Assembly (NCBI GenBank): GCA_016871805.1
Contig: VHCG01000002.1
Span: 62,001 to 126,000 of the forward strand
Source of the DNA: Verrucomicrobiota bacterium
Lineage (GTDB): Bacteria > Verrucomicrobiota > Verrucomicrobiia > Limisphaerales > UBA9464
Direction: 5' to 3'
DNA: 64,000 nt
In this document: positions 1 to 64,000 of the stretch, piece after piece
How positions within the stretch are numbered: the stretch's first letter is position 1
How the letters are laid out: each line of letters begins with the position of its first letter
The notes under the pieces: generated by a model
Databases searched by the model: none
What the model was told of the DNA's origin: nothing
What the model saw: only the letters and a program-made list of their open reading frames with translations
Program-made: the position numbers and the translations under genes

Positions 1-1
1 T

Positions 2-775
2 CTGTTCGGGGTGGCGAGCGGCCTCGACTCCATGGTGTTGGGTGAGACCGAGATCCTGGGGCAGCTCAAGCGTTCCTACGATGTCGCCAGTCGCCATGGC
101 GGCACGGCGCGGGTGCTCAACACCCTGTTCCAATCGGCCTTCCATGCCGCCAAGGAAATCCGGTCCACGACCGGCATCCAGCGTGGCAACACCAGCGTGG
201 CCTCCGTGGCCGTCGAGCTGGCGCAGTCGATGTGTCGTGGTCTTGAAGGGCGTGAGGTAATGGTCATTGGGGCGGGGGAAACCTCCGAGAAGACCGCGCG
301 CGCGTTGCTCGGCCGCGGTGCCCGGTCGGTGATCGTCAGCAACCGGTGCCAAGACCGCGCCCTGGCCCTGGCGGGTGAGCTGGGGGGGCGGGCCATCCGG
401 TTTGACGCGTGGGAGGAGGAGTTTGCCCGGCTCGACATCCTGATCAGCAGCACCCGGGCGCCCCACCACATCCTCGACCGCCCTCGACTCGAGCGGTTGC
501 TGGCCCATCGCGCCCGGCGTCCCCTCCTGCTCATCGACCTCGCCGTTCCGCGGGACATCGACCCCGCCGTTCGGGATCTCGAGGGCGTGTTCCTGGTGGA
601 CGTCGACGACCTGCAAGGAATCGCCCAGGGCCATCTGCAGGCCCGGGAGCAGGAGCGGAACCGCTGCCGAAGGATGGTCGAGGAACGGTCCATGGCCTGG
701 TTTGAGGGAATGCAGCGTCGTCTTGCCCGGATGGGGGGCATGGATCCTGTCCGACACGATGCCGCTCGGAGCTGA
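2..775 (+). CDS. hemA: Glutamyl-tRNA reductase, 5'-truncated by window edge
   Basis: Catalyses NADPH-dependent reduction of glutamyl-tRNA to glutamate-1-semialdehyde, the first step of C5 tetrapyrrole synthesis. The frame is already open at the first base and reads LFGVASGLDSMVLGETEILG, a family-typical segment, so the catalytic Cys domain lies upstream of the window. A nucleotide-binding motif VMVIGAGETSEKTA follows, then the DLAVPRDIDP segment. The protein stops soon after the start of the long spinal helix (MAWFEGMQRRLARM), so the usual C-terminal dimerisation domain of roughly 80-100 residues is absent. The frame runs into hemC with a 17-base overlap, implying translational coupling. Identity is secure; the short C-terminus may be a lineage trait. 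Confidence 0.93.
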   Translation: MFGVASGLDSMVLGETEILGQLKRSYDVASRHGGTARVLNTLFQSAFHAAKEIRSTTGIQRGNTSVASVAVELAQSMCRGLEGREVMVIGAGETSEKTARALLGRGARSVIVSNRCQDRALALAGELGGRAIRFDAWEEEFARLDILISSTRAPHHILDRPRLERLLAHRARRPLLLIDLAVPRDIDPAVRDLEGVFLVDVDDLQGIAQGHLQAREQERNRCRRMVEERSMAWFEGMQRRLARMGGMDPVRHDAARS

Positions 776-1835
776 CATTCCGGTCCGTCTGGCCACGCGC
801 GGTTCTGCATTGGCCCTGGCACAGGCCCGGGAGGTCGAACGGCTCCTCCAACAGGCCCATCCCGGACTCCGGGTCGATCGTGTCGTGGTCGAGACCTTCG
901 GGGACCAGCGCCCCGGGGCTCCGATCTGGGGTCCGGGGTCTTCCCAACCGCTGGGTGTGTTCACCAAGGAACTGGAGGAGGCACTGTTGGCGGATCAGGC
1001 CGACATCGCGGTGCACAGCCTCAAGGACCTCCCCACGACGCTGCCCGAGGGACTCGCGCTTGCCGGGGTGCTGCCGCGTCAGGATGTCCGGGAGGTCCTG
1101 TTGTACCGGAGCCTCGAGGGTGCGGAGGCTCCCGCTCCAGGAACCCAGGACTGGTCGCCGGGTGGACGACAGCCATGGTTTGGCGGCCCCCATCAGACCC
1201 TTTTGGACCTGCCCCCGCGCTCGATCGTGGCCACTTCGAGCAGCCGACGCCGGGCCTCGGTCGAGTCCCGACGATCGGACCTCCAATGCGCGCCGATCCG
1301 GGGCAACGTGGGGACCCGTCTGCGCAAGATCTGGGCGATGCTGGAGTTCGACGCGACGCTCCTGGCCGCGGCCGGATTGTTCCGGCTGGGCTGGGATCTG
1401 AGCCCAACGGGTCGGCTGCGGATCGATCCACGCCTGCCGGCGCCGGTGCGCGCTGCGCTGGAGCCGCCCCCGGAAGGAATCCAGGGGACCCTCCTCGATC
1501 CCTTGGAGATGCTGCCCGCACCGGGGCAGGGAGCGATTGGGCTGGAGATCCGTTCGGGCGACGATCGGTGCCGGTCCCTGTGCCGTGGCATTCACCACCG
1601 GAACACCGGCGTTGCCGTCGAGGCCGAGCGGTCCTTCCTGGCGGTATTGGGGGGAGGGTGTCAGCTGCCGGTCGGAGCCTGGGGTCGGGTCCAGGGGCAT
1701 CAGGTGGTCCTGACCGTGGAATGGTACCGGGATGGGCGGAGGTGGACGGCCGAGGATCGGCTGCCGGTCCACCAGGCTCCCCAACTAGGTGTCCGGCTGG
1801 GTGCCCGAGTGAAGGCGGAGCGGGTTGGTGGCTGA
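759..1835 (+). CDS. hemC: Porphobilinogen deaminase (hydroxymethylbilane synthase)
   Basis: Polymerises four porphobilinogens to hydroxymethylbilane. I start at the ATG reading MPLGADIPVRLATRGSALAL because the family fold begins at the RLATRGSALAL strand; an upstream in-frame start would add 19 unrelated residues. Family motifs include AVHSLKDLPT, TSSSRRRA and the C-terminal GGGCQLPVGAW, whose Cys (about residue 301) carries the dipyrromethane cofactor. At 358 residues it is about 45 longer than usual. The extra length sits in two insertions, one rich in Gly/Pro after VLLYRS (about residues 125-150) and one before the LPAPGQGA motif. It overlaps hemA by 17 bases and converges on the next gene. 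Confidence 0.94.
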   Translation: MPLGADIPVRLATRGSALALAQAREVERLLQQAHPGLRVDRVVVETFGDQRPGAPIWGPGSSQPLGVFTKELEEALLADQADIAVHSLKDLPTTLPEGLALAGVLPRQDVREVLLYRSLEGAEAPAPGTQDWSPGGRQPWFGGPHQTLLDLPPRSIVATSSSRRRASVESRRSDLQCAPIRGNVGTRLRKIWAMLEFDATLLAAAGLFRLGWDLSPTGRLRIDPRLPAPVRAALEPPPEGIQGTLLDPLEMLPAPGQGAIGLEIRSGDDRCRSLCRGIHHRNTGVAVEAERSFLAVLGGGCQLPVGAWGRVQGHQVVLTVEWYRDGRRWTAEDRLPVHQAPQLGVRLGARVKAERVGG

Positions 1836-1864
1836 CGGGCCCGCATCGCCCGTGGTTTCTGTCG

Positions 1865-3361
1865 CTACGCGAACAGGCTCTGGATCGGCTGCCCGACGCC
1901 GTCGCGGGTGACGTAGAACGGACGTTTCTCGATCTCGTAGGCCAGCCTGGGTGGGATGCCCATCGCCCGGTAGATCGAGGCGTGCAGGTCCTCGATAACA
2001 ACCCGGTCCTTCAGTGTCTTGCAGGGGCGCTCATCGGCGGTGACGCCATGAAGGTGTCCCTTCCGCATGCCACCGCCGAAGAGCAGGACGCATCCGGCGT
2101 CGGTGAAATGCCGGTGCATGCCGTAGTGGGCCGGTGACTCGATCCTGTCCGGTACCGGCACCTGGTTGGTGATGGGCCGGTCGGGCTTGCCCTCCTGCAT
2201 CATGTCCCGGCTGAACTCGCTGGCGAGGACGATCAGGGTGCGGTCCAGGAGTCCGCGTTCCTCCAGGTCCAGGACAAGCTGGGAAATCGCGCCGTCGATG
2301 GCACGCTTCATCTGGACGAGCTTCTCGTGGCCATTCTCGTGGGTGTCCCAGTTGAGGAACGGGATGTACTCGGTGGTGACCTCGATGTAGCGGGCTCCGA
2401 CCTCCGCGAGGCGTCGGGCCAGCAGGCAGCCGAGTCCGAAGCGTTGGATATTGGACTTCTCGTAGTTGCCGTCCCGCGTGAAGTCCCCGCCGAGGCGTCG
2501 GGAGAAGTCCCAGCCGCCGGGGGCGTACTTCGCAACGACCTCAGGCTTCTCGAGCGAGAGATCGAAGGCCTTGGCCGCGTGGGAGCCGAGCAGCCGGTGG
2601 GCGTTGTCGAGGGATCGGAGCAGGGACTCCTTCTGGTAGGTGCTGCCCAGCTGTCCGACCGGCGAGGCCTCCACGAGCTTGCGATAGAACCGGTCGCGGT
2701 TCTCGAACCGGGATGGACTCATGCCTCCGGGAGGAGTGACGACGTCCTTGGCGGCATCCGGGAAGGGCACGTTGAAGGGGCCAAATTCGCTGCCGAGGAA
2801 CCCTGCCGAGGTGAAGGCCTTCAGTTCCTCGCCCTCGCCGACGTCAAGTCGTTGTCCGATGTTGATGAACGCGGGAACGGCAGGGTCCTTGGGTCCGAGC
2901 GTGCGGGCGATGACGGACCCGATGTGCGGGCATGCCACCGTCTGGGGCGGGGCATATCCGGTGTGCCAGTGGAACTGGTGCCGGGAGTGCAGGATGAAGC
3001 CCAGATCTCCGGCGGTGTAGCTCCGGATGAGGGTTCCCCGATCCATGACCTTCGCCGTCCTCTCCAGTCCCTCGCTGAACCGGATGCCGTCCACCGCGGT
3101 GGGGATCGACGGGAAGGTCGACAGCACGCGGTTGGGATCGAGGCCCTTCTCGAAGGGGGTGTAGCGTTTCGGATCGAAGGTCTCGGTCGCGGCCATGCCG
3201 CCGCCCATCCAGAGGACGATGACGGTGTCGGCAGTGGCAGGCAGCCGCCCGGGAGCGGATTCCCCCAGCACGGCCCGCGGGTATCCCGCAGCGAGGGCTC
3301 CGAGGGTCGAGGCGCCCAGGGTCTGGACGAACTGGCGTCGGGTGAAGTCGGTGGTTCGCAT
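1865..3361 (-). CDS. DUF1501 secreted protein, Tat-type signal
   Basis: Member of the DUF1501 family (alkaline-phosphatase-like fold), abundant in Planctomycetes and Verrucomicrobia and of unknown function. The start MRTTDFTRRQFVQTLGAS gives a twin-arginine-like export signal, so it is probably periplasmic. Family landmarks are VIVLWMGGGMAATETFDPK near residue 45, LNWDTHENGH, and LASEFSRDM toward the C-terminus. The 498-residue length is typical. It lies 23 bases downstream of the PSCyt1/DUF1549 gene on the same strand, the standard two-gene arrangement in these phyla, and the two products are presumably used together. The frame is open far upstream of this start, but that extension overlaps the neighbour and is not protein-like. 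Confidence 0.9.
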   Translation of the reverse strand: MRTTDFTRRQFVQTLGASTLGALAAGYPRAVLGESAPGRLPATADTVIVLWMGGGMAATETFDPKRYTPFEKGLDPNRVLSTFPSIPTAVDGIRFSEGLERTAKVMDRGTLIRSYTAGDLGFILHSRHQFHWHTGYAPPQTVACPHIGSVIARTLGPKDPAVPAFINIGQRLDVGEGEELKAFTSAGFLGSEFGPFNVPFPDAAKDVVTPPGGMSPSRFENRDRFYRKLVEASPVGQLGSTYQKESLLRSLDNAHRLLGSHAAKAFDLSLEKPEVVAKYAPGGWDFSRRLGGDFTRDGNYEKSNIQRFGLGCLLARRLAEVGARYIEVTTEYIPFLNWDTHENGHEKLVQMKRAIDGAISQLVLDLEERGLLDRTLIVLASEFSRDMMQEGKPDRPITNQVPVPDRIESPAHYGMHRHFTDAGCVLLFGGGMRKGHLHGVTADERPCKTLKDRVVIEDLHASIYRAMGIPPRLAYEIEKRPFYVTRDGVGQPIQSLFA

Positions 3362-3384
3362 GGCGGATGGGCGTTCTCCGGGAA

Positions 3385-5853
3385 TCAATACATGAATTGG
3401 AACTCCGGCAACAGGGTGACGCTCCACAGGAGGTCCTCGACGCCCTCGCGACTGGGCTTCCTGCCCACGAGCGAGACGGCGAGCTCGAGCTCCTTCCTCG
3501 ATGGGGGACGGGACAGCGCCTGAATGAACACCCACCGGGCCAGCTCCGTGCCGTTGGGATGCTTCAGGACCAGCTGATCCGACCCCTTCTGGAGCAGCTG
3601 CGACAGGGTGTTGCCGTTGGTGAGTTCGAGGGCCTGGATGGTCGTCGGGGTCGAGGCGCGGACGGTGGTGACCTGTTCCCGGTTGGGTCGTCCCAGCGCA
3701 AGGCTGAGTGGGTCGGCTGCCGTGAGCGAGGCGCGGACCTGTTCGGGTCTGTGGGTCCGGGCGACCGCCTGGGCCACCCTGGGGCCGATGGACCAGGGTG
3801 CGAGGTCGGTTCCGCCCAGCACCTGTGCCTTGGACCAGGTCCTGGCCGGGAGAGATTCCGTCCAAGGAGCCACTGGGCCGATGGACACGGTCCAGGAGGC
3901 GTCGGAGGCGAAATCAAGGATGGCACCGGGTTTGGATCTGGAGCCACGGACCTTGCCATAGGCCAGGAGTCCCGCCGGATTTGATCCATCGCCGACGTTG
4001 ACAGCCTCGATGCCGATGACGTTGGTGCCGGTCTTCAGGAGCGGACGCAGGTCGAGGACACTGGGTTGGCTCCAATCTCCCGATTCCGTGCCCTTGGCCT
4101 GGGTTCCATTCACGAACACCCTGGCGGAGTTGTCGGCAAAGACCCAGAGTGTGGCTTCCTTGGGCGGGGCATCGAGCACGAGGGTCCTGCGGAACCAGTT
4201 GGTTCCCGGCGGGACCCCGGTGGCTCCATGGGGATGCCCCCAGATCCAGAGGGGATCCACCTCGAGTGCCCTGGCGCCATCCGACGTCGCCAACAGGGCC
4301 TCGAGGCCCCCCTCGGGCCGGTCCTGCCAGACCCCGGTGATCGATCCGATGGCGTCCCGGAACTGTTCGGCGCTGAGCCGTCGGATGCCGGGTCCCTGGA
4401 AGACGAAACCCTCCTCGGGCTTCTCCGGAAGACTGACCGCCGGCAGCTGGTAGGCCTTCGAGGTCAGGATCAGTTCCAGGGTCCGCTTGATGTTCCAGCC
4501 ATGGGCGACGAGATCCTCGGCCAGGGCGTCGAGCAGGTCCGGATCCCAGGCCGGGTTCTGCATGACGTCGAGGGGTTCCACGAGTCCGCGACCCATGAGA
4601 CGGGCCCAGAGTCGGTTGACGATCGTTCGGGAAAGCCGGCCGTTCTGTGGACTGGTGATGATCTCGGCCAGGCGCTTGAGCCGCTCGGGTCGAGGGGCGC
4701 TGGCGTCGATCTCACCCAGTTCGGGAAAGAGGAACTTCAAGGGGGCGTACTTCCCGGTGGGTTTGTCGCACTGGACCATCTGGAGGCGGTCGTTGGCGTA
4801 GATCCCGGCCAGTCCGTAGGCATCGCTGAGCTGCCAGTCGTCGATGAACGAGTCGTGGCACGACGCGCACTTGAGGTTCACACCCATCAGCACCTGGCCG
4901 ATGTTCTGGGCCGCCTGCATGGCCGGGGTCATCGAGGCATTGACCTCACCGCGCCAGACGATGCCCTTGGTGAAGCCCTCGCTGGCGTCGCTCGGATCCA
5001 CGAGCTCCCGGACGAACCGGTCGTAGGGCTTGTTGTCGCGCAGCGCGGCGTAGAGCCAGGTGCTGATCGGCTTGCGCCCACCGTCGATGTATCCCGTGCC
5101 CCGGTAGTCGTTCCGAAGGAGGTCGTTCCAGAACGTCAGCCAGTGCTGGGCATACTGGGCGTCGTTGGCGAGGAGGCGACGCACGAGGCGTGTCCGCTTG
5201 TCCCTCGAACGGTCCCTCACGAAGGCATCGAGCTCGGCCGGGGTCGGCAGAAGGCCGAGGGTGTCGAGATGGACCCGGCGTGCGAACTGGCGGTCATCGA
5301 CGGGGGCGGGTGCCTTCTGTCGGGTCGAATCGAAGTAGCGATCGACGAGCGGGTCGATGGGATTGGCCTGCCCGGGGCCCGGGATCTCCGGTCGGCGGGG
5401 CGCAAGGTTGCGGGCCGGCGGCTTGGCGAACGAGACGGTGTCGGGCCACGGGAGATCCTGGTCGATCCAGGCCCGCAGCAGGCCAACGGCCTCGGGGGTC
5501 AGTCGGGTGCCCTTCTGGGGCATGACGTCCTCGGGATCGGTCCCGGCGACGAGGTGGACGAGGCGGCTCTGTGCGCTGTTGCCGGGGACGATGGAGGGCC
5601 CGGAGTCCCCAGGCCGCAGGGCGTCCGCCCGGGTGTCGATCCGCCATCCACCCTTCGCCTTGCCCCGGGCGTGGCATTTGATGCAGCTGGACTCGAGGAT
5701 CGGCTGGATGTCGCGGCTGAAGTCGATCCTGTGTTCCGACGTCGGAGGGAGCTTTGCGATGGAATCCGTGGAGGGCGGTGTGGCAGCGACCAGCCAGGGG
5801 AAAAGGGCCCAGCCCAGGCAGGAAAGCAGGAGACCGGATCTCTTAGGGACCAT
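3385..5853 (-). CDS. Planctomycete-type cytochrome C (PSCyt1) / DUF1549 / DUF1553 protein
   Basis: Large secreted protein (822 residues) with an N-terminal signal (MVPKRSGLLLSCLGWALFPW). A PSCyt1 haem-binding segment contains CIKCH near residue 60, followed by LRAWIDQDLPWPD. Then come DUF1549 (RRVHLDTLGLLPTPAELDAF), a second CxxCH in CASCHDSFIDDWQ, and DUF1553 (LSRTIVNRLWARLMGRGLVE). Inside the DUF1553 half is a jelly-roll-like insertion (WVFADNSARVFVNGTQAKGT to GTNVIGIEAVNVGDGSNPAG, separated by intervening residues). The C-terminus FQFMY is the usual ending. It precedes the DUF1501 gene in an operon. The biochemical role of this pair is not established; a function in extracellular polymer or redox metabolism is commonly assumed. 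The chosen ATG is the one preceding the signal peptide. Confidence 0.9.
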   Translation of the reverse strand: MVPKRSGLLLSCLGWALFPWLVAATPPSTDSIAKLPPTSEHRIDFSRDIQPILESSCIKCHARGKAKGGWRIDTRADALRPGDSGPSIVPGNSAQSRLVHLVAGTDPEDVMPQKGTRLTPEAVGLLRAWIDQDLPWPDTVSFAKPPARNLAPRRPEIPGPGQANPIDPLVDRYFDSTRQKAPAPVDDRQFARRVHLDTLGLLPTPAELDAFVRDRSRDKRTRLVRRLLANDAQYAQHWLTFWNDLLRNDYRGTGYIDGGRKPISTWLYAALRDNKPYDRFVRELVDPSDASEGFTKGIVWRGEVNASMTPAMQAAQNIGQVLMGVNLKCASCHDSFIDDWQLSDAYGLAGIYANDRLQMVQCDKPTGKYAPLKFLFPELGEIDASAPRPERLKRLAEIITSPQNGRLSRTIVNRLWARLMGRGLVEPLDVMQNPAWDPDLLDALAEDLVAHGWNIKRTLELILTSKAYQLPAVSLPEKPEEGFVFQGPGIRRLSAEQFRDAIGSITGVWQDRPEGGLEALLATSDGARALEVDPLWIWGHPHGATGVPPGTNWFRRTLVLDAPPKEATLWVFADNSARVFVNGTQAKGTESGDWSQPSVLDLRPLLKTGTNVIGIEAVNVGDGSNPAGLLAYGKVRGSRSKPGAILDFASDASWTVSIGPVAPWTESLPARTWSKAQVLGGTDLAPWSIGPRVAQAVARTHRPEQVRASLTAADPLSLALGRPNREQVTTVRASTPTTIQALELTNGNTLSQLLQKGSDQLVLKHPNGTELARWVFIQALSRPPSRKELELAVSLVGRKPSREGVEDLLWSVTLLPEFQFMY

Positions 5854-6055
5854 GTCCTGAGCATACGGATGGACCCGGACCCGGGGCCAGTGATTCCGCA
5901 AGATCCCTGCGTCGGACCGCGGAAACCGAAACCCGAAAGAGGTTCCACTCGATCCTCCGCGGTATCCGGGGACGATCCTTGCGGTGCGTCAATGGGGATG
6001 CCGGGTGCGGGTCTGCGGTTGACGCCACTGATTCGTGGGGCACGGGTTGATTCAA

Positions 6056-6919
6056 ATGGATGAGCAACGATTGGACGGATCCCGGGTTTGGTTCATCACC
6101 GGAGCCTCGGGCGGGTTGGGACGAAGCCTTGTCGAGAGGGTTCTGAAGGAAGGGGAGCGGGTTGTTGCCACCACGCGTCGTCCCGCGGATATCGCGGATC
6201 TCGGGGCGCGTTTTCATGGGCGCCTCCGGGTTGTCGAGCTCGACATCACCCAGCCTGATCGGATCCGCGCGGTTCTCGACGAGTCCGTTGCGGAGTGGGG
6301 AAGACTGGATGTCGTGGTCAGCAACGCTGGCTGCGCGCTGCTCGGCGGGCTGGAGGAGTGCTCACGGGAGCAGATCCAAAGGAACATCGCGGTCAATCTG
6401 ATGGGCCCCATCGATCTGATCCTGGCCGCGTTACCGACTTTCAGGGCCCAACGGTCGGGGCATCTGATCCTCGTGGGTGCCGCCGCGACCATCTCCAACT
6501 ATCCCGGGTTCTCCGTGTATGGAGGCTCCAAAGCGGCGATCGAATTCGTGGCGGAGTCCATCAGGGCCGAGGTTTCGGCCTTCGGCGTGCGGGTGTCCGT
6601 GGTCCAGCCGGGTCCCATCCGCACCCCCTTCATCAAAACATCCATTGAAGCCGCGGCGTCGACGATTCCGGACTACGAGTCGACGTCCGGTCGCTTCCGG
6701 ACCCTTCTCGGTCGGATGGACGGGCGTCAGCCGGGTGATCCGGCCCGGGTGGCGGACGCAATCCTCGCGTTGTCACGGGCGGACAATCCGCCGTTCCGAC
6801 TCGTGCTCGGTCGATATGCCCTCGAGAAGGCCCGGAAGGCTCTTGTCGCGCGGGCGGGTGAGCTCGATGCGTGGGAGGCCACTTCCCTGTCGGTGGATTT
6901 TGTCCGCCAGGCTGGCTGA
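6056..6919 (+). CDS. Short-chain dehydrogenase/reductase
   Basis: Classical SDR of 287 residues. The cofactor motif TGASGGLGRS lies at about residues 13-22, NAG occurs in VVVSNAGCA, and the catalytic YxxxK is YGGSK. At the position normally held by the catalytic Ser (13 residues before Tyr) I read Ala, in the stretch GAAATISNYPG. The nearest hydroxyl residues are a Thr and a Ser three and five residues further on. The substrate is unknown. I prefer the ATG over a GTG seven codons earlier because the Rossmann strand begins soon after it. It stands alone, divergent from the DUF1549 operon. Confidence 0.85.
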   Translation: MDEQRLDGSRVWFITGASGGLGRSLVERVLKEGERVVATTRRPADIADLGARFHGRLRVVELDITQPDRIRAVLDESVAEWGRLDVVVSNAGCALLGGLEECSREQIQRNIAVNLMGPIDLILAALPTFRAQRSGHLILVGAAATISNYPGFSVYGGSKAAIEFVAESIRAEVSAFGVRVSVVQPGPIRTPFIKTSIEAAASTIPDYESTSGRFRTLLGRMDGRQPGDPARVADAILALSRADNPPFRLVLGRYALEKARKALVARAGELDAWEATSLSVDFVRQAG

Positions 6920-7329
6920 GCGGATTCAGACGGTCCCTCGATCGTGGGAGGTCGAGCGTGGGGCGGCATCGGACTGCCGGCGCCATGGATGCCTCGGCTG
7001 GCGGAGTGCAAGGCTCCGCCGGAACTCCTGGAACGGTGATTTCTGGGAGGCGGTCGCCAACCGTATTTCCCGTTGTGGGAAGAACGGGGTCCTGGTCCGG
7101 TCGGCGCCCCGAAGCGAGTAGTCCCACGACTCGCATTCGTCCTTGGGTGAAGGATTCCTTCGGGAGCTGGCGATCCCCAGGAAGCCGGAAGGGATGTGGA
7201 TGACGAGCTTTGCGTGGTAGGGACCCATCGGGGACCTTTGCACCCACGGAGACTAGCCATGGGCCCCAGACCCTTCAATTCCGCCGTGATGGGTCCGCCG
7301 GGCGGCAGGAGCGCCGCCCTGGACGGGCC
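6920..7329. other. Intergenic region with no recognisable gene
   Basis: About 410 bases between the SDR and the TPR gene. Several short open frames exist on both strands but none has a family motif, a convincing start or a typical composition. I found no tRNA, strong terminator or repeat matching other parts of the window. Confidence 0.5.
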
Positions 7330-9066
7330 TCAGAGTGTGGGCAGGTAGGGACGGATCAGGTCGAGCTCCACGGACCGGACTGATTTCCTGTCGATGCGGG
7401 AGGCCAGGGTCCGGGCGGCCTCTCGGTGGTGATTGGCCCCGAGCGCGGCGACGTAGACCACCTGCCAGCGGGGTTGGAGATCCTCCCACCTAGAGAACGA
7501 GGATTCGATCTCGGCGAGGGCCTCCGAGTGCCTGTCCTCCTTGAGAAGCGCGAGGGCGGTCAGGAAGCGTGCATTGGAATCGCTGGGTTGGATGCTGGCG
7601 ATCCTGTTTGCGATGGATTTGGCGTCGGCCGAGCGGTTGTCGACAAACAGCTCCGCCCAGGCGCGTTCCGCCGCGACCGAATCGTCCCCGGGCAGTTGTC
7701 GGTTGAGTTCACGCAGCACATCGCGCAGCAGGAAGGCATCATCGAGTCCCCGCAGGACCCTGAGGCTCTCCACGGCAGCCCAGATTCCGTGTCCGGGAAT
7801 CTTGAAGAGGCGTTGGTAGGCCTTCACGGCAACAACCGGGAAACCGGTCGCCTCGGCGGTCCGAGCAATCAAGACCACCCGGTCCACCGTCACATTCGAT
7901 TGCTGGAGCGCATTCTGGAACTCCACCTCGGCGGTCTTGCGGTCGTCTCGCGACAGCGATCGTTGGCCCCTCAGCAGATGAGCGACGGAGGCCTCAAGGG
8001 CCGAGTTCTTGTTGTCGAGGATCTTCATCAGATCCTCCCACTGCCCCGACTGGGCAAGTGCGAAGGCCCGCACGGAGGAGAGGGAGGAGTTGGTTGCGGC
8101 CATCTCCTCGGGGATCACTCGAAGCGCTGCGCGTGCCTGGGAATGCTGGAGACACCACTGCCCCAGCAGGGAAAGCATCTCGGGAGTCGAATTCGTGGCG
8201 GAGATCTGAGCCGTCGTCCGGGCCACGGTCTCGGCGGTGACCGCCGGGTTCAGCTTGATCCTAAGGTTCTCGGCCTGGATCAGGTCCGTGGCCTGGGGAT
8301 TGGTTCTCGAGCGGAAATCCCGGATCAGAAGATGGGTCTCGCCCTCGGACAGCTCTGCGCTCTCGGCGAGGGCGTCGACCGCCTGGTGGCAGTATTCCTC
8401 TCCGGCGAGGGCGATTCCCCAGAGAAGGCGCTCCCCGGATCTGCGGATCGTCGGCTCGGTGCTTCGAACGAGGAGGGAGCCGAGGAGAAGCTGGCTCCTG
8501 CGGTTGCTGGGTTCGAGGGAGACCGCGTATTCGGCGGTCTGGGCGGAACGCTTGTAGTCGCCGGCGATCTGCTGCTGGAGGGCCAGCAGCTGCACCAGCT
8601 CGACGTCCTTGGAGTTTCCCTTGAGCAGGGTCTCCAGCTCACGGCCGGCCAGGTCGGATCGGCGGAGGGCGAGCGCGAGTTCAATGTAGGCCTTGCGGTC
8701 GGACATGGAGGAGGCTCCCGAACCCATCAGCCTCTCGAAAAGGCCAAGACCCGCGGGATTGCCGAAGTCCTTGTACAGGCGGGCGGCGGTCCTCAGCACC
8801 TCGGGATCCTCGGGAGCAAAACGGAGTGCGGCATCGATCTTCGAGAACGCGCCTCGGACGTCTCCCGACGGAATCAATGCCCGGGCCTCCTCGGCGTATG
8901 AGATGCCACGAAGCACCCTGGCCCTGGGGAGTCCGAATTTCCACGCCCCCAGGCCTAGGGCGATCAGGAGTGATGTCCCCCAGAACAGGAGACGGCCCCA
9001 GGAGCCCTGCGACGGCTGTGTGGGCTTGGTTGTTGTGATTCCGGGACGGTTTTCAGGGGGGAGCAT
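7330..9066 (-). CDS. Membrane-anchored TPR-like protein, exosortase-linked
   Basis: 578 residues: a short cytoplasmic N-terminus, one membrane segment (LLFWGTSLLIALGLGAWKFG, about residues 27-46), then a long helical region with tetratricopeptide-like repeats (ALRFAPEDPEVLRTAARLYK, AVSLEPSNRRSQLLLGSLLV, ASIQPSDSNARFLTALALL). It starts 63 bases after the end of the exosortase gene on the same strand, so the two are probably cotranscribed. TPR proteins commonly accompany exosortases and exopolysaccharide export loci, where they act as scaffolds; a scaffold role here is inference. No enzymatic motif is visible. Confidence 0.8.
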   Translation of the reverse strand: MLPPENRPGITTTKPTQPSQGSWGRLLFWGTSLLIALGLGAWKFGLPRARVLRGISYAEEARALIPSGDVRGAFSKIDAALRFAPEDPEVLRTAARLYKDFGNPAGLGLFERLMGSGASSMSDRKAYIELALALRRSDLAGRELETLLKGNSKDVELVQLLALQQQIAGDYKRSAQTAEYAVSLEPSNRRSQLLLGSLLVRSTEPTIRRSGERLLWGIALAGEEYCHQAVDALAESAELSEGETHLLIRDFRSRTNPQATDLIQAENLRIKLNPAVTAETVARTTAQISATNSTPEMLSLLGQWCLQHSQARAALRVIPEEMAATNSSLSSVRAFALAQSGQWEDLMKILDNKNSALEASVAHLLRGQRSLSRDDRKTAEVEFQNALQQSNVTVDRVVLIARTAEATGFPVVAVKAYQRLFKIPGHGIWAAVESLRVLRGLDDAFLLRDVLRELNRQLPGDDSVAAERAWAELFVDNRSADAKSIANRIASIQPSDSNARFLTALALLKEDRHSEALAEIESSFSRWEDLQPRWQVVYVAALGANHHREAARTLASRIDRKSVRSVELDLIRPYLPTL

Positions 9067-9129
9067 GATGCGAGCAGTTTCGAGACAGTTCGGCCAAGGA
9101 AGCGCGTGGCGTTGGCGTGCCAGGATCGT

Positions 9130-10758
9130 TCAGGGGTTCACATCGAGGTGTTTTGGAAGCGCCCGTTCAAAGAGTTCGAGCCCCGGAGCCTCCCCCTCGA
9201 AGGTTGTGAATGCCGAGACGACCTCGACACCCATCAGATGGCGTCCGCTGGGGAACAGGCCGAACACCTCGGGGGAGTTCCGTAGGATCCGGCTGTAGTC
9301 CATCTCGACCGGCCTGCCGTTCCTCCAGATGCCCCAAAGCTGCAGGGCCCTGGTCTTTGAATCCTCGCGATCGAAGGTGAACACATAGAAGTCCATGAGA
9401 TGTCCATTGAATCGGATCTGGGTCTTTCGCACGTCGCCCCGGGGGATCCAGCCCGCCCCCGGCATGCAGGTGTCAGGCCTGTGGCCCAAGGCATCTTGGA
9501 CCCGCGGGCCTGGCTTCCAGAACAGCTGATACACGCTGATCCGTCGCTCATCCGGTCCCCTGGGGACGATGTCGAACTGGACACCGGAATCCGCGGCGAG
9601 AAGCCGCCAGACACCTTCGTCGAACTCCCGTTTCACTGCCGATTCCGGATCCATCAACTTCGGGGTGAAGATGCCGACCACCTGGGGTTTGTATTTTACC
9701 CGGAGGGCGAAATACCAGGTATGGACGGTAGCCACCATGAGCAGCCCCACTGTTAGAAAGGGACGGAAGTCGGGGAGCGCCCCCCATCTCAGGGATTCAA
9801 GCCGCCTCGCCCATGGGACCGTCGACACCGGGGCGATCATCTCCGCATCGGGTCGGGTCAGGAAACGGCCGATGGCGTAGATGAGGGCGAGAAGCGAATA
9901 CATCGCGACATTGCCGACGGGATCGTGGGCCTCGTGCATCGCCTTGTCGCCGTGCCTTTCCATGATCCAGCACAGCGTTAAGGTCCTCCCGAGGTTGGTG
10001 GCGAGGGCCAACAGCACCGACGCGCCGAGGAGTCCTGCCCGACGACCGACGCTGAGGAGCTGGAGTTCACCGATCGCGAGGCTGACCATGATGGCCGTCT
10101 GTAGGGATCGGATCCCACTGCAGGCCTCCACGATGCCCACGACGCCGTTGGCCATGTGGAGCTGGGCTCCATGCAGGGTGACCGGGATGCCGATCCAGAG
10201 CAGGATCTCGGCGACGACTTGGGCGATCTCGGTCATCAGCCCCTGCTTGACAGGTATCGCCAGGATCGCGGGCCAAGGAACTGCCGTGAGATAGAACAGG
10301 ACCGGAAACAGGAGGGTTCCAAGGAGGATCCGCCCACCGAGCCACCACCCTGCGGCGAGGGTGAGACCCACGGCCCATAGGTTGACGCTCCACACGAAAA
10401 ATCCGGACTGCACATACTCGATCCTGTAGACCTCCATGGGGAGGATGGCCAGCGCAGGAAGGGCCAGCAGCCAGGGTTGGACGGATATCCGGGGAGCGGA
10501 ACGAGCGTTCATGTGTGCCCACGCGGCCGGAGAGAGATCGCTGAGGCGCCTCCATAGAAAGAAAGCCACGAGCGGGGGAACGGACCACCCGTAGGCATAG
10601 TCCGGATCCCGCTCCCAGAACCGCCGGCATGCCAGCATCGCCCAGATCCAGGAGGCCGCCACAACCCCGAAGAACGTCCAGCGGACTGCTGAACCTTCCA
10701 TCTGCCTCTGCTTCTCACTGTCGCGACCCTGGCCGATGTCTCCCGGGTTCTCATCCAT
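9130..10758 (-). CDS. Exosortase with C-terminal EpsI-like domain
   Basis: Polytopic membrane cysteine transpeptidase of the exosortase/archaeosortase family, which processes C-terminal sorting tags such as PEP-CTERM. The catalytic Cys is in VEACSGIRSLQ, the conserved Arg in NLGRTLTL and the His in HDPVGN, so the triad is intact. About eight to ten hydrophobic segments precede a soluble C-terminal third (about residues 355-542) that carries the EpsI-like motif HRPDTCMPGAGW. Exosortase-EpsI fusions are known. I use the ATG giving MDENPGDIGQ; an internal ATG at 10701 (MEGSAVRWTFFG) has a better purine-rich leader and may be the true start. No substrate with a clear PEP-CTERM tail was recognised in the window. 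Confidence 0.9.
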   Translation of the reverse strand: MDENPGDIGQGRDSEKQRQMEGSAVRWTFFGVVAASWIWAMLACRRFWERDPDYAYGWSVPPLVAFFLWRRLSDLSPAAWAHMNARSAPRISVQPWLLALPALAILPMEVYRIEYVQSGFFVWSVNLWAVGLTLAAGWWLGGRILLGTLLFPVLFYLTAVPWPAILAIPVKQGLMTEIAQVVAEILLWIGIPVTLHGAQLHMANGVVGIVEACSGIRSLQTAIMVSLAIGELQLLSVGRRAGLLGASVLLALATNLGRTLTLCWIMERHGDKAMHEAHDPVGNVAMYSLLALIYAIGRFLTRPDAEMIAPVSTVPWARRLESLRWGALPDFRPFLTVGLLMVATVHTWYFALRVKYKPQVVGIFTPKLMDPESAVKREFDEGVWRLLAADSGVQFDIVPRGPDERRISVYQLFWKPGPRVQDALGHRPDTCMPGAGWIPRGDVRKTQIRFNGHLMDFYVFTFDREDSKTRALQLWGIWRNGRPVEMDYSRILRNSPEVFGLFPSGRHLMGVEVVSAFTTFEGEAPGLELFERALPKHLDVNP

Positions 10759-11139
10759 GCGAAAACCACCGTCAGAGACGCGCTGCACTGCGTCAAATCC
10801 GATGCCCTTCGATGGGCAGGGATGTGCGGCGGCGCAGGACTCGCAAGTGCAGGATGCGGGCATGGGGCAGGGCGGTCATCGACCGGTCACTCCGGTCGGG
10901 TGGATCCTCGTGGGAGGAATTTCCATTCCCGGAAGCGAATCCAATGCCATCCACCCACACGAGGCCCCGACGGCATCCCGGCGATCCTTGGAGCCATATG
11001 GGATGCAGTCCCGGAATTTCCCAAAACCCATGCCGGATCCGGATTGTGGCATCGACCGTACCGCTGCTTCACCGGAACGTCCCCAGGGGCAACTCGTCGC
11101 TTGTTCGTCCCGGGTGTCGCCGGCACTCTGTCCGAGGTC
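10759..11139. other. Divergent intergenic region
   Basis: About 380 bases between the divergent exosortase and rsfS genes; it should hold both promoters. The rsfS frame is open upstream through much of it, but the sequence has no family similarity. I could not pick a promoter with confidence. Confidence 0.5.
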
Positions 11140-11523
11140 ATGGATTCAAAGAAGCTTGCCCAGCTGTGCCGGGAACTCGCCGAGAACAAGAAAGCCGAGG
11201 ATGTCGTGGTCCTGGACATGAGGAAGGTATCCGACGTCACCGACTTCTATGTCATTGCCTCGGCCACCAGCGAACCCCAGCTCCGTGCGGTCGAGACGGA
11301 GATCCTCGACACCCTCGACCGTGACCATGGAATACGTCCCCACTCGACCGATGGCACCGGCCAGACCCACTGGATCGTGGCGGATTTCTTCGATGTGATC
11401 GTCCACGTGATGCGTCCCGAGACGCGGTCCCAGTATGATCTCGAGGGCCTCTGGAGCGATGCCCCCCGGGTTCCTCGGGCGCGGAAGACCCGTAAGACCG
11501 ATGGTGCCGAGGCCATAGCCTAG
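11140..11523 (+). CDS. rsfS: Ribosomal silencing factor RsfS
   Basis: Small (127 residues) Iojap/YbeB family protein that binds uL14 on the large ribosomal subunit and blocks subunit joining when nutrients run low. Diagnostic motifs: VVVLDMRKVSDVTDFYVIAS, then QTHWIVADFFDVIVHVM, and YDLEGLWSDAP near the C-terminus. The start MDSKKLAQLCRELAENK is the only ATG that gives the usual family N-terminus. It often sits beside nadD, which is not seen here. Confidence 0.95.
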   Translation: MDSKKLAQLCRELAENKKAEDVVVLDMRKVSDVTDFYVIASATSEPQLRAVETEILDTLDRDHGIRPHSTDGTGQTHWIVADFFDVIVHVMRPETRSQYDLEGLWSDAPRVPRARKTRKTDGAEAIA

Positions 11524-11550
11524 CCGACGACACCCTCCCTCTGCGGGTGT

Positions 11551-12060
11551 TCAGGCGTTGCCGATCGTCCGGCGCTGTGCGGGACGGGCAAGCTGGAGGA
11601 GGTAGAGGGTCACGCCGAGCATCACGGCGAGGTTGGCGATCTGCGAGAATCCGTGGAGGCGACGGAAGGCCGCCTGGGCTTCGTTCTTCTGTGCCGGGGT
11701 TGTGTTCGGGGCGTATTGGATGGCGTGCCATCGCTCCAGTCTCGGAGGCAGAGTCTGGCCCACCACCAGCACCACGGAGACGATGGCGACGAGCAGGAGC
11801 GCCACCCGCGGGCGCTGTCGGGTTCCGCCGAAGGCCCATCCGACCAGGGATAGCAGGAGCGCAGCCGAGCCGCAGGTCAGCTGGAGCCAGAAAAACTGCC
11901 CAAGGATCACCTGGGCCACCCGGCCGGCATGATATTTTGGGATCACCCGCAGGACCTCAGGAGAAAACAGGGCCGGACCCACGAAGAAGGTCAGGAAGAT
12001 CGACGCACCCAGCCACGCCGCCACCACCGCCAGTTGAAGAGTCCGCAGGCCCTGAGGCAT
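11551..12060 (-). CDS. DUF4149-like membrane protein
   Basis: 169 residues with four hydrophobic segments. The first contains the AAWLGASIFLTFFVGPALF pattern characteristic of DUF4149/TMEM205-like proteins, and another lies in LQLTCGSAALLLSLVGWAF. A conserved-looking soluble loop (ERWHAIQYAPNTTPAQKNEA) sits before the last helix. Function is unknown. It converges with rsfS (27 bases apart) and lies 86 bases downstream of sixA on the same strand. Confidence 0.75.
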   Translation of the reverse strand: MPQGLRTLQLAVVAAWLGASIFLTFFVGPALFSPEVLRVIPKYHAGRVAQVILGQFFWLQLTCGSAALLLSLVGWAFGGTRQRPRVALLLVAIVSVVLVVGQTLPPRLERWHAIQYAPNTTPAQKNEAQAAFRRLHGFSQIANLAVMLGVTLYLLQLARPAQRRTIGNA

Positions 12061-12146
12061 CGAGGGGTTGTATCAGCAACCTCCGGTGGGAGCCAAGCCC
12101 CTCGGATGAGGGGAAAGTGCCACGCCCATCCGAACCCGGACCCCGT

Positions 12147-12668
12147 TCAACCCTTCCACCCACCAAGACGACGCAAGGGTCCGGGAGTCCACAGCCATTC
12201 CAGCGTGGCACAGGGACCGGAGGTCACCCGTCCGATCGACAGGCGGCATACGGACCCCTTCTTGAAGGTTATGGACAGGTCCGGAGCGCCGGAGAGGAGC
12301 CGTGATGCCAGCCAGCCCAGCTCGGGTTCGTGTCCCACGACGAGCACCGAGCGGTCACCGTGCGTCTTCCTCCGGGACAGCCGTTGGATCACCCGGAACG
12401 CATCCCCGCCGATCCGAAGGTCGTCTTGGAACTCCAACGGCGGACGGGGCCTCCAGCGGGCCGACACGAGCTCTGCCGTCTGGCGTGTCCGGATTGCCGG
12501 GGAGGCGAGGATGAGGTCAAAGACGAGACCCAGGCGCCCAAGTGCGGTCCCGATCTGCCGGGCCTTCAGCCGGCCGTCCTCCGTCAGCCGCCGGTCGGAG
12601 TCCTCCATGCTCCCCGTGGGTGGCAGATCCTCGGCGTTCGAATGTCGGAGCAGGTGGAGATGCAGCAT
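12147..12668 (-). CDS. sixA: SixA-like phosphohistidine phosphatase
   Basis: Histidine-phosphatase superfamily, SixA branch (173 residues). The catalytic motif is LRHSNAE (usual form RHGxAE) at residues 7-13. The family features DSDRRLTEDGRLKARQIG and ASPAIRTRQTAEL follow, and the second catalytic His is in VVGHEPELGWLA. In E. coli SixA removes phosphate from His of phosphotransfer proteins; the target here is unknown. Its start lies 9 bases after the PHP-domain gene stop, so they are probably cotranscribed. Confidence 0.88.
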   Translation of the reverse strand: MLHLHLLRHSNAEDLPPTGSMEDSDRRLTEDGRLKARQIGTALGRLGLVFDLILASPAIRTRQTAELVSARWRPRPPLEFQDDLRIGGDAFRVIQRLSRRKTHGDRSVLVVGHEPELGWLASRLLSGAPDLSITFKKGSVCRLSIGRVTSGPCATLEWLWTPGPLRRLGGWKG

Positions 12669-12677
12669 GGAGGGACC

Positions 12678-14000
12678 CTACCGCAGGTAGATCGGATTGG
12701 AATAGATCCAGGGACGGAGCTCCCCACCGATCTGCAGCCAGGCCTCCACCCGATAGGCTCCGGGTCCGGGTGCCTTCGCCCCGAAGCGGGTGCCATGACC
12801 CGAGACGATCTCCTCGCCGTGGCGCAGGATCCGGATCTGGGCTGGAACCGGCAGCCTGGTCCGCAGCTCGAGTCCGGGATGCCATGCCACCTCGTCCCCC
12901 ATCCATCCCCCATCCGTCTCGAACTGGAAGCCTGTCGGATCGCACATCCAATCATGGCTCACATAGGCCCGACCCTCCCGAAGCGATCGGCGCAGGGCCG
13001 CCTCCTCCAGCGACGGGGCCACGACGTGGGTTGAGACGTTCCGGAAGGAACGGAAGTACGGGTCGAAGTCCAGCCGTACCAGGATGTCTCCAGGGTTTCG
13101 TCCGCGGGTGAGGCGTCGGATCGACGGGCGCAGCGTGGCACTGATCGACTGCATGCTCTCGTCCTTGTCGACCACTGTCCCGACCCTGACCGTGTCGACA
13201 TCCACCATCTTCACGATCAGCACCTGATTGTGGTGGCAGTCGTTGGCCGCGACGCCGGTGAGACGACGGGTCCTCGTGCCCTCATCCCACTTCTCCAGAT
13301 AGGCGGTCGGGTACTGCACCTGGGATGCGAGGAGCTCGTCAGGAAATTCCTTCAGGAGCGCCGCCAGTTCCGCCGCCTGATCCGGATCGGTCATCCTCAA
13401 GCCCAGGGTCAGCATCCCGCGGAAGTCCTGCTTGGCATCGTAATGGCGATTGTAGATCTCGAGACCCGTGAGGCCATCCAGCCGGTGATCCGGACGCTCC
13501 TCGATGTGCGAGAGGAAGACCATCCCGTCGTCCTGGGTCACGGCCTCGACGAAACGGTCGGTTGGCAGCTGCATCGCCCCGAGGATCGATCGCGGCGGGT
13601 GGACGAGGAATCCGCGGACCTCCGACCCGGGGATGAACAGCACCCCGTTGGTCCTGAACCGCCACGAGTCCATGAAGTCGCGCGGCGGACGGAAATGGTC
13701 CGTGAGAAGAATCCCGTGGACGCCGGCCCGGACGGCGTCGCCACACATCTCCCGACGGGTCCCGCCGGTGTGGGTGGAATCCTCGGCGTGGGCATGGAGG
13801 ATGCAGCGGAAGTCGTGGAACCCGGACCGCTCCGGGATCGGCCGGCGGATCCTCTGGAACCGGGAGGCGGAGCGATGGGCCGCCTCGAGATGGGGCCGGG
13901 TCATCCGCTCCGACGGCGAGAGCCGGGTCTTGAATTCCTCGTCCTGACCGAGGGCGGGGAGGAGCAGGACGAGGCCGAGAAGGATTCGGAGCACCTCCAT
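12678..14000 (-). CDS. Secreted PHP-domain metal-dependent hydrolase
   Basis: 440 residues with an N-terminal signal (MEVLRILLGLVLLLPALGQ). It then has PHP-type metal-ligand motifs: HAHAEDSTHTGG, ILLTDHFRPP, FLSHIEERPDHR and VAANDCHHNQ. The C-terminal third (about 310-440) is beta-rich and ends NPIYLR, as in the CehA/McbA-related group, where PHP domains carry an extra beta domain. It probably cleaves a phosphoester or similar bond outside the cytoplasm; the substrate is unknown. The in-frame region upstream of this ATG overlaps the MFS gene and reads as low-complexity shadow sequence, so I reject the longer start. Confidence 0.83.
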   Translation of the reverse strand: MEVLRILLGLVLLLPALGQDEEFKTRLSPSERMTRPHLEAAHRSASRFQRIRRPIPERSGFHDFRCILHAHAEDSTHTGGTRREMCGDAVRAGVHGILLTDHFRPPRDFMDSWRFRTNGVLFIPGSEVRGFLVHPPRSILGAMQLPTDRFVEAVTQDDGMVFLSHIEERPDHRLDGLTGLEIYNRHYDAKQDFRGMLTLGLRMTDPDQAAELAALLKEFPDELLASQVQYPTAYLEKWDEGTRTRRLTGVAANDCHHNQVLIVKMVDVDTVRVGTVVDKDESMQSISATLRPSIRRLTRGRNPGDILVRLDFDPYFRSFRNVSTHVVAPSLEEAALRRSLREGRAYVSHDWMCDPTGFQFETDGGWMGDEVAWHPGLELRTRLPVPAQIRILRHGEEIVSGHGTRFGAKAPGPGAYRVEAWLQIGGELRPWIYSNPIYLR

Positions 14001-14152
14001 CCCGCTGCGGATGCAGGGGGTCGAGGCGGGGAATCCATCGCCAGGCGCACCCAGGTCTCCTCGGACCTTCCTCGGACGGCGGAGGTTCCTGGACACGATG
14101 GCAAGGGGAGGATGTGGTTGGGTGTACCGGCACGTGCCGGTCGCACGCAGCC

Positions 14153-15811
14153 TCAGTGGGCTGCCCCTCGTTCCTCCTCCGGGAGGGGCTGGTCCTTGGT
14201 CTCGGGTGCGAAGGGCAGGGCGATGAGGCCGATGAAATACACGGCGCACATCGTGATGCCGGCGTACCGCAGGGGTTCTGCGGTGTCCTCGTAGACAACG
14301 CCGGTCAGGATCCCCAACGCGGCCGGCCCCGCCGCCGCGATGAACCGGCCGACGTTGTAGCAGAAGCTCGTGCCCGTGCTGCGGAGCCGCGTCGGGAAGA
14401 GCTCGGGGAAATAGATCGCGTACCCACCGAAGAGCGACAACGTCGCGAACCCCATCAGGGGGACGAAGATGAAGATGTCCTTGAAATCCCGCAGGAACCA
14501 GAAGGTCGCCGCGGTCGCCAGCATCGCCGACACCAGGCTGATCGCGAACGCCGGCTTGCGGCCGATGCGCTGCGAGAGGAGCCCGTAGCCGTAGATGCCG
14601 AAGAAGGCTCCGAAGTTCTGGACCATCGAGTTGATGCCGGTCCAGCGCGTGAGCTGCGACGGGATGAACTGCGGATCGATTCCCTTGGCGGCGAGCTGTT
14701 CCTTCACTTCGCCCTCGCGGATCAGGCGGGCGACCGCGTCGGGCGAGATCCCAAGGGTCTCCGCCAGCAGCTTCTTCTCGAGCACGCCCCGGACAAGGTC
14801 GGCGCTGAAGAAGGCGATGCCCCACACCCCGATCACTCCACTCAGGGCGAGGAGTAGTCCCGTCACGGCACGTCCGCGGTATCGGGTGTCACCCCCGCCG
14901 CCGAAGATGCACCACAGCCCGAATCCGAAGGAGACGAGTCCGACGCCCACGACCGACAGCTTGAGCTGGGAGAAGCCCGGGAGGACAACGGCATCGGACC
15001 ATGCCTTGGGACCGAGGAAAGCGAGCAGGATGGCGCCGGTCAGGGTGATCCCGGCGAGGGTCGCCGGCAGCTTCCAGTTCGGGTTGCCGAACAGCTCGCC
15101 GTAGTCGCCCATCCGCTTCCGCAGCTCGGGCTGGTTGCGCGTCGCGAGCCAGGCATCCGGCTCCTTGAGTCCGCGTCGGACGAAGATGACGATCAGGGCG
15201 GGCAGGGCACCGGCGACGAACTTCCACCGCCACGGAGCCCAGCCGGCGAGGTTCTGTCCCTGCTCGAGGACGCTCAGCGAGATGCCGATGAAGGCGGCCG
15301 TCATGTTGCCGACGGTCGACAGCGCCTGGAGGAGACCCAGCGCATAGGGACGGGCCCGGGAGGGCATGACCTCGGCGACGAGGGAGACTCCGACGGCGAA
15401 TTCCCCGCCAACGCCCAGTCCGGTCAGGAACCGGTACAGGGCGAAATCGGCAAAATGGGTCGCAAATGCGCTCAGGCCGGTGAATCCCGAGTAGAGCACG
15501 ATGGTGAGCAGCATCGTCTTGGCACGTCCCCATCGATCCCCCAGCACTCCGAACACAAGTCCGCCCGATGCCCAGCCCAGCATGAAGATGGCGGTGGCAT
15601 AGCCCCCGTACTCGCCGATCTCGGCAGGGGTGGCCGGACGCTGGAATCCAACGGCCAGCAGCTCCTTCATGGCGGGAGCCCGGGCGAGGACGAACAGCTG
15701 CTGATCCATGCAGTCGAGCAGCCAGCCCAGCGCGGCGACAACCAGGACGAACCACTGGTAGCGGTTCAGGAGACGCCACCACGGCGCGTTGGGATCCGAC
15801 GATGGATTCAT
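14153..15811 (-). CDS. MFS transporter with enlarged central loop
   Basis: 552-residue inner-membrane permease with about 12 helices. Motif A appears as GVLGDRWGRAKTMLL after helix 2, and the second half has the matching LLSQRIGRKPAFAI. RFLTGLGVGGEFAVGVSLVA and ELFPTRLRSTGTSFCYNVG are typical of the sugar/metabolite:H+ symporter branches. A soluble insertion of about 60 residues (LGISPDAVARLIREGEVKEQ and following) interrupts the helices in the second half. The substrate cannot be named. The start is MNPSSDPNAPWWRLLNRYQ. Confidence 0.87.
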   Translation of the reverse strand: MNPSSDPNAPWWRLLNRYQWFVLVVAALGWLLDCMDQQLFVLARAPAMKELLAVGFQRPATPAEIGEYGGYATAIFMLGWASGGLVFGVLGDRWGRAKTMLLTIVLYSGFTGLSAFATHFADFALYRFLTGLGVGGEFAVGVSLVAEVMPSRARPYALGLLQALSTVGNMTAAFIGISLSVLEQGQNLAGWAPWRWKFVAGALPALIVIFVRRGLKEPDAWLATRNQPELRKRMGDYGELFGNPNWKLPATLAGITLTGAILLAFLGPKAWSDAVVLPGFSQLKLSVVGVGLVSFGFGLWCIFGGGGDTRYRGRAVTGLLLALSGVIGVWGIAFFSADLVRGVLEKKLLAETLGISPDAVARLIREGEVKEQLAAKGIDPQFIPSQLTRWTGINSMVQNFGAFFGIYGYGLLSQRIGRKPAFAISLVSAMLATAATFWFLRDFKDIFIFVPLMGFATLSLFGGYAIYFPELFPTRLRSTGTSFCYNVGRFIAAAGPAALGILTGVVYEDTAEPLRYAGITMCAVYFIGLIALPFAPETKDQPLPEEERGAAH

Positions 15812-16100
15812 GGGAGACACCGCTGGAGATCGTGCCCCCACCCCCGGTGGCAGGGAAGGCAAATGCTCCGTGGGACCGGTCCTGCGGTCCTGTGTCCCGG
15901 GCAATGGACGGAACCGGGGAGGGAGAAAGGCGAGATTCTTCTTCGTCCTCGGTGAGCCCATCTGCATGGCCCACCGAACCGATGTCTCCGGAATCGGACG
16001 GGTCGCCCCCCACGGCGTCCATCCGCCCATCAATCCCTGACAACGGGGAAGAACCTCAAAGAGGCAATCCGGGTTTTCCGGTTTCCACGCTGGCGGATAA

Positions 16101-16300
16101 CAAGGGCTGGCAAACCTCGCCGCGCCCGCCACCGATGAACTCGAGCTGGGCTTCGATGAGCGCCGCCTGCCGCAACTGATACGGCGCGCCCGATCATGAA
16201 CCTCGAAGTCCATGGCGACTGGCGGGGCCAGACCCATCTGGTGGGGCGGCTCCATGCGGCTGAACGGAGCTCGTGTTGGCCCATGAACCAGTGGACCTAG
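16101..16300 (+). pseudogene. Remnant of a HipB-HipA-like toxin-antitoxin pair
   Basis: From 16101 a frame reads the tail of a small regulator (TDELELGFDERRLPQLIRRA, then RS and stop). The stop overlaps an ATG in the sequence ATGA, and the new frame gives MNLEVHGDWRGQTHLVGRLH before stopping after 34 codons. The second peptide resembles the N-terminus of HipA-type kinases, and the ATGA coupling is typical of antitoxin-toxin operons. Both pieces are far too short to function. Assignment rests on recalled family sequence and is tentative. Confidence 0.4.
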
Positions 16301-16543
16301 GGACCCCGGGTTGTCGACACGCGGCGGTCTGAATGGACTCCATTCGGTTCGGTGGATCGAGCCTTCTAGCCCTTTAGCGAGCCACTGCGATGAAGGACCC
16401 GGATGGCTGGCCCAGAGCTACTTCACTCTTCTGGGCAGCTCGCGTTCGCCACAGGTAATATCCACCAGTTCGATGGTCATCGGGTCAGGCTGCCGATAAA
16501 AAATGGTTCTTCGTCGCTTTCGGTGGATGGCTGAGCGGACCTC

Positions 16544-16597
16544 GTTGTGGGTCCTCGACAGAGGGTTTCTCGACGGGGCTGTCATCATTCCAGGATG
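16544..16597. repeat. Short dispersed repeat, copy 1
   Basis: About 54 bases matching 57527-57580 (around 80% by eye), with the shared core GAGGGTTTCTCGACGGGGCT (GAGGGTGTCTCGACGGGGCT in the other copy). Both copies lie in intergenic DNA next to minus-strand Gfo/Idh/MocA genes. No coding capacity was recognised. Confidence 0.6.
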
Positions 16598-16745
16598 CAG
16601 GAGGATCCGGGGCGTGAATGTCCTGCGGTGTCGCTGCGCTCAACCGTCGGCTACACGCTATGATCCCGCCGGGCTGGAGAGGGAAGGGCAGGGACATCCG
16701 GGTCTAGTTCATCGGTAGGCCCTTTACGGGGTGGAGTCTGGGGTT

Positions 16746-16793
16746 GGGTGGGCGCTGTCGCACCCCGTGCTGCAGAGCACTGCGGCACCCACC
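16746..16793 (-). repeat. Solitary palindromic core repeat (inverted orientation)
   Basis: On the minus strand it reads like the core at 42249-42295 and in the two MITE-like elements: GGTGGGTGCCGCAGTGC, a four-base loop and CTGCAGCAC, then a second small hairpin. The main stem has a single mismatch (GTGCTGCAG against CTGCGGCAC on the plus strand). It lies about 65 bases downstream of a minus-strand stop codon. Confidence 0.7.
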
Positions 16794-16856
16794 GGAGCAG
16801 CCCTGAGGCTGCCTTGAACTCTCAGCTCTCAGCTCCCATCTCTCAACCTTCCCCCC

Positions 16857-18008
16857 TCATCCCTTGACCTGCTTGACCTTCTCCCAGCGGTGTCCCTTGG
16901 CGGACTTGAGCACGGCGTCGACGACGTAGTCGGTCGCGAGACCGTCGCGGAAGCTCGGGCGGGCGGGCTTGCCGCTCTCGAGGCCCTGGAGGAACTCGAC
17001 CACCTGGTGCACGAAGCTGTGCTCGTAGCCCAGCTGGAGGCCCGGCACCCACCACTTGCCGCAGTACGGATGGTCGCCGTCGCTGACGTGGATTGAACGC
17101 CATCCACGCAGCTTGCCCTCGTCCTTGTGGTCGAACCACTGGAGGCGGTGCAGGTCGTGGAGGTCCCACTTGATGGAGGCGTTCTCGCCGTTGATCTCGA
17201 AGGTGTAGAGCGCCTTGTGGCCGCGGGCGTAGCGGGTGGACTCGAACAGACCCAGGGAGCCGTTGTTGAAGTGGCACAGGAATGCGCAGGCGTCGTCGAT
17301 GCCGACCTTCTCGACCTTGCCCGTCAGCTGATGCGTGCGCTGCTTGATGAACGTCTCGGTCATGGCGTTGACGTCCTTGATGCCGCCGTTGAGCCAGAGG
17401 GCGGTGTCGATGCAGTGGGCGAGGAGATCCCCGGTGACCCCGGAGCCCGCGGCCTTGACGTCGAGGCGCCAGAGCGCGGCGCCGCCCTGGGGGAGGTCGG
17501 CGCTGATGGTCCAGTCCTGGAGGAAGTTGGCGCGGTAGTGGAAGATCTTTCCGAGGCGTCCCTCGTCGATGAGCTGCTTGGCGAGCACGACCGCCGGGCA
17601 GCGGCGGTAGTTGTACCAGACCATGTTGGGCACCTTGGCCTTCTCGACGGCGGCGACCATTTTCTCGGCCTCCTTCGAGTTCATGGCGAGGGGCTTCTCG
17701 CACAGGATCATCTTGCCGGCCTTGGCGGCGGCGATGGCGATCTCGGCATGGAGGTTGTTCGGGACCGCGATGTCGATGACGTCGATGTCGTCACGGGCGA
17801 TGAGCTTGCGCCAGTCGGTCTCGATCGAGGCGTAGCCCCAGCGCGAGGCGAACTGGCGGACCTTCTCCTCGTCGCGGGCGCAGACGGCCTGGCGGACGAG
17901 CTGGTACTCGGAGTCGAAGAAGTTGCCGACCTTGGCGTAGGCGTTGGAGTGGGCTCGGCCCATGAAGCCGTAGCCGATCAGACCGATGCGCAGGGATTTC
18001 TTTGCCAT
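16857..18008 (-). CDS. Gfo/Idh/MocA family oxidoreductase (cytoplasmic)
   Basis: NAD(P)-dependent sugar or inositol dehydrogenase-like enzyme of 383 residues with no export signal. The N-terminal Rossmann motif is [17 protein letters not shown] (residues 8-24). The conserved EKP is in [15 protein letters not shown], and the C-terminal domain has the [20 protein letters not shown] pattern with the family His/Asp. The exact substrate is not predictable. It is divergent from hemL, with about 175 bases between the starts. Confidence 0.9.
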
Positions 18009-18183
18009 GGGATGAAGTCGAGGAGTGATGTGTGGTTGAGTCCAAGGAGACTAGGGAATCCCGCTCCCATGAGACAAGCGGGGGTTTGAAGCGCAGAGAC
18101 GTCGGATGCGGTCCGAGCAGGTTTCGCGCGGGAGGATTTGTCGATCGGACCGCGGGTCTGCACCATCAGGTTCCCGAATCCGA

Positions 18184-19491
18184 ATGGATCTCCCATTGCC
18201 GACCGATTCAACCCGTACGACCTCAGCCGCCCTGTTCAGGGAGGCACTTGATCATTTTCCAGGCGGAGTGAATTCGCCAGTGCGGGCATTCCGGGCGGTG
18301 GGCGGGACACCCTTCTTCGTGGACTCCGCCTCGGGGGCGCGGCTCCGGACGGTGGATGGCGCGGAGCTGATCGACTACGTGGGGACCTGGGGGCCGGCCA
18401 TTCTTGGACATGCCCATCCCGCCATCATCGGTGCGGTGCAGGCCGCGGCGGGGCGCGGGACGAGCTTCGGCGTTTCCAACCCGCTGGAGATCGAGCTGGC
18501 GCGTCGGGTGAAGGCGTGGGTCCCCTCGATCCAGAAACTGCGGTTCTGCAATTCCGGCACCGAAGCCTGCATGTCGGCCCTCCGTCTCGCCCGCGGGTTC
18601 ACGGGGCGGGATGGCGTTGTGAAATTCGACGGTTGCTACCACGGGCATGGGGACTCGTTGCTGGTCAAGGCCGGGTCGGGACCGCTCACGCTGGGACAAC
18701 CCGACAGCGCCGGGGTGCCGGCGGACCTAGCGCGCCACACGAGGGTGCTGCCCTTCAACGATTTCGAGGCCCTCGAGCATGCGTTCTCGGCCTGGGGATC
18801 CGAGCTGGCCTGCGTCATCCTGGAACTGGTTCCTGCCAATGCCGGACTCTATCTCCCACGCCCCGGATTCCTCGAACGCCTCCGGACCCTGTGCACGCAT
18901 CATGGTGTGGTGCTGATCGCCGATGAGGTCATGACCGGGTTCCGGCTTGCCCGAGGCGGGGCGCAGGAGGTGTTGGGTCTGACGCCGGATCTCAGCTGCT
19001 TCGGCAAGATCATCGGTGGCGGCCTTCCTGTCGGGGCATTCGGCGGACGCGGGGATATCATGGACCGGCTGGCCCCACTCGGGCCGGTCTATCAGGCGGG
19101 AACGTTGAGCGGGAACCCCTTGGCCATGGCGGCGGGCATTGCAGCCCTCGATGAGCTCGCCCGTGTCGATGCGTATCCCCGACTGGAAGCCTTGGGGCGG
19201 CTTCTCGAGGAAGGAATGGGTGAGGCCGCGCGATCGGCCGGGGTCGCTGTCCAGTTCCGTCGGATTGGCTCCATGTTCTGCGCCTACTTCACGGACCGGC
19301 CGGTCTGGAATCTCTCAGACGCCCTGACGAGCGACCGGTCCCGGTTCGCCCGGTTCTTCCATGGGATGCTGGAGCGCGGCGTCTATCTTGCCCCGAGCCA
19401 GTTCGAGGCGGGCTTCCTGTCGACCGCCCACACAGAGGAGGACCTTCGGGCGACGGTTGCCGCGGCTGCCAAGGTGTTCAGGGTGCTCTGA
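18184..19491 (+). CDS. hemL: Glutamate-1-semialdehyde 2,1-aminomutase
   Basis: PLP enzyme converting glutamate-1-semialdehyde to 5-aminolevulinate, the step after HemA. Motifs: [19 protein letters not shown] near the N-terminus, [32 protein letters not shown], and the PLP Lys in [16 protein letters not shown]. The 435 residues match the family. The chosen ATG ([18 protein letters not shown]) avoids a 26-codon extension without similarity. It is separated from hemA/hemC by about 16 kb, so the haem genes are dispersed. Confidence 0.95.
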
Positions 19492-19505
19492 ACCCCCGGA
19501 GGATC

Positions 19506-19519
19506 CGCCTCGGGAGGCG
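19506..19519. terminator. Possible bidirectional terminator hairpin
   Basis: A perfect six-base stem with a two-base loop (CGCCTC GG GAGGCG) in the 36-base gap between the convergent hemL and SEC-C genes. No U-run is obvious, so support is only position and symmetry. Confidence 0.35.
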
Positions 19520-19527
19520 AGGCCTCA

Positions 19528-20496
<969 letters not shown>

Positions 20497-20561
20497 GTTT
20501 CGATCGGTTTTGATGGGAGCCGCCTTCTTGCAATCCGATCCTGGCGATTCGGTTTCCGATA

Positions 20562-21338
20562 TTACCGCCCGGTTGCCTTGGCAATCGCCGCCTCCGCGAG
20601 CGGAGCTATGACCCGGTATCCGGCGTCGTTCGGGTGCAGACCGTCGTCGGCCAGTTCCTTCCGGAGCAGTCCGTTGGCGTCGACCATCGCTCCGAAGTAG
20701 TCCAGGTACGCGACCTTCTCCCGGGCGCAGAGTTTCTGGATCCGTTCGTTGAGGGTTCGGATCCGTGCGGGGGGACGTTGGTCGAACAGTTCCTGGGCGC
20801 GCGGGTTGTGGTTGTGGACCGGAATTACGGAGCCCACGACGACCTGGATGCCGTGAGACCGGGCGAGGTCGATGAAGCTCGCGAGATTGGCTTCGATGTC
20901 CTCGTCGCGGATGGGACCCGAGTTCCCGGCGATGTCGTTGCTGCCCGCGAGGATCACCACCGCCGTGGGTCTCAGGTCGATGACGTCCTGTCGAAACCGG
21001 ACCAGCATCTGGGAGGTGGTCTGACCTCCGATCCCGCGGTTCACATAGGGTTTCCCCGGGAAGTAGTTGCCGAGGTTCCAGCCGTCCGTGATGGAGTCGC
21101 CAAAGAAGACGACACGATGCGCCTCCACCTGGGACTTCACCTTGGCGTTGTCCGCGCGGTAGCGGCCCAGTTCGCCGTAGTCATCGGTGAACACCGCGAT
21201 GCGGGACCGCCGGTAGCCGTCGAGTCCCGGGAACCCCGTGGTGGGGATCATGGGTGTCGGTGTCTCGGCGGCCTGGGTGCCCGCCAAGAGGATGCCGCCG
21301 GCGAATGCGGAGAATGCGGCGAGGCAGCGTGGCTTCAT
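20562..21338 (-). CDS. Secreted SGNH/GDSL hydrolase
   Basis: 258 residues with a signal peptide (MKPRCLAAFSAFAGGILLAG). All four SGNH blocks are visible: GDSITDGWN (nucleophile Ser), NRGIGGQTTSQML, GSNDIAGN and DDGLHPNDAGY (Asp-x-x-His). It is probably an esterase acting on acetylated or acylated carbohydrates; this group is often annotated as platelet-activating-factor acetylhydrolase-like or GDSL lipase. It is 37 bases downstream of the ThuA-like gene on the same strand, so the two may be cotranscribed. Confidence 0.9.
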   Translation of the reverse strand: MKPRCLAAFSAFAGGILLAGTQAAETPTPMIPTTGFPGLDGYRRSRIAVFTDDYGELGRYRADNAKVKSQVEAHRVVFFGDSITDGWNLGNYFPGKPYVNRGIGGQTTSQMLVRFRQDVIDLRPTAVVILAGSNDIAGNSGPIRDEDIEANLASFIDLARSHGIQVVVGSVIPVHNHNPRAQELFDQRPPARIRTLNERIQKLCAREKVAYLDYFGAMVDANGLLRKELADDGLHPNDAGYRVIAPLAEAAIAKATGR

Positions 21339-21375
21339 GGGATCCGACGGAAGCGGAGTGTGTGGGGAGGAGCCG

Positions 21376-22236
21376 TTATTTGGGATCCTGGTTCCGGGCC
21401 AGCTGGTCCGCGGTCACGGTCGACGGGATGCCGTTCTTCGGGATCGCGTCGCCGGAGATCCAAACCAGCGCATTGAGCACGGCCTTGCGAAAGCTCTCGT
21501 TGCCCCAGTTTTTGTGGAAGTGGGCGCCGGTGAAGCCGAAGCCGCGTCCGCCACCGGGACGATTGTAGGTCCACATCAGCACCTGGGGTTCGCCGCGCTT
21601 GACGGATTCGCGGACCGCCGTGTTTCCGGAATGGGGGCCGTCTCCGCGCTGCATCGTTTCGGCTGGGGCCATAGCGCTCAGGATGGGCGTCACCCCCTTC
21701 ATGTCGGGGACAAACCGCATGTGGAAGTACCACTCGTCCTCGATGTGGAATGGCTTCAGGCCGCGTGCGACCGGGTGCTCGGGGAACTCTTTGAAGGTGG
21801 CGGTCCAGGTCGGGTTCACGCTCCAGAACGTTTCGAAGTACCCACCGGTCCAGCGGAGCATGGCGGCGCCGGGATCGCCCTTTGGGACCTCGACGCCGTA
21901 GTGGGCGGCGCCGATGCCGACTCCCTTGGCGGCGAGGCTGTCGAGGAGCTTCATGCGGTCGGGTTGGATCGCCGGGTGGCCCTCTCCACCGTTGGCGAAG
22001 AGCAGGATGGCGTCGGCCTTCTGCAGGATGGAAGGATCCGCGGGCCAGCCGTTGCTGGCCACCAGGGTCTTGTACCCGTTGGCGTTCAGGGCGTCGGCGA
22101 GGAGAAGGGCACCGGCGCGAAACTCGTGTTCGCCCTTGCCGTGGCTGGCGGAGCCGGCGACGAGAACGATCGTCTTCTCGGCCTGCGCAGGGAGCAGGGC
22201 GACCAGCAGGAAGATCAGTGCGGAGAGGTGTTTCAT
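21376..22236 (-). CDS. Secreted ThuA-domain protein
   Basis: 286 residues with a signal peptide (MKHLSALIFLLVALLPAQA) and a ThuA/trehalose-utilisation fold. The family segments are IVLVAGSASHGKGEHEFRAG, AILLFANGGEGHPA, GIGAAHYGVEVPKGDP and the C-terminal GRGFGFTGAHFHKNWGNESF. ThuA-like proteins are class-I glutamine-amidotransferase-like and act in sugar metabolism in some bacteria, but the secreted Verrucomicrobia/Planctomycete forms have no proven reaction. Cotranscription with the SGNH hydrolase suggests carbohydrate processing. Confidence 0.88.
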   Translation of the reverse strand: MKHLSALIFLLVALLPAQAEKTIVLVAGSASHGKGEHEFRAGALLLADALNANGYKTLVASNGWPADPSILQKADAILLFANGGEGHPAIQPDRMKLLDSLAAKGVGIGAAHYGVEVPKGDPGAAMLRWTGGYFETFWSVNPTWTATFKEFPEHPVARGLKPFHIEDEWYFHMRFVPDMKGVTPILSAMAPAETMQRGDGPHSGNTAVRESVKRGEPQVLMWTYNRPGGGRGFGFTGAHFHKNWGNESFRKAVLNALVWISGDAIPKNGIPSTVTADQLARNQDPK

Positions 22237-22314
22237 GGAATGGGGGGAGTGTGGCCGGGACGGGGCGTTACGCCCACCGCTTTTACAAGCGGGGGCCGTC
22301 TGCCGCTGCCGCGC

Positions 22315-22533
22315 TCAACGTCCGTAGTGGGGCGGACGCTCGATCGGCATGGGGTTGCTGGCCGCGTCGCGGGCCTCGAGGCTTTCGGCCAGCTGGTCGA
22401 CGCGCTTCTGGAGCCGGATCAGATGCCGGCCCTGCTCCACGAGGGCGTCGTTGAGCTGTTCCATCAACCGGTCGAGGTGGGCGAGGCTCGCCTCGATCCG
22501 ATCGATCCGTCCTGAAAGGTCCTGGGGGTTCAT
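22315..22533 (-). CDS. slyX: SlyX-like coiled-coil protein
   Basis: 72 residues, mostly a heptad-rich helix (RIEASLAHLDRLMEQLNDAL, RLQKRVDQLAESLEAR), ending in RPPHYGR. The QLNDALVEQ centre and the PPHY tail match SlyX. Function is unknown even in E. coli. Its start overlaps the upstream small gene by four bases (ATGA), so the pair is translationally coupled. Confidence 0.8.
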   Translation of the reverse strand: MNPQDLSGRIDRIEASLAHLDRLMEQLNDALVEQGRHLIRLQKRVDQLAESLEARDAASNPMPIERPPHYGR

Positions 22534-22736
22534 AGTTCGTCCTGTCGTTCCTCGAAGAAAAGCTGGTGGGCCCGGTCGTAGTCGGTCTCCGCGACCAGGA
22601 CCCGCATCTCCCGGCCGAGGTCGAGGTCATCCGCCGAGGGGTCGACCGGTTCCATGCGGGCGTCGATGCCGTGCTTCTCGAGCCAGGTGACGAGCAGGTC
22701 GGTCTTGATGAACGGGCCGATGAAGAAGTGGCGCAT
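22530..22736 (-). CDS. Small DUF2007-like protein
   Basis: 68 residues. The fold suggested by FFIGPFIKTDLLVTWLEKHG, followed by ARMEPVD and MRVLVAETDYDRAHQLFFE, is a short alpha/beta domain like DUF2007 (ferredoxin-like, sometimes called putative signal-transducing protein). It is coupled to slyX by an ATGA overlap and starts six bases after the stop of the next upstream membrane protein. No function can be assigned. Confidence 0.65.
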   Translation of the reverse strand: MRHFFIGPFIKTDLLVTWLEKHGIDARMEPVDPSADDLDLGREMRVLVAETDYDRAHQLFFEERQDEL

Positions 22737-22742
22737 GGTCGG

Positions 22743-23639
22743 TCAACCAAAGGGGTTGCTGCGTCCGGAACCGGTCCGGCGGGTGTCGGCCCCGGGGTTT
22801 CCGTCGAAGGGGTTCGGCTTGGTGGTTGCGGGTTCCTTCGGGATCGCCGGGAGGCAGGCCACGCCCCGGAGCATGGCGATCCAGGCGATCAGGAGGGCAA
22901 CGGGGAGGAAGGCCGCGAGGGTGGGCAGGCGGATCCAGTGGCTTGCATACAGGAGCAGGGCGCCGTCCAGCACAAGGCTGGCCGGAAAGAGGCTCGCGAG
23001 GGCGAGCCGCCAGGCTCCCGGGAGTCCGAGATCTCGTCGTGAGATCCACCCCATGAAGGCGAGGCCCGGGGCATGGAGGGTGGCCAGGGTCCAGCCGGCC
23101 AGCAGGGCGACGACAAGAGCCGCTCCACCACCGAGCGCGAGAAACGGGGGGCGCCATGCCCCCCAGGCGGCCGAGGCCCGGGTGCGGTCCATGGGCAGCT
23201 CGAGTCCGACCGGATAGGGAAGTGCGACATGCCCCAGGATCCCCCGGAGGTGGACCGAGTCCGGATGCAGCTCGACCTGCAGGTCGGCGCTCTGGCCGAG
23301 TCCGGGTCCGTCCCCGGCGTCGATGGCGATGGCGAGCTTGGGGCGTTCCGACAGGAGGCGTTCCGGTTCGCCCGACCACTGGAGCCGTCCTGCGCGGATC
23401 TCTGCGCCCGACTCGGGCAGTTGTTCAATCGCGTCCAGGACCACCGGCGCCCAGGCGAGGTGGAGGCTCCAGACCATGGCGGCGGAGGCGAGGAGGGCGG
23501 TGGCGAGGTGGAACAGCAGGAGACGGGTGGCATGGGTGCGCGCAAAGGCCGCCAACCCGGGCCCCGTGAAGGGCTGCCAGGCCCCGAGCCGGGTCACCCA
23601 GGAGGTGGACCCCTGAGCGGTCCCTTGCTCGCCGTCCAT
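22743..23639 (-). CDS. Uncharacterised membrane protein
   Basis: 298 residues that I do not recognise. A helix near residues 39-62 (LLLFHLATALLASAAMVWSL) precedes an extracytoplasmic-looking beta-rich segment (about 65-155). Three or four further helices follow, including ALGGGAALVVALLAGWTLAT, LASLFPASLVLDGALLLYAS and LAAFLPVALLIAWIAMLRGV. The C-terminal tail is Pro/Thr rich and carries two NPF triplets. It leads a probable three-gene unit with the DUF2007-like and slyX genes. Confidence 0.65.
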   Translation of the reverse strand: MDGEQGTAQGSTSWVTRLGAWQPFTGPGLAAFARTHATRLLLFHLATALLASAAMVWSLHLAWAPVVLDAIEQLPESGAEIRAGRLQWSGEPERLLSERPKLAIAIDAGDGPGLGQSADLQVELHPDSVHLRGILGHVALPYPVGLELPMDRTRASAAWGAWRPPFLALGGGAALVVALLAGWTLATLHAPGLAFMGWISRRDLGLPGAWRLALASLFPASLVLDGALLLYASHWIRLPTLAAFLPVALLIAWIAMLRGVACLPAIPKEPATTKPNPFDGNPGADTRRTGSGRSNPFG

Positions 23640-23713
23640 CGTTCCAGCCTACGGCCGCGGCGGGGGTTGCGTCCACCCCCGCTGACAGGTTGTCGGCGCC
23701 CCCATCCAAGCAG

Positions 23714-23746
23714 AGGGCCCGTCCGATGCAGGATCGGACGGGCCCT
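23714..23746 (-). terminator. Strong hairpin terminator
   Basis: A perfect 14-base stem around a five-base loop (AGGGCCCGTCCGAT, GCAGG and the exact complement), 27 bases beyond the stop of the DUF6941-like gene and before the next minus-strand gene. The U-tract is weak, but the stem is long and GC-rich. Confidence 0.75.
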
Positions 23747-23772
23747 TTGGGTTCCAGGGGTTCAGGTCGATG

Positions 23773-24198
23773 TCACTGCGCCGGCGGGGCCTGCTGTCCG
23801 GGTTGCTGGACGACGATCACGGGAACCGGGAATCGGACCTTCATGACGTCGTCGACGAGGATCTCGACGTGGTAGACGCCGGCCACCGGGAACTCGATCC
23901 CGGGGAACACGCTCACTAAGGTGGCGGTCTGGGTCGGGTCGGGCAGCGCGAACTTTGCATTGCTCTTCCGGAGCACCTGCTGGCCATCGGGGGCCACGAT
24001 CCGGACCTGCTCGGTGAATTGGCCGATGCCAGAGCACCAGCGGTTGACCACGCAGACCTTGGGGGCGGCGATCGGGACCTGCGGGACCCGGATGACGCCG
24101 AGCACGCCCACGAGAATGAGGTTACCGGAGGCTTCCTGGCGGACGTCTTCGACCAGGAGGGAGGATTGGAGATCGGGGAGGATGCGGTTCGGAGTCAT
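23773..24198 (-). CDS. DUF6941-like conserved protein
   Basis: 141 residues, predicted mostly beta, with SLLVEDVRQEASGNLILVGV at the start of the domain and FPGIEFPVAGVYHVEILVDD toward the end, followed by a Gln/Pro-rich tail. It resembles small conserved proteins grouped as DUF6941, whose function is unknown. The ATG giving MTPNRILPDL is preferred to a start 28 codons upstream with unrelated sequence. It is divergent from the TPR gene at 24432. Confidence 0.55.
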   Translation of the reverse strand: MTPNRILPDLQSSLLVEDVRQEASGNLILVGVLGVIRVPQVPIAAPKVCVVNRWCSGIGQFTEQVRIVAPDGQQVLRKSNAKFALPDPTQTATLVSVFPGIEFPVAGVYHVEILVDDVMKVRFPVPVIVVQQPGQQAPPAQ

Positions 24199-24431
24199 GT
24201 CAAGGGCGGAGACGTTTCCAGCCGGGTGCCGTCGGGTCAAAGTTTTTCCCGGATGGCGCGGGACACCCGCGGACTGTCCCATATGCGGCGCCAGCGATCA
24301 GACCCCGGCGGCGCCACTCCATAGGGACATTCTTATCGAGTTCACACGGGGACATTTTCAAGGAGTCGGGACACGCCTGTTCCGGTTCCTTGCCAAGGCG
24401 ACGGCTGGACACCAGCCTCGGTGGACGCGCG

Positions 24432-25229
24432 ATGTACCAGATCCTGACCAATCCGTGGGTGGTCTTCTCGGAACCCGTCTTCTGGATCTTCCTTCCGTTC
24501 CAGCTGTGGATGTTCACCGACGCCGTGCGTCGCCGGGAGTGGATCTGGGCGATCTTCATCTTCTTCTTCTCGGTCCTGAGCGCCCTCTTCTACTGGCTCA
24601 TGGTCTACCGACAGGAGGGTCCCGCCTCGGGTGGGGGCGGAGGTGGGGGTGCGGGCTGGGAGTGGCCGGGATCCAAAACCCGGCGTCGCATCAAGGAGCT
24701 CAAGGGCCGGATCTACAACCTCGACCACGCCCGGGACCACCTCGACCTCGCCGACATCTACCTCGAGCAGGGAAAGCTGACGCTGGCCGAGGAGAGCTAC
24801 CGGGCCGCGCTGCAGCGGGATGCCGAGGATCTGGAGGCCCAGGCGCATCTGGGACTGTGTCTGCTCCGACAGCAGCGTCCTGCCGAGGCGCGTCCGCTCC
24901 TTGAGTCGGTGCTCCGGTCGGATCCGAAGCATGACTACGGCCAGACGCGCATGGCCCTGGCTGAGGCCCTGACCGCCGTGGGAGAGTCGGACGCGGCGAT
25001 CCGGGAATGGGAGCAGGTCCTGGTGAGCCACAGCTATGCCCGGGCGAAGGTCCAGTTTGCCGAACTGCTGCAGAAGCGTGGCGACCTGTCCCGGGCCCGG
25101 CAGGAACTCCAGGAGGTCGTCAACGACGACGCCCACGCACCGCGTTTCGATCGGCAGCGCGAGAAGGTCTGGGTCCGACGCGCCAAATGGCTCCTTTCGA
25201 AACGGGAAGGCCATGACCCTGGTGCCTGA
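24432..25229 (+). CDS. Membrane-anchored TPR protein
   Basis: 265 residues. Two adjacent N-terminal helices (VFWIFLPFQLWMFTDAV and WIWAIFIFFFSVLSALFYWL) resemble a phospholipase-D nuclease N-terminal-like hairpin. A glycine run (about residues 67-75) follows, then TPR-like repeats from about 95 (DLADIYLEQGKLTLAEESYR, AQAHLGLCLLRQQRPAEARP). It overlaps the next gene, a phospholipase-D-type synthase, by 17 bases. The hairpin plus this overlap suggest it assists the lipid enzyme at the membrane; that is inference. Confidence 0.75.
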   Translation: MYQILTNPWVVFSEPVFWIFLPFQLWMFTDAVRRREWIWAIFIFFFSVLSALFYWLMVYRQEGPASGGGGGGGAGWEWPGSKTRRRIKELKGRIYNLDHARDHLDLADIYLEQGKLTLAEESYRAALQRDAEDLEAQAHLGLCLLRQQRPAEARPLLESVLRSDPKHDYGQTRMALAEALTAVGESDAAIREWEQVLVSHSYARAKVQFAELLQKRGDLSRARQELQEVVNDDAHAPRFDRQREKVWVRRAKWLLSKREGHDPGA

Positions 25230-26352
25230 ACCTGGGGCCTACGAATGGGTCGCGACGGGGCGGGACTTCTTCACCCGGCTCCTGCGATCGATCAACGAAG
25301 CCCGGGTCTCCATCCGGTTCGAGGTCTACATCCTGATGCCGGACGCGATCGGGAGGGCGGTTGCCAGCGCCCTCACGTTGGCCGCGCTCCGGGGTGTCGG
25401 GGTCCGGGTGCTGCTGGACGGAGTCGGTTCCTCCGCCATTCCCCAGGGGTTCTGGGACGACCTGATCGCGGCTGGGGGCCAGGTCCGATGGTTCAACGCC
25501 TCGGGGTTCCATCGTCTGCCGATCCGGAACCACCGGAAGCTGGTGGTCGTGGACGACCAGGTGGCGGGACTGGGCGGATTCAACATCGCCGAGGAGTACT
25601 CCGGGGATGGCATGGACCGGGGCTGGGCGGATGTCGGGCTCTCGGTGACGGGGGAACCTGTGCCGGCGCTCGCGGCGGATTTCGACCGGATGTGGAGCCT
25701 CGCCGCCTCGGGATCCCGATTGCGGAGTCTGCTGGGCCGGGGTGGACCCGCCCTCCCGAGGGCGATCGCCCCCGATGTCCAGCTGCTGGCCTCGGGTCCG
25801 GGTCCGTTCACAAGCTCCTTCCAACGAGTGCTCCGGGAGGACTGGCGACCGGCGGGGGACATCCTGCTGGTCGTGGCCTATTTCCTTCCGGGACGGCGCA
25901 TCCGTCGATGGCTCCGGGGCGCGGCGGCCCGCGGCGCGCGGGTCCGCATCGTGGTGCCCGGACGGTCCGACGTCGCAATCGCCCGGAGGGCCGCCTGGCA
26001 TCTGTATTCCCGCTTCCTCCGGAGCCGCATCGAGATCCTCGAATACCAGCCGCAGATCCTCCATGCGAAGCTCTACCTCACGGAGCGCTCGGTCTGCGTG
26101 GGCTCGTCGAATCTCGACACCCGCAGCCTCCACATTAACCACGAGGTCATGCTTCGGGTCACGCAGTCCGACGTCGTTCGGCGAGGCTGGAGGGTCGCCG
26201 AGGAACTCGTCGCGCGAAGCCAGCGGGTCGATCTCGAGTCGTGGGTACGGACGCGGTCGGCCGGGGATCGGCTGAAGGACCGGCTGTCGTGGTGGATGCT
26301 GTCCCGGCTGGATCCGTGGCTCACGCGGTGGATCGCGCGGGATCCGCGCTGA
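25213..26352 (+). CDS. Phospholipase D-family protein, cardiolipin-synthase-like
   Basis: 379 residues with two HKD-type motifs. The first is NHRKLVVVDDQVAGLGGFNI, with His-x-Arg-Lys in place of the classical His-x-Lys spacing; the second is HAKLYLTERSVCVGSSNLD. This is the arrangement of bacterial cardiolipin synthases, which condense two phosphatidylglycerols or a related pair. It lacks the N-terminal membrane helices of classical Cls, but a helix hairpin is supplied by the overlapping upstream gene. A phosphodiesterase role cannot be excluded. Confidence 0.85.
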   Translation: MTLVPEPGAYEWVATGRDFFTRLLRSINEARVSIRFEVYILMPDAIGRAVASALTLAALRGVGVRVLLDGVGSSAIPQGFWDDLIAAGGQVRWFNASGFHRLPIRNHRKLVVVDDQVAGLGGFNIAEEYSGDGMDRGWADVGLSVTGEPVPALAADFDRMWSLAASGSRLRSLLGRGGPALPRAIAPDVQLLASGPGPFTSSFQRVLREDWRPAGDILLVVAYFLPGRRIRRWLRGAAARGARVRIVVPGRSDVAIARRAAWHLYSRFLRSRIEILEYQPQILHAKLYLTERSVCVGSSNLDTRSLHINHEVMLRVTQSDVVRRGWRVAEELVARSQRVDLESWVRTRSAGDRLKDRLSWWMLSRLDPWLTRWIARDPR

Positions 26353-26395
26353 GCCGGGAGACGGGGGGAGGTCGGGCCCGGTCGGGTTTTCCGGA

Positions 26396-26890
26396 TCAGC
26401 GCTTCTTGGGCTTTGGACGGACCTCGACGGGCAGTTTGTAGTCGGGCGAGACGGTGATGTTGGTGCCCGGGTTCCAGCCCACGTCCTTGCCGTCGATGAA
26501 GAGGGTCCTTGGGATCATCTCCACGAGGTGTCCGAAAACATCGAGGGTGACGTTGCCGGGAAGGAAGGTGGTGTCGAGGAACACCACCGGACCGTAGGGC
26601 ATGGCGTTGGTGTTGGGCTGGGAGTAGATCCGCAGGAGGGGATGGTTGGTGAACCGGGCCGGGGCGACCTCACCGGGGAACCGCAGTGTCACCGGGGCGT
26701 TCGAGAGGATCCGATGGTGTTCGATCCGGACGATCGGGGTGCCATCGGGCAGCTTGTCCTGGGTGATGACCCAGGGGCCGCCCTGACGTCGATAGGCCAT
26801 GCACCCGCCGTAGACGCTGATGTAGAAGAAGAGGGTGCCGACAAAGAGTCCGATCACCGTCCTCACCGCTCGTGTGCCGTCGTCGTTCAC
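26396..26890 (-). CDS. Uncharacterised protein with one membrane segment
   Basis: 164 residues. One N-terminal helix (VIGLFVGTLFFYISVYGGCM, about residues 11-30) is followed by a beta-rich extracytoplasmic domain with many Pro and Asn (GPVVFLDTTFLPGNVTLDVF). The basic tail is RPKPKKR. I do not recognise the family. It converges with the phospholipase-D gene. Confidence 0.6.
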   Translation of the reverse strand: MNDDGTRAVRTVIGLFVGTLFFYISVYGGCMAYRRQGGPWVITQDKLPDGTPIVRIEHHRILSNAPVTLRFPGEVAPARFTNHPLLRIYSQPNTNAMPYGPVVFLDTTFLPGNVTLDVFGHLVEMIPRTLFIDGKDVGWNPGTNITVSPDYKLPVEVRPKPKKR

Positions 26891-27121
26891 TGGACAGCCA
26901 ACCTATCGCTCCGTGGGAGGGGAGGGAAGGTCCGAGAACCGTCCGATCACCGGTCCCGGGAGCGGCGGATGTCTCGGTCGCGCGCAATCTCAGGCTTCCC
27001 AACGGACGAGGTCTCTGGCACTTCTGTCGATAGTCCCCTAAGGTCTTCCGCCCGGTCCGTGCCACGCGTGGCGTGGTGTGTCGATGGGGTGGTCCATGCC
27101 GGGGCCCATCCAACGACTCCC

Positions 27122-27337
27122 ATGTCCCTGACCTCCCTCAAGACCGATGCGACCCCGGTTGAGCTCAACGGGCGCCGGCTGAAATGTCTCATGTGCAGCG
27201 CCGAATCGTTCCATCGCCGTCGATCCCATGTGGATACGGCTATGGTCACGACCATGAATCCCGAGTGGGCCGATCGGCAGGTCCAGTGCCTGGTCTGCGA
27301 CGGCTGCGGATTCATCCACTGGTTCTGGGTGGGCTGA
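27122..27337 (+). CDS. Small zinc-ribbon protein
   Basis: 71 residues with two Cys pairs, CLMC and CLVCDGC, separated by about 31 residues, the pattern of a zinc ribbon; the tail GFIHWFWVG is aromatic. Zinc ribbons of this size usually bind nucleic acid or protein partners, but nothing here identifies one. The start MSLTSLKTDATP is supported by position only. The last 26 bases overlap the 3' end of the convergent LamG gene. Confidence 0.6.
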   Translation: MSLTSLKTDATPVELNGRRLKCLMCSAESFHRRRSHVDTAMVTTMNPEWADRQVQCLVCDGCGFIHWFWVG

Positions 27338-29687
27338 CCCTGTCACGGGGCTCGGCGGGCCGGACTCCGAACCGGGCCAGCACATTCCGCATCAGAGTCT
27401 GGAACCGTGGGTCGACCGAGAGGGCCCACCCGGATCCGATGCTGCCGGCGTTGAACACCGTTCCTCCCTCCGGACGTTCCCAGTAGATCATCTCGCCGCC
27501 CTGGTCCGTCTTGGGACGGATCGGCCGGAAGAAGTAGTCGAACGCCGATCCTCCCTCCGCCCAGGGGATGACGCCGTTCGCGAGCGCCACCATCCCGTCC
27601 GGATCCGGGGGCACGGACACGTCGGGCGGATTTGGGAGTTCCTGGAGCCGAGCCAGGGTGGAGAGCCGCAGGTCGAATTCGTGACCGTTGGCGAGGGGCA
27701 CAGAGCCGTCGGGTCCGTGTCCGAACCGGTCGCCGGGGCGGATGCCGGTCTCCTCGGGGTGGTGGAACAGGGGATGATCCGAGGTGCCCGCGATGTAGGG
27801 ACCGAAGTTCCGGGGATTGTCCTGGTCGTTCCATCCCAGGGTCTCTAACCCGACATACTGCCAGCCCGGATGGCCACAGTCACGCAGGAGTCCCCCGCGG
27901 AGACCGTCCCCGCTGTGCCAGCATTCGCCCCGCTCCCAGGGCTCCATCTGGTTGCCGGGCGCGTCGACCTTCCGGCATTCCATCACCGTGCCGTCGGCAT
28001 CGAAGCCGACACGCCAGAACAGGGAGTTGCCGGAGAGCACCGCAAGCCGGCCTCCCGATCGCAGGAAGGCCTCGAGTCCGGACAGCATGGGGAGCGACCA
28101 GTATTCGCTGTGGCCGTTGAGGACCACCACGCGGTACCGGCGGAGCAGATCCGGATCCCGATGGAGGTCATCATCGGCGGCGACATCGAAGCGGTATCCG
28201 TCCCGCTCCAGCCAGGTGTGGAGGAACCGTTCCGCCCGCATCAGATGGGAATAGCGTGTCGTGCCTCCGTAGAGGACGTAGGGGCCCGCGACCGGCCACG
28301 GCATCCTCAGGCCGACCTGGTAGGTGCCCTGTCCGGCGGCATGACGCCGGTAGAGGTTGTAGGCCGGTGGTTCCCCGGGGGAGTTCCTTGGGCCATCGGT
28401 GCTGATCACCGCGTGCAGGGTCTCCGGGAGGATGCCGAAGGGGGCTCCGTTGTAGGCCCGCCAGGTGTTGGTGGAGCAGAGCACCAGCAGGTCCTGGACG
28501 CGTCTCTGACGTGGGGCCCGGACGAGGAAGGTGATGTCGCAGGGACGCCCCCCGCCCTCCGGAATCACCCGCGCAACATGGATCCCCGGTCGGGTCGTCT
28601 TGGGAGCGGTCCAGGAGAACCCCGCATTCCAGCGGCAGTCATACAGGTCGTCCGAGGCGAGCCGGATGCCGTGGCCGCGGTTCGGATCCTGCCGGGGGTC
28701 GTATCCCCCGAAGCGGGCGACATCGGCGACGAAGGAGGGGCCCCCGATCATCCAGGTGCCACGGTTGATGAGACGGCCGTGTCGCCGGTGGACGGAGCTG
28801 TCGGCCACCTGGTCTCCCCTCTCCTCCGAAAAGGTCCAGCACCCGAGGATCGACCGCCCCGTGGCGGGCTTCAGGCCGCGTTGAAGCCAGCGCTCCCGGA
28901 CCTCCTCCGGGGACAGGGCTGCACTGCGCAGGACGACCATGGCGAGATCCCCATCCAGAAAGCGGACCGCGGCGCCGCGCTCCCCCATGGCCCCGAGTCG
29001 AAGCGGATGGGTTCCGGTCCGGAACGGGTTCCTGAAGGTCCACTCCCCCCTGAGGATGCCGTCCACATGGACTTGTTTGGTGGCTCCGTCGAAGGTGGCG
29101 ACCAGATGGTGCCACTGGCCTCGTTTAAGCACGCCGGCAGGGGTCCTGTGGACCACGTCGTCGTCCGGTGAGACCCCGTCGCCGAGGTAGAAGCCGACAT
29201 ACCCATCCCTGCCGATCCCAAGGGCGAACCCGCTGGAATCCTCCTTGTCCTCCTGGCTCAGGACTCCCTGGAGCCTGTCGAGCGACCAAGGCCGCACCCA
29301 GGCCTCGAGGGTCAGCTCCTGGGTGGGCCGAACGAGGGATTCTGGAATGTGGATGTAGGAGCCTGGGTGGATCGGCTGCGGGTGGGCGGGCAGGACCTCC
29401 GACTCGGCCAGGACGATGTCCGTGCCTGGATCATCCACTCCGTGGCCCAGTCTGCAGATCCGGATCCGATGGGGTCGGTCGGCGCTGAGGTGGAGGCGGA
29501 GCGTCTTTCCGGCGATGATGGAGTGGGAGTCCGCATACCCATGGATTCCGGGCGGGGTCTGCGATTGATGGGGCGGAAGGGTGTCGGGGCCCGGGACGGA
29601 TCCGGCGAGGGCCTCGGGCAGGCAGGCCACGGCGAGGCTTCCCCCGAGGGAGTTTCCGAGGAATCGGCGTCGGGTGATGCGGGGCAT
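27312..29687 (-). CDS. Tat-exported LamG / N,N-dimethylformamidase-like protein
   Basis: 791 residues. The start MPRITRRRFLGNSLGGSLAV is a twin-arginine signal. About residues 100-290 form a LamG/concanavalin-like module (LTLEAWVRPWSLDRLQGVLS, GQWHHLVATFDGATKQVHVD). The C-terminal half (about 370-780) matches the fold seen in the large subunit of N,N-dimethylformamidase (VVVLNGHSEYWSLPMLSGLE, GGRLAVLSGNSLFWRVGFD, GTVFNAGSIGSGWAL). True DMFase cleaves an amide with a mononuclear iron site; I cannot verify the ligand residues, so amidase activity is inference. The longer start at 29765 adds 26 residues before the RR signal and is rejected. Confidence 0.82.
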   Translation of the reverse strand: MPRITRRRFLGNSLGGSLAVACLPEALAGSVPGPDTLPPHQSQTPPGIHGYADSHSIIAGKTLRLHLSADRPHRIRICRLGHGVDDPGTDIVLAESEVLPAHPQPIHPGSYIHIPESLVRPTQELTLEAWVRPWSLDRLQGVLSQEDKEDSSGFALGIGRDGYVGFYLGDGVSPDDDVVHRTPAGVLKRGQWHHLVATFDGATKQVHVDGILRGEWTFRNPFRTGTHPLRLGAMGERGAAVRFLDGDLAMVVLRSAALSPEEVRERWLQRGLKPATGRSILGCWTFSEERGDQVADSSVHRRHGRLINRGTWMIGGPSFVADVARFGGYDPRQDPNRGHGIRLASDDLYDCRWNAGFSWTAPKTTRPGIHVARVIPEGGGRPCDITFLVRAPRQRRVQDLLVLCSTNTWRAYNGAPFGILPETLHAVISTDGPRNSPGEPPAYNLYRRHAAGQGTYQVGLRMPWPVAGPYVLYGGTTRYSHLMRAERFLHTWLERDGYRFDVAADDDLHRDPDLLRRYRVVVLNGHSEYWSLPMLSGLEAFLRSGGRLAVLSGNSLFWRVGFDADGTVMECRKVDAPGNQMEPWERGECWHSGDGLRGGLLRDCGHPGWQYVGLETLGWNDQDNPRNFGPYIAGTSDHPLFHHPEETGIRPGDRFGHGPDGSVPLANGHEFDLRLSTLARLQELPNPPDVSVPPDPDGMVALANGVIPWAEGGSAFDYFFRPIRPKTDQGGEMIYWERPEGGTVFNAGSIGSGWALSVDPRFQTLMRNVLARFGVRPAEPRDRVSPPRTSG

Positions 29688-29786
29688 GGCCGGGATCCTT
29701 GGCCAGGGACGGAGGCGCCGCCACCCTGATCTCGGGGATGCAGGCCCCTTCGGTTCGTGCGCCACCCGGGTCGGGCGGATCGCGGC

Positions 29787-30494
29787 CTAACCCTGGATGC
29801 GACCGAGGATCCGGCGCGCGGCTTCCGCGGGGTCGGCTGCGGCGTAGATGGGGCGTCCGATGACGAGCCAGGAGGCACCGGCTGCGATGGCTTCCTCGGG
29901 GCTCAGGGTGCGTTTCTGATCGTCGGCCCCCTCGGATCCTGTACGGATCCCCGGGGTCACCAGCTGGACCTCCGCGGGGAGGATCCGCCGCAGCATTGGA
30001 AGCTCGAGTGGAGAACAGACGAGGCCCCGGAGTCCGGCACCGACGCCCAGTCGGGCCAGTCGTTCCACCTGACGGGCGGGATCGGTCTCGCCGCCCAGCT
30101 CGGCCAGCGCCGCGGAATCCATGCTGGTCAGGACCGTCACCCCCAGCAGGAGCGGAGCGGGCCGACCGCATTCGGCTGCCGTCTTCTGGGCCGCCTGTTC
30201 GGCGGCCGCCAGCATCGCGCTCGCCCCGCTGCAGTGGAGGGTGAGCATCTGGACGTCGAGGCGGACGGCGGCGGAAACCGCCTTGGCGACCGTGTTGGGG
30301 ATGTCGTGGAACTTCAGGTCCAGGAACACCGCCGCCCCGGTGTCGCGGAGCCGGCGGACGATGTCGGGTCCGGCCGAGACGAAGAGTTCCTTGCCCACCT
30401 TCACGGCGCCGACGAACGGGGCGACCTTCCGCGAGAGGTCCACGGCGATGTCGGCGGAGGTGACGTCGAGGGCGACGATCATGGGATTTCTCAT
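29787..30494 (-). CDS. pyrF: Orotidine 5'-phosphate decarboxylase
   Basis: Decarboxylates OMP to UMP, the last de novo pyrimidine step. Motifs: IVALDVTSADIAVDL at the N-terminus, VKVGKELFVSAGPDIV, the catalytic DLKFHDIPNTVA (Asp-x-Lys-x-x-Asp), and VTPGIR plus WLVIGRPIY for phosphate binding. The length of 235 residues is normal. The ATG is 8 bases after the kinase stop; a second ATG four codons later is equally plausible. The gene follows the protein kinase on the same strand. Confidence 0.94.
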   Translation of the reverse strand: MRNPMIVALDVTSADIAVDLSRKVAPFVGAVKVGKELFVSAGPDIVRRLRDTGAAVFLDLKFHDIPNTVAKAVSAAVRLDVQMLTLHCSGASAMLAAAEQAAQKTAAECGRPAPLLLGVTVLTSMDSAALAELGGETDPARQVERLARLGVGAGLRGLVCSPLELPMLRRILPAEVQLVTPGIRTGSEGADDQKRTLSPEEAIAAGASWLVIGRPIYAAADPAEAARRILGRIQG

Positions 30495-30502
30495 GGGGAA
30501 TC

Positions 30503-31522
30503 TCAGCGCCGCCACCAACGGCGGGATTCGGTGGGAGCCGACTCGAGGGCCGGCTCGGGGGCGGCTCCGGTCAGGGTCCGGATCAGCAGCTGGCTCCGTG
30601 CGGCCTCCAGAGACATCCGGAACTCCTCGTAGCTGGCGAAGCGTTCCCTGGGATCCTTGGCCATGGCCCGGGCGAGCGCCTCGCTCGTGGGCTGGGAGAC
30701 GTCGGGCGCGGCCTGGATCGGAGGTGTGAGCGGCGTGTGGATCTGGGCGGCCACCACCTCTTCCACGGTCGGCGCGTCGAAAGGGACCCGCCCGACCAAC
30801 GCGTGATACAGGGTTCCGGCGAGGGAATACTCGTCGCTGAGGAAGCTCTCGCCGGTCTGCTGGACCCTTTCCGGGGCGATGTAGAAAGGGGTGCCGAACA
30901 CCGGCGCGTAGTAGTCCTTGTCGGCATCCGCCTTCCGTGCGAGCCCGAAGTCCACCAGCTTGGGTTCGCCGTCGCTTTTGAACAGGATGTTGCCGGGCTT
31001 GATGTCGAGGTGCAGCAGGCCGTGCTTCAGAGCGGTGGCCAAGGCGCTGGAGACCTTGATGCCGATGTCGAGCACCTCGAGTTCCGAGACCCGCTGCTCG
31101 GCCTCGATCTTACTGTCGAGACTGCCGGCGTCGGCCAGTTCCATCACGAGGTACCGGTGGTCGCCTTCCTGGTCGAAGGTGTAGATGTGGATGATGTTGG
31201 TGTGGTTGAGCTGGGCGCAGGCCCTGGACTCCGCGGCGAAGGCGTTGACGGCGTCCTCGTCGTTCACCAGCTCCTGCTTCATCAGCTTCACCGCTACCTC
31301 GCGTCCGAGGGTGTTGTCCCACGCCCGGTAGACGGTGCCCATGCCGCCCGAGGCGATCTCCGCGCGCAGCTCGAACTGCCGGAGGATCATTGGCATCATG
31401 AGGGAACCCTGGCACTTGGAGCAGGGGGTCTGCTCCAGCGGGGCAAGGGATCCCGGGATGAACACCTTCGATCCGCAGTGCGGACAGGCGACCATCTTCA
31501 GTGCTTTCTGGACCGTCGACAT
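30503..31522 (-). CDS. Soluble Ser/Thr protein kinase with N-terminal zinc ribbon
   Basis: 339 residues. A zinc ribbon is formed by CPHCGS (about 13-18) and CSKCQ (about 34-38). The kinase domain follows from about residue 50: Gly loop ASGGMGTVYRA, Lys in VAVKLMK, catalytic loop LHLDIKPGNILF, DFGLA and the APE-like IAPERV. In the catalytic loop the usual His-Arg-Asp is His-Leu-Asp, the RD-arginine position being Leu, which often indicates no need for activation-loop phosphorylation. Unlike most Hanks-type bacterial kinases it has no membrane helix or sensor domain. Its start is about 96 bases from the divergent cobA-hemD gene. Confidence 0.9.
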   Translation of the reverse strand: MSTVQKALKMVACPHCGSKVFIPGSLAPLEQTPCSKCQGSLMMPMILRQFELRAEIASGGMGTVYRAWDNTLGREVAVKLMKQELVNDEDAVNAFAAESRACAQLNHTNIIHIYTFDQEGDHRYLVMELADAGSLDSKIEAEQRVSELEVLDIGIKVSSALATALKHGLLHLDIKPGNILFKSDGEPKLVDFGLARKADADKDYYAPVFGTPFYIAPERVQQTGESFLSDEYSLAGTLYHALVGRVPFDAPTVEEVVAAQIHTPLTPPIQAAPDVSQPTSEALARAMAKDPRERFASYEEFRMSLEAARSQLLIRTLTGAAPEPALESAPTESRRWWRR

Positions 31523-31618
31523 CGGGTAAGTGGGGAATGTAGCGGCAGGCACCGGTGGGACAAGCGTCGGCTGCGCCCGATTGTGCTCCGAACCGCCGAT
31601 CGGTACCGTCGCCGGCCC

Positions 31619-33142
31619 ATGAAGTCCTCTGGAATGGTCCATCTGGTCGGTGCGGGTCCCGGTGACGGCGGCCTGCTGACGCTGCGGGGTGCCGAGCTCC
31701 TGGCCCAGGCCCAGGTCGTCGTCCACGACGCCCTGGCCCACCCGGGTCTGCTGCGACGTGTGCCTGCCGATGCCGAATGCATCTCGGTCGCCAAACGCGC
31801 CGGCCACCACGCGATGCCCCAGGACGACATCAATCGACTGCTCGTCGCCAAGGCGCGGGAGGGACGCCTCGTGGTCCGGCTGAAGGGAGGCGATCCCTTC
31901 GTCTTTGGCCGGGGCGGCGAGGAGGCCGAGGTGCTCCGACGGGAGGGAATCCCGTTCGAGATCGTCCCAGGCGTGTCCTCGGTGGTCGCGGCACCCGCCT
32001 ACGCCGGGATCCCCATCACGCATCGCGACCACTGCTCCAGCTTCCACGTGTTCACCGGACATGAGGATCCGACCCGCCCAGAATCCCGGATCGACTGGCC
32101 GACCATGGCCCGGCTCGAGGGAACCCGGGTCATCCTCATGGGCATGGAGCGTCTCGATGAGATCACCCGACGGCTCCTGGAACACGGTGCGACGGCCTCG
32201 ACGCCCGCCGCGGTGATCCAGTGGGGGACGACGTCCCGCCAACGCACGGTCACGGGCACCCTCGGCGACATCGCGGCGACGGCCTCGAAGGCCGGTGTCG
32301 GCTCGCCCTCCGTGGTGGTCCTCGGCGGCGTGGTGGCCCTACGGAAGGACCTCTCATGGTTCGAGGACCGTCCCCTGATCGGGCGCCGGGTGGTCGTGAC
32401 CCGCACCCGGGAGCAGGCCAGCCAGCTCTCCGCCATGCTCCAGGCGCTGGGGGCCGGGGTGACGGAGATCCCGACGATCCGGATCGCCCCGCCCGACCAG
32501 CTGGGTCCGCTGCACGAGAGCATGAGCGCACTCGGCGAGTACAACTGGATCGTCTTCACCAGTCCCAACGGGGTGTCGGCCTTCTTCGGCTACTTCCTCA
32601 AGGCCTTCGATGACATCCGTTCCCTCGGAATGATCCGGTTCGCAGCGGTGGGGCCTGCGACAGCCGCGAAGCTCGCCGAGTACCATCTCCGCGTCGATGC
32701 CATGCCCGAGGAGTTCGTCGCCCGGAAGGTGGCCAAGGCGATCGCGGAGGTGGAGACCGTCGATAACCTCCGCATTCTCTGCCTGCGGGCCCAGGTCGCA
32801 ACCCCCGAGCTCGTGCAGGAGCTTGAGGATCTCGGTGCGATCGTCGACGATGTGGCCTGCTACCAGACGCTGCCCGAGACCTCGGACCGGGAGGGGGCCC
32901 TCGCCTCGCTGCAGTCCGAGGGGGCCGACTGGATCACCTTCACCAGCGCCTCCACGGTGGACCACTTCAATGCCCGGGTCCCCCTGAAGGCCCTCCGGGA
33001 GCGGCATCCCGGGATCCGGTTCGCCTCGATCGGTCCGGAGACCGGCAAGGCCTTGAAGGCGCTGGGATTGAAGGCGGACCTTGAGGCGAAGCCCCACACG
33101 ATCGAGGGTCTTGTGAACGCGATCGTGCGGTCGGCCGGCTGA
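31619..33142 (+). CDS. cobA-hemD: Uroporphyrinogen-III C-methyltransferase / uroporphyrinogen-III synthase fusion
   Basis: 507 residues. Residues 1-245 are the SUMT methyltransferase (VHLVGAGPGDGGLLTLRGAE, VVRLKGGDPFVFGRGGEE, VPGVSSVVAAPAYAGIPITH), which methylates uroporphyrinogen III to precorrin-2. Residues about 250-507 are HemD (GRRVVVTRTREQASQLSAML, WIVFTSPNGVSAFF, DWITFTSASTVDHF), which closes hydroxymethylbilane to uroporphyrinogen III. The fusion is known in several phyla. It supplies the step after HemC and directs flux to both haem and sirohaem or cobalamin. Confidence 0.94.
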   Translation: MKSSGMVHLVGAGPGDGGLLTLRGAELLAQAQVVVHDALAHPGLLRRVPADAECISVAKRAGHHAMPQDDINRLLVAKAREGRLVVRLKGGDPFVFGRGGEEAEVLRREGIPFEIVPGVSSVVAAPAYAGIPITHRDHCSSFHVFTGHEDPTRPESRIDWPTMARLEGTRVILMGMERLDEITRRLLEHGATASTPAAVIQWGTTSRQRTVTGTLGDIAATASKAGVGSPSVVVLGGVVALRKDLSWFEDRPLIGRRVVVTRTREQASQLSAMLQALGAGVTEIPTIRIAPPDQLGPLHESMSALGEYNWIVFTSPNGVSAFFGYFLKAFDDIRSLGMIRFAAVGPATAAKLAEYHLRVDAMPEEFVARKVAKAIAEVETVDNLRILCLRAQVATPELVQELEDLGAIVDDVACYQTLPETSDREGALASLQSEGADWITFTSASTVDHFNARVPLKALRERHPGIRFASIGPETGKALKALGLKADLEAKPHTIEGLVNAIVRSAG

Positions 33143-33183
33143 GTGTTCCTACGGCTTTCCCGGTCCATTTCCCCCTCCGAACC

Positions 33184-34779
33184 GTGTCCCGCCTCGATCC
33201 ACCCCTGCCGCCTTGTGTGATCCACGAGGACGATCACCTCCTCGTGGTGGACAAGCCTCCGGGCTGGAACACCCATGCGCCGGCACCCCATGCGGGGGAG
33301 GGGATCTACGACTGGCTGCGGCACCGGGAGCCTCGCTGGGCCCCGCTGGCGATCGTCCATCGGCTCGACAAGGAGACCAGCGGGATCCTGGTCTTCGGCA
33401 AGACGCCCACGGCGAACCGCTCCCTGACCGAACAGTTCGCGCGCCGGCAGGCCCACAAGCGCTATGTCTGTGCCACCGACCGGCCGGTTTCCCGCGAGGC
33501 ATTCGTGGTCCGCAACCGTCTTGAGCGGGTGGGCGATCGCTATACCGCGGTGCGGTCGGGCGACCTTGGAGACCTGGCAGAGACGCGATTCCGGGTGGTC
33601 CGACGCGAGGGGGGCCTGACCTGGCTCGAGGCGGAGCCCGTGACCGGTCGGACCCACCAGATCCGGGTGCATGCCTCCGGCGAGGGGCTTCCGCTGCTCG
33701 GGGATGTGCTGTACGGGGGAACCCCTTCGGCGCGGCTCCACCTGCATGCGGCGCGGCTCCAGCTCCGTCATCCCGAGACGGGGGCGGAGGTGACCTTCGA
33801 GGCGGAGGCCGAATTCCAGTCGCCCGCCTCGCGACAGCTGCGGGAAGGCTTCATCGATCCCGTCGAGACCACGGCCCATCGGGCGGTGCATGGGGCCTCG
33901 GATGCGTCTCCCGGACGCTACGTCGAGCGACTGGGCGACTGGGCGTTGGTCCTGGCCGAGGATCCGTCGGGGTTCCCGGTGTCCGACCTCCTCCTTCCCG
34001 GGGTGAAGGGCGTGTATGGCAAGCGCTGGACCCGACAGGTGTGCGCTCTGGCGGCGGAGGAGGCCTCGCCCCGGTTGCTGACCGGGGAGGAGGCTCCGGA
34101 GCGGTTCGAGATCGTCGAGAACGGGGTCCGGTTCGAGCTCAGCCTACGGGAGGGCTACTCGTATGGGCTGTTCCTCGACCAGAGGGACAACCGTCGTCGT
34201 CTGCTTCGGGGGCACGTGGCCGAGGGGTTCGCCGTGCATCGGGAAGGCGACGTGCACCCCGAGGTGCTCAACTGCTTCGCCTACACCTGCGCCTTCAGCG
34301 TCTGCGCCGCCCTCGGCGGGGCCCGGACCACGAGCCTGGACCTGTCCCGGAAGTATCTCGACTGGGGTCGGCGCAACTTCGTGCTCAACGGGCTCGATCC
34401 GGCGGGACACGACTTCATCTACGGCGACGTGTTCGATTGGCTGAAGCGGTTGGCGAAGAAGCCGCGGAGGTTCTCGTTCGTGGTGCTAGATCCACCGACG
34501 TTCTCACGGTCCCGCGAGCACGGGGATTTCCGCGCGGAATCCGACTACGCCGAGCTGGTGGGCCTCGCCCTGCCGCTCCTGGCACCGGACGGGGTGTTGC
34601 TCGCCTCGACCAATGCCGCGCGACTCCGTCCCGAGGACTTCATCGACAATGTCCGGGGCGCCGTCCAACGCTCGGGGCGCCAGGTGGTGCAGGAACGGTT
34701 CCAGCCGCAGCCCCCGGACTTCCCGATGTCCCGCGAGGAGCCCGGATACCTCAAGACCCTCTGGATGCGGGTGTCGTAG
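33184..34779 (+). CDS. RluA-type pseudouridine synthase fused to an RlmI-like methyltransferase
   Basis: 531 residues from a GTG start. The N-terminal half is a RluA-family synthase: DDHLLVVDKPPGWNTHAPAP, the catalytic Asp (about 62) in HRLDKETSGILVFGK, and GRTHQIRVHASG. The C-terminal half (about 240-531) is a class-I SAM methyltransferase of the RlmI/RlmK type: LNCFAYTCAFSVCAALGGAR, TSLDLSRKYLDWGRRNFVLN and FSFVVLDPPTFSRSREHGDF. Both active centres look intact, so one polypeptide probably makes both a pseudouridine and a base methylation, most likely in rRNA. No S4 domain is seen. It is followed by ribBA after 65 bases. Confidence 0.88.
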   Translation: MSRLDPPLPPCVIHEDDHLLVVDKPPGWNTHAPAPHAGEGIYDWLRHREPRWAPLAIVHRLDKETSGILVFGKTPTANRSLTEQFARRQAHKRYVCATDRPVSREAFVVRNRLERVGDRYTAVRSGDLGDLAETRFRVVRREGGLTWLEAEPVTGRTHQIRVHASGEGLPLLGDVLYGGTPSARLHLHAARLQLRHPETGAEVTFEAEAEFQSPASRQLREGFIDPVETTAHRAVHGASDASPGRYVERLGDWALVLAEDPSGFPVSDLLLPGVKGVYGKRWTRQVCALAAEEASPRLLTGEEAPERFEIVENGVRFELSLREGYSYGLFLDQRDNRRRLLRGHVAEGFAVHREGDVHPEVLNCFAYTCAFSVCAALGGARTTSLDLSRKYLDWGRRNFVLNGLDPAGHDFIYGDVFDWLKRLAKKPRRFSFVVLDPPTFSRSREHGDFRAESDYAELVGLALPLLAPDGVLLASTNAARLRPEDFIDNVRGAVQRSGRQVVQERFQPQPPDFPMSREEPGYLKTLWMRVS

Positions 34780-34844
34780 CGGCACGGGGGCAGGGCAGGG
34801 GCGCACTTTGCACTTTGTGTTCGAGGTGGAAGCTTTGAGAATCC

Positions 34845-36053
34845 ATGGCCTTGAAAAAACCGCCTTTTGACGAGCTGACCGATGTGCTGTCCGACCTCAA
34901 GCGCGGTCGGATGGTAATCGTCGTGGACGACGAGGATCGCGAGAACGAAGGGGACCTTGTGATGGCGGCGGAGAAGGCCACGCCGGCGGCGATCAATTTC
35001 ATGGCCCGGTTCGGTCGCGGCCTGATCTGCGTCCCGACGACCGGGGACCGGCTCCGCCAGCTGGGCATCGACGAGATGGTGGCTCGGAACCGCGAGTCGT
35101 TCCGGACCGACTTCCAGGTGAGTGTGGATGCATCGAGCGGCATCAGCACCGGGATCAGTGCTGCCGACCGGTCACGGACCATCCAGCTCCTCGTGGATCC
35201 GAGGGCCAGCGAGTCCGACTTCGTCCGGCCGGGACACATCTTTCCGCTCCGGGCCAAGGCTGGCGGTGTCCTGCAGCGCAGTGGCCACACCGAGGCGGCT
35301 GTGGATCTGGTGACCCTCGCCGGATGCCGGCCGGTCGGCGTGATCTGCGAGATCATGAGCGACAACGGGTCGATGGCCCGTCTGCCCGAGCTCCGACGGT
35401 TCGCCAAGCGCCACAAGCTCAGGATCTGCTCGATCGAGCAGCTCATCGGATTCCGTCGGCGCACCGAGAAGCTCGTCGAGTGCCTCGAGACGGTCCGGAT
35501 GCCGACCGACTACGGCGAATTCTCGCTGCACCTGTTCCGGTCCCGCATCGATGACCAGCACCATCTGGCCCTCGTGAAGGGGGAGGTCTCCGGGAAGAAG
35601 CCGGTGCTGGTCCGGGTCCACAGCGAGTGCCTGACCGGCGACGTCTTCGGGTCCCGCCGGTGCGACTGTGGACCCCAGCTGCATGCGGCGATGGAGCGGA
35701 TCGACAAGGAGGGATCCGGGGTCATCCTGTACATGCGCCAGGAGGGACGCGGCATCGGCCTGCCGGCCAAGCTCCATGCCTACCGGCTCCAGGAGCAGGG
35801 GCTCGACACCGTGGAGGCCAACCTGAGGCTCGGGTTCCCGATGGACCTCCGCGACTACGGCGTCGGGGCCCAGATGCTGTCCGAGCTCGGAGTGAACAAG
35901 ATCCGGCTGCTGACCAACAATCCCAAGAAGGTCGTGGGCCTCCAGGGTCACGGTCTGGAGATCGTGGAGCAGCTCCCCATCCGGATGAGCCCAAATCCCC
36001 ACAACGCGCGGTACCTCAAGACCAAGAAGGACCGCATGGGACACCTGCTCTGA
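34845..36053 (+). CDS. ribBA: Bifunctional DHBP synthase / GTP cyclohydrolase II
   Basis: Makes the two precursors of riboflavin: 3,4-dihydroxybutanone phosphate from ribulose phosphate, and the pyrimidine from GTP. The RibB half (1-205) shows VVDDEDRENEGDLVMAAE, RPGHIFPLRAKAGG and GHTEAAVDL. The RibA half (210-402) has HSECLTGDVFGSRRCDCG, which provides the zinc cysteines, and LYMRQEGRGIGL. The length of 402 residues is normal. The 65-base leader is too short to hold an FMN riboswitch and I saw none. Confidence 0.95.
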   Translation: MALKKPPFDELTDVLSDLKRGRMVIVVDDEDRENEGDLVMAAEKATPAAINFMARFGRGLICVPTTGDRLRQLGIDEMVARNRESFRTDFQVSVDASSGISTGISAADRSRTIQLLVDPRASESDFVRPGHIFPLRAKAGGVLQRSGHTEAAVDLVTLAGCRPVGVICEIMSDNGSMARLPELRRFAKRHKLRICSIEQLIGFRRRTEKLVECLETVRMPTDYGEFSLHLFRSRIDDQHHLALVKGEVSGKKPVLVRVHSECLTGDVFGSRRCDCGPQLHAAMERIDKEGSGVILYMRQEGRGIGLPAKLHAYRLQEQGLDTVEANLRLGFPMDLRDYGVGAQMLSELGVNKIRLLTNNPKKVVGLQGHGLEIVEQLPIRMSPNPHNARYLKTKKDRMGHLL

Positions 36054-36110
36054 GTCGGGAGTCGGGCCCGTTTCCGGGTCGAGGGTTCCTCCGTCCTGAC
36101 TGTCGGACCG

Positions 36111-37268
36111 TCACGACGCGGGCCGCGGGCGGAACAGGTAGTGGCTCACGAGCCACTCGTTGCCGCCGCGGAACCCCCAGAGCTCGGCGCAGGCGAGGTA
36201 GAAGAGACGCCAGTAGACCCACCATTTGGTGACCTCCTCCCGACCGTAGGTCTGGGCAAAGATCCCCCGGATCTCCTCCCGGTGGGAATCCATGTTCTGG
36301 AGCCAGTGCTCGGCCGTCCGCTGGTAGTGGCGGCCGTTCACGGTCCAGTGTTCCACCAGTTCCACATCCTTCTGGAAGTACAGCAGGAGGTCGTCGCTCG
36401 GCATGATCCCGCCCGTGAAGAAGTACCGGGCCATCCAGTCCGAGGCGTCCCGTGCCACGAACGGATAGGCGTATTCGCGGTGGGTGAAGATGTGGACGAA
36501 GATGCGTCCCTCCGGCTTCAGCCAGCGGCTGATCCGGCCGAGCAGGACCTCATAGTTCCGCATGTGTTCGAACATCTCGACCGACACCACCCGATCGAAC
36601 CGGCCCACGCAGGGCGTCGACGCGTCCGGGGTCCCGCCCGAGGCCGTGGGTGGCTCGAAGCGGTTCATATCGCAGGTCAGGATCTCGATGTTGCCCAGAC
36701 CGCGTCGCGCGGCCTCGGCGAGGATGAACTCGCGCTGGGTGCGGGAGTTCGACACCCCGGTGAACCGGGAGCGGGGAAACCGCTCGGCCATCCAGAGCGT
36801 CAGGGATCCCCAGCCACAGCCGAGTTCGAGGACGTCCTGTCCGTCCGCCAGCTGCGCCCGTTCCGCCGTCAGCTTGAGCATGTGCTCCTCGGCCTCGGCG
36901 AGGGTCTCGCCCCCGGTCGGATAGAGGCAGGAGCTGTACTTCAGGCGGGGCCCTAGGCAGAGCTGGTAGAACCGGGTCGGCACCTCGTAGTGCTGCTCAT
37001 TGGCCGCGGCGGTCTCGAGGGCGATGGGGGAGGTCCGGATGGTCTCGATCAGCGACTGCAGATGGCGTCGCTGGGCCTCGACACCCCCCCGGTTCTCCTC
37101 GCGGAGACGCTCCCGGAGGAGGCGGCGGATGCCGAACCGCAGGAGCGGATCCGGTAGGAGATCCCGGGTGAGGCAGCGGTCGAGGAAGTTCGGGGACTCC
37201 ACCCGGGTGCCCACGCGGGGCTGCGGGACGGAGGGCGTGGGGGAGGGCAGGAAGGTGGCGGTCCTCAT
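36111..37268 (-). CDS. Cyclopropane-fatty-acyl-phospholipid synthase-like methyltransferase (copy 2)
   Basis: 385-residue SAM-dependent methyltransferase related to cyclopropane synthases. The SAM motif is VLELGCGWGSLTLWMAERFP, with VGRFDRVVSVEMFEHMRNYE and the C-terminal WWVYWRLFYLACAELWGF. The N-terminal region carries LKYSSCLYPTGGETLAEAEE, typical of the Cfa family. It probably adds a methyl or methylene group to an unsaturated acyl chain of a membrane lipid. It is the last gene of a four-gene unit and overlaps the DUF1295 gene by four bases. It differs clearly from copy 1, so the two probably modify different substrates or act in sequence. Confidence 0.85.
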   Translation of the reverse strand: MRTATFLPSPTPSVPQPRVGTRVESPNFLDRCLTRDLLPDPLLRFGIRRLLRERLREENRGGVEAQRRHLQSLIETIRTSPIALETAAANEQHYEVPTRFYQLCLGPRLKYSSCLYPTGGETLAEAEEHMLKLTAERAQLADGQDVLELGCGWGSLTLWMAERFPRSRFTGVSNSRTQREFILAEAARRGLGNIEILTCDMNRFEPPTASGGTPDASTPCVGRFDRVVSVEMFEHMRNYEVLLGRISRWLKPEGRIFVHIFTHREYAYPFVARDASDWMARYFFTGGIMPSDDLLLYFQKDVELVEHWTVNGRHYQRTAEHWLQNMDSHREEIRGIFAQTYGREEVTKWWVYWRLFYLACAELWGFRGGNEWLVSHYLFRPRPAS

Positions 37269-38095
37269 GGGGTTCGGGGGGACTTTCGGAACCAGGGAAC
37301 AAAGGCGCTCGTGGTGCGCTGATATTCGCGATACGCGTCGCCCTTGGACCGGACGGACAGCTCCTCGGTCATCGGGATCCCGGTGACGTTCACCAGGAAA
37401 TGCCACATCAGGATCGGACAGATCAGCGACAGGCAGCCCAGCGGGGAATCCCAGGCGAAGACCGCCCAGGCCACCCAGATGAGCCACTCGAAGAAGTAGT
37501 TCGGATGCCGGGACCAGTGCCAGAGCCCGTCCTGGCAAACCCGGTCCCGGTTGGCGGGATTGTTCCGGAAGCGGGACAGCTGCAGATCGGCGATCGATTC
37601 CCCACCCAGCGCCATCAGCCAGAGGATCGCGCCGGTCCATTCGAGCGGCGAGAGGCCGGCCCAGCTGGGTTTCGGAGTCCCGACATTGAGGCACACCAGC
37701 AGGAAGGGCATCGAGAGGATCGCCTGGAGAACTCCCTGGACCTGGAAGAATCCCCACATCCGCAACGGGGTGCGCTCACCCCAGAGTTCACGCAGGCGGG
37801 CGTAGCGGACGTCCTCGACCGGATGGTGCCTCCAGATCCGGATCGCCAGGTGGATCCCGAGTCGCAGGCTCCAGAGCACGGCCAAGGTGGTGAGGACCTC
37901 GTCACGGATGGGGCCCGACGACACCGCGAGGCGGGGGGCGGTCAGGTAGTAGAGGATCGCCAGGCCCGAGAATCCAGCCGACCAGACCGCGTCGACGATG
38001 CCGTAGTTGTTGAGCCGCCGTGCGGCCAGGAAGGTCACGGTCATCTCGACCGCCACGAACAGCAGCGCCAGCGCGATGATGGCCCCAAGGGTCAT
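37265..38095 (-). CDS. DUF1295 / steroid 5-alpha-reductase-like membrane protein
   Basis: 276 residues with six or seven helices. The C-terminal NADPH-binding-like segment DGLWHWSRHPNYFFEWLIWV is diagnostic of DUF1295, as is LNNYGIVDAVWSAGFSGLAI near the N-terminus. The family resembles steroid 5-alpha reductases and isoprenylcysteine methyltransferases. In this operon a reduction step on a modified acyl chain is plausible. Four-base overlaps with both neighbours (ATGA type) imply tight coupling. Confidence 0.87.
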   Translation of the reverse strand: MTLGAIIALALLFVAVEMTVTFLAARRLNNYGIVDAVWSAGFSGLAILYYLTAPRLAVSSGPIRDEVLTTLAVLWSLRLGIHLAIRIWRHHPVEDVRYARLRELWGERTPLRMWGFFQVQGVLQAILSMPFLLVCLNVGTPKPSWAGLSPLEWTGAILWLMALGGESIADLQLSRFRNNPANRDRVCQDGLWHWSRHPNYFFEWLIWVAWAVFAWDSPLGCLSLICPILMWHFLVNVTGIPMTEELSVRSKGDAYREYQRTTSAFVPWFRKSPRTP

Positions 38096-39408
38096 GCGAG
38101 GTACTGGGGACAGCTGGCCTGACCCGGACGCGACCACGTGGCCTGGACCACGCTGATGTTGCGCCAGGCAAACGCCGTCTCGCAGTAGGCGAGGTAGTAG
38201 TCCCAGGTCCTGATGAACCGGTCGTCGAATCCCAGCCGACGCACCGCGTCGAGCGACTGGTGGAAGCGGTTCCGCCACAGGTGGAGTGTCCGGGCGTAGT
38301 CGGTTCCCATGTCATGCAGGTTCTCGAGCCACAGGTCCCCGGTTCTCTGGACGACCTGCCCGACCCGGTTCATCGAGAGGAGCAGCGATCCGGGGAAGAT
38401 GTGCTTCTGGATCCAGTCGACCCCGTTCCGAAGCTCCTCGTGGCGGTTGTCCGGGCACGTGATGAACTGGGCGGCAAACCGACCATGGGGCTTCAGGAGA
38501 TTCTGGACCTGTCGGAAATACGTCTCGAGGAACTCATCGCCCACCGCCTCCAGCATCTCGATGCTGCAGATCCTGTCGAACCGCCCCTGCACATGTCGGT
38601 AGTCGCGGATCTCGACCCGCGCACGGTCCGCATACCCGCCCCGCTCGAACCGCTGGGTGCAGTGGCGGGCCTGCTCGTCGGAGAGCGTGACCGTGGTGAC
38701 CCGGCAGCCATGGCGGGTGACGGCGTGCTCGGTGAATCCGCCCCAGCCCGACCCGATCTCCAGGACATGGTCACCCGGCCCCAGCCGGAGCTGCTGGCAC
38801 AGGCGCTCGTATTTCGCGGACTGGGCCTCGGCCAGCATCTGGTCGGGCGATTCGAACAGGGCCGCCGAGTAGGTCATCGTCGGGTCCAGCCACAGGGAAT
38901 AGAAGTCGTTCCCGAGATCGTAGTGGGCCTGGATGTTGGTCCGGGAGCCCCGCAGGGAGTTCTTGTTGATCCGGTGACGGATGCGGTTCACGCCCTGCAT
39001 GAACCCGAGGTGCCAGTCCCGCGCCCGGGATCCGGACATCGACGGGGCCTGGTCCCGGTTGGCGCAGAACCAGCCGATGACCGCTGTGAGGTCGGGCGTG
39101 GTCCAGTCGCCATCCTGATACGCCTCCCCGAAACCGATGTCGCCCTGCAGCACCCCGCGGACGAAGAACCGGTTCCGCCGGATGTGCAGCTCGGCGTCGG
39201 GCCCGGCGACACCGGTCCCGAACCGCACCGTGGACCCGTCCGGGAGCCGCACCGTCATGCGACCGCGGGTCATCGGCTCGAACGAGCGCAACACCAGACG
39301 TTGGCAGAGGCGTTCGGTCCATCGGGGCGCGGCGTCGGTGGATTGGAGTTCGGTGGTCGCGCCGGAAGTGTCGGCGAAGACAAGGGGGTTGGTGTCGAGG
39401 TCGTTCAC
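38092..39408 (-). CDS. cfa: Cyclopropane-fatty-acyl-phospholipid synthase (copy 1)
   Basis: 438 residues from a GTG start that overlaps the DUF1365 stop (GTGA). The N-terminal part (about 40-130) is the lipid-binding region of Cfa proteins. The catalytic domain has AHYDLGNDFYSLWLDPTMTY, the SAM motif VLEIGSGWGGFTEHAV, and the Cfa signature FDRICSIEMLEAVGDEFLET plus QFITCPDN. It ends TWDYYLAYCETAFAWRNISV, the typical C-terminus. It likely transfers a methylene or methyl group onto unsaturated phospholipid acyl chains. Longer in-frame starts run through DUF1365 and are rejected. Confidence 0.9.
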   Translation of the reverse strand: MNDLDTNPLVFADTSGATTELQSTDAAPRWTERLCQRLVLRSFEPMTRGRMTVRLPDGSTVRFGTGVAGPDAELHIRRNRFFVRGVLQGDIGFGEAYQDGDWTTPDLTAVIGWFCANRDQAPSMSGSRARDWHLGFMQGVNRIRHRINKNSLRGSRTNIQAHYDLGNDFYSLWLDPTMTYSAALFESPDQMLAEAQSAKYERLCQQLRLGPGDHVLEIGSGWGGFTEHAVTRHGCRVTTVTLSDEQARHCTQRFERGGYADRARVEIRDYRHVQGRFDRICSIEMLEAVGDEFLETYFRQVQNLLKPHGRFAAQFITCPDNRHEELRNGVDWIQKHIFPGSLLLSMNRVGQVVQRTGDLWLENLHDMGTDYARTLHLWRNRFHQSLDAVRRLGFDDRFIRTWDYYLAYCETAFAWRNISVVQATWSRPGQASCPQYLA

Positions 39409-40319
39409 GAGGCAACGAGGTCTTTGGAGAGAGAGGGCGATGGGACTTGGACGGGAAACGGCATCGGCGGCATCGGACGGGTCCCGGCGATCGAGGCGTG
39501 GGGACGCAGGACGTCGCGCTGCAGGTCGGGGTTCGCCGACTTGGCGTGCCAGGGGAGCCCCTTCCACCAGAGCCGCAGGGCCTGCCAATGGATCAGGGTG
39601 ATCACGTGCAGGGTCACGAGCGGATACTTCAATCCCATCCGCGCGAGCTGCCGGTCGGTCAGCGGATGCCGTCGACCCTGCAGCGTGCTCACCAGCACGG
39701 TCTCGCCCTGTTCCGTCACGTCGAGAATCCGGATGTCCAGGCGCTCGTCCGGCGTCCGGAGATCGAACTCGAAGCAGAGACGGAGATCGCTGAACGGGGA
39801 GACGTAGAAGTGCTTGGGAACCGTCCGACGAAACCGGTCCTGCAACCCCGACCCCGGGATCAGGAACGGCTTCAGCTCCCCGAACGTGTTCCCGACCTCC
39901 GCCACGGCCGCGATCGGGGTGCCGTTGGCCGTGGAACAGAAGTAGAAGCTCACCGGGTTGAACACATATCCGAGGACCCGGGGCAGGGTGACCAGACGGA
40001 TCCTCGCATCCGGAGGGAGATGGACTCCCTGATCCGCCAGCCATGCGCTGAGGGAGGCCTTCAGGGTCGGTCCTGGATTCGATGGCGGATAGGCAAAATG
40101 GTCGGAGTCCCTGAACCCATAGACGGCGCGACGGTTGTGACCGAACAGCCGGAGGGTCCGGTCGCAGATCCCGAGTTCATCCAGGTCGATCTGGATCATG
40201 AAGATCCCATACTCGAACCGATGCTTCCGCGGAGACAGACGATGATGCATCACCCGGCACTCGTAGAGGCACGAGTGGACCGGGGGCTTCGGACGACTGT
40301 TCTGACGGTGGAATACCAT
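39405..40319 (-). CDS. DUF1365 protein, first gene of the lipid-modification operon
   Basis: 304 residues, with SCLYECRVMHHRLSPRKHRF at the N-terminus and LPRVLGYVFNPVSFYFC plus FGELKPFLIPGSGLQDRFRR in the middle, all diagnostic of DUF1365. This family nearly always sits beside a cyclopropane synthase homologue and has been implicated in methylated or furan fatty-acid synthesis. No catalytic residues are defined. It leads the operon DUF1365 - cfa - DUF1295 - second cfa-like gene. The FAD-dependent desaturase or oxidase often found with DUF1365 is absent from the window. Confidence 0.88.
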   Translation of the reverse strand: MVFHRQNSRPKPPVHSCLYECRVMHHRLSPRKHRFEYGIFMIQIDLDELGICDRTLRLFGHNRRAVYGFRDSDHFAYPPSNPGPTLKASLSAWLADQGVHLPPDARIRLVTLPRVLGYVFNPVSFYFCSTANGTPIAAVAEVGNTFGELKPFLIPGSGLQDRFRRTVPKHFYVSPFSDLRLCFEFDLRTPDERLDIRILDVTEQGETVLVSTLQGRRHPLTDRQLARMGLKYPLVTLHVITLIHWQALRLWWKGLPWHAKSANPDLQRDVLRPHASIAGTRPMPPMPFPVQVPSPSLSKDLVAS

Positions 40320-40593
40320 CGGAGACGATGCGGGGAACGGACAGACTGACGCGAAAGCGTGTCATGAGTCATGGGTTTGGCGACATGGATATTCTGAAAA
40401 CTTTTCGGTCCCCGATCGCGTGTTGTCCGCGGGTGGGATGGCGTCGATGGACGACGTCGCACCGGGGGTTCCCGGCATTTTGCTGTCGATTCCTGGACGG
40501 CCATCCCCACCCTGATCCCCGGCCCGTCGGCTCGGATCCTTCGTCCCATTGCGGTCCTGGACCGACCCGCGCCGAAGCCGTCGCCACAGCACC

Positions 40594-42174
40594 ATGCCCA
40601 CCACCCTCGCGCTCCTCACCTTCATCGGGGTCGTCGCCATCCTGATCCGGCTCTTCCTCCAGGCGAGAACGGCCGGCCGGGCGGGCGGTCTGGATCTCGA
40701 CCCGATCCTGCGGGAGGAGTTCCGACAGGCCCGCGCCGAATCGACCGAGCAGGCGCGTCAGCTGCGTTCGGAGATCGCGGAGTCGCAGTCGAAGGCCAAC
40801 GATTCCCTCGTGCGGACCCTCGGCGCCCTCGGAGAGCACCAGAAGGCCCTGCTCGAGCAGCTGAGCCAGACCAACCGGTCCGCGGCGGCGGACACCCGGG
40901 CCGAGGTCGAGAAGCTCGTCCAGCGCACTGACGCCGCCCTCGAGGAGATCCGTGCCGGGACCGAGTCGAGGCTCGATGCCCTGCGTCAGGCTCTGCGTCA
41001 CGAGGCCCAGAACAGCCAGGAGATCCAGGACCGCCGCGCCACCGAAAGCCTCAGGGCGGTCCAGGAACTCACGACCTCCAACCGCAAGGAGCTCGACCTC
41101 CAGCGGGAACGCCTAGAGGCCGCCCTCAAGGACCTCGGGAGGGTGCACCAGGAGGAGCAGGCGAAGGCGCGGGACGGATTGGACCGGAGGTTCCAGCAGA
41201 TCCAGGAGGGCAACGAGAGGAAGCTCGAGGAGATGCGGAAGACCGTCGACGAGAAGCTCCACGACACCCTCGAGAAGCGTCTGGGCGAATCCTTCAAGCT
41301 GGTCAGTGACCGTCTCGAGGCCGTCCAGCGGGGCCTCGGTGAGATGCAGTCGCTCGCCACCGACGTCGGCGGCCTGAAGCGGGTGCTGACCAACGTGAAG
41401 GAACGCGGCACGTGGGGCGAGTACCAGCTGGGCGCGATCCTGGAGCAGGTCCTCACGCCGGACCAGTTCGGTCGGAACGTCCATGTGAAGGACGACGGCG
41501 AGGTGGTCGAGTTCGCGGTGCGTCTGCCCGGACGCGACGCGGGGCAGGGGAACCCGGTGTGGCTGCCCATCGACTCCAAGTTCCCCAAGGAGGACTATGA
41601 ACGCCTCGTCGCCGCGGCTGGTGTGGCCGACAAGGACGGGGTGGAACAGGCCGTCGGTGGACTGCTGTCCAGGGTCGAGTCGATGGCCCGCGACATCCAG
41701 CGAAAGTACATCGCCCCGCCGTCCACCACCGACTTCGGGATCCTCTTCCTGCCCACCGAGGGACTCTATGCCGAGGTGCTTCGACAGCCCGGGTTCCACG
41801 ACAGCCTCCAGCAGAAATACCGTGTGCTCGTGGCGGGACCGACGACGCTGTCGGCAATCCTCAACAGCCTCCGGGTGGGCTTCCAGACGTTGGCGATCGA
41901 GAAGCGGGCCCATGAGGTCTGGACCGTCCTCGGGGCGGTGAAGACGGAGTTCGGCAGGTTTGGCGAGGTCCTAGACCGCGTGAAGCGTCAGCTGGCCACG
42001 GCGTCGAACACGATCGACCAGACCGCGGTGCGGACCCGGGCCATGGAGCGTCGGTTGCGGTCGGTGGAGCAGCTGCCCGGCACCCAGGCGGCCTCGGTGC
42101 TCGAGTTGCCAGCCGGAGGGGTAGGTGTCGATCCCGGTGATGAGGAGACGGGATTGGCGCAGATGGAGGGTTGA
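40594..42174 (+). CDS. rmuC: RmuC-family DNA recombination protein
   Basis: 526 residues. One N-terminal membrane helix (LALLTFIGVVAILIRLFLQA) is followed by a long coiled coil (about 50-255, rich in Glu, Gln, Arg) and the RmuC nuclease-like domain: LKRVLTNVKERGTWGEYQLG, VWLPIDSKFPKEDYERLV and the AGPTTLSAILNSLRVGFQTL segment. RmuC limits DNA inversions at repeats in E. coli and is related to restriction-endonuclease folds. Given the many inverted repeats nearby the function is relevant, though proximity alone proves nothing. Confidence 0.93.
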   Translation: MPTTLALLTFIGVVAILIRLFLQARTAGRAGGLDLDPILREEFRQARAESTEQARQLRSEIAESQSKANDSLVRTLGALGEHQKALLEQLSQTNRSAAADTRAEVEKLVQRTDAALEEIRAGTESRLDALRQALRHEAQNSQEIQDRRATESLRAVQELTTSNRKELDLQRERLEAALKDLGRVHQEEQAKARDGLDRRFQQIQEGNERKLEEMRKTVDEKLHDTLEKRLGESFKLVSDRLEAVQRGLGEMQSLATDVGGLKRVLTNVKERGTWGEYQLGAILEQVLTPDQFGRNVHVKDDGEVVEFAVRLPGRDAGQGNPVWLPIDSKFPKEDYERLVAAAGVADKDGVEQAVGGLLSRVESMARDIQRKYIAPPSTTDFGILFLPTEGLYAEVLRQPGFHDSLQQKYRVLVAGPTTLSAILNSLRVGFQTLAIEKRAHEVWTVLGAVKTEFGRFGEVLDRVKRQLATASNTIDQTAVRTRAMERRLRSVEQLPGTQAASVLELPAGGVGVDPGDEETGLAQMEG

Positions 42175-42248
42175 TCTACGGCCCTCGGGAATTGGGGCGA
42201 GCCGGCAGGACGGATGGGTGGATGGGTGGGTTGGCAAGCGGTCCAGCC

Positions 42249-42295
42249 GGTGGGTGCCGCAGTGCCCTGCGGCACTGGGTGCGGAGCACCCATCC
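42249..42295 (+). repeat. Solitary palindromic core repeat
   Basis: Two perfect hairpins in tandem: GTGCCGCAG-TGCC-CTGCGGCAC (42254-42275) and GGGTGC-GGA-GCACCC (42277-42291). The same core occurs inside both MITE-like elements and, inverted, at 16746-16793. It is followed at 42309-42323 by a small symmetric sequence CCGCTTC C GAAGCGG. Together they may serve as the terminator of rmuC. Confidence 0.75.
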
Positions 42296-42424
42296 TCCCC
42301 AGGCGCAACCGCTTCCGAAGCGGATGGAGTCGATGGGCCACCCGCCCACCCTCAATCCGCTCCGTCTCCGACCACCTCCGACCGGGACTGTTCTCCCTCC
42401 TCATGACGCCGTAGGCTCCTCCCC

Positions 42425-43492
42425 ATGGATCGCATCCTCGTCCTCTCGCTCGCCGGCATCGGCGACACGCTGATGGCGACGCCGATTCTTCATGAGCTGC
42501 GTCTGGGATGTCCGGAGGCCCAGATCGATGTGCTCGTGATGTGGCCCGGGGCCCGGTCCCTCCTCGAGCACAACCCCCACCCGACCCGGGTGCTCCAGCA
42601 TTCCTTCATCAAGGCCTCGAAGTTGTCGTCCCTCCGACGGCTCTGGGGGCTCCGACGGCACTGGTACGATCTTTCCCTCAACCTGCACCCCCAGGGGCGG
42701 AGGGAATACCGGTACATCGCGGCCGCCATCGGGGCTCGGAACCGCCTGACCCACCGGTATGAGAACCATGAGCCGTTTGACGACCGGCTCATGACCGGGT
42801 CGATCTCGCAGGACTACACGGTCCATGCCGCGGAGAACAACCGTCGTCTCCTGGACCTTGCAGGGATCGTCCGTCGGCTGCCGCGTCCGGCCTATGAGCT
42901 GTACCTGTCGGCACCCGAGACGCAGTGGGCGGGTCAATGGCTGGAGCGCAACGGACTGACGGACCAACGCTGGCTTGGAATCCATGTGGGATCCGGCGGC
43001 ACCAAGAATCTGGCCCTGCGGCGTTGGCCGCTGGAGCGGTTTGAGGACCTGGCCCGGCGTCTGGCGACGACCCATCCGGGACTGCCGCTGCTGTTCTTCG
43101 GCGGTCCTGGAGAGGTGGAGGATCATGCCCGGCTGTTCCAGCGTCTGCGGGGTGTCCAGGTGTATTTCCCCGAGGCCCCGTCGCTGCGACATGCCGCGGC
43201 GCTGCTGGGGTCGGCCCATGCGTTCCTGAGTGTCGACACCGTGTTCATGCATCTGGCCGCCGCGATGTCGGTGCCGCATCAATTCGTCATCGAGACGCCA
43301 ACGGTGAACCCGTGCATCCTGCCGCTCCGGGAGGACTGGACGCTCATCCCGAATCCCGCGGTGGCCGGCCGCAACCTCGAGTTCTACCGGTATGACGGAC
43401 GCCCCATCGCCGGGAGTCCCGACGAGATCCGGCGGCTGATGGAGTCCGTGACCGTGGACGCGGTCTGCTCCGCCCTCTCGCCGGTCCTGTGA
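42425..43492 (+). CDS. Glycosyltransferase family 9 (heptosyltransferase-like)
   Basis: 355 residues of the GT-B fold. The N-terminus ILVLSLAGIGDTLMATPIL matches the ADP-heptose:LPS heptosyltransferase pattern. The C-terminal nucleotide-sugar region includes GIHVGSGGTKNLALRRWP, LLFFGGPGEVEDHARLFQ and FLSVDTVFMHLAAAMSVPHQ. It probably adds a sugar to lipopolysaccharide or another envelope glycan; the donor is not certain. It is followed 17 bases later by a MITE-like element. Confidence 0.88.
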   Translation: MDRILVLSLAGIGDTLMATPILHELRLGCPEAQIDVLVMWPGARSLLEHNPHPTRVLQHSFIKASKLSSLRRLWGLRRHWYDLSLNLHPQGRREYRYIAAAIGARNRLTHRYENHEPFDDRLMTGSISQDYTVHAAENNRRLLDLAGIVRRLPRPAYELYLSAPETQWAGQWLERNGLTDQRWLGIHVGSGGTKNLALRRWPLERFEDLARRLATTHPGLPLLFFGGPGEVEDHARLFQRLRGVQVYFPEAPSLRHAAALLGSAHAFLSVDTVFMHLAAAMSVPHQFVIETPTVNPCILPLREDWTLIPNPAVAGRNLEFYRYDGRPIAGSPDEIRRLMESVTVDAVCSALSPVL

Positions 43493-43509
43493 CACGCGGA
43501 GGAAGAGGG

Positions 43510-43892
43510 GACTCACACGGTGACGCGGAGACGCGGAGGAAGACGAGGAGGGATGGGGATGAAAAGAGCCAGGGAAACTGGGTGGGGCAGCGTTCCTTCT
43601 GGCCGGATGCCGAAGGCGTACAAGGGTGGGTGATGCAGTGCCCTGTATCACGGGGTGCGGGAGCACCCACCCTGGGTAGGGACCTGGTCCCTCAGGTCCC
43701 CATCTGAACCCGCGAGCCCCGAACCGACCTGCAAGAGCAGTCGGGTTCCCCAGGGCGTCGGAAGACCCCATCAGCCTTCAAAGAGCCGCAATGTACAGAA
43801 CATCACGATGGGGACGAGCGCGACGTCATCCCCACCGCAGTTTCCAAAATCCCTCCCTCTTTCCTCCGTGTCTCCGCGTCACCGTGTGAGTC
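43510..43892. mobile_element. MITE-like element, copy A (383 bases)
   Basis: Bounded by terminal inverted repeats of about 32 bases beginning GACTCACACGGTGACGCGGA at the left and ending with its near-exact complement at 43892 (one mismatch by eye). It contains no gene. Inside is the palindromic core (43624-43672), whose 9-base outer stem GGGTGGGTG/CACCCACCC can form as an alternative to the inner hairpins, then a small palindrome GGGACC T GGTCCC (43679-43691). It shares its whole layout with 62072-62410. No target-site duplication was evident. Confidence 0.78.
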
Positions 43893-43968
43893 TTCTCCCA
43901 CCCCCTCTCCGCGGTTGAAATCGCCGCTTGTCTCGGACCCGTCCTCGGGGAGGGTTTGCGCCCGGACC

Positions 43969-44868
43969 ATGAGCGATCTCCTCCAGCCTGAACTGCTGAG
44001 GAAGCTGGAGCAGATCCAGCTCCTGACGGCACGTCGGGCCCGGAGCAGCCTTCGTGGGGAACGCCGCAGCCGCGTCCGCGGGCTCAGCGTCGAGTTCGCC
44101 GACCACCGCGGCTATGTGGTCGGCGACGACCTGCGACACCTCGACTGGAACCTCCTCGGCCGTCTCGACCGGCTGTTCCTCAAGCTCTACGAGGAGGACC
44201 GCGAGCTGCCCATCCGCATCTTCCTCGATGCCAGCGAGAGCATGAACTTCGGCACCCCCAGCAAGTTCACCCTCGCCCGACAGATCGCGGCGGCGGTCGG
44301 GTACATCGGGCTCTGCGGTTTCGACCGCGTATCGGTCGAGGTCTTTCCCGCCGCGACGGATCCGCTCGGGGCCGCGCAGCGGCGTGCCCTCCGGCTCGTG
44401 CGGGGGAAGCGGTCGAGCCTCGGATTCTTCCAGAATCTCGGTGCGGTCGTTCCCGGGGGACGGGCCGACCTGAACACCGCCCTGCGTCGGGGTGCCCTCG
44501 AGGACCATCAGACCGGGGTTGCGGTCGTGCTGAGCGACTTCCTCGACGCCTCTGGTTTCGAGCCGGGGCTCACCGCCCTGGTGGCCCGTGGATTCGAGGT
44601 CGTGGCCCTGCAGATCCTGTCGCCCGAGGAACGCGATCCCACCCAGTTTGGCGACCTTCGGCTGGTCGATTCCGAGACGGGACAGGAGGTTGACGTGACC
44701 TTCGGCCGTTATCGTCTGAAGGCCTACCAGGAGGGACTGGAACGTCACGTGGCCCGGATCCGGGAATTTTGTTCGGCGCGGGGCATCCGATTCCTTAGCG
44801 TCCGAAGCGACGCCGATCTCGGGACCCTTCTGTTGAAGGACCTCCGGGCTGGCGCTGTCTGGAGCTGA
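43969..44868 (+). CDS. DUF58 domain protein
   Basis: 299 residues. DUF58 is the partner of MoxR-type AAA ATPases and VWA proteins. It has RRSRVRGLSVEFADHRGYVV, DLRHLDWNLLGRLDRLFLKL, and a VWA-like metal site in IFLDASESMNFG. The C-terminus GIRFLSVRSDADLGTLL is typical. I start at MSDLLQPELLRK, the last ATG before the domain. The VWA gene at 46547 is its likely partner, but a sulfite-dehydrogenase pair lies between them and no MoxR ATPase is in the window. Confidence 0.87.
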   Translation: MSDLLQPELLRKLEQIQLLTARRARSSLRGERRSRVRGLSVEFADHRGYVVGDDLRHLDWNLLGRLDRLFLKLYEEDRELPIRIFLDASESMNFGTPSKFTLARQIAAAVGYIGLCGFDRVSVEVFPAATDPLGAAQRRALRLVRGKRSSLGFFQNLGAVVPGGRADLNTALRRGALEDHQTGVAVVLSDFLDASGFEPGLTALVARGFEVVALQILSPEERDPTQFGDLRLVDSETGQEVDVTFGRYRLKAYQEGLERHVARIREFCSARGIRFLSVRSDADLGTLLLKDLRAGAVWS

Positions 44869-44890
44869 TCCCGAGACCTGCGAGTTTGCC

Positions 44891-46141
44891 ATGAACGAGT
44901 CCTTTCCACGCCGTCGACATCCTGGAATCTCACGCCGTGGGTTCCTTGGTCTGGGCGCCTCCGCGGCTCTCACCGCGCCCGCCTGGAGCGCCTGGGCGGC
45001 GGATTTTGTGACGCTGCCCTTCGCCAACGGGGAACGACCGCTGGTGAAGTATCCCCAGAAGCGGCCCCTGATCCGCCTCACGACCCGGCCCCCGCAGCTG
45101 GAGACCCCGTTCTCCGTCTTCAACGAAAGCCTGCTGACGCCCAACGACGCCTTCTTCGTCCGCTACCACCTTACCCATGCCCCTCCGCCACCGGAGCGTC
45201 TCACGCCCGAGGCGTTCCGGGTTTCGGTGACCGGTCAGGTGGCCACGCCGCTGGAGCTCTCGGTCGAGGCGTTGAAGACCCGGTTCGAACCGGTCGAGAC
45301 CGTCGCGGTCCTCCAGTGTTCCGGGAACAGCCGTGGCTACTTCCAGCCGCGTGTCGGCGGGGGGCAATTGGGCCACGGCGCCATGGGCTGCGCCCGGTGG
45401 AAGGGCGTCCGATTGGCGGACGTCCTCAAGGCGGCCGGGATCCAGTCGTCCGCGAAGCAGGTCGTCTTCAACGGCCTCGACACGCCCTTCCTCCCGGCGA
45501 CCCCCGACTTCATCAAGGCTATCGAGGTCGATCTGGCGATGACTCCGGAACTGCTGCTCGCCTACGAGATGAATGGGGAGCCGCTCCCCTGGCTGAATGG
45601 CTACCCCCTTCGGCTCGTCGTGCCCGGGTACTACGGCACCTATTGGATCAAGCAGGTCCACGACATCCGGGTGGTGGGTGACGAGTTCAAGGGCTTCTGG
45701 ATGAACCCGGGCTATCGGATCCCGGACGATCCCTGCGCCGCGGTGGCTCCCGGGACCACGCCCAAGCGGACGGTTCCGATCAGCCGTATGAACGTCCGCT
45801 CGTTCATCACCAGCGTCGCCGACGGCGCCGAGGTCCGGTCCGGAGTGCCGCAACGTTTCCGGGGCATCGCCTTCGACGACGGGCAGGGAATCTGCGAGGT
45901 CCTGGTGTCGGTCGACGGCGGTCGACATTGGGAGTCGGCGACGCTTGGGAAGAGTCTGGGCAAGTTCGCGTTCCGGGAGTGGACCCTGGACTGGACCCCG
46001 CAGGGCCTGGGGACCCGGACCTTGATGGCCCGGGCCACGAATCGGTTGGGGCAGTCCCAGCCCCTCGAACCGCTCTGGAATCCAGCCGGCTACATGCGCA
46101 ACTGCGTGGAGCCCGTCACCGTCACCGTCCTCCGATCATGA
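44891..46141 (+). CDS. sorA: Molybdopterin sulfite dehydrogenase-like protein, Tat exported
   Basis: 416 residues with the Tat signal SRRGFLGLGASAALTAPAW. The oxidoreductase molybdopterin domain contains the Mo-ligand Cys in VAVLQCSGNSRGYFQP, then WKGVRLADVLKAAGI, DLAMTPELLLAYEMNGEPLP and PLRLVVPGYYGTYWIKQVHD. A C-terminal Mo-co dimerisation domain begins near residue 295. Immediate coupling to a monohaem cytochrome c gene (ATGA overlap) is the SorAB layout of sulfite:cytochrome c oxidoreductase, so periplasmic oxidation of sulfite to sulfate is the best guess. Confidence 0.88.
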   Translation: MNESFPRRRHPGISRRGFLGLGASAALTAPAWSAWAADFVTLPFANGERPLVKYPQKRPLIRLTTRPPQLETPFSVFNESLLTPNDAFFVRYHLTHAPPPPERLTPEAFRVSVTGQVATPLELSVEALKTRFEPVETVAVLQCSGNSRGYFQPRVGGGQLGHGAMGCARWKGVRLADVLKAAGIQSSAKQVVFNGLDTPFLPATPDFIKAIEVDLAMTPELLLAYEMNGEPLPWLNGYPLRLVVPGYYGTYWIKQVHDIRVVGDEFKGFWMNPGYRIPDDPCAAVAPGTTPKRTVPISRMNVRSFITSVADGAEVRSGVPQRFRGIAFDDGQGICEVLVSVDGGRHWESATLGKSLGKFAFREWTLDWTPQGLGTRTLMARATNRLGQSQPLEPLWNPAGYMRNCVEPVTVTVLRS

Positions 46142-46488
46142 ACCGCCTCCACCTCCTTCTCTCCGGGGTCCCGGTCGTCCTCGCCTCCGTGCTGCTGGCC
46201 GCCGACGTCGCCGTGGAACCAGTGCGGAACCCCCTTGCCGGCGATCGGCTGGAGCTGCCGAAGGACGAGCCGGTGTTGAAGGCCGGCCCAGGGGCGGAAT
46301 TGGTCCGGTCCGCCTGTTCCTCCTGCCACTCCATGGACTACGTCATCACCCAGCCCCCCCTCACCCGGGCGCAGTGGACGGCGAACGTGGAGAAGATGAA
46401 GGCGCGGTTCGGGGCGCCGTTGTCGACGAACGAGATTCCGGACCTCGTGGAGTACCTGGAGGCCAACTACTCGCCGCCCGCGCGGTGA
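46138..46488 (+). CDS. sorB: Monohaem cytochrome c, SorB-like subunit
   Basis: 116 residues: a signal peptide (LLSGVPVVLASVLLAADV), one haem site CSSCHS near residue 60, and a C-terminal helix NEIPDLVEYLEANYSPP. It would accept electrons from the SorA-like molybdoenzyme and pass them to the respiratory chain. The four-base overlap with the previous gene supports stoichiometric production. A Met suitable as the sixth haem ligand may be the one in VEKMKARF; this is unverified. Confidence 0.86.
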   Translation: MNRLHLLLSGVPVVLASVLLAADVAVEPVRNPLAGDRLELPKDEPVLKAGPGAELVRSACSSCHSMDYVITQPPLTRAQWTANVEKMKARFGAPLSTNEIPDLVEYLEANYSPPAR

Positions 46489-46546
46489 GATCCGGTGATG
46501 AAGGGGTCGCCTCATTCCCCGACCTGCCGTTGAGGGGAGAATCACC

Positions 46547-48403
46547 GTGAGCCTCCTCTCCCCATGGGCCCTGTGGTTTGCGCTCTCGCTGCCCGTGGTG
46601 GTGGGGTTCTACCTGCTCAGGCGACGACGGATCTCCCGGGTCGTCCCGAGCACGGTCCTGTGGCAGCGGTTCCTCGCCGAGAACGAGGCCAACGCCCCGT
46701 TCCAGCGCCTGCGACGCCATGCGCTCCTCATCCTCCAGCTCGCCATCCTCGCACTCGTGGTGATCGCCCTGGCTCGGCCATTCAGGACCGGCAACCGGCT
46801 CCAGGGATCCCTCCAGGTCCTCATCCTCGACGCCAGTGCCTCGATGCAGGCAGTCGACGAGTCTCCCAACCGATTCGAGGCCGCGCGTCGACAGGCCCTC
46901 GCCATGGTGGATGCTCTGGGTCCGGCCTCGGAGGGGCAGGAGATGATCGCCCTTGTGGCGGGCGCCCAGGCGGAGGTCCGACAGTCGGCGACCACCGACA
47001 AGGCCTTGCTCCGACGCGCCATCGAGTCCGCCCGGGTCACCGACACCCCCACCCGTCTCGAGGAAGCTCTGCGGGTCGCCGCCACCCTCGTGAAGGATCG
47101 TCCCGGAGCCGAGGTCCATCTGTTCAGCGATGGTGCCGTGGTGGATCTCGCGGGGATCGACACCCTGGACCTGCCACTCGTGTTCCATGGGGTCGGACGC
47201 CGCAACCGGAACCTCGGACTGGTCTCGGCCGAGATGAAGTCCAACCCCGAGGATCCGACCCAGCGCGCCCTGTTCGTGAGGGTGGCCAATCCGACCCCCG
47301 AGGCAGCCGAGGTGCCGCTCACCGTTCGGTTCGACGACGAGGTGGTCGCATCACGTCAGGTCCGGGTGGGTCCCACCAATGGAGTCGCCGAAGTCTTCGT
47401 CGTCGATCAGGTCCGCGATGGGGTGTTCACTATAAACCTCGACCAGGCGGACGACCTCGCGGTCGACAACACGGTGTCGGTGGTGAGCCGGCTTCCGCGT
47501 CCGGTCCGGATCCTCCTGGTCACCCGGGGCAACCGGTTCCTCGAACGCGCTCTCCGATCGGCCGCCCCCCGGGTTGAGGTGACCGTTGCAGCCTCGGTTC
47601 GTGCCGAGGGCGTCGAGGCCGACATCGTTGTGCTGGATGACGTGGTGCCTGGGAATTGGCCCCGGGCGAATGTCCTCGCCATCCACGCGGTGCGCCCGGA
47701 GTGGTCCCCGGGGCGTGTCGGTTCGCTCGAGGCCCCGGTGATCGTGGACTGGAAGTCGACCCATCCATTGCTGCGTTTCGTGGGGTTCGACGCGGTCCAG
47801 GTCGCCCAGTCCCTCGAGATGCCGACGCCTTCGTGGGCCGTCTCGCTGGTGGAGTCGTCTCGATCCTCCCTCGTCTGGGCGGGTGAGGTGGACGGGCAGC
47901 GGACGATCTGGATCGGGTTCGACCTCTTGCAGAGCACCTGGCCCCTGCGGGTGGGATTCCCGATCTTCATCGCGAATGCCATCGAGTGGCTGGATCCGGA
48001 CCGGATTCGCGCGGCCGCTGAGACGGGTCGGACCGCCGCCCCGGTGCAGTGGCTCTGGAAGGGGCCCGGGTCTGTGCCGACCGCCTTGGTGACGGTGCCG
48101 GACGGCGGGATCGAGTCGCTGGTGCCCTCGGAGGGGACCCGGGAATTCGTCTTTCCGGACACGACCCGACAGGGGGTGTATCGGGTGGAGCAGGGGACGA
48201 ACCGATGGTCGTTTGCGGTCAACCTGCTCGACGCACGCGAGACAGACCTGACCCCGAAGGAGAGTCTGGACCGGGGGCGTCGGGCGCCGGTGGCGGCCAC
48301 CCGGATCCAGCCAGCCAGTCTGGAGGGGTGGCGTTGGTTCGCCCTCGCGGGGTTTGGCATCCTGCTGACCGAGTGGTGGTGGTTTCATCGGAGGACGGCA
48401 TGA
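46547..48403 (+). CDS. BatA-like protein with VWA domain
   Basis: 618 residues from a GTG start. N-terminal BatA-type helices (SPWALWFALSLPVVVGFYLL and LLILQLAILALVVIALARPF) flank a basic loop. A VWA domain follows with the metal site LILDASASMQ (about residue 95). Long beta-rich extracytoplasmic regions follow, and a final helix (FALAGFGILLTEWWWF) anchors the C-terminus. Such proteins usually work with MoxR ATPases and DUF58 proteins in envelope stress or enzyme maturation. The motif array begins within 10 bases of its stop codon. Confidence 0.85.
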   Translation: MSLLSPWALWFALSLPVVVGFYLLRRRRISRVVPSTVLWQRFLAENEANAPFQRLRRHALLILQLAILALVVIALARPFRTGNRLQGSLQVLILDASASMQAVDESPNRFEAARRQALAMVDALGPASEGQEMIALVAGAQAEVRQSATTDKALLRRAIESARVTDTPTRLEEALRVAATLVKDRPGAEVHLFSDGAVVDLAGIDTLDLPLVFHGVGRRNRNLGLVSAEMKSNPEDPTQRALFVRVANPTPEAAEVPLTVRFDDEVVASRQVRVGPTNGVAEVFVVDQVRDGVFTINLDQADDLAVDNTVSVVSRLPRPVRILLVTRGNRFLERALRSAAPRVEVTVAASVRAEGVEADIVVLDDVVPGNWPRANVLAIHAVRPEWSPGRVGSLEAPVIVDWKSTHPLLRFVGFDAVQVAQSLEMPTPSWAVSLVESSRSSLVWAGEVDGQRTIWIGFDLLQSTWPLRVGFPIFIANAIEWLDPDRIRAAAETGRTAAPVQWLWKGPGSVPTALVTVPDGGIESLVPSEGTREFVFPDTTRQGVYRVEQGTNRWSFAVNLLDARETDLTPKESLDRGRRAPVAATRIQPASLEGWRWFALAGFGILLTEWWWFHRRTA

Positions 48404-48410
48404 ACCGAAC

Positions 48411-49158
48411 CAGGGTCAGGTCGTGGTCGAGGGGTTCGAAGGGAGTGCGGGACACCGGGGCCAGGTCCCGCATGGGTCCCAGCAGAATCCAAGGGTGGAG
48501 GATCCTGGGGCCAGGTCCTGACGCCGGCTGCATCCGTGATCTCCCGTGGGGCCAGGTCCTCGAGTCTGGGTTTGGGGCCAGGTCATGGATATCAGGGGTC
48601 GGCAGTCGGCTGTGGGGTCAGGTCCTTGTGCGGGCGGCGTTCGATCCGGGGACAGGTCCTGGGTTCCGGAGCTGGGGGTTCCGGAGTTGGGGACAGGCCC
48701 TTCTCGGGACCCTTGGAACCGGGGCGTTGTTGTGTCGTGTTCTGGAGTCGCAACCTTCTCCTGTAGAAAGTTTTGATTCGATGTTGAGGTCCCGAGAAAC
48801 CTTGGGTGGGGCCAGGTCCCGGATCCGAGTGGGGCCAGGCTCTTTGTGCTCTTTGCTTCGCGCACTGGCCGCAGTCTTTGGGGTCTTTGGGGCCAGGTCC
48901 TCTGAGCAGGGGATCGCAGTGCCGAATACGTGGCCAGGTCCTGACGCCGGCTGCATCACGGATCTCCCATGGGGCCCGGATCTTCCATGGGGCCAGGTCC
49001 TCGGGATTGGGTTTGGGGTCAGGTCATGGATGTCAGGGGTCGGCAGTCGGCTGTGGGGTCAGGTCCTCGGGTTGACCGATTTCCGTCTGGGGCCAGGTCC
49101 TCGCTTCCCAGGTCCTGGGTGCCAGGGTTGGGGCCAGGCCCTTGGGGTCAGGTCGTGG
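48411..49158. repeat. Array of about 18-20 GGGG(C/T/A)CAGGTCCT-like motifs
   Basis: About 750 bases containing roughly 18-20 copies of a short motif whose consensus is TGGGG(C/T)CAGGTCCT, all on the plus strand, at irregular spacing of 15-120 bases. Clear copies start near 48457, 48507, 48548, 48574, 48614, 48648, 48689, 48808, 48831, 48889, 48931, 48989, 49015, 49055, 49089, 49130 and 49144. Two blocks of 120-140 bases (48507-48627 and 48931-49067) are near duplicates. An open frame crosses the array but shows only motif-driven repeats (such as WGQVL), so I do not call it a gene. A further single motif lies at 50821-50833 inside the permease gene. Confidence 0.85.
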
Positions 49159-49221
49159 GCCGGGGGATTTCGGGCTCTCTGGAGGCGGGTTCTCCGGAGC
49201 GGGTGTTGGGTGGTCCTGCTC

Positions 49222-50145
49222 ATGGGGGGGGTGGCCTGCCGTCAGGAATCCCCAGATTCCGGTGCCGGGGAGGTGGTGGTGTATTGCGCCCAGGATCAGG
49301 TAGTGGCCGAGCCTCTCCTGGCGACGTTCACCCGCCAGACCGGGATCCGGGTCCGGGCGGTGTTCGACAGCGAGGCCGTGAAGACGGTCGGGCTGGCGAA
49401 CCGGCTTCTGGCCGAACGGGCGCATCCCACCGCCGAGGTCTTCTGGGGCAACGAGGAGCTGCGCACCCGTCAGCTAGCCGCCGCCGGGGTGTTCCGGAGT
49501 CCCGACAGCTGGTGGGCGTTCGGCCGTCGCACGCGGTGCTGGGTGGTGCGGTCGCGACCCTCCGGTCCAGTGGTTCCGGTGGATCGATCGGGCCAGCCCT
49601 TCACGCCTCCCGAAACCCTGACCGCGCTGACCAACTCGACATGGCGTGGACGGGTCTCCATGGCATTCCCGCTGTTTGGTACCACGGCCACCCATCTGCT
49701 GGCGCTCCGCCAGCACTGGGGGGGTGAGGGCTGGACGGCCTGGTGCGGGGCCCTCGCTGCGAATCGTCCGTTCCTCGAGGAGGGGAACTCCCACGTGGTT
49801 CGGCGGGTGGCCCGGGGGGAGGCGCTCCTCGGGTTGACGGATTCCGACGATGTCCGGGCCGCAGTCCGGGAAGGACTTCCAGTCCGGGCGTTGCCGCTGG
49901 GAGACCTGTCCCTGTCCATGCCCAATACCGTCGCTCTCGTGGCCCGTTCCGATGGGATCCGACCCCAGGCCGAAACCCTCGTCGCCTATCTTCGGAGTCC
50001 CGAGGTCGAGTCGCGCCTGGTGGCCGAGGGTGCCTTGGAGCCCGGCGACGGTCCGACGCCGTCGGGGTTGCGACCGGACTGGAAACGCCTGGTGGCTGAA
50101 ATGGAGGAGGGCGTTCAGGCGCTTGAGAGGATCTTCCGTCGATGA
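49222..50145 (+). CDS. ABC transporter substrate-binding lipoprotein (FbpA/extracellular family 1 type)
   Basis: At least 307 residues. The mature domain starts EVVVYCAQDQVVAEPLLATF, as in periplasmic iron(III)- or phosphonate-type binding proteins. It continues AEVFWGNEELRTRQLAAAGV and GEALLGLTDSDDVRAAVREG. A lipobox-like GVACRQ precedes it. The 5' end is uncertain: from the ATG at 49222 or the GTG at 49210 the signal peptide is too short, whereas a normal signal would have to start inside the motif array. The hydrophobic stretch VLRSGCWVVLLMGGVAC suggests translation begins further upstream. The permease gene follows after 24 bases; no ATPase gene is nearby. Confidence 0.8.
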   Translation: MGGVACRQESPDSGAGEVVVYCAQDQVVAEPLLATFTRQTGIRVRAVFDSEAVKTVGLANRLLAERAHPTAEVFWGNEELRTRQLAAAGVFRSPDSWWAFGRRTRCWVVRSRPSGPVVPVDRSGQPFTPPETLTALTNSTWRGRVSMAFPLFGTTATHLLALRQHWGGEGWTAWCGALAANRPFLEEGNSHVVRRVARGEALLGLTDSDDVRAAVREGLPVRALPLGDLSLSMPNTVALVARSDGIRPQAETLVAYLRSPEVESRLVAEGALEPGDGPTPSGLRPDWKRLVAEMEEGVQALERIFRR

Positions 50146-50169
50146 GCGGCGTGTGACCCGGGTCGCGTC

Positions 50170-52593
50170 ATGAGTGGGTTCCTCCTCTTGCTCCAATCGC
50201 TGGGTCTGGGTGTCCTGGCGACGCTGGGCGCCTTGGGCCTTGGCGGGATGGTCGCCCTGGCCGGCATGGTGTCGGGGGGCTTCGGACGTCGGGTCTGGCG
50301 GGGTCTGGCGGTTGCGGCCCTGGCGTTGCCGCCGTTCTGGCTGGCCAACAGCTGGCTGGAGCTCCTGTCGGCCGTGCGGTTGTCGATCCCGACGGATGCC
50401 TGGGATGGATGGGCGTTCCTCGCGACGGCTGGCATCCTGGCCTCGATGCTGTGGCCGGTGGTCGCCATGGTGGCCTGGGCGGCCTGGAGTCGGCTTCAGG
50501 CCGCACACCTGGAGTCGGATCCCGGGCTGCGGGGGCTGCGATTTCTGGGTGCGGTCCTGTTACCGATGGGCCGGACCGAGTGGGGGATTGCGACGGCGAT
50601 GGTCTTCGTGCTCGCGGTGGCCAACTTCACCGTGCCGGTGCTGTTCCAGGTCCGGGTGTTCACCGAGGCGTTCTGGATCCGGTTCAACACCCGCTTCGAT
50701 GTCGTCGGGGCCATGGCGGTCGGCTGGCCGTTGTGGGTGTTGCCGATCCTGTTTCTCCGGTTCTGGAAGCCTGGATCCTGGACCTGGCCCCGGATCGAAT
50801 CCGAGGCCCCGGCCTCCGCATGGGGACAGGCCCTAGGGGGCTGGGCCTGGGCGGCACGGTTCCTGGCGGTGGCGGGACTCGCGGTCACGATCGGGGTTCC
50901 GTTCGGGCTCTGGGTGGTGTCGAACCGGACCTGGGCCGAGCTTCCGGGGGCGGTGGCGGCCGGGGGCGGGACCATTGGGAACACCCTCCGGACCGCAATG
51001 GTTCCGGCGACTCTCGGGGTCGGACTGTCCCTCGCGTTCCGTGGCCTCGGCCTGCGTTCCTCCCGATGGCTTTGGGGTCCCTTCCTGGTGCCCGGGATCG
51101 TGCTCGCGATGGTGCTGGTGCGCGGACTCCACCAACCCGTCGTCCCGGACGCCTTGCGAGGCTGGGCCGCGGTCTGGTTCGCCCTCACCCTTCGGTATCT
51201 CGCGCCGGCCTGGTTTCTGGTGGAGGCGGCGTTGGCAGCTGCGGATCCGCGGTGGTCCGAAGCCGCGCGTTCGGTGGGGGCGGGACGCTGGCGAACCTTC
51301 CGGACAGTGGTCCTTCCGCAGGCCTACCCGCATCTCGGTGTCGCCTGGATGGCGGTGTACCTGCTGTGCCTCTGGGACGTCGAGACGGTCATCCTGCTCC
51401 AGCCCCCCGGAGGGGAGACCCTCGCGCTGCGGATCTTCAACCTGCTGCACTACGGTCACGCAGGGCAGGTGAACGCCCTGTGCGGGGTGATGCTGGGCCT
51501 TGCGGTGGCGCCGCTGCTGTTGGGATGGGGCATCCAGCGCCTCCTCCGGCAGGGATTCCTGGCTGGACGGCCTGCGGTCCTCGCGTCTGTGGTCCTCGCT
51601 CTCGCCGGGTGTGGCGATCCGGGACCCGCCTCGACGTCTGTACCCTCGGACTCCCGCCTGTTCTCCCGCATCGAGTCCATTGGCTCCCGGGGCGTGGCAC
51701 CCGGACAGTTCAACAAGCCGCGGTCCCTCGTCTGCGATCGGGACGACCGGCTCTTCGTCGCCGACTTCACCGGGCGGATCCAGCGGTTTGGTTCCGACGG
51801 ACGGTTTCAGCTCCAGTGGCAGATGCCGGAGACGGACCTGGGCAAGCCCAAGGGGATGGGACTGGATCGCGATGGGGACATCGTCGTGGTGGAGCCGCAC
51901 TACATGCGGGTGAACCACTTCACGCCCGACGGGTTGCTGGTCTCGCGATGGGGGACCCGGGGGCAGTCGGAGGGGGAGTTCATCCTGCCCCGGGCCGTGG
52001 TCCAGGATCCCACCGGTTCCTTTGTGCTGAGCGAATACACGGTGGTGGAGCGGATCCAACGGTTCCGTCCGGACGTGAAGGATCTGGGACGGTTCCCGTC
52101 GCCGATCGCGTCCCCGTTCCGTGCGCCACCAAGTCCGGACGTCCGACGTCTCGTCGATCGGGTCTGGGGCACGCCGGGATCGGGACCGGGCCAGCTCAAC
52201 CGTGCGGAGGGGTTGGCCGTGGACAGGGAGGGTCACCTCTGGGTCGCGGATTCCTGCAACCATCGGGTGGAGGTGTTCGATCGTGACGGACGGTGGATCC
52301 AGACCGTGGGTCGTGCGGGTCCTGGACCGGGGGAGTTCAGCTATCCCTACGATGTGAAGATCGATGCCGAGGGGCGGGTGTTCGTCTGCGAGTTCGGCAA
52401 TAGCCGGATCAGCATCTTCGATGCGGCGGGTCGGCTGGTGGAGGTAATCGGCCGGTCGGGCGGGGCCCTGGGCCAGTTCGCCAATCCGTGGTCGATCGCC
52501 CTGGATTCGATGGGAAACCTGTATGTCGCCGATTCCCAGAACCACCGGGTCCAGAAACTGGTCCGGCGTGAGACGAGGGCCTCCGATCGCTGA
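50170..52593 (+). CDS. ABC permease fused to an NHL-repeat beta-propeller
   Basis: 807 residues. Residues 1 to about 470 are an FbpB-like double permease: many helices, and the EAA-type loop AARSVGAGRWRTFRTVVLPQ in the second half. After LLLGWGIQRLLRQGFLAG the chain enters a hydrophobic stretch ending LALAGCG, which looks like a lipoprotein signal. It then has about six NHL-type blades (GVAPGQFNKPRSLVCDRDDR, GQLNRAEGLAVDREGHLWVA, GEFSYPYDVKIDAEGRVFVC, GQFANPWSIALDSMGNLYVA). The frame is continuous with no stop between the parts. The embedded lipobox suggests a relatively recent fusion of two genes, or one frame hiding two products. Confidence 0.83.
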   Translation: MSGFLLLLQSLGLGVLATLGALGLGGMVALAGMVSGGFGRRVWRGLAVAALALPPFWLANSWLELLSAVRLSIPTDAWDGWAFLATAGILASMLWPVVAMVAWAAWSRLQAAHLESDPGLRGLRFLGAVLLPMGRTEWGIATAMVFVLAVANFTVPVLFQVRVFTEAFWIRFNTRFDVVGAMAVGWPLWVLPILFLRFWKPGSWTWPRIESEAPASAWGQALGGWAWAARFLAVAGLAVTIGVPFGLWVVSNRTWAELPGAVAAGGGTIGNTLRTAMVPATLGVGLSLAFRGLGLRSSRWLWGPFLVPGIVLAMVLVRGLHQPVVPDALRGWAAVWFALTLRYLAPAWFLVEAALAAADPRWSEAARSVGAGRWRTFRTVVLPQAYPHLGVAWMAVYLLCLWDVETVILLQPPGGETLALRIFNLLHYGHAGQVNALCGVMLGLAVAPLLLGWGIQRLLRQGFLAGRPAVLASVVLALAGCGDPGPASTSVPSDSRLFSRIESIGSRGVAPGQFNKPRSLVCDRDDRLFVADFTGRIQRFGSDGRFQLQWQMPETDLGKPKGMGLDRDGDIVVVEPHYMRVNHFTPDGLLVSRWGTRGQSEGEFILPRAVVQDPTGSFVLSEYTVVERIQRFRPDVKDLGRFPSPIASPFRAPPSPDVRRLVDRVWGTPGSGPGQLNRAEGLAVDREGHLWVADSCNHRVEVFDRDGRWIQTVGRAGPGPGEFSYPYDVKIDAEGRVFVCEFGNSRISIFDAAGRLVEVIGRSGGALGQFANPWSIALDSMGNLYVADSQNHRVQKLVRRETRASDR

Positions 52594-52717
52594 AGCATCG
52601 GCGGCGGGGAGGAGCGCCCCGCGGGATCGGGAGAGTTTGGAGAAACGGGAGAAACGATCGAAACGGTTTCCATCCCCATCCGTCCCCTGTAGCCTTCGGC
52701 AGTCCCCCGGATTGCCC

Positions 52718-53803
52718 ATGAAACGTCGTGCCTTTCTCCAGTCGGCGGCCGTTGCCGCGTCCACCGTCGCCTTTCCCTCCCTCCTTTGCGCCGCCGACAA
52801 GTCCGGCACGAAGCGCGCCCTAGTGGGCACCGGCGAACACATCTACGAGTGCCACCATGGCTGGGGCGAACTGCCGTCCCACCTGAAATGGGGCGAGACC
52901 CATGGTGTCGCGGTCGACGCCCAGGGCTTCATCTACATCAAGAACAACACCGGTCCGTCCGGGTTGCGGCACCAGGACTGCATCGTGGTGTTCGATCCGA
53001 ACGGGAAGTTCGTCCGGAGCTTTGGCGACGAGTACAGCGCCTACAACATCCACACGGTCGGACACGGCATCGACATCCGGAAGGAGGGGGGCACCGAGTA
53101 TCTCTACCTCACCCATACCTGGGCCAACCTCGTGACCAAGACGACCCTCGACGGCGAGATCGTCTGGGCGCTGAGCACGCCGTGGGAGTCGGGGGTGTAC
53201 AAGGACCGCAAGGAGTTCATCCCGACGAATGTGGCGTTCCATCCGACCGATGGCTCGTTCTACATCGCCGATGGCTACGGCTCGGGCCACATCCTTCGTT
53301 TCGATGCCAACGGGAAGTACCTCTCGAACTTCGGGGGGCGGGGCGGGGCCGACCAGCATGGCAAGTTCTCCACGCCGCACGGGCTCTGGGTCGACACCCG
53401 TCCGGGACGCGATCCGATGCTGTGCATCTGCGACCGTGCCAATGCGCGTCTCGAATATTTCACGCTGGACGGCACGTACGTCAGCACGGTGTCGGGCCTC
53501 AGCTATCCGGCGCACCTCGACATCCGGGGCGACGTGATGGTGTGTCCCGACCTGCATGCGCGGGTGACGTTGTTCGACAAGGACAACCGGGTGATCTCGC
53601 ATCTGGGCTACGACCAGGCCTGGACCGATCGGGTGCTCAACAAGGGCGGGCAGGGGGGATTCGTGATGCGGACCCAGCCCAAGACCTGGGAGGATGGCCG
53701 GTTCATCCACCCGCACGACGCCTGTTTCGACCGCGATGGCAATCTGTTCGTGGTCGAGTGGGTCTCCGTGGGGCGTGTGTCGAAGCTCAGGAAGGTGTCC
53801 TGA
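52718..53803 (+). CDS. Tat-exported NHL-repeat/six-bladed propeller protein
   Basis: 361 residues. The signal MKRRAFLQSAAVAASTVAFP is twin-arginine-like. The body is a propeller with repeated strands such as GVAVDAQGFIYIKNNTG, NVAFHPTDGSFYIADGYGSG, HGLWVDTRPGRDPMLCICDR and HDACFDRDGNLFVVEWVSVG. It resembles the peptidyl-alpha-hydroxyglycine-lyase-like and NHL proteins common in Verrucomicrobia, of unknown function. It lies 125 bases after the permease-propeller fusion, so two propeller genes are adjacent, perhaps by duplication and divergence. The next gene starts 77 bases downstream. Confidence 0.85.
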   Translation: MKRRAFLQSAAVAASTVAFPSLLCAADKSGTKRALVGTGEHIYECHHGWGELPSHLKWGETHGVAVDAQGFIYIKNNTGPSGLRHQDCIVVFDPNGKFVRSFGDEYSAYNIHTVGHGIDIRKEGGTEYLYLTHTWANLVTKTTLDGEIVWALSTPWESGVYKDRKEFIPTNVAFHPTDGSFYIADGYGSGHILRFDANGKYLSNFGGRGGADQHGKFSTPHGLWVDTRPGRDPMLCICDRANARLEYFTLDGTYVSTVSGLSYPAHLDIRGDVMVCPDLHARVTLFDKDNRVISHLGYDQAWTDRVLNKGGQGGFVMRTQPKTWEDGRFIHPHDACFDRDGNLFVVEWVSVGRVSKLRKVS

Positions 53804-53880
53804 ACCGCAGGGGCAGGGAATCGGTCGGCCGACAAAAACCCGCTTCCGGCAGCCTTGGTTTTCCCTCAGGCTCTCCACCC

Positions 53881-56800
53881 GTGGAACCCGCTTCGGCCGC
53901 TCCATTGGCCCAAGGGGAACGTTCGCAGTTCCTCGACCTGTACCGGACGATGCTCACCGCCCGGACGGTGGATCGCGTCGAGGTAGAACTCGTCAACCGG
54001 GGTGAGGGATTCTTCCATGTCGGTGGGGCCGGCCATGAGGCCGCAGCCGTCCTGGCACCGCTCCTGACTCCCGACGACTGGCTCCATCTCCATTATCGGG
54101 ACAAGGCCCTGATGATCGCCCGGGGCATCCCGCCGGAGCAGTTCTTCCACAGCCTCCTGTGCACCGCCCGATCCCACTCGGCCGGTCGCCAGATGAGCGC
54201 CCACCTGAGTGCGCCCGAACTCAAGGTTCTCAGCCTTGTGGGTCCCGTGGGCAACAACGCCCTCCAGGCTGTCGGGGTCGCCACCGAACTGCAGGCCCGT
54301 CAGGTCCCCGGGAAACCGCTCGTGCTCTGCGCCGTCGGAGACGGCACCAGCCAGCAGGGGGAGTTCCTCGAGGCCGTCGCCGAGGCCGTCCGCAACCGGC
54401 TCCCGGTCCTGTTCTGGATCGAGGACAACCACCTCGCCATCTCCACCCAGACCCGGGGCAGGACCTTCTACGATCGTCCCGATGGCCCGGCCTCCGAGTT
54501 CTACGGACTTCCCATCCATCGTCTCGACGGACGCGACCCGGTCGACTGCTTCCGTCGGCTCCAACCCCTGGTCCACGGCCTCCGCTCCGGATCCGGCCCC
54601 GCCATGGTGGTGCTCGAGGTGGATCGGCTGACCCACCACACGAACGCCGACGACGAGCGGGTCTACCGCGATACGGCTGAGATGGAACGGGTCCGCCGGG
54701 ACTCTGATCCCCTCCGTCGGCTGGCGGCCCAGCTGGTCGAGGCAGGTCTCATCGCCGAGGCCCTTTCGGTGCTTGAGACCGAGGTGGAAAGGGAGGTCCG
54801 GGCGGCGGCCGACCGGGCCCTGGCGGCACCGAACCCCGAGGCGAACCGGGACGCCCGGCCGCCGCTGCCGGCCGGTCTGGTCCGGGTACCGGAACACCGC
54901 GGCACCCAGGACGGTCCGCGATGGACCATGCTGGAGGCACTGCGCGAGACCCTCCGGGTCTGGCTGGCGAAGGATCCGCGCGTCAGTCTGCACGGACAGG
55001 ATCTGGAGGATCCGAAGGGCGATGTCTTCGGTCTCACAAGGGGACTCTCCACCGCGTTTCCCGGGCGCGTCGCCAACGCGCCCCTCTCGGAGAGCACGAT
55101 TGCCGGCGTGGGCGTCGGACGGGCGCTTGCGGGGGGACGACCGGTCTCCTGTCTGCAGTTCGCCGACTTCCTCCCGCTGGCCTTCAACCAGATCGCCAGC
55201 GAGATGGGATCGCTGTGGTGGCGGACCGATGGCGGCTGGACGGTTCCGATGGTCCTGATGGCGCCCTGCGGCGGGTATCGTCCGGGACTCGGTCCATTCC
55301 ACGCCCAGACCTTCGAGAGTGTCGTGGCCCATACCCCGGGTGTGGACGTGGTGGTCCCGAGCACCGCCGCCGATGCGGTCGGGCTGCTCAATGCCGCGCT
55401 GCGCGGGGGGCGTCCCACCGTGTTCCTCTATCCCAAGGTGTGTCTGAACGACCCATCGCTCGCCACGAGCCGCGATGTCGCCGACCACATCGTACTGCCG
55501 GGCAAGGCCCGCCAGGTGGCCCAGGGCGGGGATCTGACCCTCGTCACCTGGGGTGGGACCGTGCCGCTCTGCCAGCGGGTGGTGACGGCGCTGCAGGGCG
55601 CCGGCGTGGGCGTCGATTTCCTCGATCTCCGGTCGCTCAGCCCGTGGGATGCCGACGCGGTGTGTGCCAGCGTGGAGCGGACCGGCCGGCTGCTGGTCGT
55701 CCATGAGGACAACCTCACCTGCGGGTTCGGGGCCGAGATTGTCGCCACGGTCTCCGAGCGGGTGGACCGCCCCATCCGGGCGCGGCGGGTGACGCGTCCC
55801 GACACCTACGTCCCCTGCAACTACGTCAACCAGCTCGACGTTCTGCCCAGCTTCCAACGGATCCTCGACGAGGCCGGACGCCTCTGTGGCGTCACCGTCG
55901 CCTGGGCCCAGGAGGTTCCTGCCGATGCCGAACGCTTCGTGCTCGAGGCGGTCGGGTCGAGCCCGGCCGACCAGTCGGTGTCGGTCATCGAATGGAAGGC
56001 CGCCGAGGGAAGCACGATCCAGGCTGGCGACCTGATCGCCGATTGCGAGGCCGACAAGGCGACCTTCGAGCTGCGGGCGCCGGTGGGCGGGGTGATCCGG
56101 GATCGGATCGCCGTGGGCGAAAAAGTCCCGGTGGGCACCCTGTTGGCGGTCATCGCCACCAGCCCCACGACGGCGGTCCTGCCCCGGCGTGTGCCGGTCG
56201 AACCCCGTCCGATCCTCGAAAGAAAGCCCGCCGCCGCCTACGGCGCGTCCTCCCCGTCCTCGATGTCGACGCCGGCGGTGCTGTCCGAGCCGGCGGCCTT
56301 CTTCCGCGACGTCGTCGCCATCTCGTCCATCGCCTCGGCCCCGGCCGGACGCGTGGTCACCAACGAGGCGCTCGTCCGCAGGTTCCCCGGGCGTTCGGCG
56401 CAGGACATCGTCCAGCGCACGGGTATCGAGTCCCGTCGCCATCTCGCCCCCGGGGAATCCGCCCTCACCCTGGCGGCGACCGCGGCCCGGTCGGCCCTGC
56501 GGTCCAGCGGCATGACCTTGGCGGATCTCGATGCGATCTACGTGAGCACGAGCTCGCCGGTGTCGGTCAGCCCCAGCATGGCGTGTCTGCTCCACCATGA
56601 GCTCAGCCGCGATGGCGATGCCCGGGACATCCCGGCCAGCGACATCCTGGCGGCCTGCACCGGCTACTTGTACGCCCTGCAGGCGGCCTTCGACTTCTGC
56701 CGATCCGAGCCTGCGGCCAGCGTGCTGGTGGTCACGGCGGAGGCGATGAGCCAGTACACGAATCCGGAGGACTTCGACACGGCGATCGTGTTCGCCGACG

Positions 56801-57291
56801 CCGCGACGGCAACCCTGGTGCACGGACCCCTATCCCCGATGTACCCGAAGGCCTGGGCCTGGCTGCACCGTCCGGTCCTGAGTGCCCGGGGCGAGGACGG
56901 CACGATCCTCCACCACGGCCGTCCCGGGGATCCCAACGTCAATATGGACGGCCTCAAGGTCTTCCCGATGGCGGTCCGGCAGCTGATCGCGCTGCTCCGT
57001 CAGGCCTGCGAGAAGGGGAACCAGGCGGTGGAGGAGCTCGACCATATCATCCCGCACCAGGCCAACGGACGGATCCTCGATGCGGTCGACCAGCGGTTGA
57101 AGCTGCCCAAGGGACGTCTGATCAACCGGGTCCGATACAGCGGCAACACCAGCAGCAGCACCATCCCTCTGGTACTCGCCGAGCTCCTGGCCGAGAAGCC
57201 CGCACCCCAGGGACGCGCCGGACTCTGCGCGTTCGGCGGTGGATTCACCTTCGGCGCAGCACTGCTGGAGTTCGCCAAGCCAAGGCGCTGA
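53881..57291 (+). CDS. E1 alpha - E1 beta - lipoyl - ketoacyl-ACP synthase III fusion enzyme
   Basis: 1136 residues from GTG. About 20-330: 2-oxoacid dehydrogenase E1 alpha with thiamine-diphosphate motif GDGTSQQGEFLEAVAEAV to EDNHLAIS (from about 153). About 345-680: E1 beta (WTMLEALRETLRVWLAKDP, FHAQTFESVVAHTPG). About 699-765: a lipoyl domain with its Lys in CEADKATFE (about 726). About 805-1136: a FabH-type synthase with complete triad, Cys about 926 in AACTGYLYAL, His about 1059 in IPHQANGRI, Asn about 1089 in YSGNTSSS. There is no E2 acyltransferase or subunit-binding domain. The likely role is decarboxylating a (branched) 2-oxoacid and using the acyl group to start fatty-acid or polyketide synthesis. 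Longer in-frame starts overlap the NHL gene and are rejected. Confidence 0.9.
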   Translation: MEPASAAPLAQGERSQFLDLYRTMLTARTVDRVEVELVNRGEGFFHVGGAGHEAAAVLAPLLTPDDWLHLHYRDKALMIARGIPPEQFFHSLLCTARSHSAGRQMSAHLSAPELKVLSLVGPVGNNALQAVGVATELQARQVPGKPLVLCAVGDGTSQQGEFLEAVAEAVRNRLPVLFWIEDNHLAISTQTRGRTFYDRPDGPASEFYGLPIHRLDGRDPVDCFRRLQPLVHGLRSGSGPAMVVLEVDRLTHHTNADDERVYRDTAEMERVRRDSDPLRRLAAQLVEAGLIAEALSVLETEVEREVRAAADRALAAPNPEANRDARPPLPAGLVRVPEHRGTQDGPRWTMLEALRETLRVWLAKDPRVSLHGQDLEDPKGDVFGLTRGLSTAFPGRVANAPLSESTIAGVGVGRALAGGRPVSCLQFADFLPLAFNQIASEMGSLWWRTDGGWTVPMVLMAPCGGYRPGLGPFHAQTFESVVAHTPGVDVVVPSTAADAVGLLNAALRGGRPTVFLYPKVCLNDPSLATSRDVADHIVLPGKARQVAQGGDLTLVTWGGTVPLCQRVVTALQGAGVGVDFLDLRSLSPWDADAVCASVERTGRLLVVHEDNLTCGFGAEIVATVSERVDRPIRARRVTRPDTYVPCNYVNQLDVLPSFQRILDEAGRLCGVTVAWAQEVPADAERFVLEAVGSSPADQSVSVIEWKAAEGSTIQAGDLIADCEADKATFELRAPVGGVIRDRIAVGEKVPVGTLLAVIATSPTTAVLPRRVPVEPRPILERKPAAAYGASSPSSMSTPAVLSEPAAFFRDVVAISSIASAPAGRVVTNEALVRRFPGRSAQDIVQRTGIESRRHLAPGESALTLAATAARSALRSSGMTLADLDAIYVSTSSPVSVSPSMACLLHHELSRDGDARDIPASDILAACTGYLYALQAAFDFCRSEPAASVLVVTAEAMSQYTNPEDFDTAIVFADAATATLVHGPLSPMYPKAWAWLHRPVLSARGEDGTILHHGRPGDPNVNMDGLKVFPMAVRQLIALLRQACEKGNQAVEELDHIIPHQANGRILDAVDQRLKLPKGRLINRVRYSGNTSSSTIPLVLAELLAEKPAPQGRAGLCAFGGGFTFGAALLEFAKPRR

Positions 57292-57330
57292 AGGCCTTGA
57301 AGGCCCAGGCCTCCGGACGGTCCGAGTTTT

Positions 57331-57360
57331 TCAGGGACCCGTCGCCCCAGGGTTCCCTGA
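57331..57360 (+). terminator. Putative terminator hairpin after the fusion gene
   Basis: TCAGGGACCC pairs with GGGTTCCCTGA around a nine-base loop, with one bulged base, 40 bases beyond the stop. A five-T run lies just before it and follows a weaker CGGAC/GTCCG hairpin, so either structure could end transcription. Confidence 0.45.
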
Positions 57361-57526
57361 CAGGAAAGCGTCCTTCGTCGTTGTCGATGGAAGGACCAGC
57401 GGGACTTGATGCCGGAGGGATCCCATCAGGTAGCCGGTGGGGGAGCGCAGCCAGACCACCGGTCACGCGTCCATAGGCCATGCTTCCCGGCAGGGATGCC
57501 AGCCACCCCAGAATGCTGACCTAACC

Positions 57527-57580
57527 CGGTTGTGGTTTCTCGACCGAGGGTGTCTCGACGGGGCTGGCCCCTTCCGGGAT
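57527..57580. repeat. Short dispersed repeat, copy 2
   Basis: Matches 16544-16597; shared core GAGGGTGTCTCGACGGGGCT. It carries small symmetric pieces (CTCGACCGAG and GGGGCTGGCCCC) that are only partly kept in copy 1. Confidence 0.6.
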
Positions 57581-57602
57581 TGATCGGATCGCCCCTGCGG
57601 GG

Positions 57603-58889
57603 TCAGGCCAGCTTCCAGCCCGGACGGTAGTGCGAGAGGATGTAGCGATCCGCCTCGGGTAGACCCTTGGCCTGCATCCTGAGCGCATCCCACTCGATCC
57701 GTTTGCCGGTGCGGAAGGCCACGTTGCCGAGGGCACCGATCTCGGTGAGCTGGGCCCCGTAGGTGAGCGGCGAGTTCGTCTTTCCGCGTCCCTTGCAGGC
57801 CTCGATCCATTCGGCGTGGTGGCCGATCGAGTCGGGGATGCTCGGCAGCGGGGCCTGGAATCCCTCGAACTGCTTCTCGGGAAGCAGAATGCGGCGTCCG
57901 TAGTCGGCCAGGAGCAGCCCCTTGCTGCCGACGAAGAGCGAACCGCCGCCCCATTGGGTGAGGTCAGGCGTGCCCGGGACCTGGGGGCGGACGGTGCCGC
58001 TGTACCAGTGAAGGGTGACCGGTCCGCGTTTGCCGTAGGCTGGGAACTGGTAGTGCACCTTCAGCCACGACGGCGCACAGAATTCGTCGGGCTTCGGGCC
58101 CTTCGCCTCGATCGACGTCGGCAGGGTGAGGTCGAGCGCCCAGACACCGAGGTCGATATGATGGCAGCAGAAATCCATCAGCGTGCCGCCGCCCCAGTGC
58201 CACCAGCGGCGCCAGTTGAAGGGCACCCACTCGGAGCTGTAGGGACGATAGGTCACCGGTCCGACCCACTGGTCGTAGTCGAGCCCCGCCGGGATCGGCT
58301 GGGGAGGAGGCAACGGCCGCGTGTCCCAGGGCGACCCCGTCCAGTGATGCACCTCGCTTACCGTCCCGATCGCCCCGCTGCGGATGAGCTCCACGACGCG
58401 GCGGTAGTTGGAGGAGGAGTGGATCTGGTTGCCGGTCTGGGTCGGCAGGCCGGTGGAGCGAGCCAGATCCGACAGGATCCGGGCCTCCTGGATGGTGTGG
58501 GTCACCGGCTTCTCGAGGTAGAGGGGGCGTCCGCTCTTGAGGACGTTCGTGGCGATCACCGCGTGGGTGTGGTCAGGCGTGGCCACCAGGACGGCGTCGA
58601 GATCCTTCTGGTCGAGCATCCGGCGCCAGTCGACGTAGGTGTGGGCCGACGGGAACCGCTTCGCGGCACCGGCAAGGTTGCGGCTGTCGCAGTCGCACAG
58701 CGCGACGATGTTCTGGTCCTTGATCCCGTCGATGTTCTCGGCGCCGCGTCCGGCCACGCCGACGACGCCGATGTTGAGGCGTTCGTTGGGGGAGATTCGA
58801 CGGCGGGTGGAGGCGGAGGCCTGGCCCACGGTCATCCACGAGGCGACACCAAGGGCGGAGGTCTGGAGGAACTGGCGACGGCTGGACAT
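57603..58889 (-). CDS. Tat-exported Gfo/Idh/MocA family oxidoreductase
   Basis: 428 residues. The Tat signal SSRRQFLQTSALGVASWMTV is followed by a Rossmann motif in LNIGVVGVAGRGAENIDGIK, and by EKP in LYLEKPVTHTIQEARIL. The C-terminal domain contains WWHWGGGTLMDFCCHHIDLG, typical of the large exported Verrucomicrobia/Planctomycete clade. Exported members fold with bound NAD(P) in the cytoplasm before Tat export; their substrates are mostly unknown sugars. I use the ATG directly before the signal. It lies 62 bases downstream of the uronate-isomerase-like gene. Confidence 0.9.
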   Translation of the reverse strand: MSSRRQFLQTSALGVASWMTVGQASASTRRRISPNERLNIGVVGVAGRGAENIDGIKDQNIVALCDCDSRNLAGAAKRFPSAHTYVDWRRMLDQKDLDAVLVATPDHTHAVIATNVLKSGRPLYLEKPVTHTIQEARILSDLARSTGLPTQTGNQIHSSSNYRRVVELIRSGAIGTVSEVHHWTGSPWDTRPLPPPQPIPAGLDYDQWVGPVTYRPYSSEWVPFNWRRWWHWGGGTLMDFCCHHIDLGVWALDLTLPTSIEAKGPKPDEFCAPSWLKVHYQFPAYGKRGPVTLHWYSGTVRPQVPGTPDLTQWGGGSLFVGSKGLLLADYGRRILLPEKQFEGFQAPLPSIPDSIGHHAEWIEACKGRGKTNSPLTYGAQLTEIGALGNVAFRTGKRIEWDALRMQAKGLPEADRYILSHYRPGWKLA

Positions 58890-58951
58890 GGGCCGAGCAT
58901 TGGGAATCCCCCGCAGCACCGGCAATCGGGAAATTCAGAAACGCCTCGGTT

Positions 58952-60190
58952 TCAGGCCCCGCAGAACCGGTGGAACCCGCCGCCGAGGAGTTCCCGGACG
59001 TCCCGTCGGATCTCGTCGTCGGACACCTCCCAGCCCGAACCCGCCAGACGCGCGTAGTTCCGCGTCAGGCAGTCCGCGAGGATCTCGCGCGAGTGGTGCC
59101 ACTTGTAGATCAGCTGGTCCAGAACCCGGGCGTCGCTGTGCTGCGGGGTGAAGCTCGTCCCCAGCAGCTCCAGACGCAGGGTCGTGATCTCCTCGATCAA
59201 CTGCGGCGTGTTGGTGAACCACCAGCAGCCGAACGGATGCAGGTTCCGGAACTTCCGGGCGAGGACCACCAGCTCGTGCTGGTTCTCGCGGGCGAGACAG
59301 GTCACCAGGAACCGGTTCTCCGGATGCGCCGCGCAGAGCGTCTGCAGGGCCCCGAGATCGCTGCGGCCGACGCCGTCACCCGCCATGCGCAGCAGCGGAT
59401 TCACCGCGCGGGTCACCCCCATCATCATCGCGAAGGGCTGTCCGAACTCCCGACAGTGCGGCAGGACCGCCCGCTCCAGCAGCCAGGTTGTGGCAGTGTC
59501 CGCCGGATACCGGAACGTCGGAGGCAGGGAGACCATGCAGTACCGGGAGCCGATCCGACGCGTCCAGTCCGCGAGGAAGCGTCGAACCTCCGAGACCGTG
59601 CCCTCGCTGGCTTCCGTCCCGACCGCATAGCCCCAGCGTCGCAGCCGCTCGGCGGATTCCGGCCACGACAGCAGCAACGGATCGATCCGGAGCGCCGCCT
59701 CGAACCGGGGATCCCGGGCCGGCCTCGCCTTCCAGAAGGCCCGTTCCTCGTCGTCGAACGGGGAGTTCGTCATGAACACCCGCTCCACGTTCGCCAGCTG
59801 GAGCACCCGATCAATGAACGCCTCGGGACGCTGCTCCGCATACCACCGCCGGATCGCTCCGAGATCCTGTCGCCGTGGATCCAACCCCAGCGCCCGCAGC
59901 GTGGTCAGCACGCCCCGACACGCCTCCGACACGGGCGAGTGCTCGACGAAGAGGGCATTCCACACGTATTCGGCCTGCTCGGTCTTCGAGGTGGACCAGA
60001 ATCGGTCGAACGGCAGATCCATCTGACGGAAGGCCTCGCTCACGAGGTAGTGGTAGACCAGCTGGTCATCGATGCCCCAGAGCAACAGCGAGCCGAAGCT
60101 GGGATCGTACAGGTGCGTATGGATGTCCTGGACCGGTGTGGACTCCACGATGCGGGTGACGCGCGGGGCGAGGGTGTCGAGGGAGGACAT
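58952..60190 (-). CDS. Uronate isomerase-like amidohydrolase
   Basis: 412 residues. The metal motif is VQDIHTHLYDPSFGSLLLWG near residue 22, as in glucuronate isomerases (UxaC), with a matching C-terminal NPLLRMAGDG and ENRFLVTCLARENQHE to HPFGCWWFTN arrangement. True UxaC converts glucuronate or galacturonate to the keto forms; this protein is shorter (E. coli UxaC is about 470), so the substrate may differ. The start is MSSLDTLAPRVTRIV. It follows rluD by 49 bases on the same strand. Confidence 0.75.
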   Translation of the reverse strand: MSSLDTLAPRVTRIVESTPVQDIHTHLYDPSFGSLLLWGIDDQLVYHYLVSEAFRQMDLPFDRFWSTSKTEQAEYVWNALFVEHSPVSEACRGVLTTLRALGLDPRRQDLGAIRRWYAEQRPEAFIDRVLQLANVERVFMTNSPFDDEERAFWKARPARDPRFEAALRIDPLLLSWPESAERLRRWGYAVGTEASEGTVSEVRRFLADWTRRIGSRYCMVSLPPTFRYPADTATTWLLERAVLPHCREFGQPFAMMMGVTRAVNPLLRMAGDGVGRSDLGALQTLCAAHPENRFLVTCLARENQHELVVLARKFRNLHPFGCWWFTNTPQLIEEITTLRLELLGTSFTPQHSDARVLDQLIYKWHHSREILADCLTRNYARLAGSGWEVSDDEIRRDVRELLGGGFHRFCGA

Positions 60191-60239
60191 GGCGGATTCG
60201 GAGGTGAAGCGGGACGGTTCGGCGTGGGTCGGGAAGGGG

Positions 60240-61205
60240 TCAGGCGGACGATGCGGCCATGGACGGGGTGCCACCCAGCAGTTTCAGGACGTCCTGGAAG
60301 TCCGCGGGCAGCGGTGCCTCGAAGGACAGCGGTTGTCCCGTCCTCGGATGGGCGAAGGCGAGTGTCCGGGCATGGAGCATCTGCCGGGGAGCCTTCCAAC
60401 CGGTCTCGGTTGCCAGACGTCGGTTCGCCCGTTCCCCGTAGACCAGATCGCCCACGAGCGGAAAGCCGAGGTCCTGGAAGTGGACCCGGACCTGATGGGT
60501 GCGTCCGGTGTGGATGCGGGCCTCGACCCAGGACGCATCGCGGAGTCGTGCGATCCGGCGGTAGGTGGTCAACGCCTCGCGCCCGGGTCCCTCGGTGACG
60601 GTCATGCGTTTGCGTTGGACGGGATGGCGCGCGATGCGGCCCCGGAGCTCGCCCTCGGGCGGCTGGATGTCCCCGCAGAGCAGGCAGTGGTAGCGCTTGT
60701 CGACACGTCGCGCCGCGAAGGCCGCCTGGAGCGCGCGATGGGACGTGTCGTTCTTCGCCACGACGAGGCATCCGGAGGTGTCGCGGTCGATCCGGTGCAC
60801 GATGCCCGGACGCGCCACACCGCCGATGCCGCTGAGGTTGCCGGCGCAGTGGTGGAGCAGGGCATTGACCAGGGTGCCATCCGCGTGGCCCGCCGCCGGA
60901 TGCACCACCAGGCCCGGGGGCTTGTTGAGCACGAGGAGGTCGTCGTCCTCGAAGAGCAGGTCGAGCGGGATGTCCTGGGCGACGACATCGGCCGCGACGG
61001 GGTTGGGCCACTCGATCGCAATCCCGTCGCCGGACTTCGGTTTCTGGGAGGCCTTGGGGACCTTGCCATTGACCTGGACGCAGCCCTCGGTGATCAGGCG
61101 TTGGATCTCGCCTCGGGAGGTCTCCGGGAAGCGTTCGTGCAGGAACTGGTCGAGACGCCGCCTGGGCATCGACACCTCCACCGTGAATGTTTCGCGCCGT
61201 CCCAT
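60240..61205 (-). CDS. rluD: RluD-type 23S rRNA pseudouridine synthase
   Basis: 321 residues with an N-terminal S4 RNA-binding domain (RRLDQFLHERFPETSRGEIQ) and the RluA-family catalytic domain. The active Asp is in HRIDRDTSGCLVVAK, with the ligand segment GRTHQVRVHFQDLGFPLVGD. The S4 domain and length fit RluD, which modifies helix 69. It starts three bases after the lgt stop, so it is cotranscribed with lgt. The RluA half of the gene at 33184 is a second family member in the window and lacks an S4 domain. Confidence 0.9.
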   Translation of the reverse strand: MGRRETFTVEVSMPRRRLDQFLHERFPETSRGEIQRLITEGCVQVNGKVPKASQKPKSGDGIAIEWPNPVAADVVAQDIPLDLLFEDDDLLVLNKPPGLVVHPAAGHADGTLVNALLHHCAGNLSGIGGVARPGIVHRIDRDTSGCLVVAKNDTSHRALQAAFAARRVDKRYHCLLCGDIQPPEGELRGRIARHPVQRKRMTVTEGPGREALTTYRRIARLRDASWVEARIHTGRTHQVRVHFQDLGFPLVGDLVYGERANRRLATETGWKAPRQMLHARTLAFAHPRTGQPLSFEAPLPADFQDVLKLLGGTPSMAASSA

Positions 61206-61208
61206 GGT

Positions 61209-62006
61209 TCAGCCGGGGGTCCCGGTTCCCGGCGCCGCAAGTCCGGTCCGCGGTTTCAGGGTGAGATAGAGGGCGATGCCGGCGACGAGGAGGATGAGTC
61301 CGGTGGACTGTCCCGGGGTGAAGGAACCCGAGAGGGGCTGGGAGATCCGGGCATAGTCCCCCCGGAACCATTCGGTGAAGGCCCGGAGGACGGAGTAGCC
61401 GATGAGGTAGACCGCGAAGATCTGTCCGGAGAACCGGCGACGTCGGAACCCCCACATCAGGGCGATGAAGAACGCGAAGTTGAGGAGGGACTCGTAGACC
61501 TGGGAGGGATGGACCCCCAGGCCGCCGGAGGAATGCCCGGTGGGGAAATGGATCGCCCAGGGCAGTTGGGTGGGGCGTCCGTAGCAGCAGCCGTTCATGA
61601 GGCAGCCGAGCCGTCCGAAGACGTGTCCGAGTGCGATGCCGGGGGCGAGGCAGTCGGCCGTGGTCCAGAGCGGCAGACCGAGGGAGCGGATCCGCCAGAG
61701 TCCCACGAGGATGGCGAGGATGAGGCCGCCGTAGAAGACGAGTCCGCCCTTCCAGACCGCGAAGACCTCCCGCAGGGGCTGGCCGGCGAAGGATTCGTTC
61801 CAGTAGCTCACGACGTACATCAACCGGGCGCCGACCAGTCCGCTGGCGATGAGCCAGGGGGCGAGGTCGTAGATGACGTCGCCGTTGAGTCCGGCGCGGC
61901 GGGCGTTGGAGGCCGCCGCGCGGAGTCCGAGAAGGAATCCGAGGGCGACGAGCACGCCGAAGGAGTGGATCCGCAGGTCGCCGAGTTCGAGGAGTATGGG
62001 CCTCAC
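61209..62006 (-). CDS. lgt: Prolipoprotein diacylglyceryl transferase
   Basis: Transfers diacylglycerol from phosphatidylglycerol to the lipobox Cys of prolipoproteins. 265 residues, about seven helices. The family signature is HVFGRLGCLMNGCCYGRPTQ, with VWKGGLVFYGGLILAILVGL before it and HPSQVYESLLNFAFF after. The start is GTG (VRPILLELGDLRIHSFG); the longer frame reads into MITE copy B. It is the first gene of the lgt-rluD unit. Lipoprotein candidates such as the substrate-binding protein at 49222 would need it. Confidence 0.94.
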   Translation of the reverse strand: MRPILLELGDLRIHSFGVLVALGFLLGLRAAASNARRAGLNGDVIYDLAPWLIASGLVGARLMYVVSYWNESFAGQPLREVFAVWKGGLVFYGGLILAILVGLWRIRSLGLPLWTTADCLAPGIALGHVFGRLGCLMNGCCYGRPTQLPWAIHFPTGHSSGGLGVHPSQVYESLLNFAFFIALMWGFRRRRFSGQIFAVYLIGYSVLRAFTEWFRGDYARISQPLSGSFTPGQSTGLILLVAGIALYLTLKPRTGLAAPGTGTPG

Positions 62007-62071
62007 GCGGTCCGGAGCGTAGCGGTGGGCAGGTCGGGGGCGAAGAGCGAAGAGCGGAGGGGAGAGGAAGG

Positions 62072-62410
62072 GACTCACACGGGGACGCGGAGACGCGGAG
62101 GAAGACGAGGAGGGATGGGGAGGCAAAGAGGCCGGAGAACGGGGTGGGGCAGGGTTCCTCCTGGCCCGATGCCGAAGGCATCCAAGGGTGGGTGAGGCAG
62201 TGCCCTGCATCACTGGGTGCGGGAGCGTCCACCCCCGGTAGGGACCGGGTCCCGCTCGTCCCCATCTCGATCGGTCACTCCACTCTCAACGCTCAACCCT
62301 CAACTCGTTTCCAGAACATCGAGCTGGGGCACGTGGCGGACCTCATCCCTACCGCAGTTTCCCAGATCCCTCTCTGTCTTCCTCCGCGTCTCCGCGTCCC
62401 CGTGTGAGTC
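62072..62410. mobile_element. MITE-like element, copy B (339 bases)
   Basis: Terminal inverted repeats of about 35 bases match exactly, beginning GACTCACACGGGGACGCGGA and ending with the complement at 62410. It shares with copy A the internal GATGCCGAAGGC segment, the palindromic core (62186-62234) and a palindrome GGGACC G GGTCCC (62241-62253). At TIR base 12 copy A has T with A opposite while copy B has G with C opposite, so the pairing is kept. No coding region lies inside. Confidence 0.78.
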
Positions 62411-62454
62411 CCTCGCGCTTCCTCCGCCGGCATTCCGGCTTTCCATGGATCCGT

Positions 62455-63498
62455 ATGACAACGGAGATTCCCGGCGTGACCTCCCGGATTCGAACCTTCC
62501 TCCTGATCCTCACGCTGTTCGGCGCGCTCCCCATGTGCGCGACAGACGCCCCCTGGCAGTTGCAGCTGCGGGAACGCCTCGCCCGGATCATGGGGCCGCT
62601 GCCCGTCGACAAGGCCTCCGCGCCGCTCGACGTCCAGACCGAGTCGGTGAAGGACCTCGGGGACTTCGAACGTCGACGGATCTCCTACCAGGCGGAACCC
62701 GGCGGACGCGTCCCCGCCTATCTCCTGGTCCCCAAGGCGGCCCTCGCTCCCGATGCGGGACGCCGCTTCCCGGCGGCCCTTGCCCTCCACCAGACCCATC
62801 CCGCCGGATCCAAGGTCGTGGTCGGACTGGGAAACTCCCCGGATGACGACTACGGTGTCGAACTCGTCCGACGCGGCTATGTGGTCCTGGCTCCCCCCTA
62901 TCCGTGGCTGGCCGGATACGAGCCGGACCTGAAGGGACTCGGCTATGACAGCGGGACCATGAAGGCGATCTGGAACAACATCCGGGGCCTCGACCTCCTC
63001 GCGTCGCTGCCGTTCGTGGCGAGCGAACGGGGGTTCGGCTGCATCGGACACTCGCTCGGGGGCCACAACGGCCTCTTCACCGCCGCGTGGGACACCCGGA
63101 TCACAGTGGTGGTGACCAGCTGTGGCTTCGATTCGTTCCGGGACTATTACGATGGCGATCCGAAGGTCTGGATGCCGGAAAAGGGGTGGTGCCAGTCGCG
63201 GTACATGCCCCGGCTCCTCGAGTACCGCGGGAACCTGGCAGCCCTGCCGTTCGACTTCCCGGACGTCTTGGCCCTGATCGCACCGCGGCGGGTGGTCGTC
63301 TCGGCTCCGTTGGGCGACTCGAACTTCCGGTGGCGCAGCGTCGATCGCGTGGTGAACGAGGCCCGATGGAAGGTCGCCTCGGAGGGGGAGATCGCCCGGA
63401 TCACGGTGCTGCATCCCAACGCCCCCCACCGGTTTCCCCCCGAACAACGGAACCACGCCTACCGGGTGATGGACCGCGTGCTCCGTTCCTCCCCATGA
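62455..63498 (+). CDS. Secreted alpha/beta hydrolase (dienelactone hydrolase/esterase type)
   Basis: 347 residues. A signal peptide occupies the N-terminus (RIRTFLLILTLFGALPMCAT). The fold is alpha/beta hydrolase: RFPAALALHQTHPAGSKVVV, the nucleophile Ser in GCIGHSLGGHNGLFTAAWD, a likely acid in VSAPLGDSNFRWRSVDR, and a His in HPNAPHRFPPEQRNHAYR. This architecture is common in secreted acyl or sugar esterases of Verrucomicrobia. The ATG was chosen to give the signal peptide; a GTG 17 codons earlier lies in the right TIR of MITE copy B. Confidence 0.83.
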   Translation: MTTEIPGVTSRIRTFLLILTLFGALPMCATDAPWQLQLRERLARIMGPLPVDKASAPLDVQTESVKDLGDFERRRISYQAEPGGRVPAYLLVPKAALAPDAGRRFPAALALHQTHPAGSKVVVGLGNSPDDDYGVELVRRGYVVLAPPYPWLAGYEPDLKGLGYDSGTMKAIWNNIRGLDLLASLPFVASERGFGCIGHSLGGHNGLFTAAWDTRITVVVTSCGFDSFRDYYDGDPKVWMPEKGWCQSRYMPRLLEYRGNLAALPFDFPDVLALIAPRRVVVSAPLGDSNFRWRSVDRVVNEARWKVASEGEIARITVLHPNAPHRFPPEQRNHAYRVMDRVLRSSP

Positions 63499-63559
63499 AG
63501 ACGGCCGGCTTCCGAGCCCACGGGTTTCACCGCCTTTTGAATTGCCCGGCCGGCCCCTC

Positions 63560-63939
63560 CGTCCCCGTGCGGAAGCCCACCCCCCCTCCGTTTTTGAGTC
63601 CGGTCATGGGAATCTCGGGTATTGGCAGAGCGAGTCCGATGTCGCGGTGTGGACGGTGGAGATCCCGGGACCGACCGGCCTGTCCTACGATCTGATGTGG
63701 GATTGGGGGCGTCCGGGCGGCATGGGGCCGGGGGTGTTCCTGGTGCAGGTGGGGGCGAGTCGATCCCCGTATCGCTGCCCACGACAGGGTCCTGGGAAAC
63801 GTATGAGCAGCGTCGGGTCGGACACCTGGACGTGGAGCCGGGCCGTCACCGGTTGCGGGTCCGTGCGAGACCGCCGGTGTCTTCCGCGGTGCTGGATCTT
63901 CGGGAGCTCCGGCTCGTGCCGCGGAAGGGCGGGACCTGA
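63560..63939 (+). pseudogene. Frameshifted remnant of a carbohydrate-binding C-terminal domain
   Basis: A beta-sandwich pattern is split between two frames. The first reads AEAHPPSVFESGHGNLGYWQ through GPGVFLVQVG (to about 63756). The second continues GESIPVSLPTTGSWETYEQR, HLDVEPGRHRLRVRARP and LDLRELRLVPRKGGT to the stop at 63939. Together they resemble the C-terminal galactose-binding-like domain found on secreted glycosidases such as fucosidases. No start codon or 5' gene body is present between the esterase and this piece, so it is probably a decayed fragment. A +1/-1 sequencing error is the alternative for the frame change. Confidence 0.5.
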
Positions 63940-64000
63940 TCGGATGGTTTTTCTGTGAAGCGAACCGGGCGGGTCGGCGTCCAGACGGGGTCGTGAATCG
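63940..64000. other. Window end, nothing recognised
   Basis: The last 61 bases are GC-rich and contain no recognisable start of a gene. Confidence 0.4.

Follow-up and report, generated by a model that had tools for sequence, protein, structure and literature searches.

The acyl-lipoyl group is a known intermediate in acyl transfer to CoA or ACP. In Photorhabdus, BkdABC is a branched-chain dehydrogenase which makes a CoA ester, isovaleryl-CoA (PMC3838401). Loading of ACP is described for QncN/QncL/QncM and SclQ1-4, where a glycolyl group is passed on by an E1, a lipoyl arm, and an acyltransferase (PMC6335953). In FabH (KAS III), Thr28, Trp32, and Arg151 hold the adenine of CoA (PMC4606726), and a non-Phe gate of the acyl pocket (Phe87 replaced by Ser or Thr) accompanies acyl groups larger than acetyl (PMC3734052). 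The gene analyzed here encodes E1, lipoyl, and KAS III domains in a single chain, a fusion for which we found no description in the literature searched.

A single-chain E1-lipoyl-KAS III protein

The gene lies in the window, as we call the whole stretch of 64,000 nucleotides analyzed, with the following features in its E1 and lipoyl parts.

53881..57291, + strand: gene for the one-chain E1alpha-E1beta-lipoyl-KAS III protein, an open frame of 1136 aa
53941..54843, + strand: E1 alpha domain, residues 21-321 (Pfam E1_dh, 134 bits)
54337..54429, + strand: thiamine-diphosphate (ThDP) motif G153-D-G ... N183, with G153 and N183 invariant (72/72)
54925..55836, + strand: E1 beta domains (Pfam Transket_pyr 349-519, Transketolase_C 541-652), with E404 and H474 invariant (72/72)
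55933..56166, + strand: lipoyl domain, about residues 685-762 (Pfam Biotin_lipoyl 700-758; beta strands in the AF2 model)
56056..56058, + strand: predicted lipoyl attachment lysine K726 in EADKA, with K726 and A727 invariant (72/72)
56173..56310, + strand: flexible linker between lipoyl and KAS domains, Ala/Pro/Arg-rich, with a median of 41 aa (34-73)

The start codon is uncertain; GTG at 53881 is the likely one, and the frame stays open 5' of it, reaching into the upstream gene, which ends at 53803. The four Pfam matches listed, together with ACP_syn_III (921-981) and ACP_syn_III_C (1044-1130), exceed the curated cut-offs, while the E2 catalytic domain 2-oxoacid_dh (PF00198) and the E3-binding domain were absent from the scan of this protein. 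The identical six-domain set is found in 40/40 members of alignment A1 and PF00198 in none of them; the E3/E1-binding domain is likewise absent from the fusion. The best solved relatives of its E1alpha are the T. thermophilus 2-oxoacid dehydrogenase and the alpha subunit of the human branched-chain 2-oxoacid dehydrogenase (BCKDH), to which this domain is nearer than to PDH, and the ThDP motif with both E1 domains qualifies the protein as a BCKDH-like E1. The lipoyl domain with its attachment lysine is that of a 2-oxoacid dehydrogenase complex, lipoylation itself being inferred, and in the AF2 model residues 785-807 of the linker have a pLDDT of <50.

Since 72 distinct full-length, single-frame relatives with 42-95% identity are spread over Verrucomicrobiota (including Kiritimatiellota), Actinomycetota, and Spirochaetota, and the whole genome of one carrier is a single 4.1-Mb contig, the fusion is not an artefact. 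Compared with its 95%-identical relative L031, the gene has a dN/dS of 0.095 and identities of 0.96/0.98/0.81 at codon positions 1/2/3. Residues G153, N183, E404, H474, K726, C926, H1059, N1089, and R1064 are invariant in the 72 homologues. The original prediction had read in this frame an E1 alpha with a GDG motif, an E1 beta, a lipoyl domain with the EADKA lysine, and a FabH-like synthase with Cys-His-Asn, without an E2 acyltransferase. All of this was confirmed, with the ThDP motif, K726, and the triad kept in 72 of 72 homologues; the database search for the architecture found relatives across several phyla, and the assembly artefact or chance frame that would have undone the reading is ruled out by these full-length homologues and by the dN/dS value. 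The domains, motifs, and conservation, like the loss of CoA contacts and the genome context reported below, are established at the level of sequence alone.

In the E1 tree the fusions form one clade (SH-aLRT 100), and their sister (support 97) is a clade of proteins from the same phylum that carry E1alpha, E1beta, lipoyl, and E2 in one chain (L084, L085, L144-L151). These have the E1-lipoyl scaffold in common with the fusion and differ in their C terminus, a divergent E2 acyltransferase (DH[KR]xxNG) where the fusion has KAS III. The KAS III domain therefore occupies the position of the E2 acyltransferase, that is, of the acyl acceptor. No genome carries both kinds of protein; about 2.6 would be expected by chance, so this was given no weight.

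The KAS III domain and its lost CoA-adenine contacts

The features of the C-terminal domain, numbered also as in E. coli FabH, were compared with those of 20 standalone FabHs, mostly from fusion-carrying genomes.

56311..57282, + strand: KAS III (FabH-like) domain, residues 811-1134 (Pfam ACP_syn_III, ACP_syn_III_C)
56392..56394, + strand: R838 in place of Thr28, CoA-adenine contact lost (Thr in 0/72 fusions, 20/20 standalone FabHs)
56404..56406, + strand: D842 in place of Trp32, CoA-adenine contact lost (Trp in 0/72 fusions, 20/20 standalone FabHs)
56569..56571, + strand: acyl-pocket gate S897 in place of Phe87 (Ser/Thr in 72/72 fusions, Phe in 19/20 standalone FabHs)
56656..56658, + strand: nucleophile Cys926, FabH Cys112 (72/72)
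56773..56775, + strand: F965 in place of Arg151, CoA-adenine contact lost (Arg in 0/72 fusions, 20/20 standalone FabHs)
57055..57057, + strand: His1059, FabH His244 (72/72)
57145..57147, + strand: Asn1089, FabH Asn274 (72/72)

With a Foldseek TMt of about 0.9 against E. coli FabH and the complete triad in a KAS III fold, the domain qualifies as FabH/KAS III. It fails on the acyl-CoA binding residues Thr28, Trp32, and Arg151, and the alignment column of Trp32 is consistent with PDB alignments. Besides the triad, the fusions keep Arg36 (69/72), Asn246/247 (72/72), and the ACP-side Arg249 (72/72). The loop ahead of residue 1024 has 20 residues versus 33 in FabH, and the NCBIfam fabH cut-offs are not reached (TIGR00747, 208 versus 292 bits; PRK09352, 244.7 versus 249 bits).

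A lost adenine clamp with the pantetheine and ACP contacts kept is, judging from these residues, the pattern expected if the donor were no longer CoA and the acceptor still a phosphopantetheine-bearing ACP. It is also compatible with an acyl-ACP donor, which counts against the direct transfer that we favor below. The KAS domain could in that case be primed from acyl-ACP while the E1-lipoyl half runs a separate reaction; however, E1, lipoyl, and KAS are covalently joined in strictly this order in 72 homologues, and the sister clade has E2 in exchange for KAS, both of which suggest that the halves are coupled. The chain also offers the acyl-lipoyl arm no second acceptor, so that we deem such uncoupled priming very improbable.

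Proposed route and its genome context

Although no biochemical data exist, which counts against our explanation, we consider it probable that the protein carries out a self-contained oxidative initiation, from 2-oxoacid to acyl-lipoyl to the KAS cysteine and, with malonyl-ACP, to 3-oxoacyl-ACP, without free acyl-CoA. The E1, with thiamine diphosphate, would decarboxylate a 2-oxoacid, most likely a branched one (2-oxoisovalerate), and reductively acylate the lipoyl arm on K726, which the flexible linkers would let swing over to the KAS III domain. The acyl group would then pass from dihydrolipoyl directly to Cys926, with no E2 involved, and be condensed with malonyl-ACP to a product such as 4-methyl-3-oxopentanoyl-ACP, from which iso even-chain fatty acids start. 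Reoxidation of the arm would fall to a separate dihydrolipoyl dehydrogenase (E3), and LipA with an LplA/LipB-type enzyme would install the lipoate. Direct transfer, substrate, product, and a role in membrane lipids are all inferred; 2-oxoisovalerate is probably the substrate, judged solely from the kinship of the fold, the gate of the acyl pocket, and one or two profiles of fatty acids. The CoA-independent starter module put forward in the original prediction gains independent support from the clamp, lost in 72/72 fusions versus kept in 20/20 standalone FabHs, from the E2-bearing sister, and from genomes without any other branched-chain E1/E2, the reaction itself remaining an inference.

When gene content was assessed by family searches, the search for E3 and E2 genes elsewhere in the window's own genome (G000) was successful only for E3 (G000:C19:57476-58861, 470 bits versus a cut-off of 409); no E2 gene was found in G000, yet most fusion genomes carry 1 to 3, G000 being the only one without any. 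LipA and LplA/LipB-type genes are also present elsewhere in the host genome. Since GcvH is encoded too, E3 and LipA are likewise used by the glycine cleavage system and are not diagnostic of the fusion as a lipoyl client, a point against our explanation. Universal absence of E2 from fusion genomes is ruled out, and the argument is therefore narrowed to genomes whose sole E2 belongs to aceE: in both G035 and G384 it directly follows this gene. Besides the fusion, no E1_dh was found in G000, G035, G384, G087, or G032, save for a partial DXS-like match in G000.

The E2 genes of most carriers, and the fact that acyl-CoA is the usual FabH donor, leave room for ordinary chemistry with merely tethered domains, in which an E2 of another complex would act in trans to move the acyl group from lipoyl to free CoA for use by KAS. 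This would have to work with the adenine-binding Thr, Trp, and Arg lost in 72/72 fusions, with no E2 in G000, with an only E2 sitting in the aceE operon in G035 and G384, and without an E3/E1-binding domain in the fusion, and we regard it as improbable. Broad 2-oxoacid:ferredoxin oxidoreductases in G000 and G035 could supply branched acyl-CoA, which also counts against direct transfer; of the four proteins scanned, none exceeded the cut-off for a named valine-type enzyme, but the broad ones leave this other source of isobutyryl-CoA possible.

A standalone FabH was found in every fusion genome tested, G000 included, which rules out the fusion as the sole FabH of the cell and counts against our explanation to the extent that the cell has another initiator besides the fusion, which would therefore be a second, dedicated one. 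Neither an operon partner conserved across phyla (the same neighbors recur only within lineages) nor a conserved fatty-acid partner, whose lack is a further point against us, nor a recognizable biosynthetic cluster was found around the gene. One carrier is Pontiella agarivorans NLcol2 (G035), which has no E1 of this family other than the fusion and a single E2, belonging to aceE. The lipids reported for this strain are C18:0, i-C12:0, i-C14:0, and i-C18:0 (PMC10880615); even-chain iso acids prevail.

The ever-present standalone FabH and the lack of conserved fatty-acid neighbors, together with the E1-lipoyl-acyltransferase loading of ACP known from natural-product clusters (PMC6335953), would suit a variant with the same transfer from lipoyl to KAS but something other than a membrane fatty acid as its product: a specialized lipid or polyketide starter, or an acyl group handed to ACP or another acceptor without condensation. 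We find this variant doubtful, given the invariant triad and malonyl-ACP-side Arg249, the location outside any recognizable biosynthetic cluster, the spread over many ordinary environmental genomes, and the prevailing iso acids of a carrier strain.

If initiation by direct transfer is true, acyl-lipoyl would directly feed a synthase forming carbon-carbon bonds, and iso fatty acids in anaerobic Verrucomicrobiota/Kiritimatiellota without a branched-chain dehydrogenase complex would be accounted for. One terminal-domain swap on an E1-lipoyl scaffold would convert a catabolic dehydrogenase into a biosynthetic enzyme, and a portable one-gene module for CoA-free priming would be available for engineered branched lipids. 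The proposal is open to direct test in the deposited strain P. agarivorans DSM 113125. We lean, if only slightly, toward seeing here a new logic, namely, a widespread one-chain enzyme whose lipoyl arm serves a ketosynthase bypassing CoA, which differs from its sister by an E2/KAS III exchange on the common scaffold and which accounts for even-chain iso fatty acids in Kiritimatiellota lacking the branched-chain complex.

Comparison with known systems

The original prediction had named the cooperation of separate E1 and KAS genes in Photorhabdus stilbene synthesis as a precedent. BkdABC resembles the fusion as a branched-chain 2-oxoacid dehydrogenase supplying branched fatty acids and stilbene; however, it is encoded by separate genes, and since its described product is a CoA ester (PMC3838401), it is not a CoA-free precedent. 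With the BCKDH complex the fusion has in common the E1alpha/E1beta folds, the ThDP motif, the catalytic Glu and His, the DKA lysine of the lipoyl domain, and an E3 in trans, but it is one chain without an E2 acyltransferase or an E1/E3-binding domain, and its proposed acyl acceptor is the KAS III cysteine instead of CoA. From FabH, whose fold, triad, ACP-side Arg249, and pantetheine contacts it retains, it differs by the missing Thr28/Trp32/Arg151, the Ser/Thr at Phe87, the shorter loop, and the fusion to E1 and lipoyl domains. The fusion does not qualify as a QncL/SclQ-type loading system, for which an E2-like acyltransferase and a dedicated ACP are required, given that its chain has no acyltransferase domain and no neighbor family is common to the phyla. 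QncN/QncL/QncM and SclQ1-4 are separate proteins in which an E2-like acyltransferase transfers a group derived from a ketose phosphate, without coupling to a ketosynthase; they are like the fusion in that an E1 and a lipoyl arm supply an assembly line with an acyl group carried on ACP, and by this analogy E1-lipoyl-acyltransferase loading of the QncN/QncL/QncM type is its closest precedent.

Domain architecture and distribution of the fusion

The four domains in one uninterrupted frame without an E2, as read in the original prediction, are borne out by the open frame and by the order of its Pfam domains, all above curated cut-offs:

Window 53881-57291, + strand: open frame, product of 1136 residues, start codon probably GTG 53881
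Residues 21-321: E1_dh
Residues 349-519: Transket_pyr
Residues 541-652: Transketolase_C
Residues 700-758: Biotin_lipoyl
Residues 921-981: ACP_syn_III
Residues 1044-1130: ACP_syn_III_C

Neither an E2 catalytic domain nor an E3-binding domain was found in this protein by the Pfam scan, and the identical six-domain set recurs in 40/40 members of the alignment of fusion homologues. In the AlphaFold2 model (mean pLDDT 83.7, pTM 0.72), linker 785-807 falls below pLDDT 50; the lipoyl-to-KAS linker is Ala/Pro/Arg-rich, with a median of 41 residues. In Foldseek comparisons, the E1 beta part resembles PDH/BCKDH E1 beta, while the C-terminal part resembles FabH (TM ~0.9 on target). The top solved relative of E1 alpha is the T. 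thermophilus 2-oxoacid dehydrogenase (131 bits), followed by human BCKDH (89 bits) and then PDH (82), with the segment HHTNADDERVYR aligned to human BCKDH HHSTSDDSSAYR. The flanking genes suggest no pathway partner: an export-signal protein without Pfam match lies upstream (52523-53803) and a Gfo/Idh/MocA oxidoreductase downstream on the opposite strand (57603-58925).

A database check for the architecture showed it complete, with all four domains, in 35 of the 388 same-phylum genomes scanned, the window's own included, and split at contig ends in two more. Scanning GTDB species genomes gave 53 fusion loci. Their labels are Verrucomicrobia, Thermoleophilia/Miltoncostaeales, further Actinomycetota and Spirochaetales, with a single contig labelled Acidobacteria. 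The environmental fusion also sits on MAG contigs whose titles read Bifidobacterium breve and Akkermansia muciniphila (L058, L077, L076), with neighbours of Thermoleophilia type in L058 and L077; these names look wrongly assigned. Seventy-two distinct full-length single-frame sequences, which form our alignment set, rule out an assembly artefact, as does a dN/dS of 0.095 against the 95%-identical L031, the differences sitting in third codon positions.

The KAS III domain and the proposed transfer

Conserved in 72/72 fusions are G153 and N183 of the ThDP motif, E404 and H474 of E1 beta, lipoyl K726-A727, and C926, H1059, N1089 and R1064 of KAS. In Yersinia/E. coli FabH, the CoA adenine is stacked between Trp32 and Arg151, in contact with Thr28, and the pantetheine arm is held by Arg36, Asn209 and Asn246 (PMC4606726). 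Thr28, Trp32 and Arg151 are each present in 20/20 standalone FabHs, taken as control from 20 genomes (18 also carrying the fusion), and in 0/72 fusions, where the main replacements are Arg/Trp, Asp/Ala and Phe/Pro/Gln, respectively; PDB alignments confirmed the column assignment. Arg36 is kept in 69/72 fusions, and the Asn and Arg of HQANxR, plus the Cys-His-Asn triad, in all 72. Judged by these losses and retentions in sequence, the fusions no longer have the portion of the donor site that is specific to CoA, and retain the parts needed by a phosphopantetheine acceptor and the chemistry. Going by their spacing, we take W42 and R161 of M. tuberculosis FabH to be the Trp32 and Arg151 equivalents. 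The W42A/R161A double mutant of that enzyme is present in the PDB (2aj9). The loop preceding residue 1024 has 20 rather than 33 residues in the fusions. The acyl-pocket gate Phe87, Phe in 19/20 standalone FabHs, is Ser/Thr in every fusion; small residues at this position accompany acyl groups larger than acetyl (PMC3734052).

In the proposed mechanism, E1 would remove CO2 from a 2-oxoacid and acylate the lipoyl arm, which, on its linker, would hand the acyl group to Cys926 for condensation with malonyl-ACP, the dihydrolipoyl being re-oxidised by E3. The sequences themselves show which domains and residues are present, their conservation, the loss of the clamp and the genome context; the lipoyl-to-Cys926 transfer, the substrate and the product are inferred, with no biochemical data.

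Genome context and carrier strains

The window's own genome (91% complete) encodes E3, LipA, LplA/LipB-type genes, GcvH and a standalone FabH, and no E2 gene was found in it, the outcome of looking for E2/E3 elsewhere in the genome. Besides the fusion, the Transket_pyr and E1_dh profiles match a transketolase and a DXS-like protein there, both so named on the basis of frame length and match pattern. This genome shows only the fusion and 2-oxoacid:ferredoxin oxidoreductases, and no dehydrogenase complex of E1_dh/E2 type for pyruvate, 2-oxoglutarate or branched-chain substrates. Most fusion genomes do carry E2 genes. The fusion is the sole E1_dh in G035, G384, G087 and G032, and the single E2 of G035 and G384 sits immediately after aceE. 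Among the four proteins scanned, none passed the cut-off for a valine-specific ferredoxin oxidoreductase; broad 2-oxoacid:acceptor oxidoreductases are present in the window's genome and G035. In G081, E2, a lipoyl-bearing E3 and an E1alpha-E1beta fusion of about 820 aa make up a compact operon (L140:2526-8115), and an aceE-like gene with an E2 lies at a separate locus (L141).

Even-numbered iso acids are primed by isobutyryl (valine, 2-oxoisovalerate) in established pathways. G035 is Pontiella agarivorans NLcol2, and G081 (one contig, 3,882,676 bp) fits Tichowtungia aerotolerans by size alone; as major fatty acids, C18:0, i-C12:0, i-C14:0, i-C16:0 and i-C18:0 have been published in varying mixes (PMC10880615), the iso acids thus being even-numbered.

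Kinship and comparison with known systems

Other families of the phylum have a one-chain E1alpha-E1beta-lipoyl-E2 protein of about 1020-1140 aa (L084, L085, L144-L151), whose divergent E2 domain ends in DH[KR]xxNG; whether its acyl acceptor is CoA or ACP is undetermined. A maximum-likelihood tree was built from the E1 part and is given moderate weight because the search was short. It groups the KAS fusions in a single clade (SH-aLRT 100) whose sister (97) is the E1-lipoyl-E2 clade (100); separate E1 genes fall outside both. From this sister relation, the KAS III domain is inferred to occupy the acyltransferase position of the sister family, which of the two terminal domains is the older not being settled.

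The original prediction knew of no full fusion, and we likewise found no description of an E1-lipoyl-KAS III fusion in the open-access papers searched. The fusion differs from BCKDH, which requires E2 and CoA, and from FabH, which requires the CoA site, in the defining feature of each. It is also unlike the QncL/SclQ systems, where the ACP is loaded through an acyltransferase (PMC6335953), and Photorhabdus BkdABC, described as an isovaleryl-CoA producer (PMC3838401).
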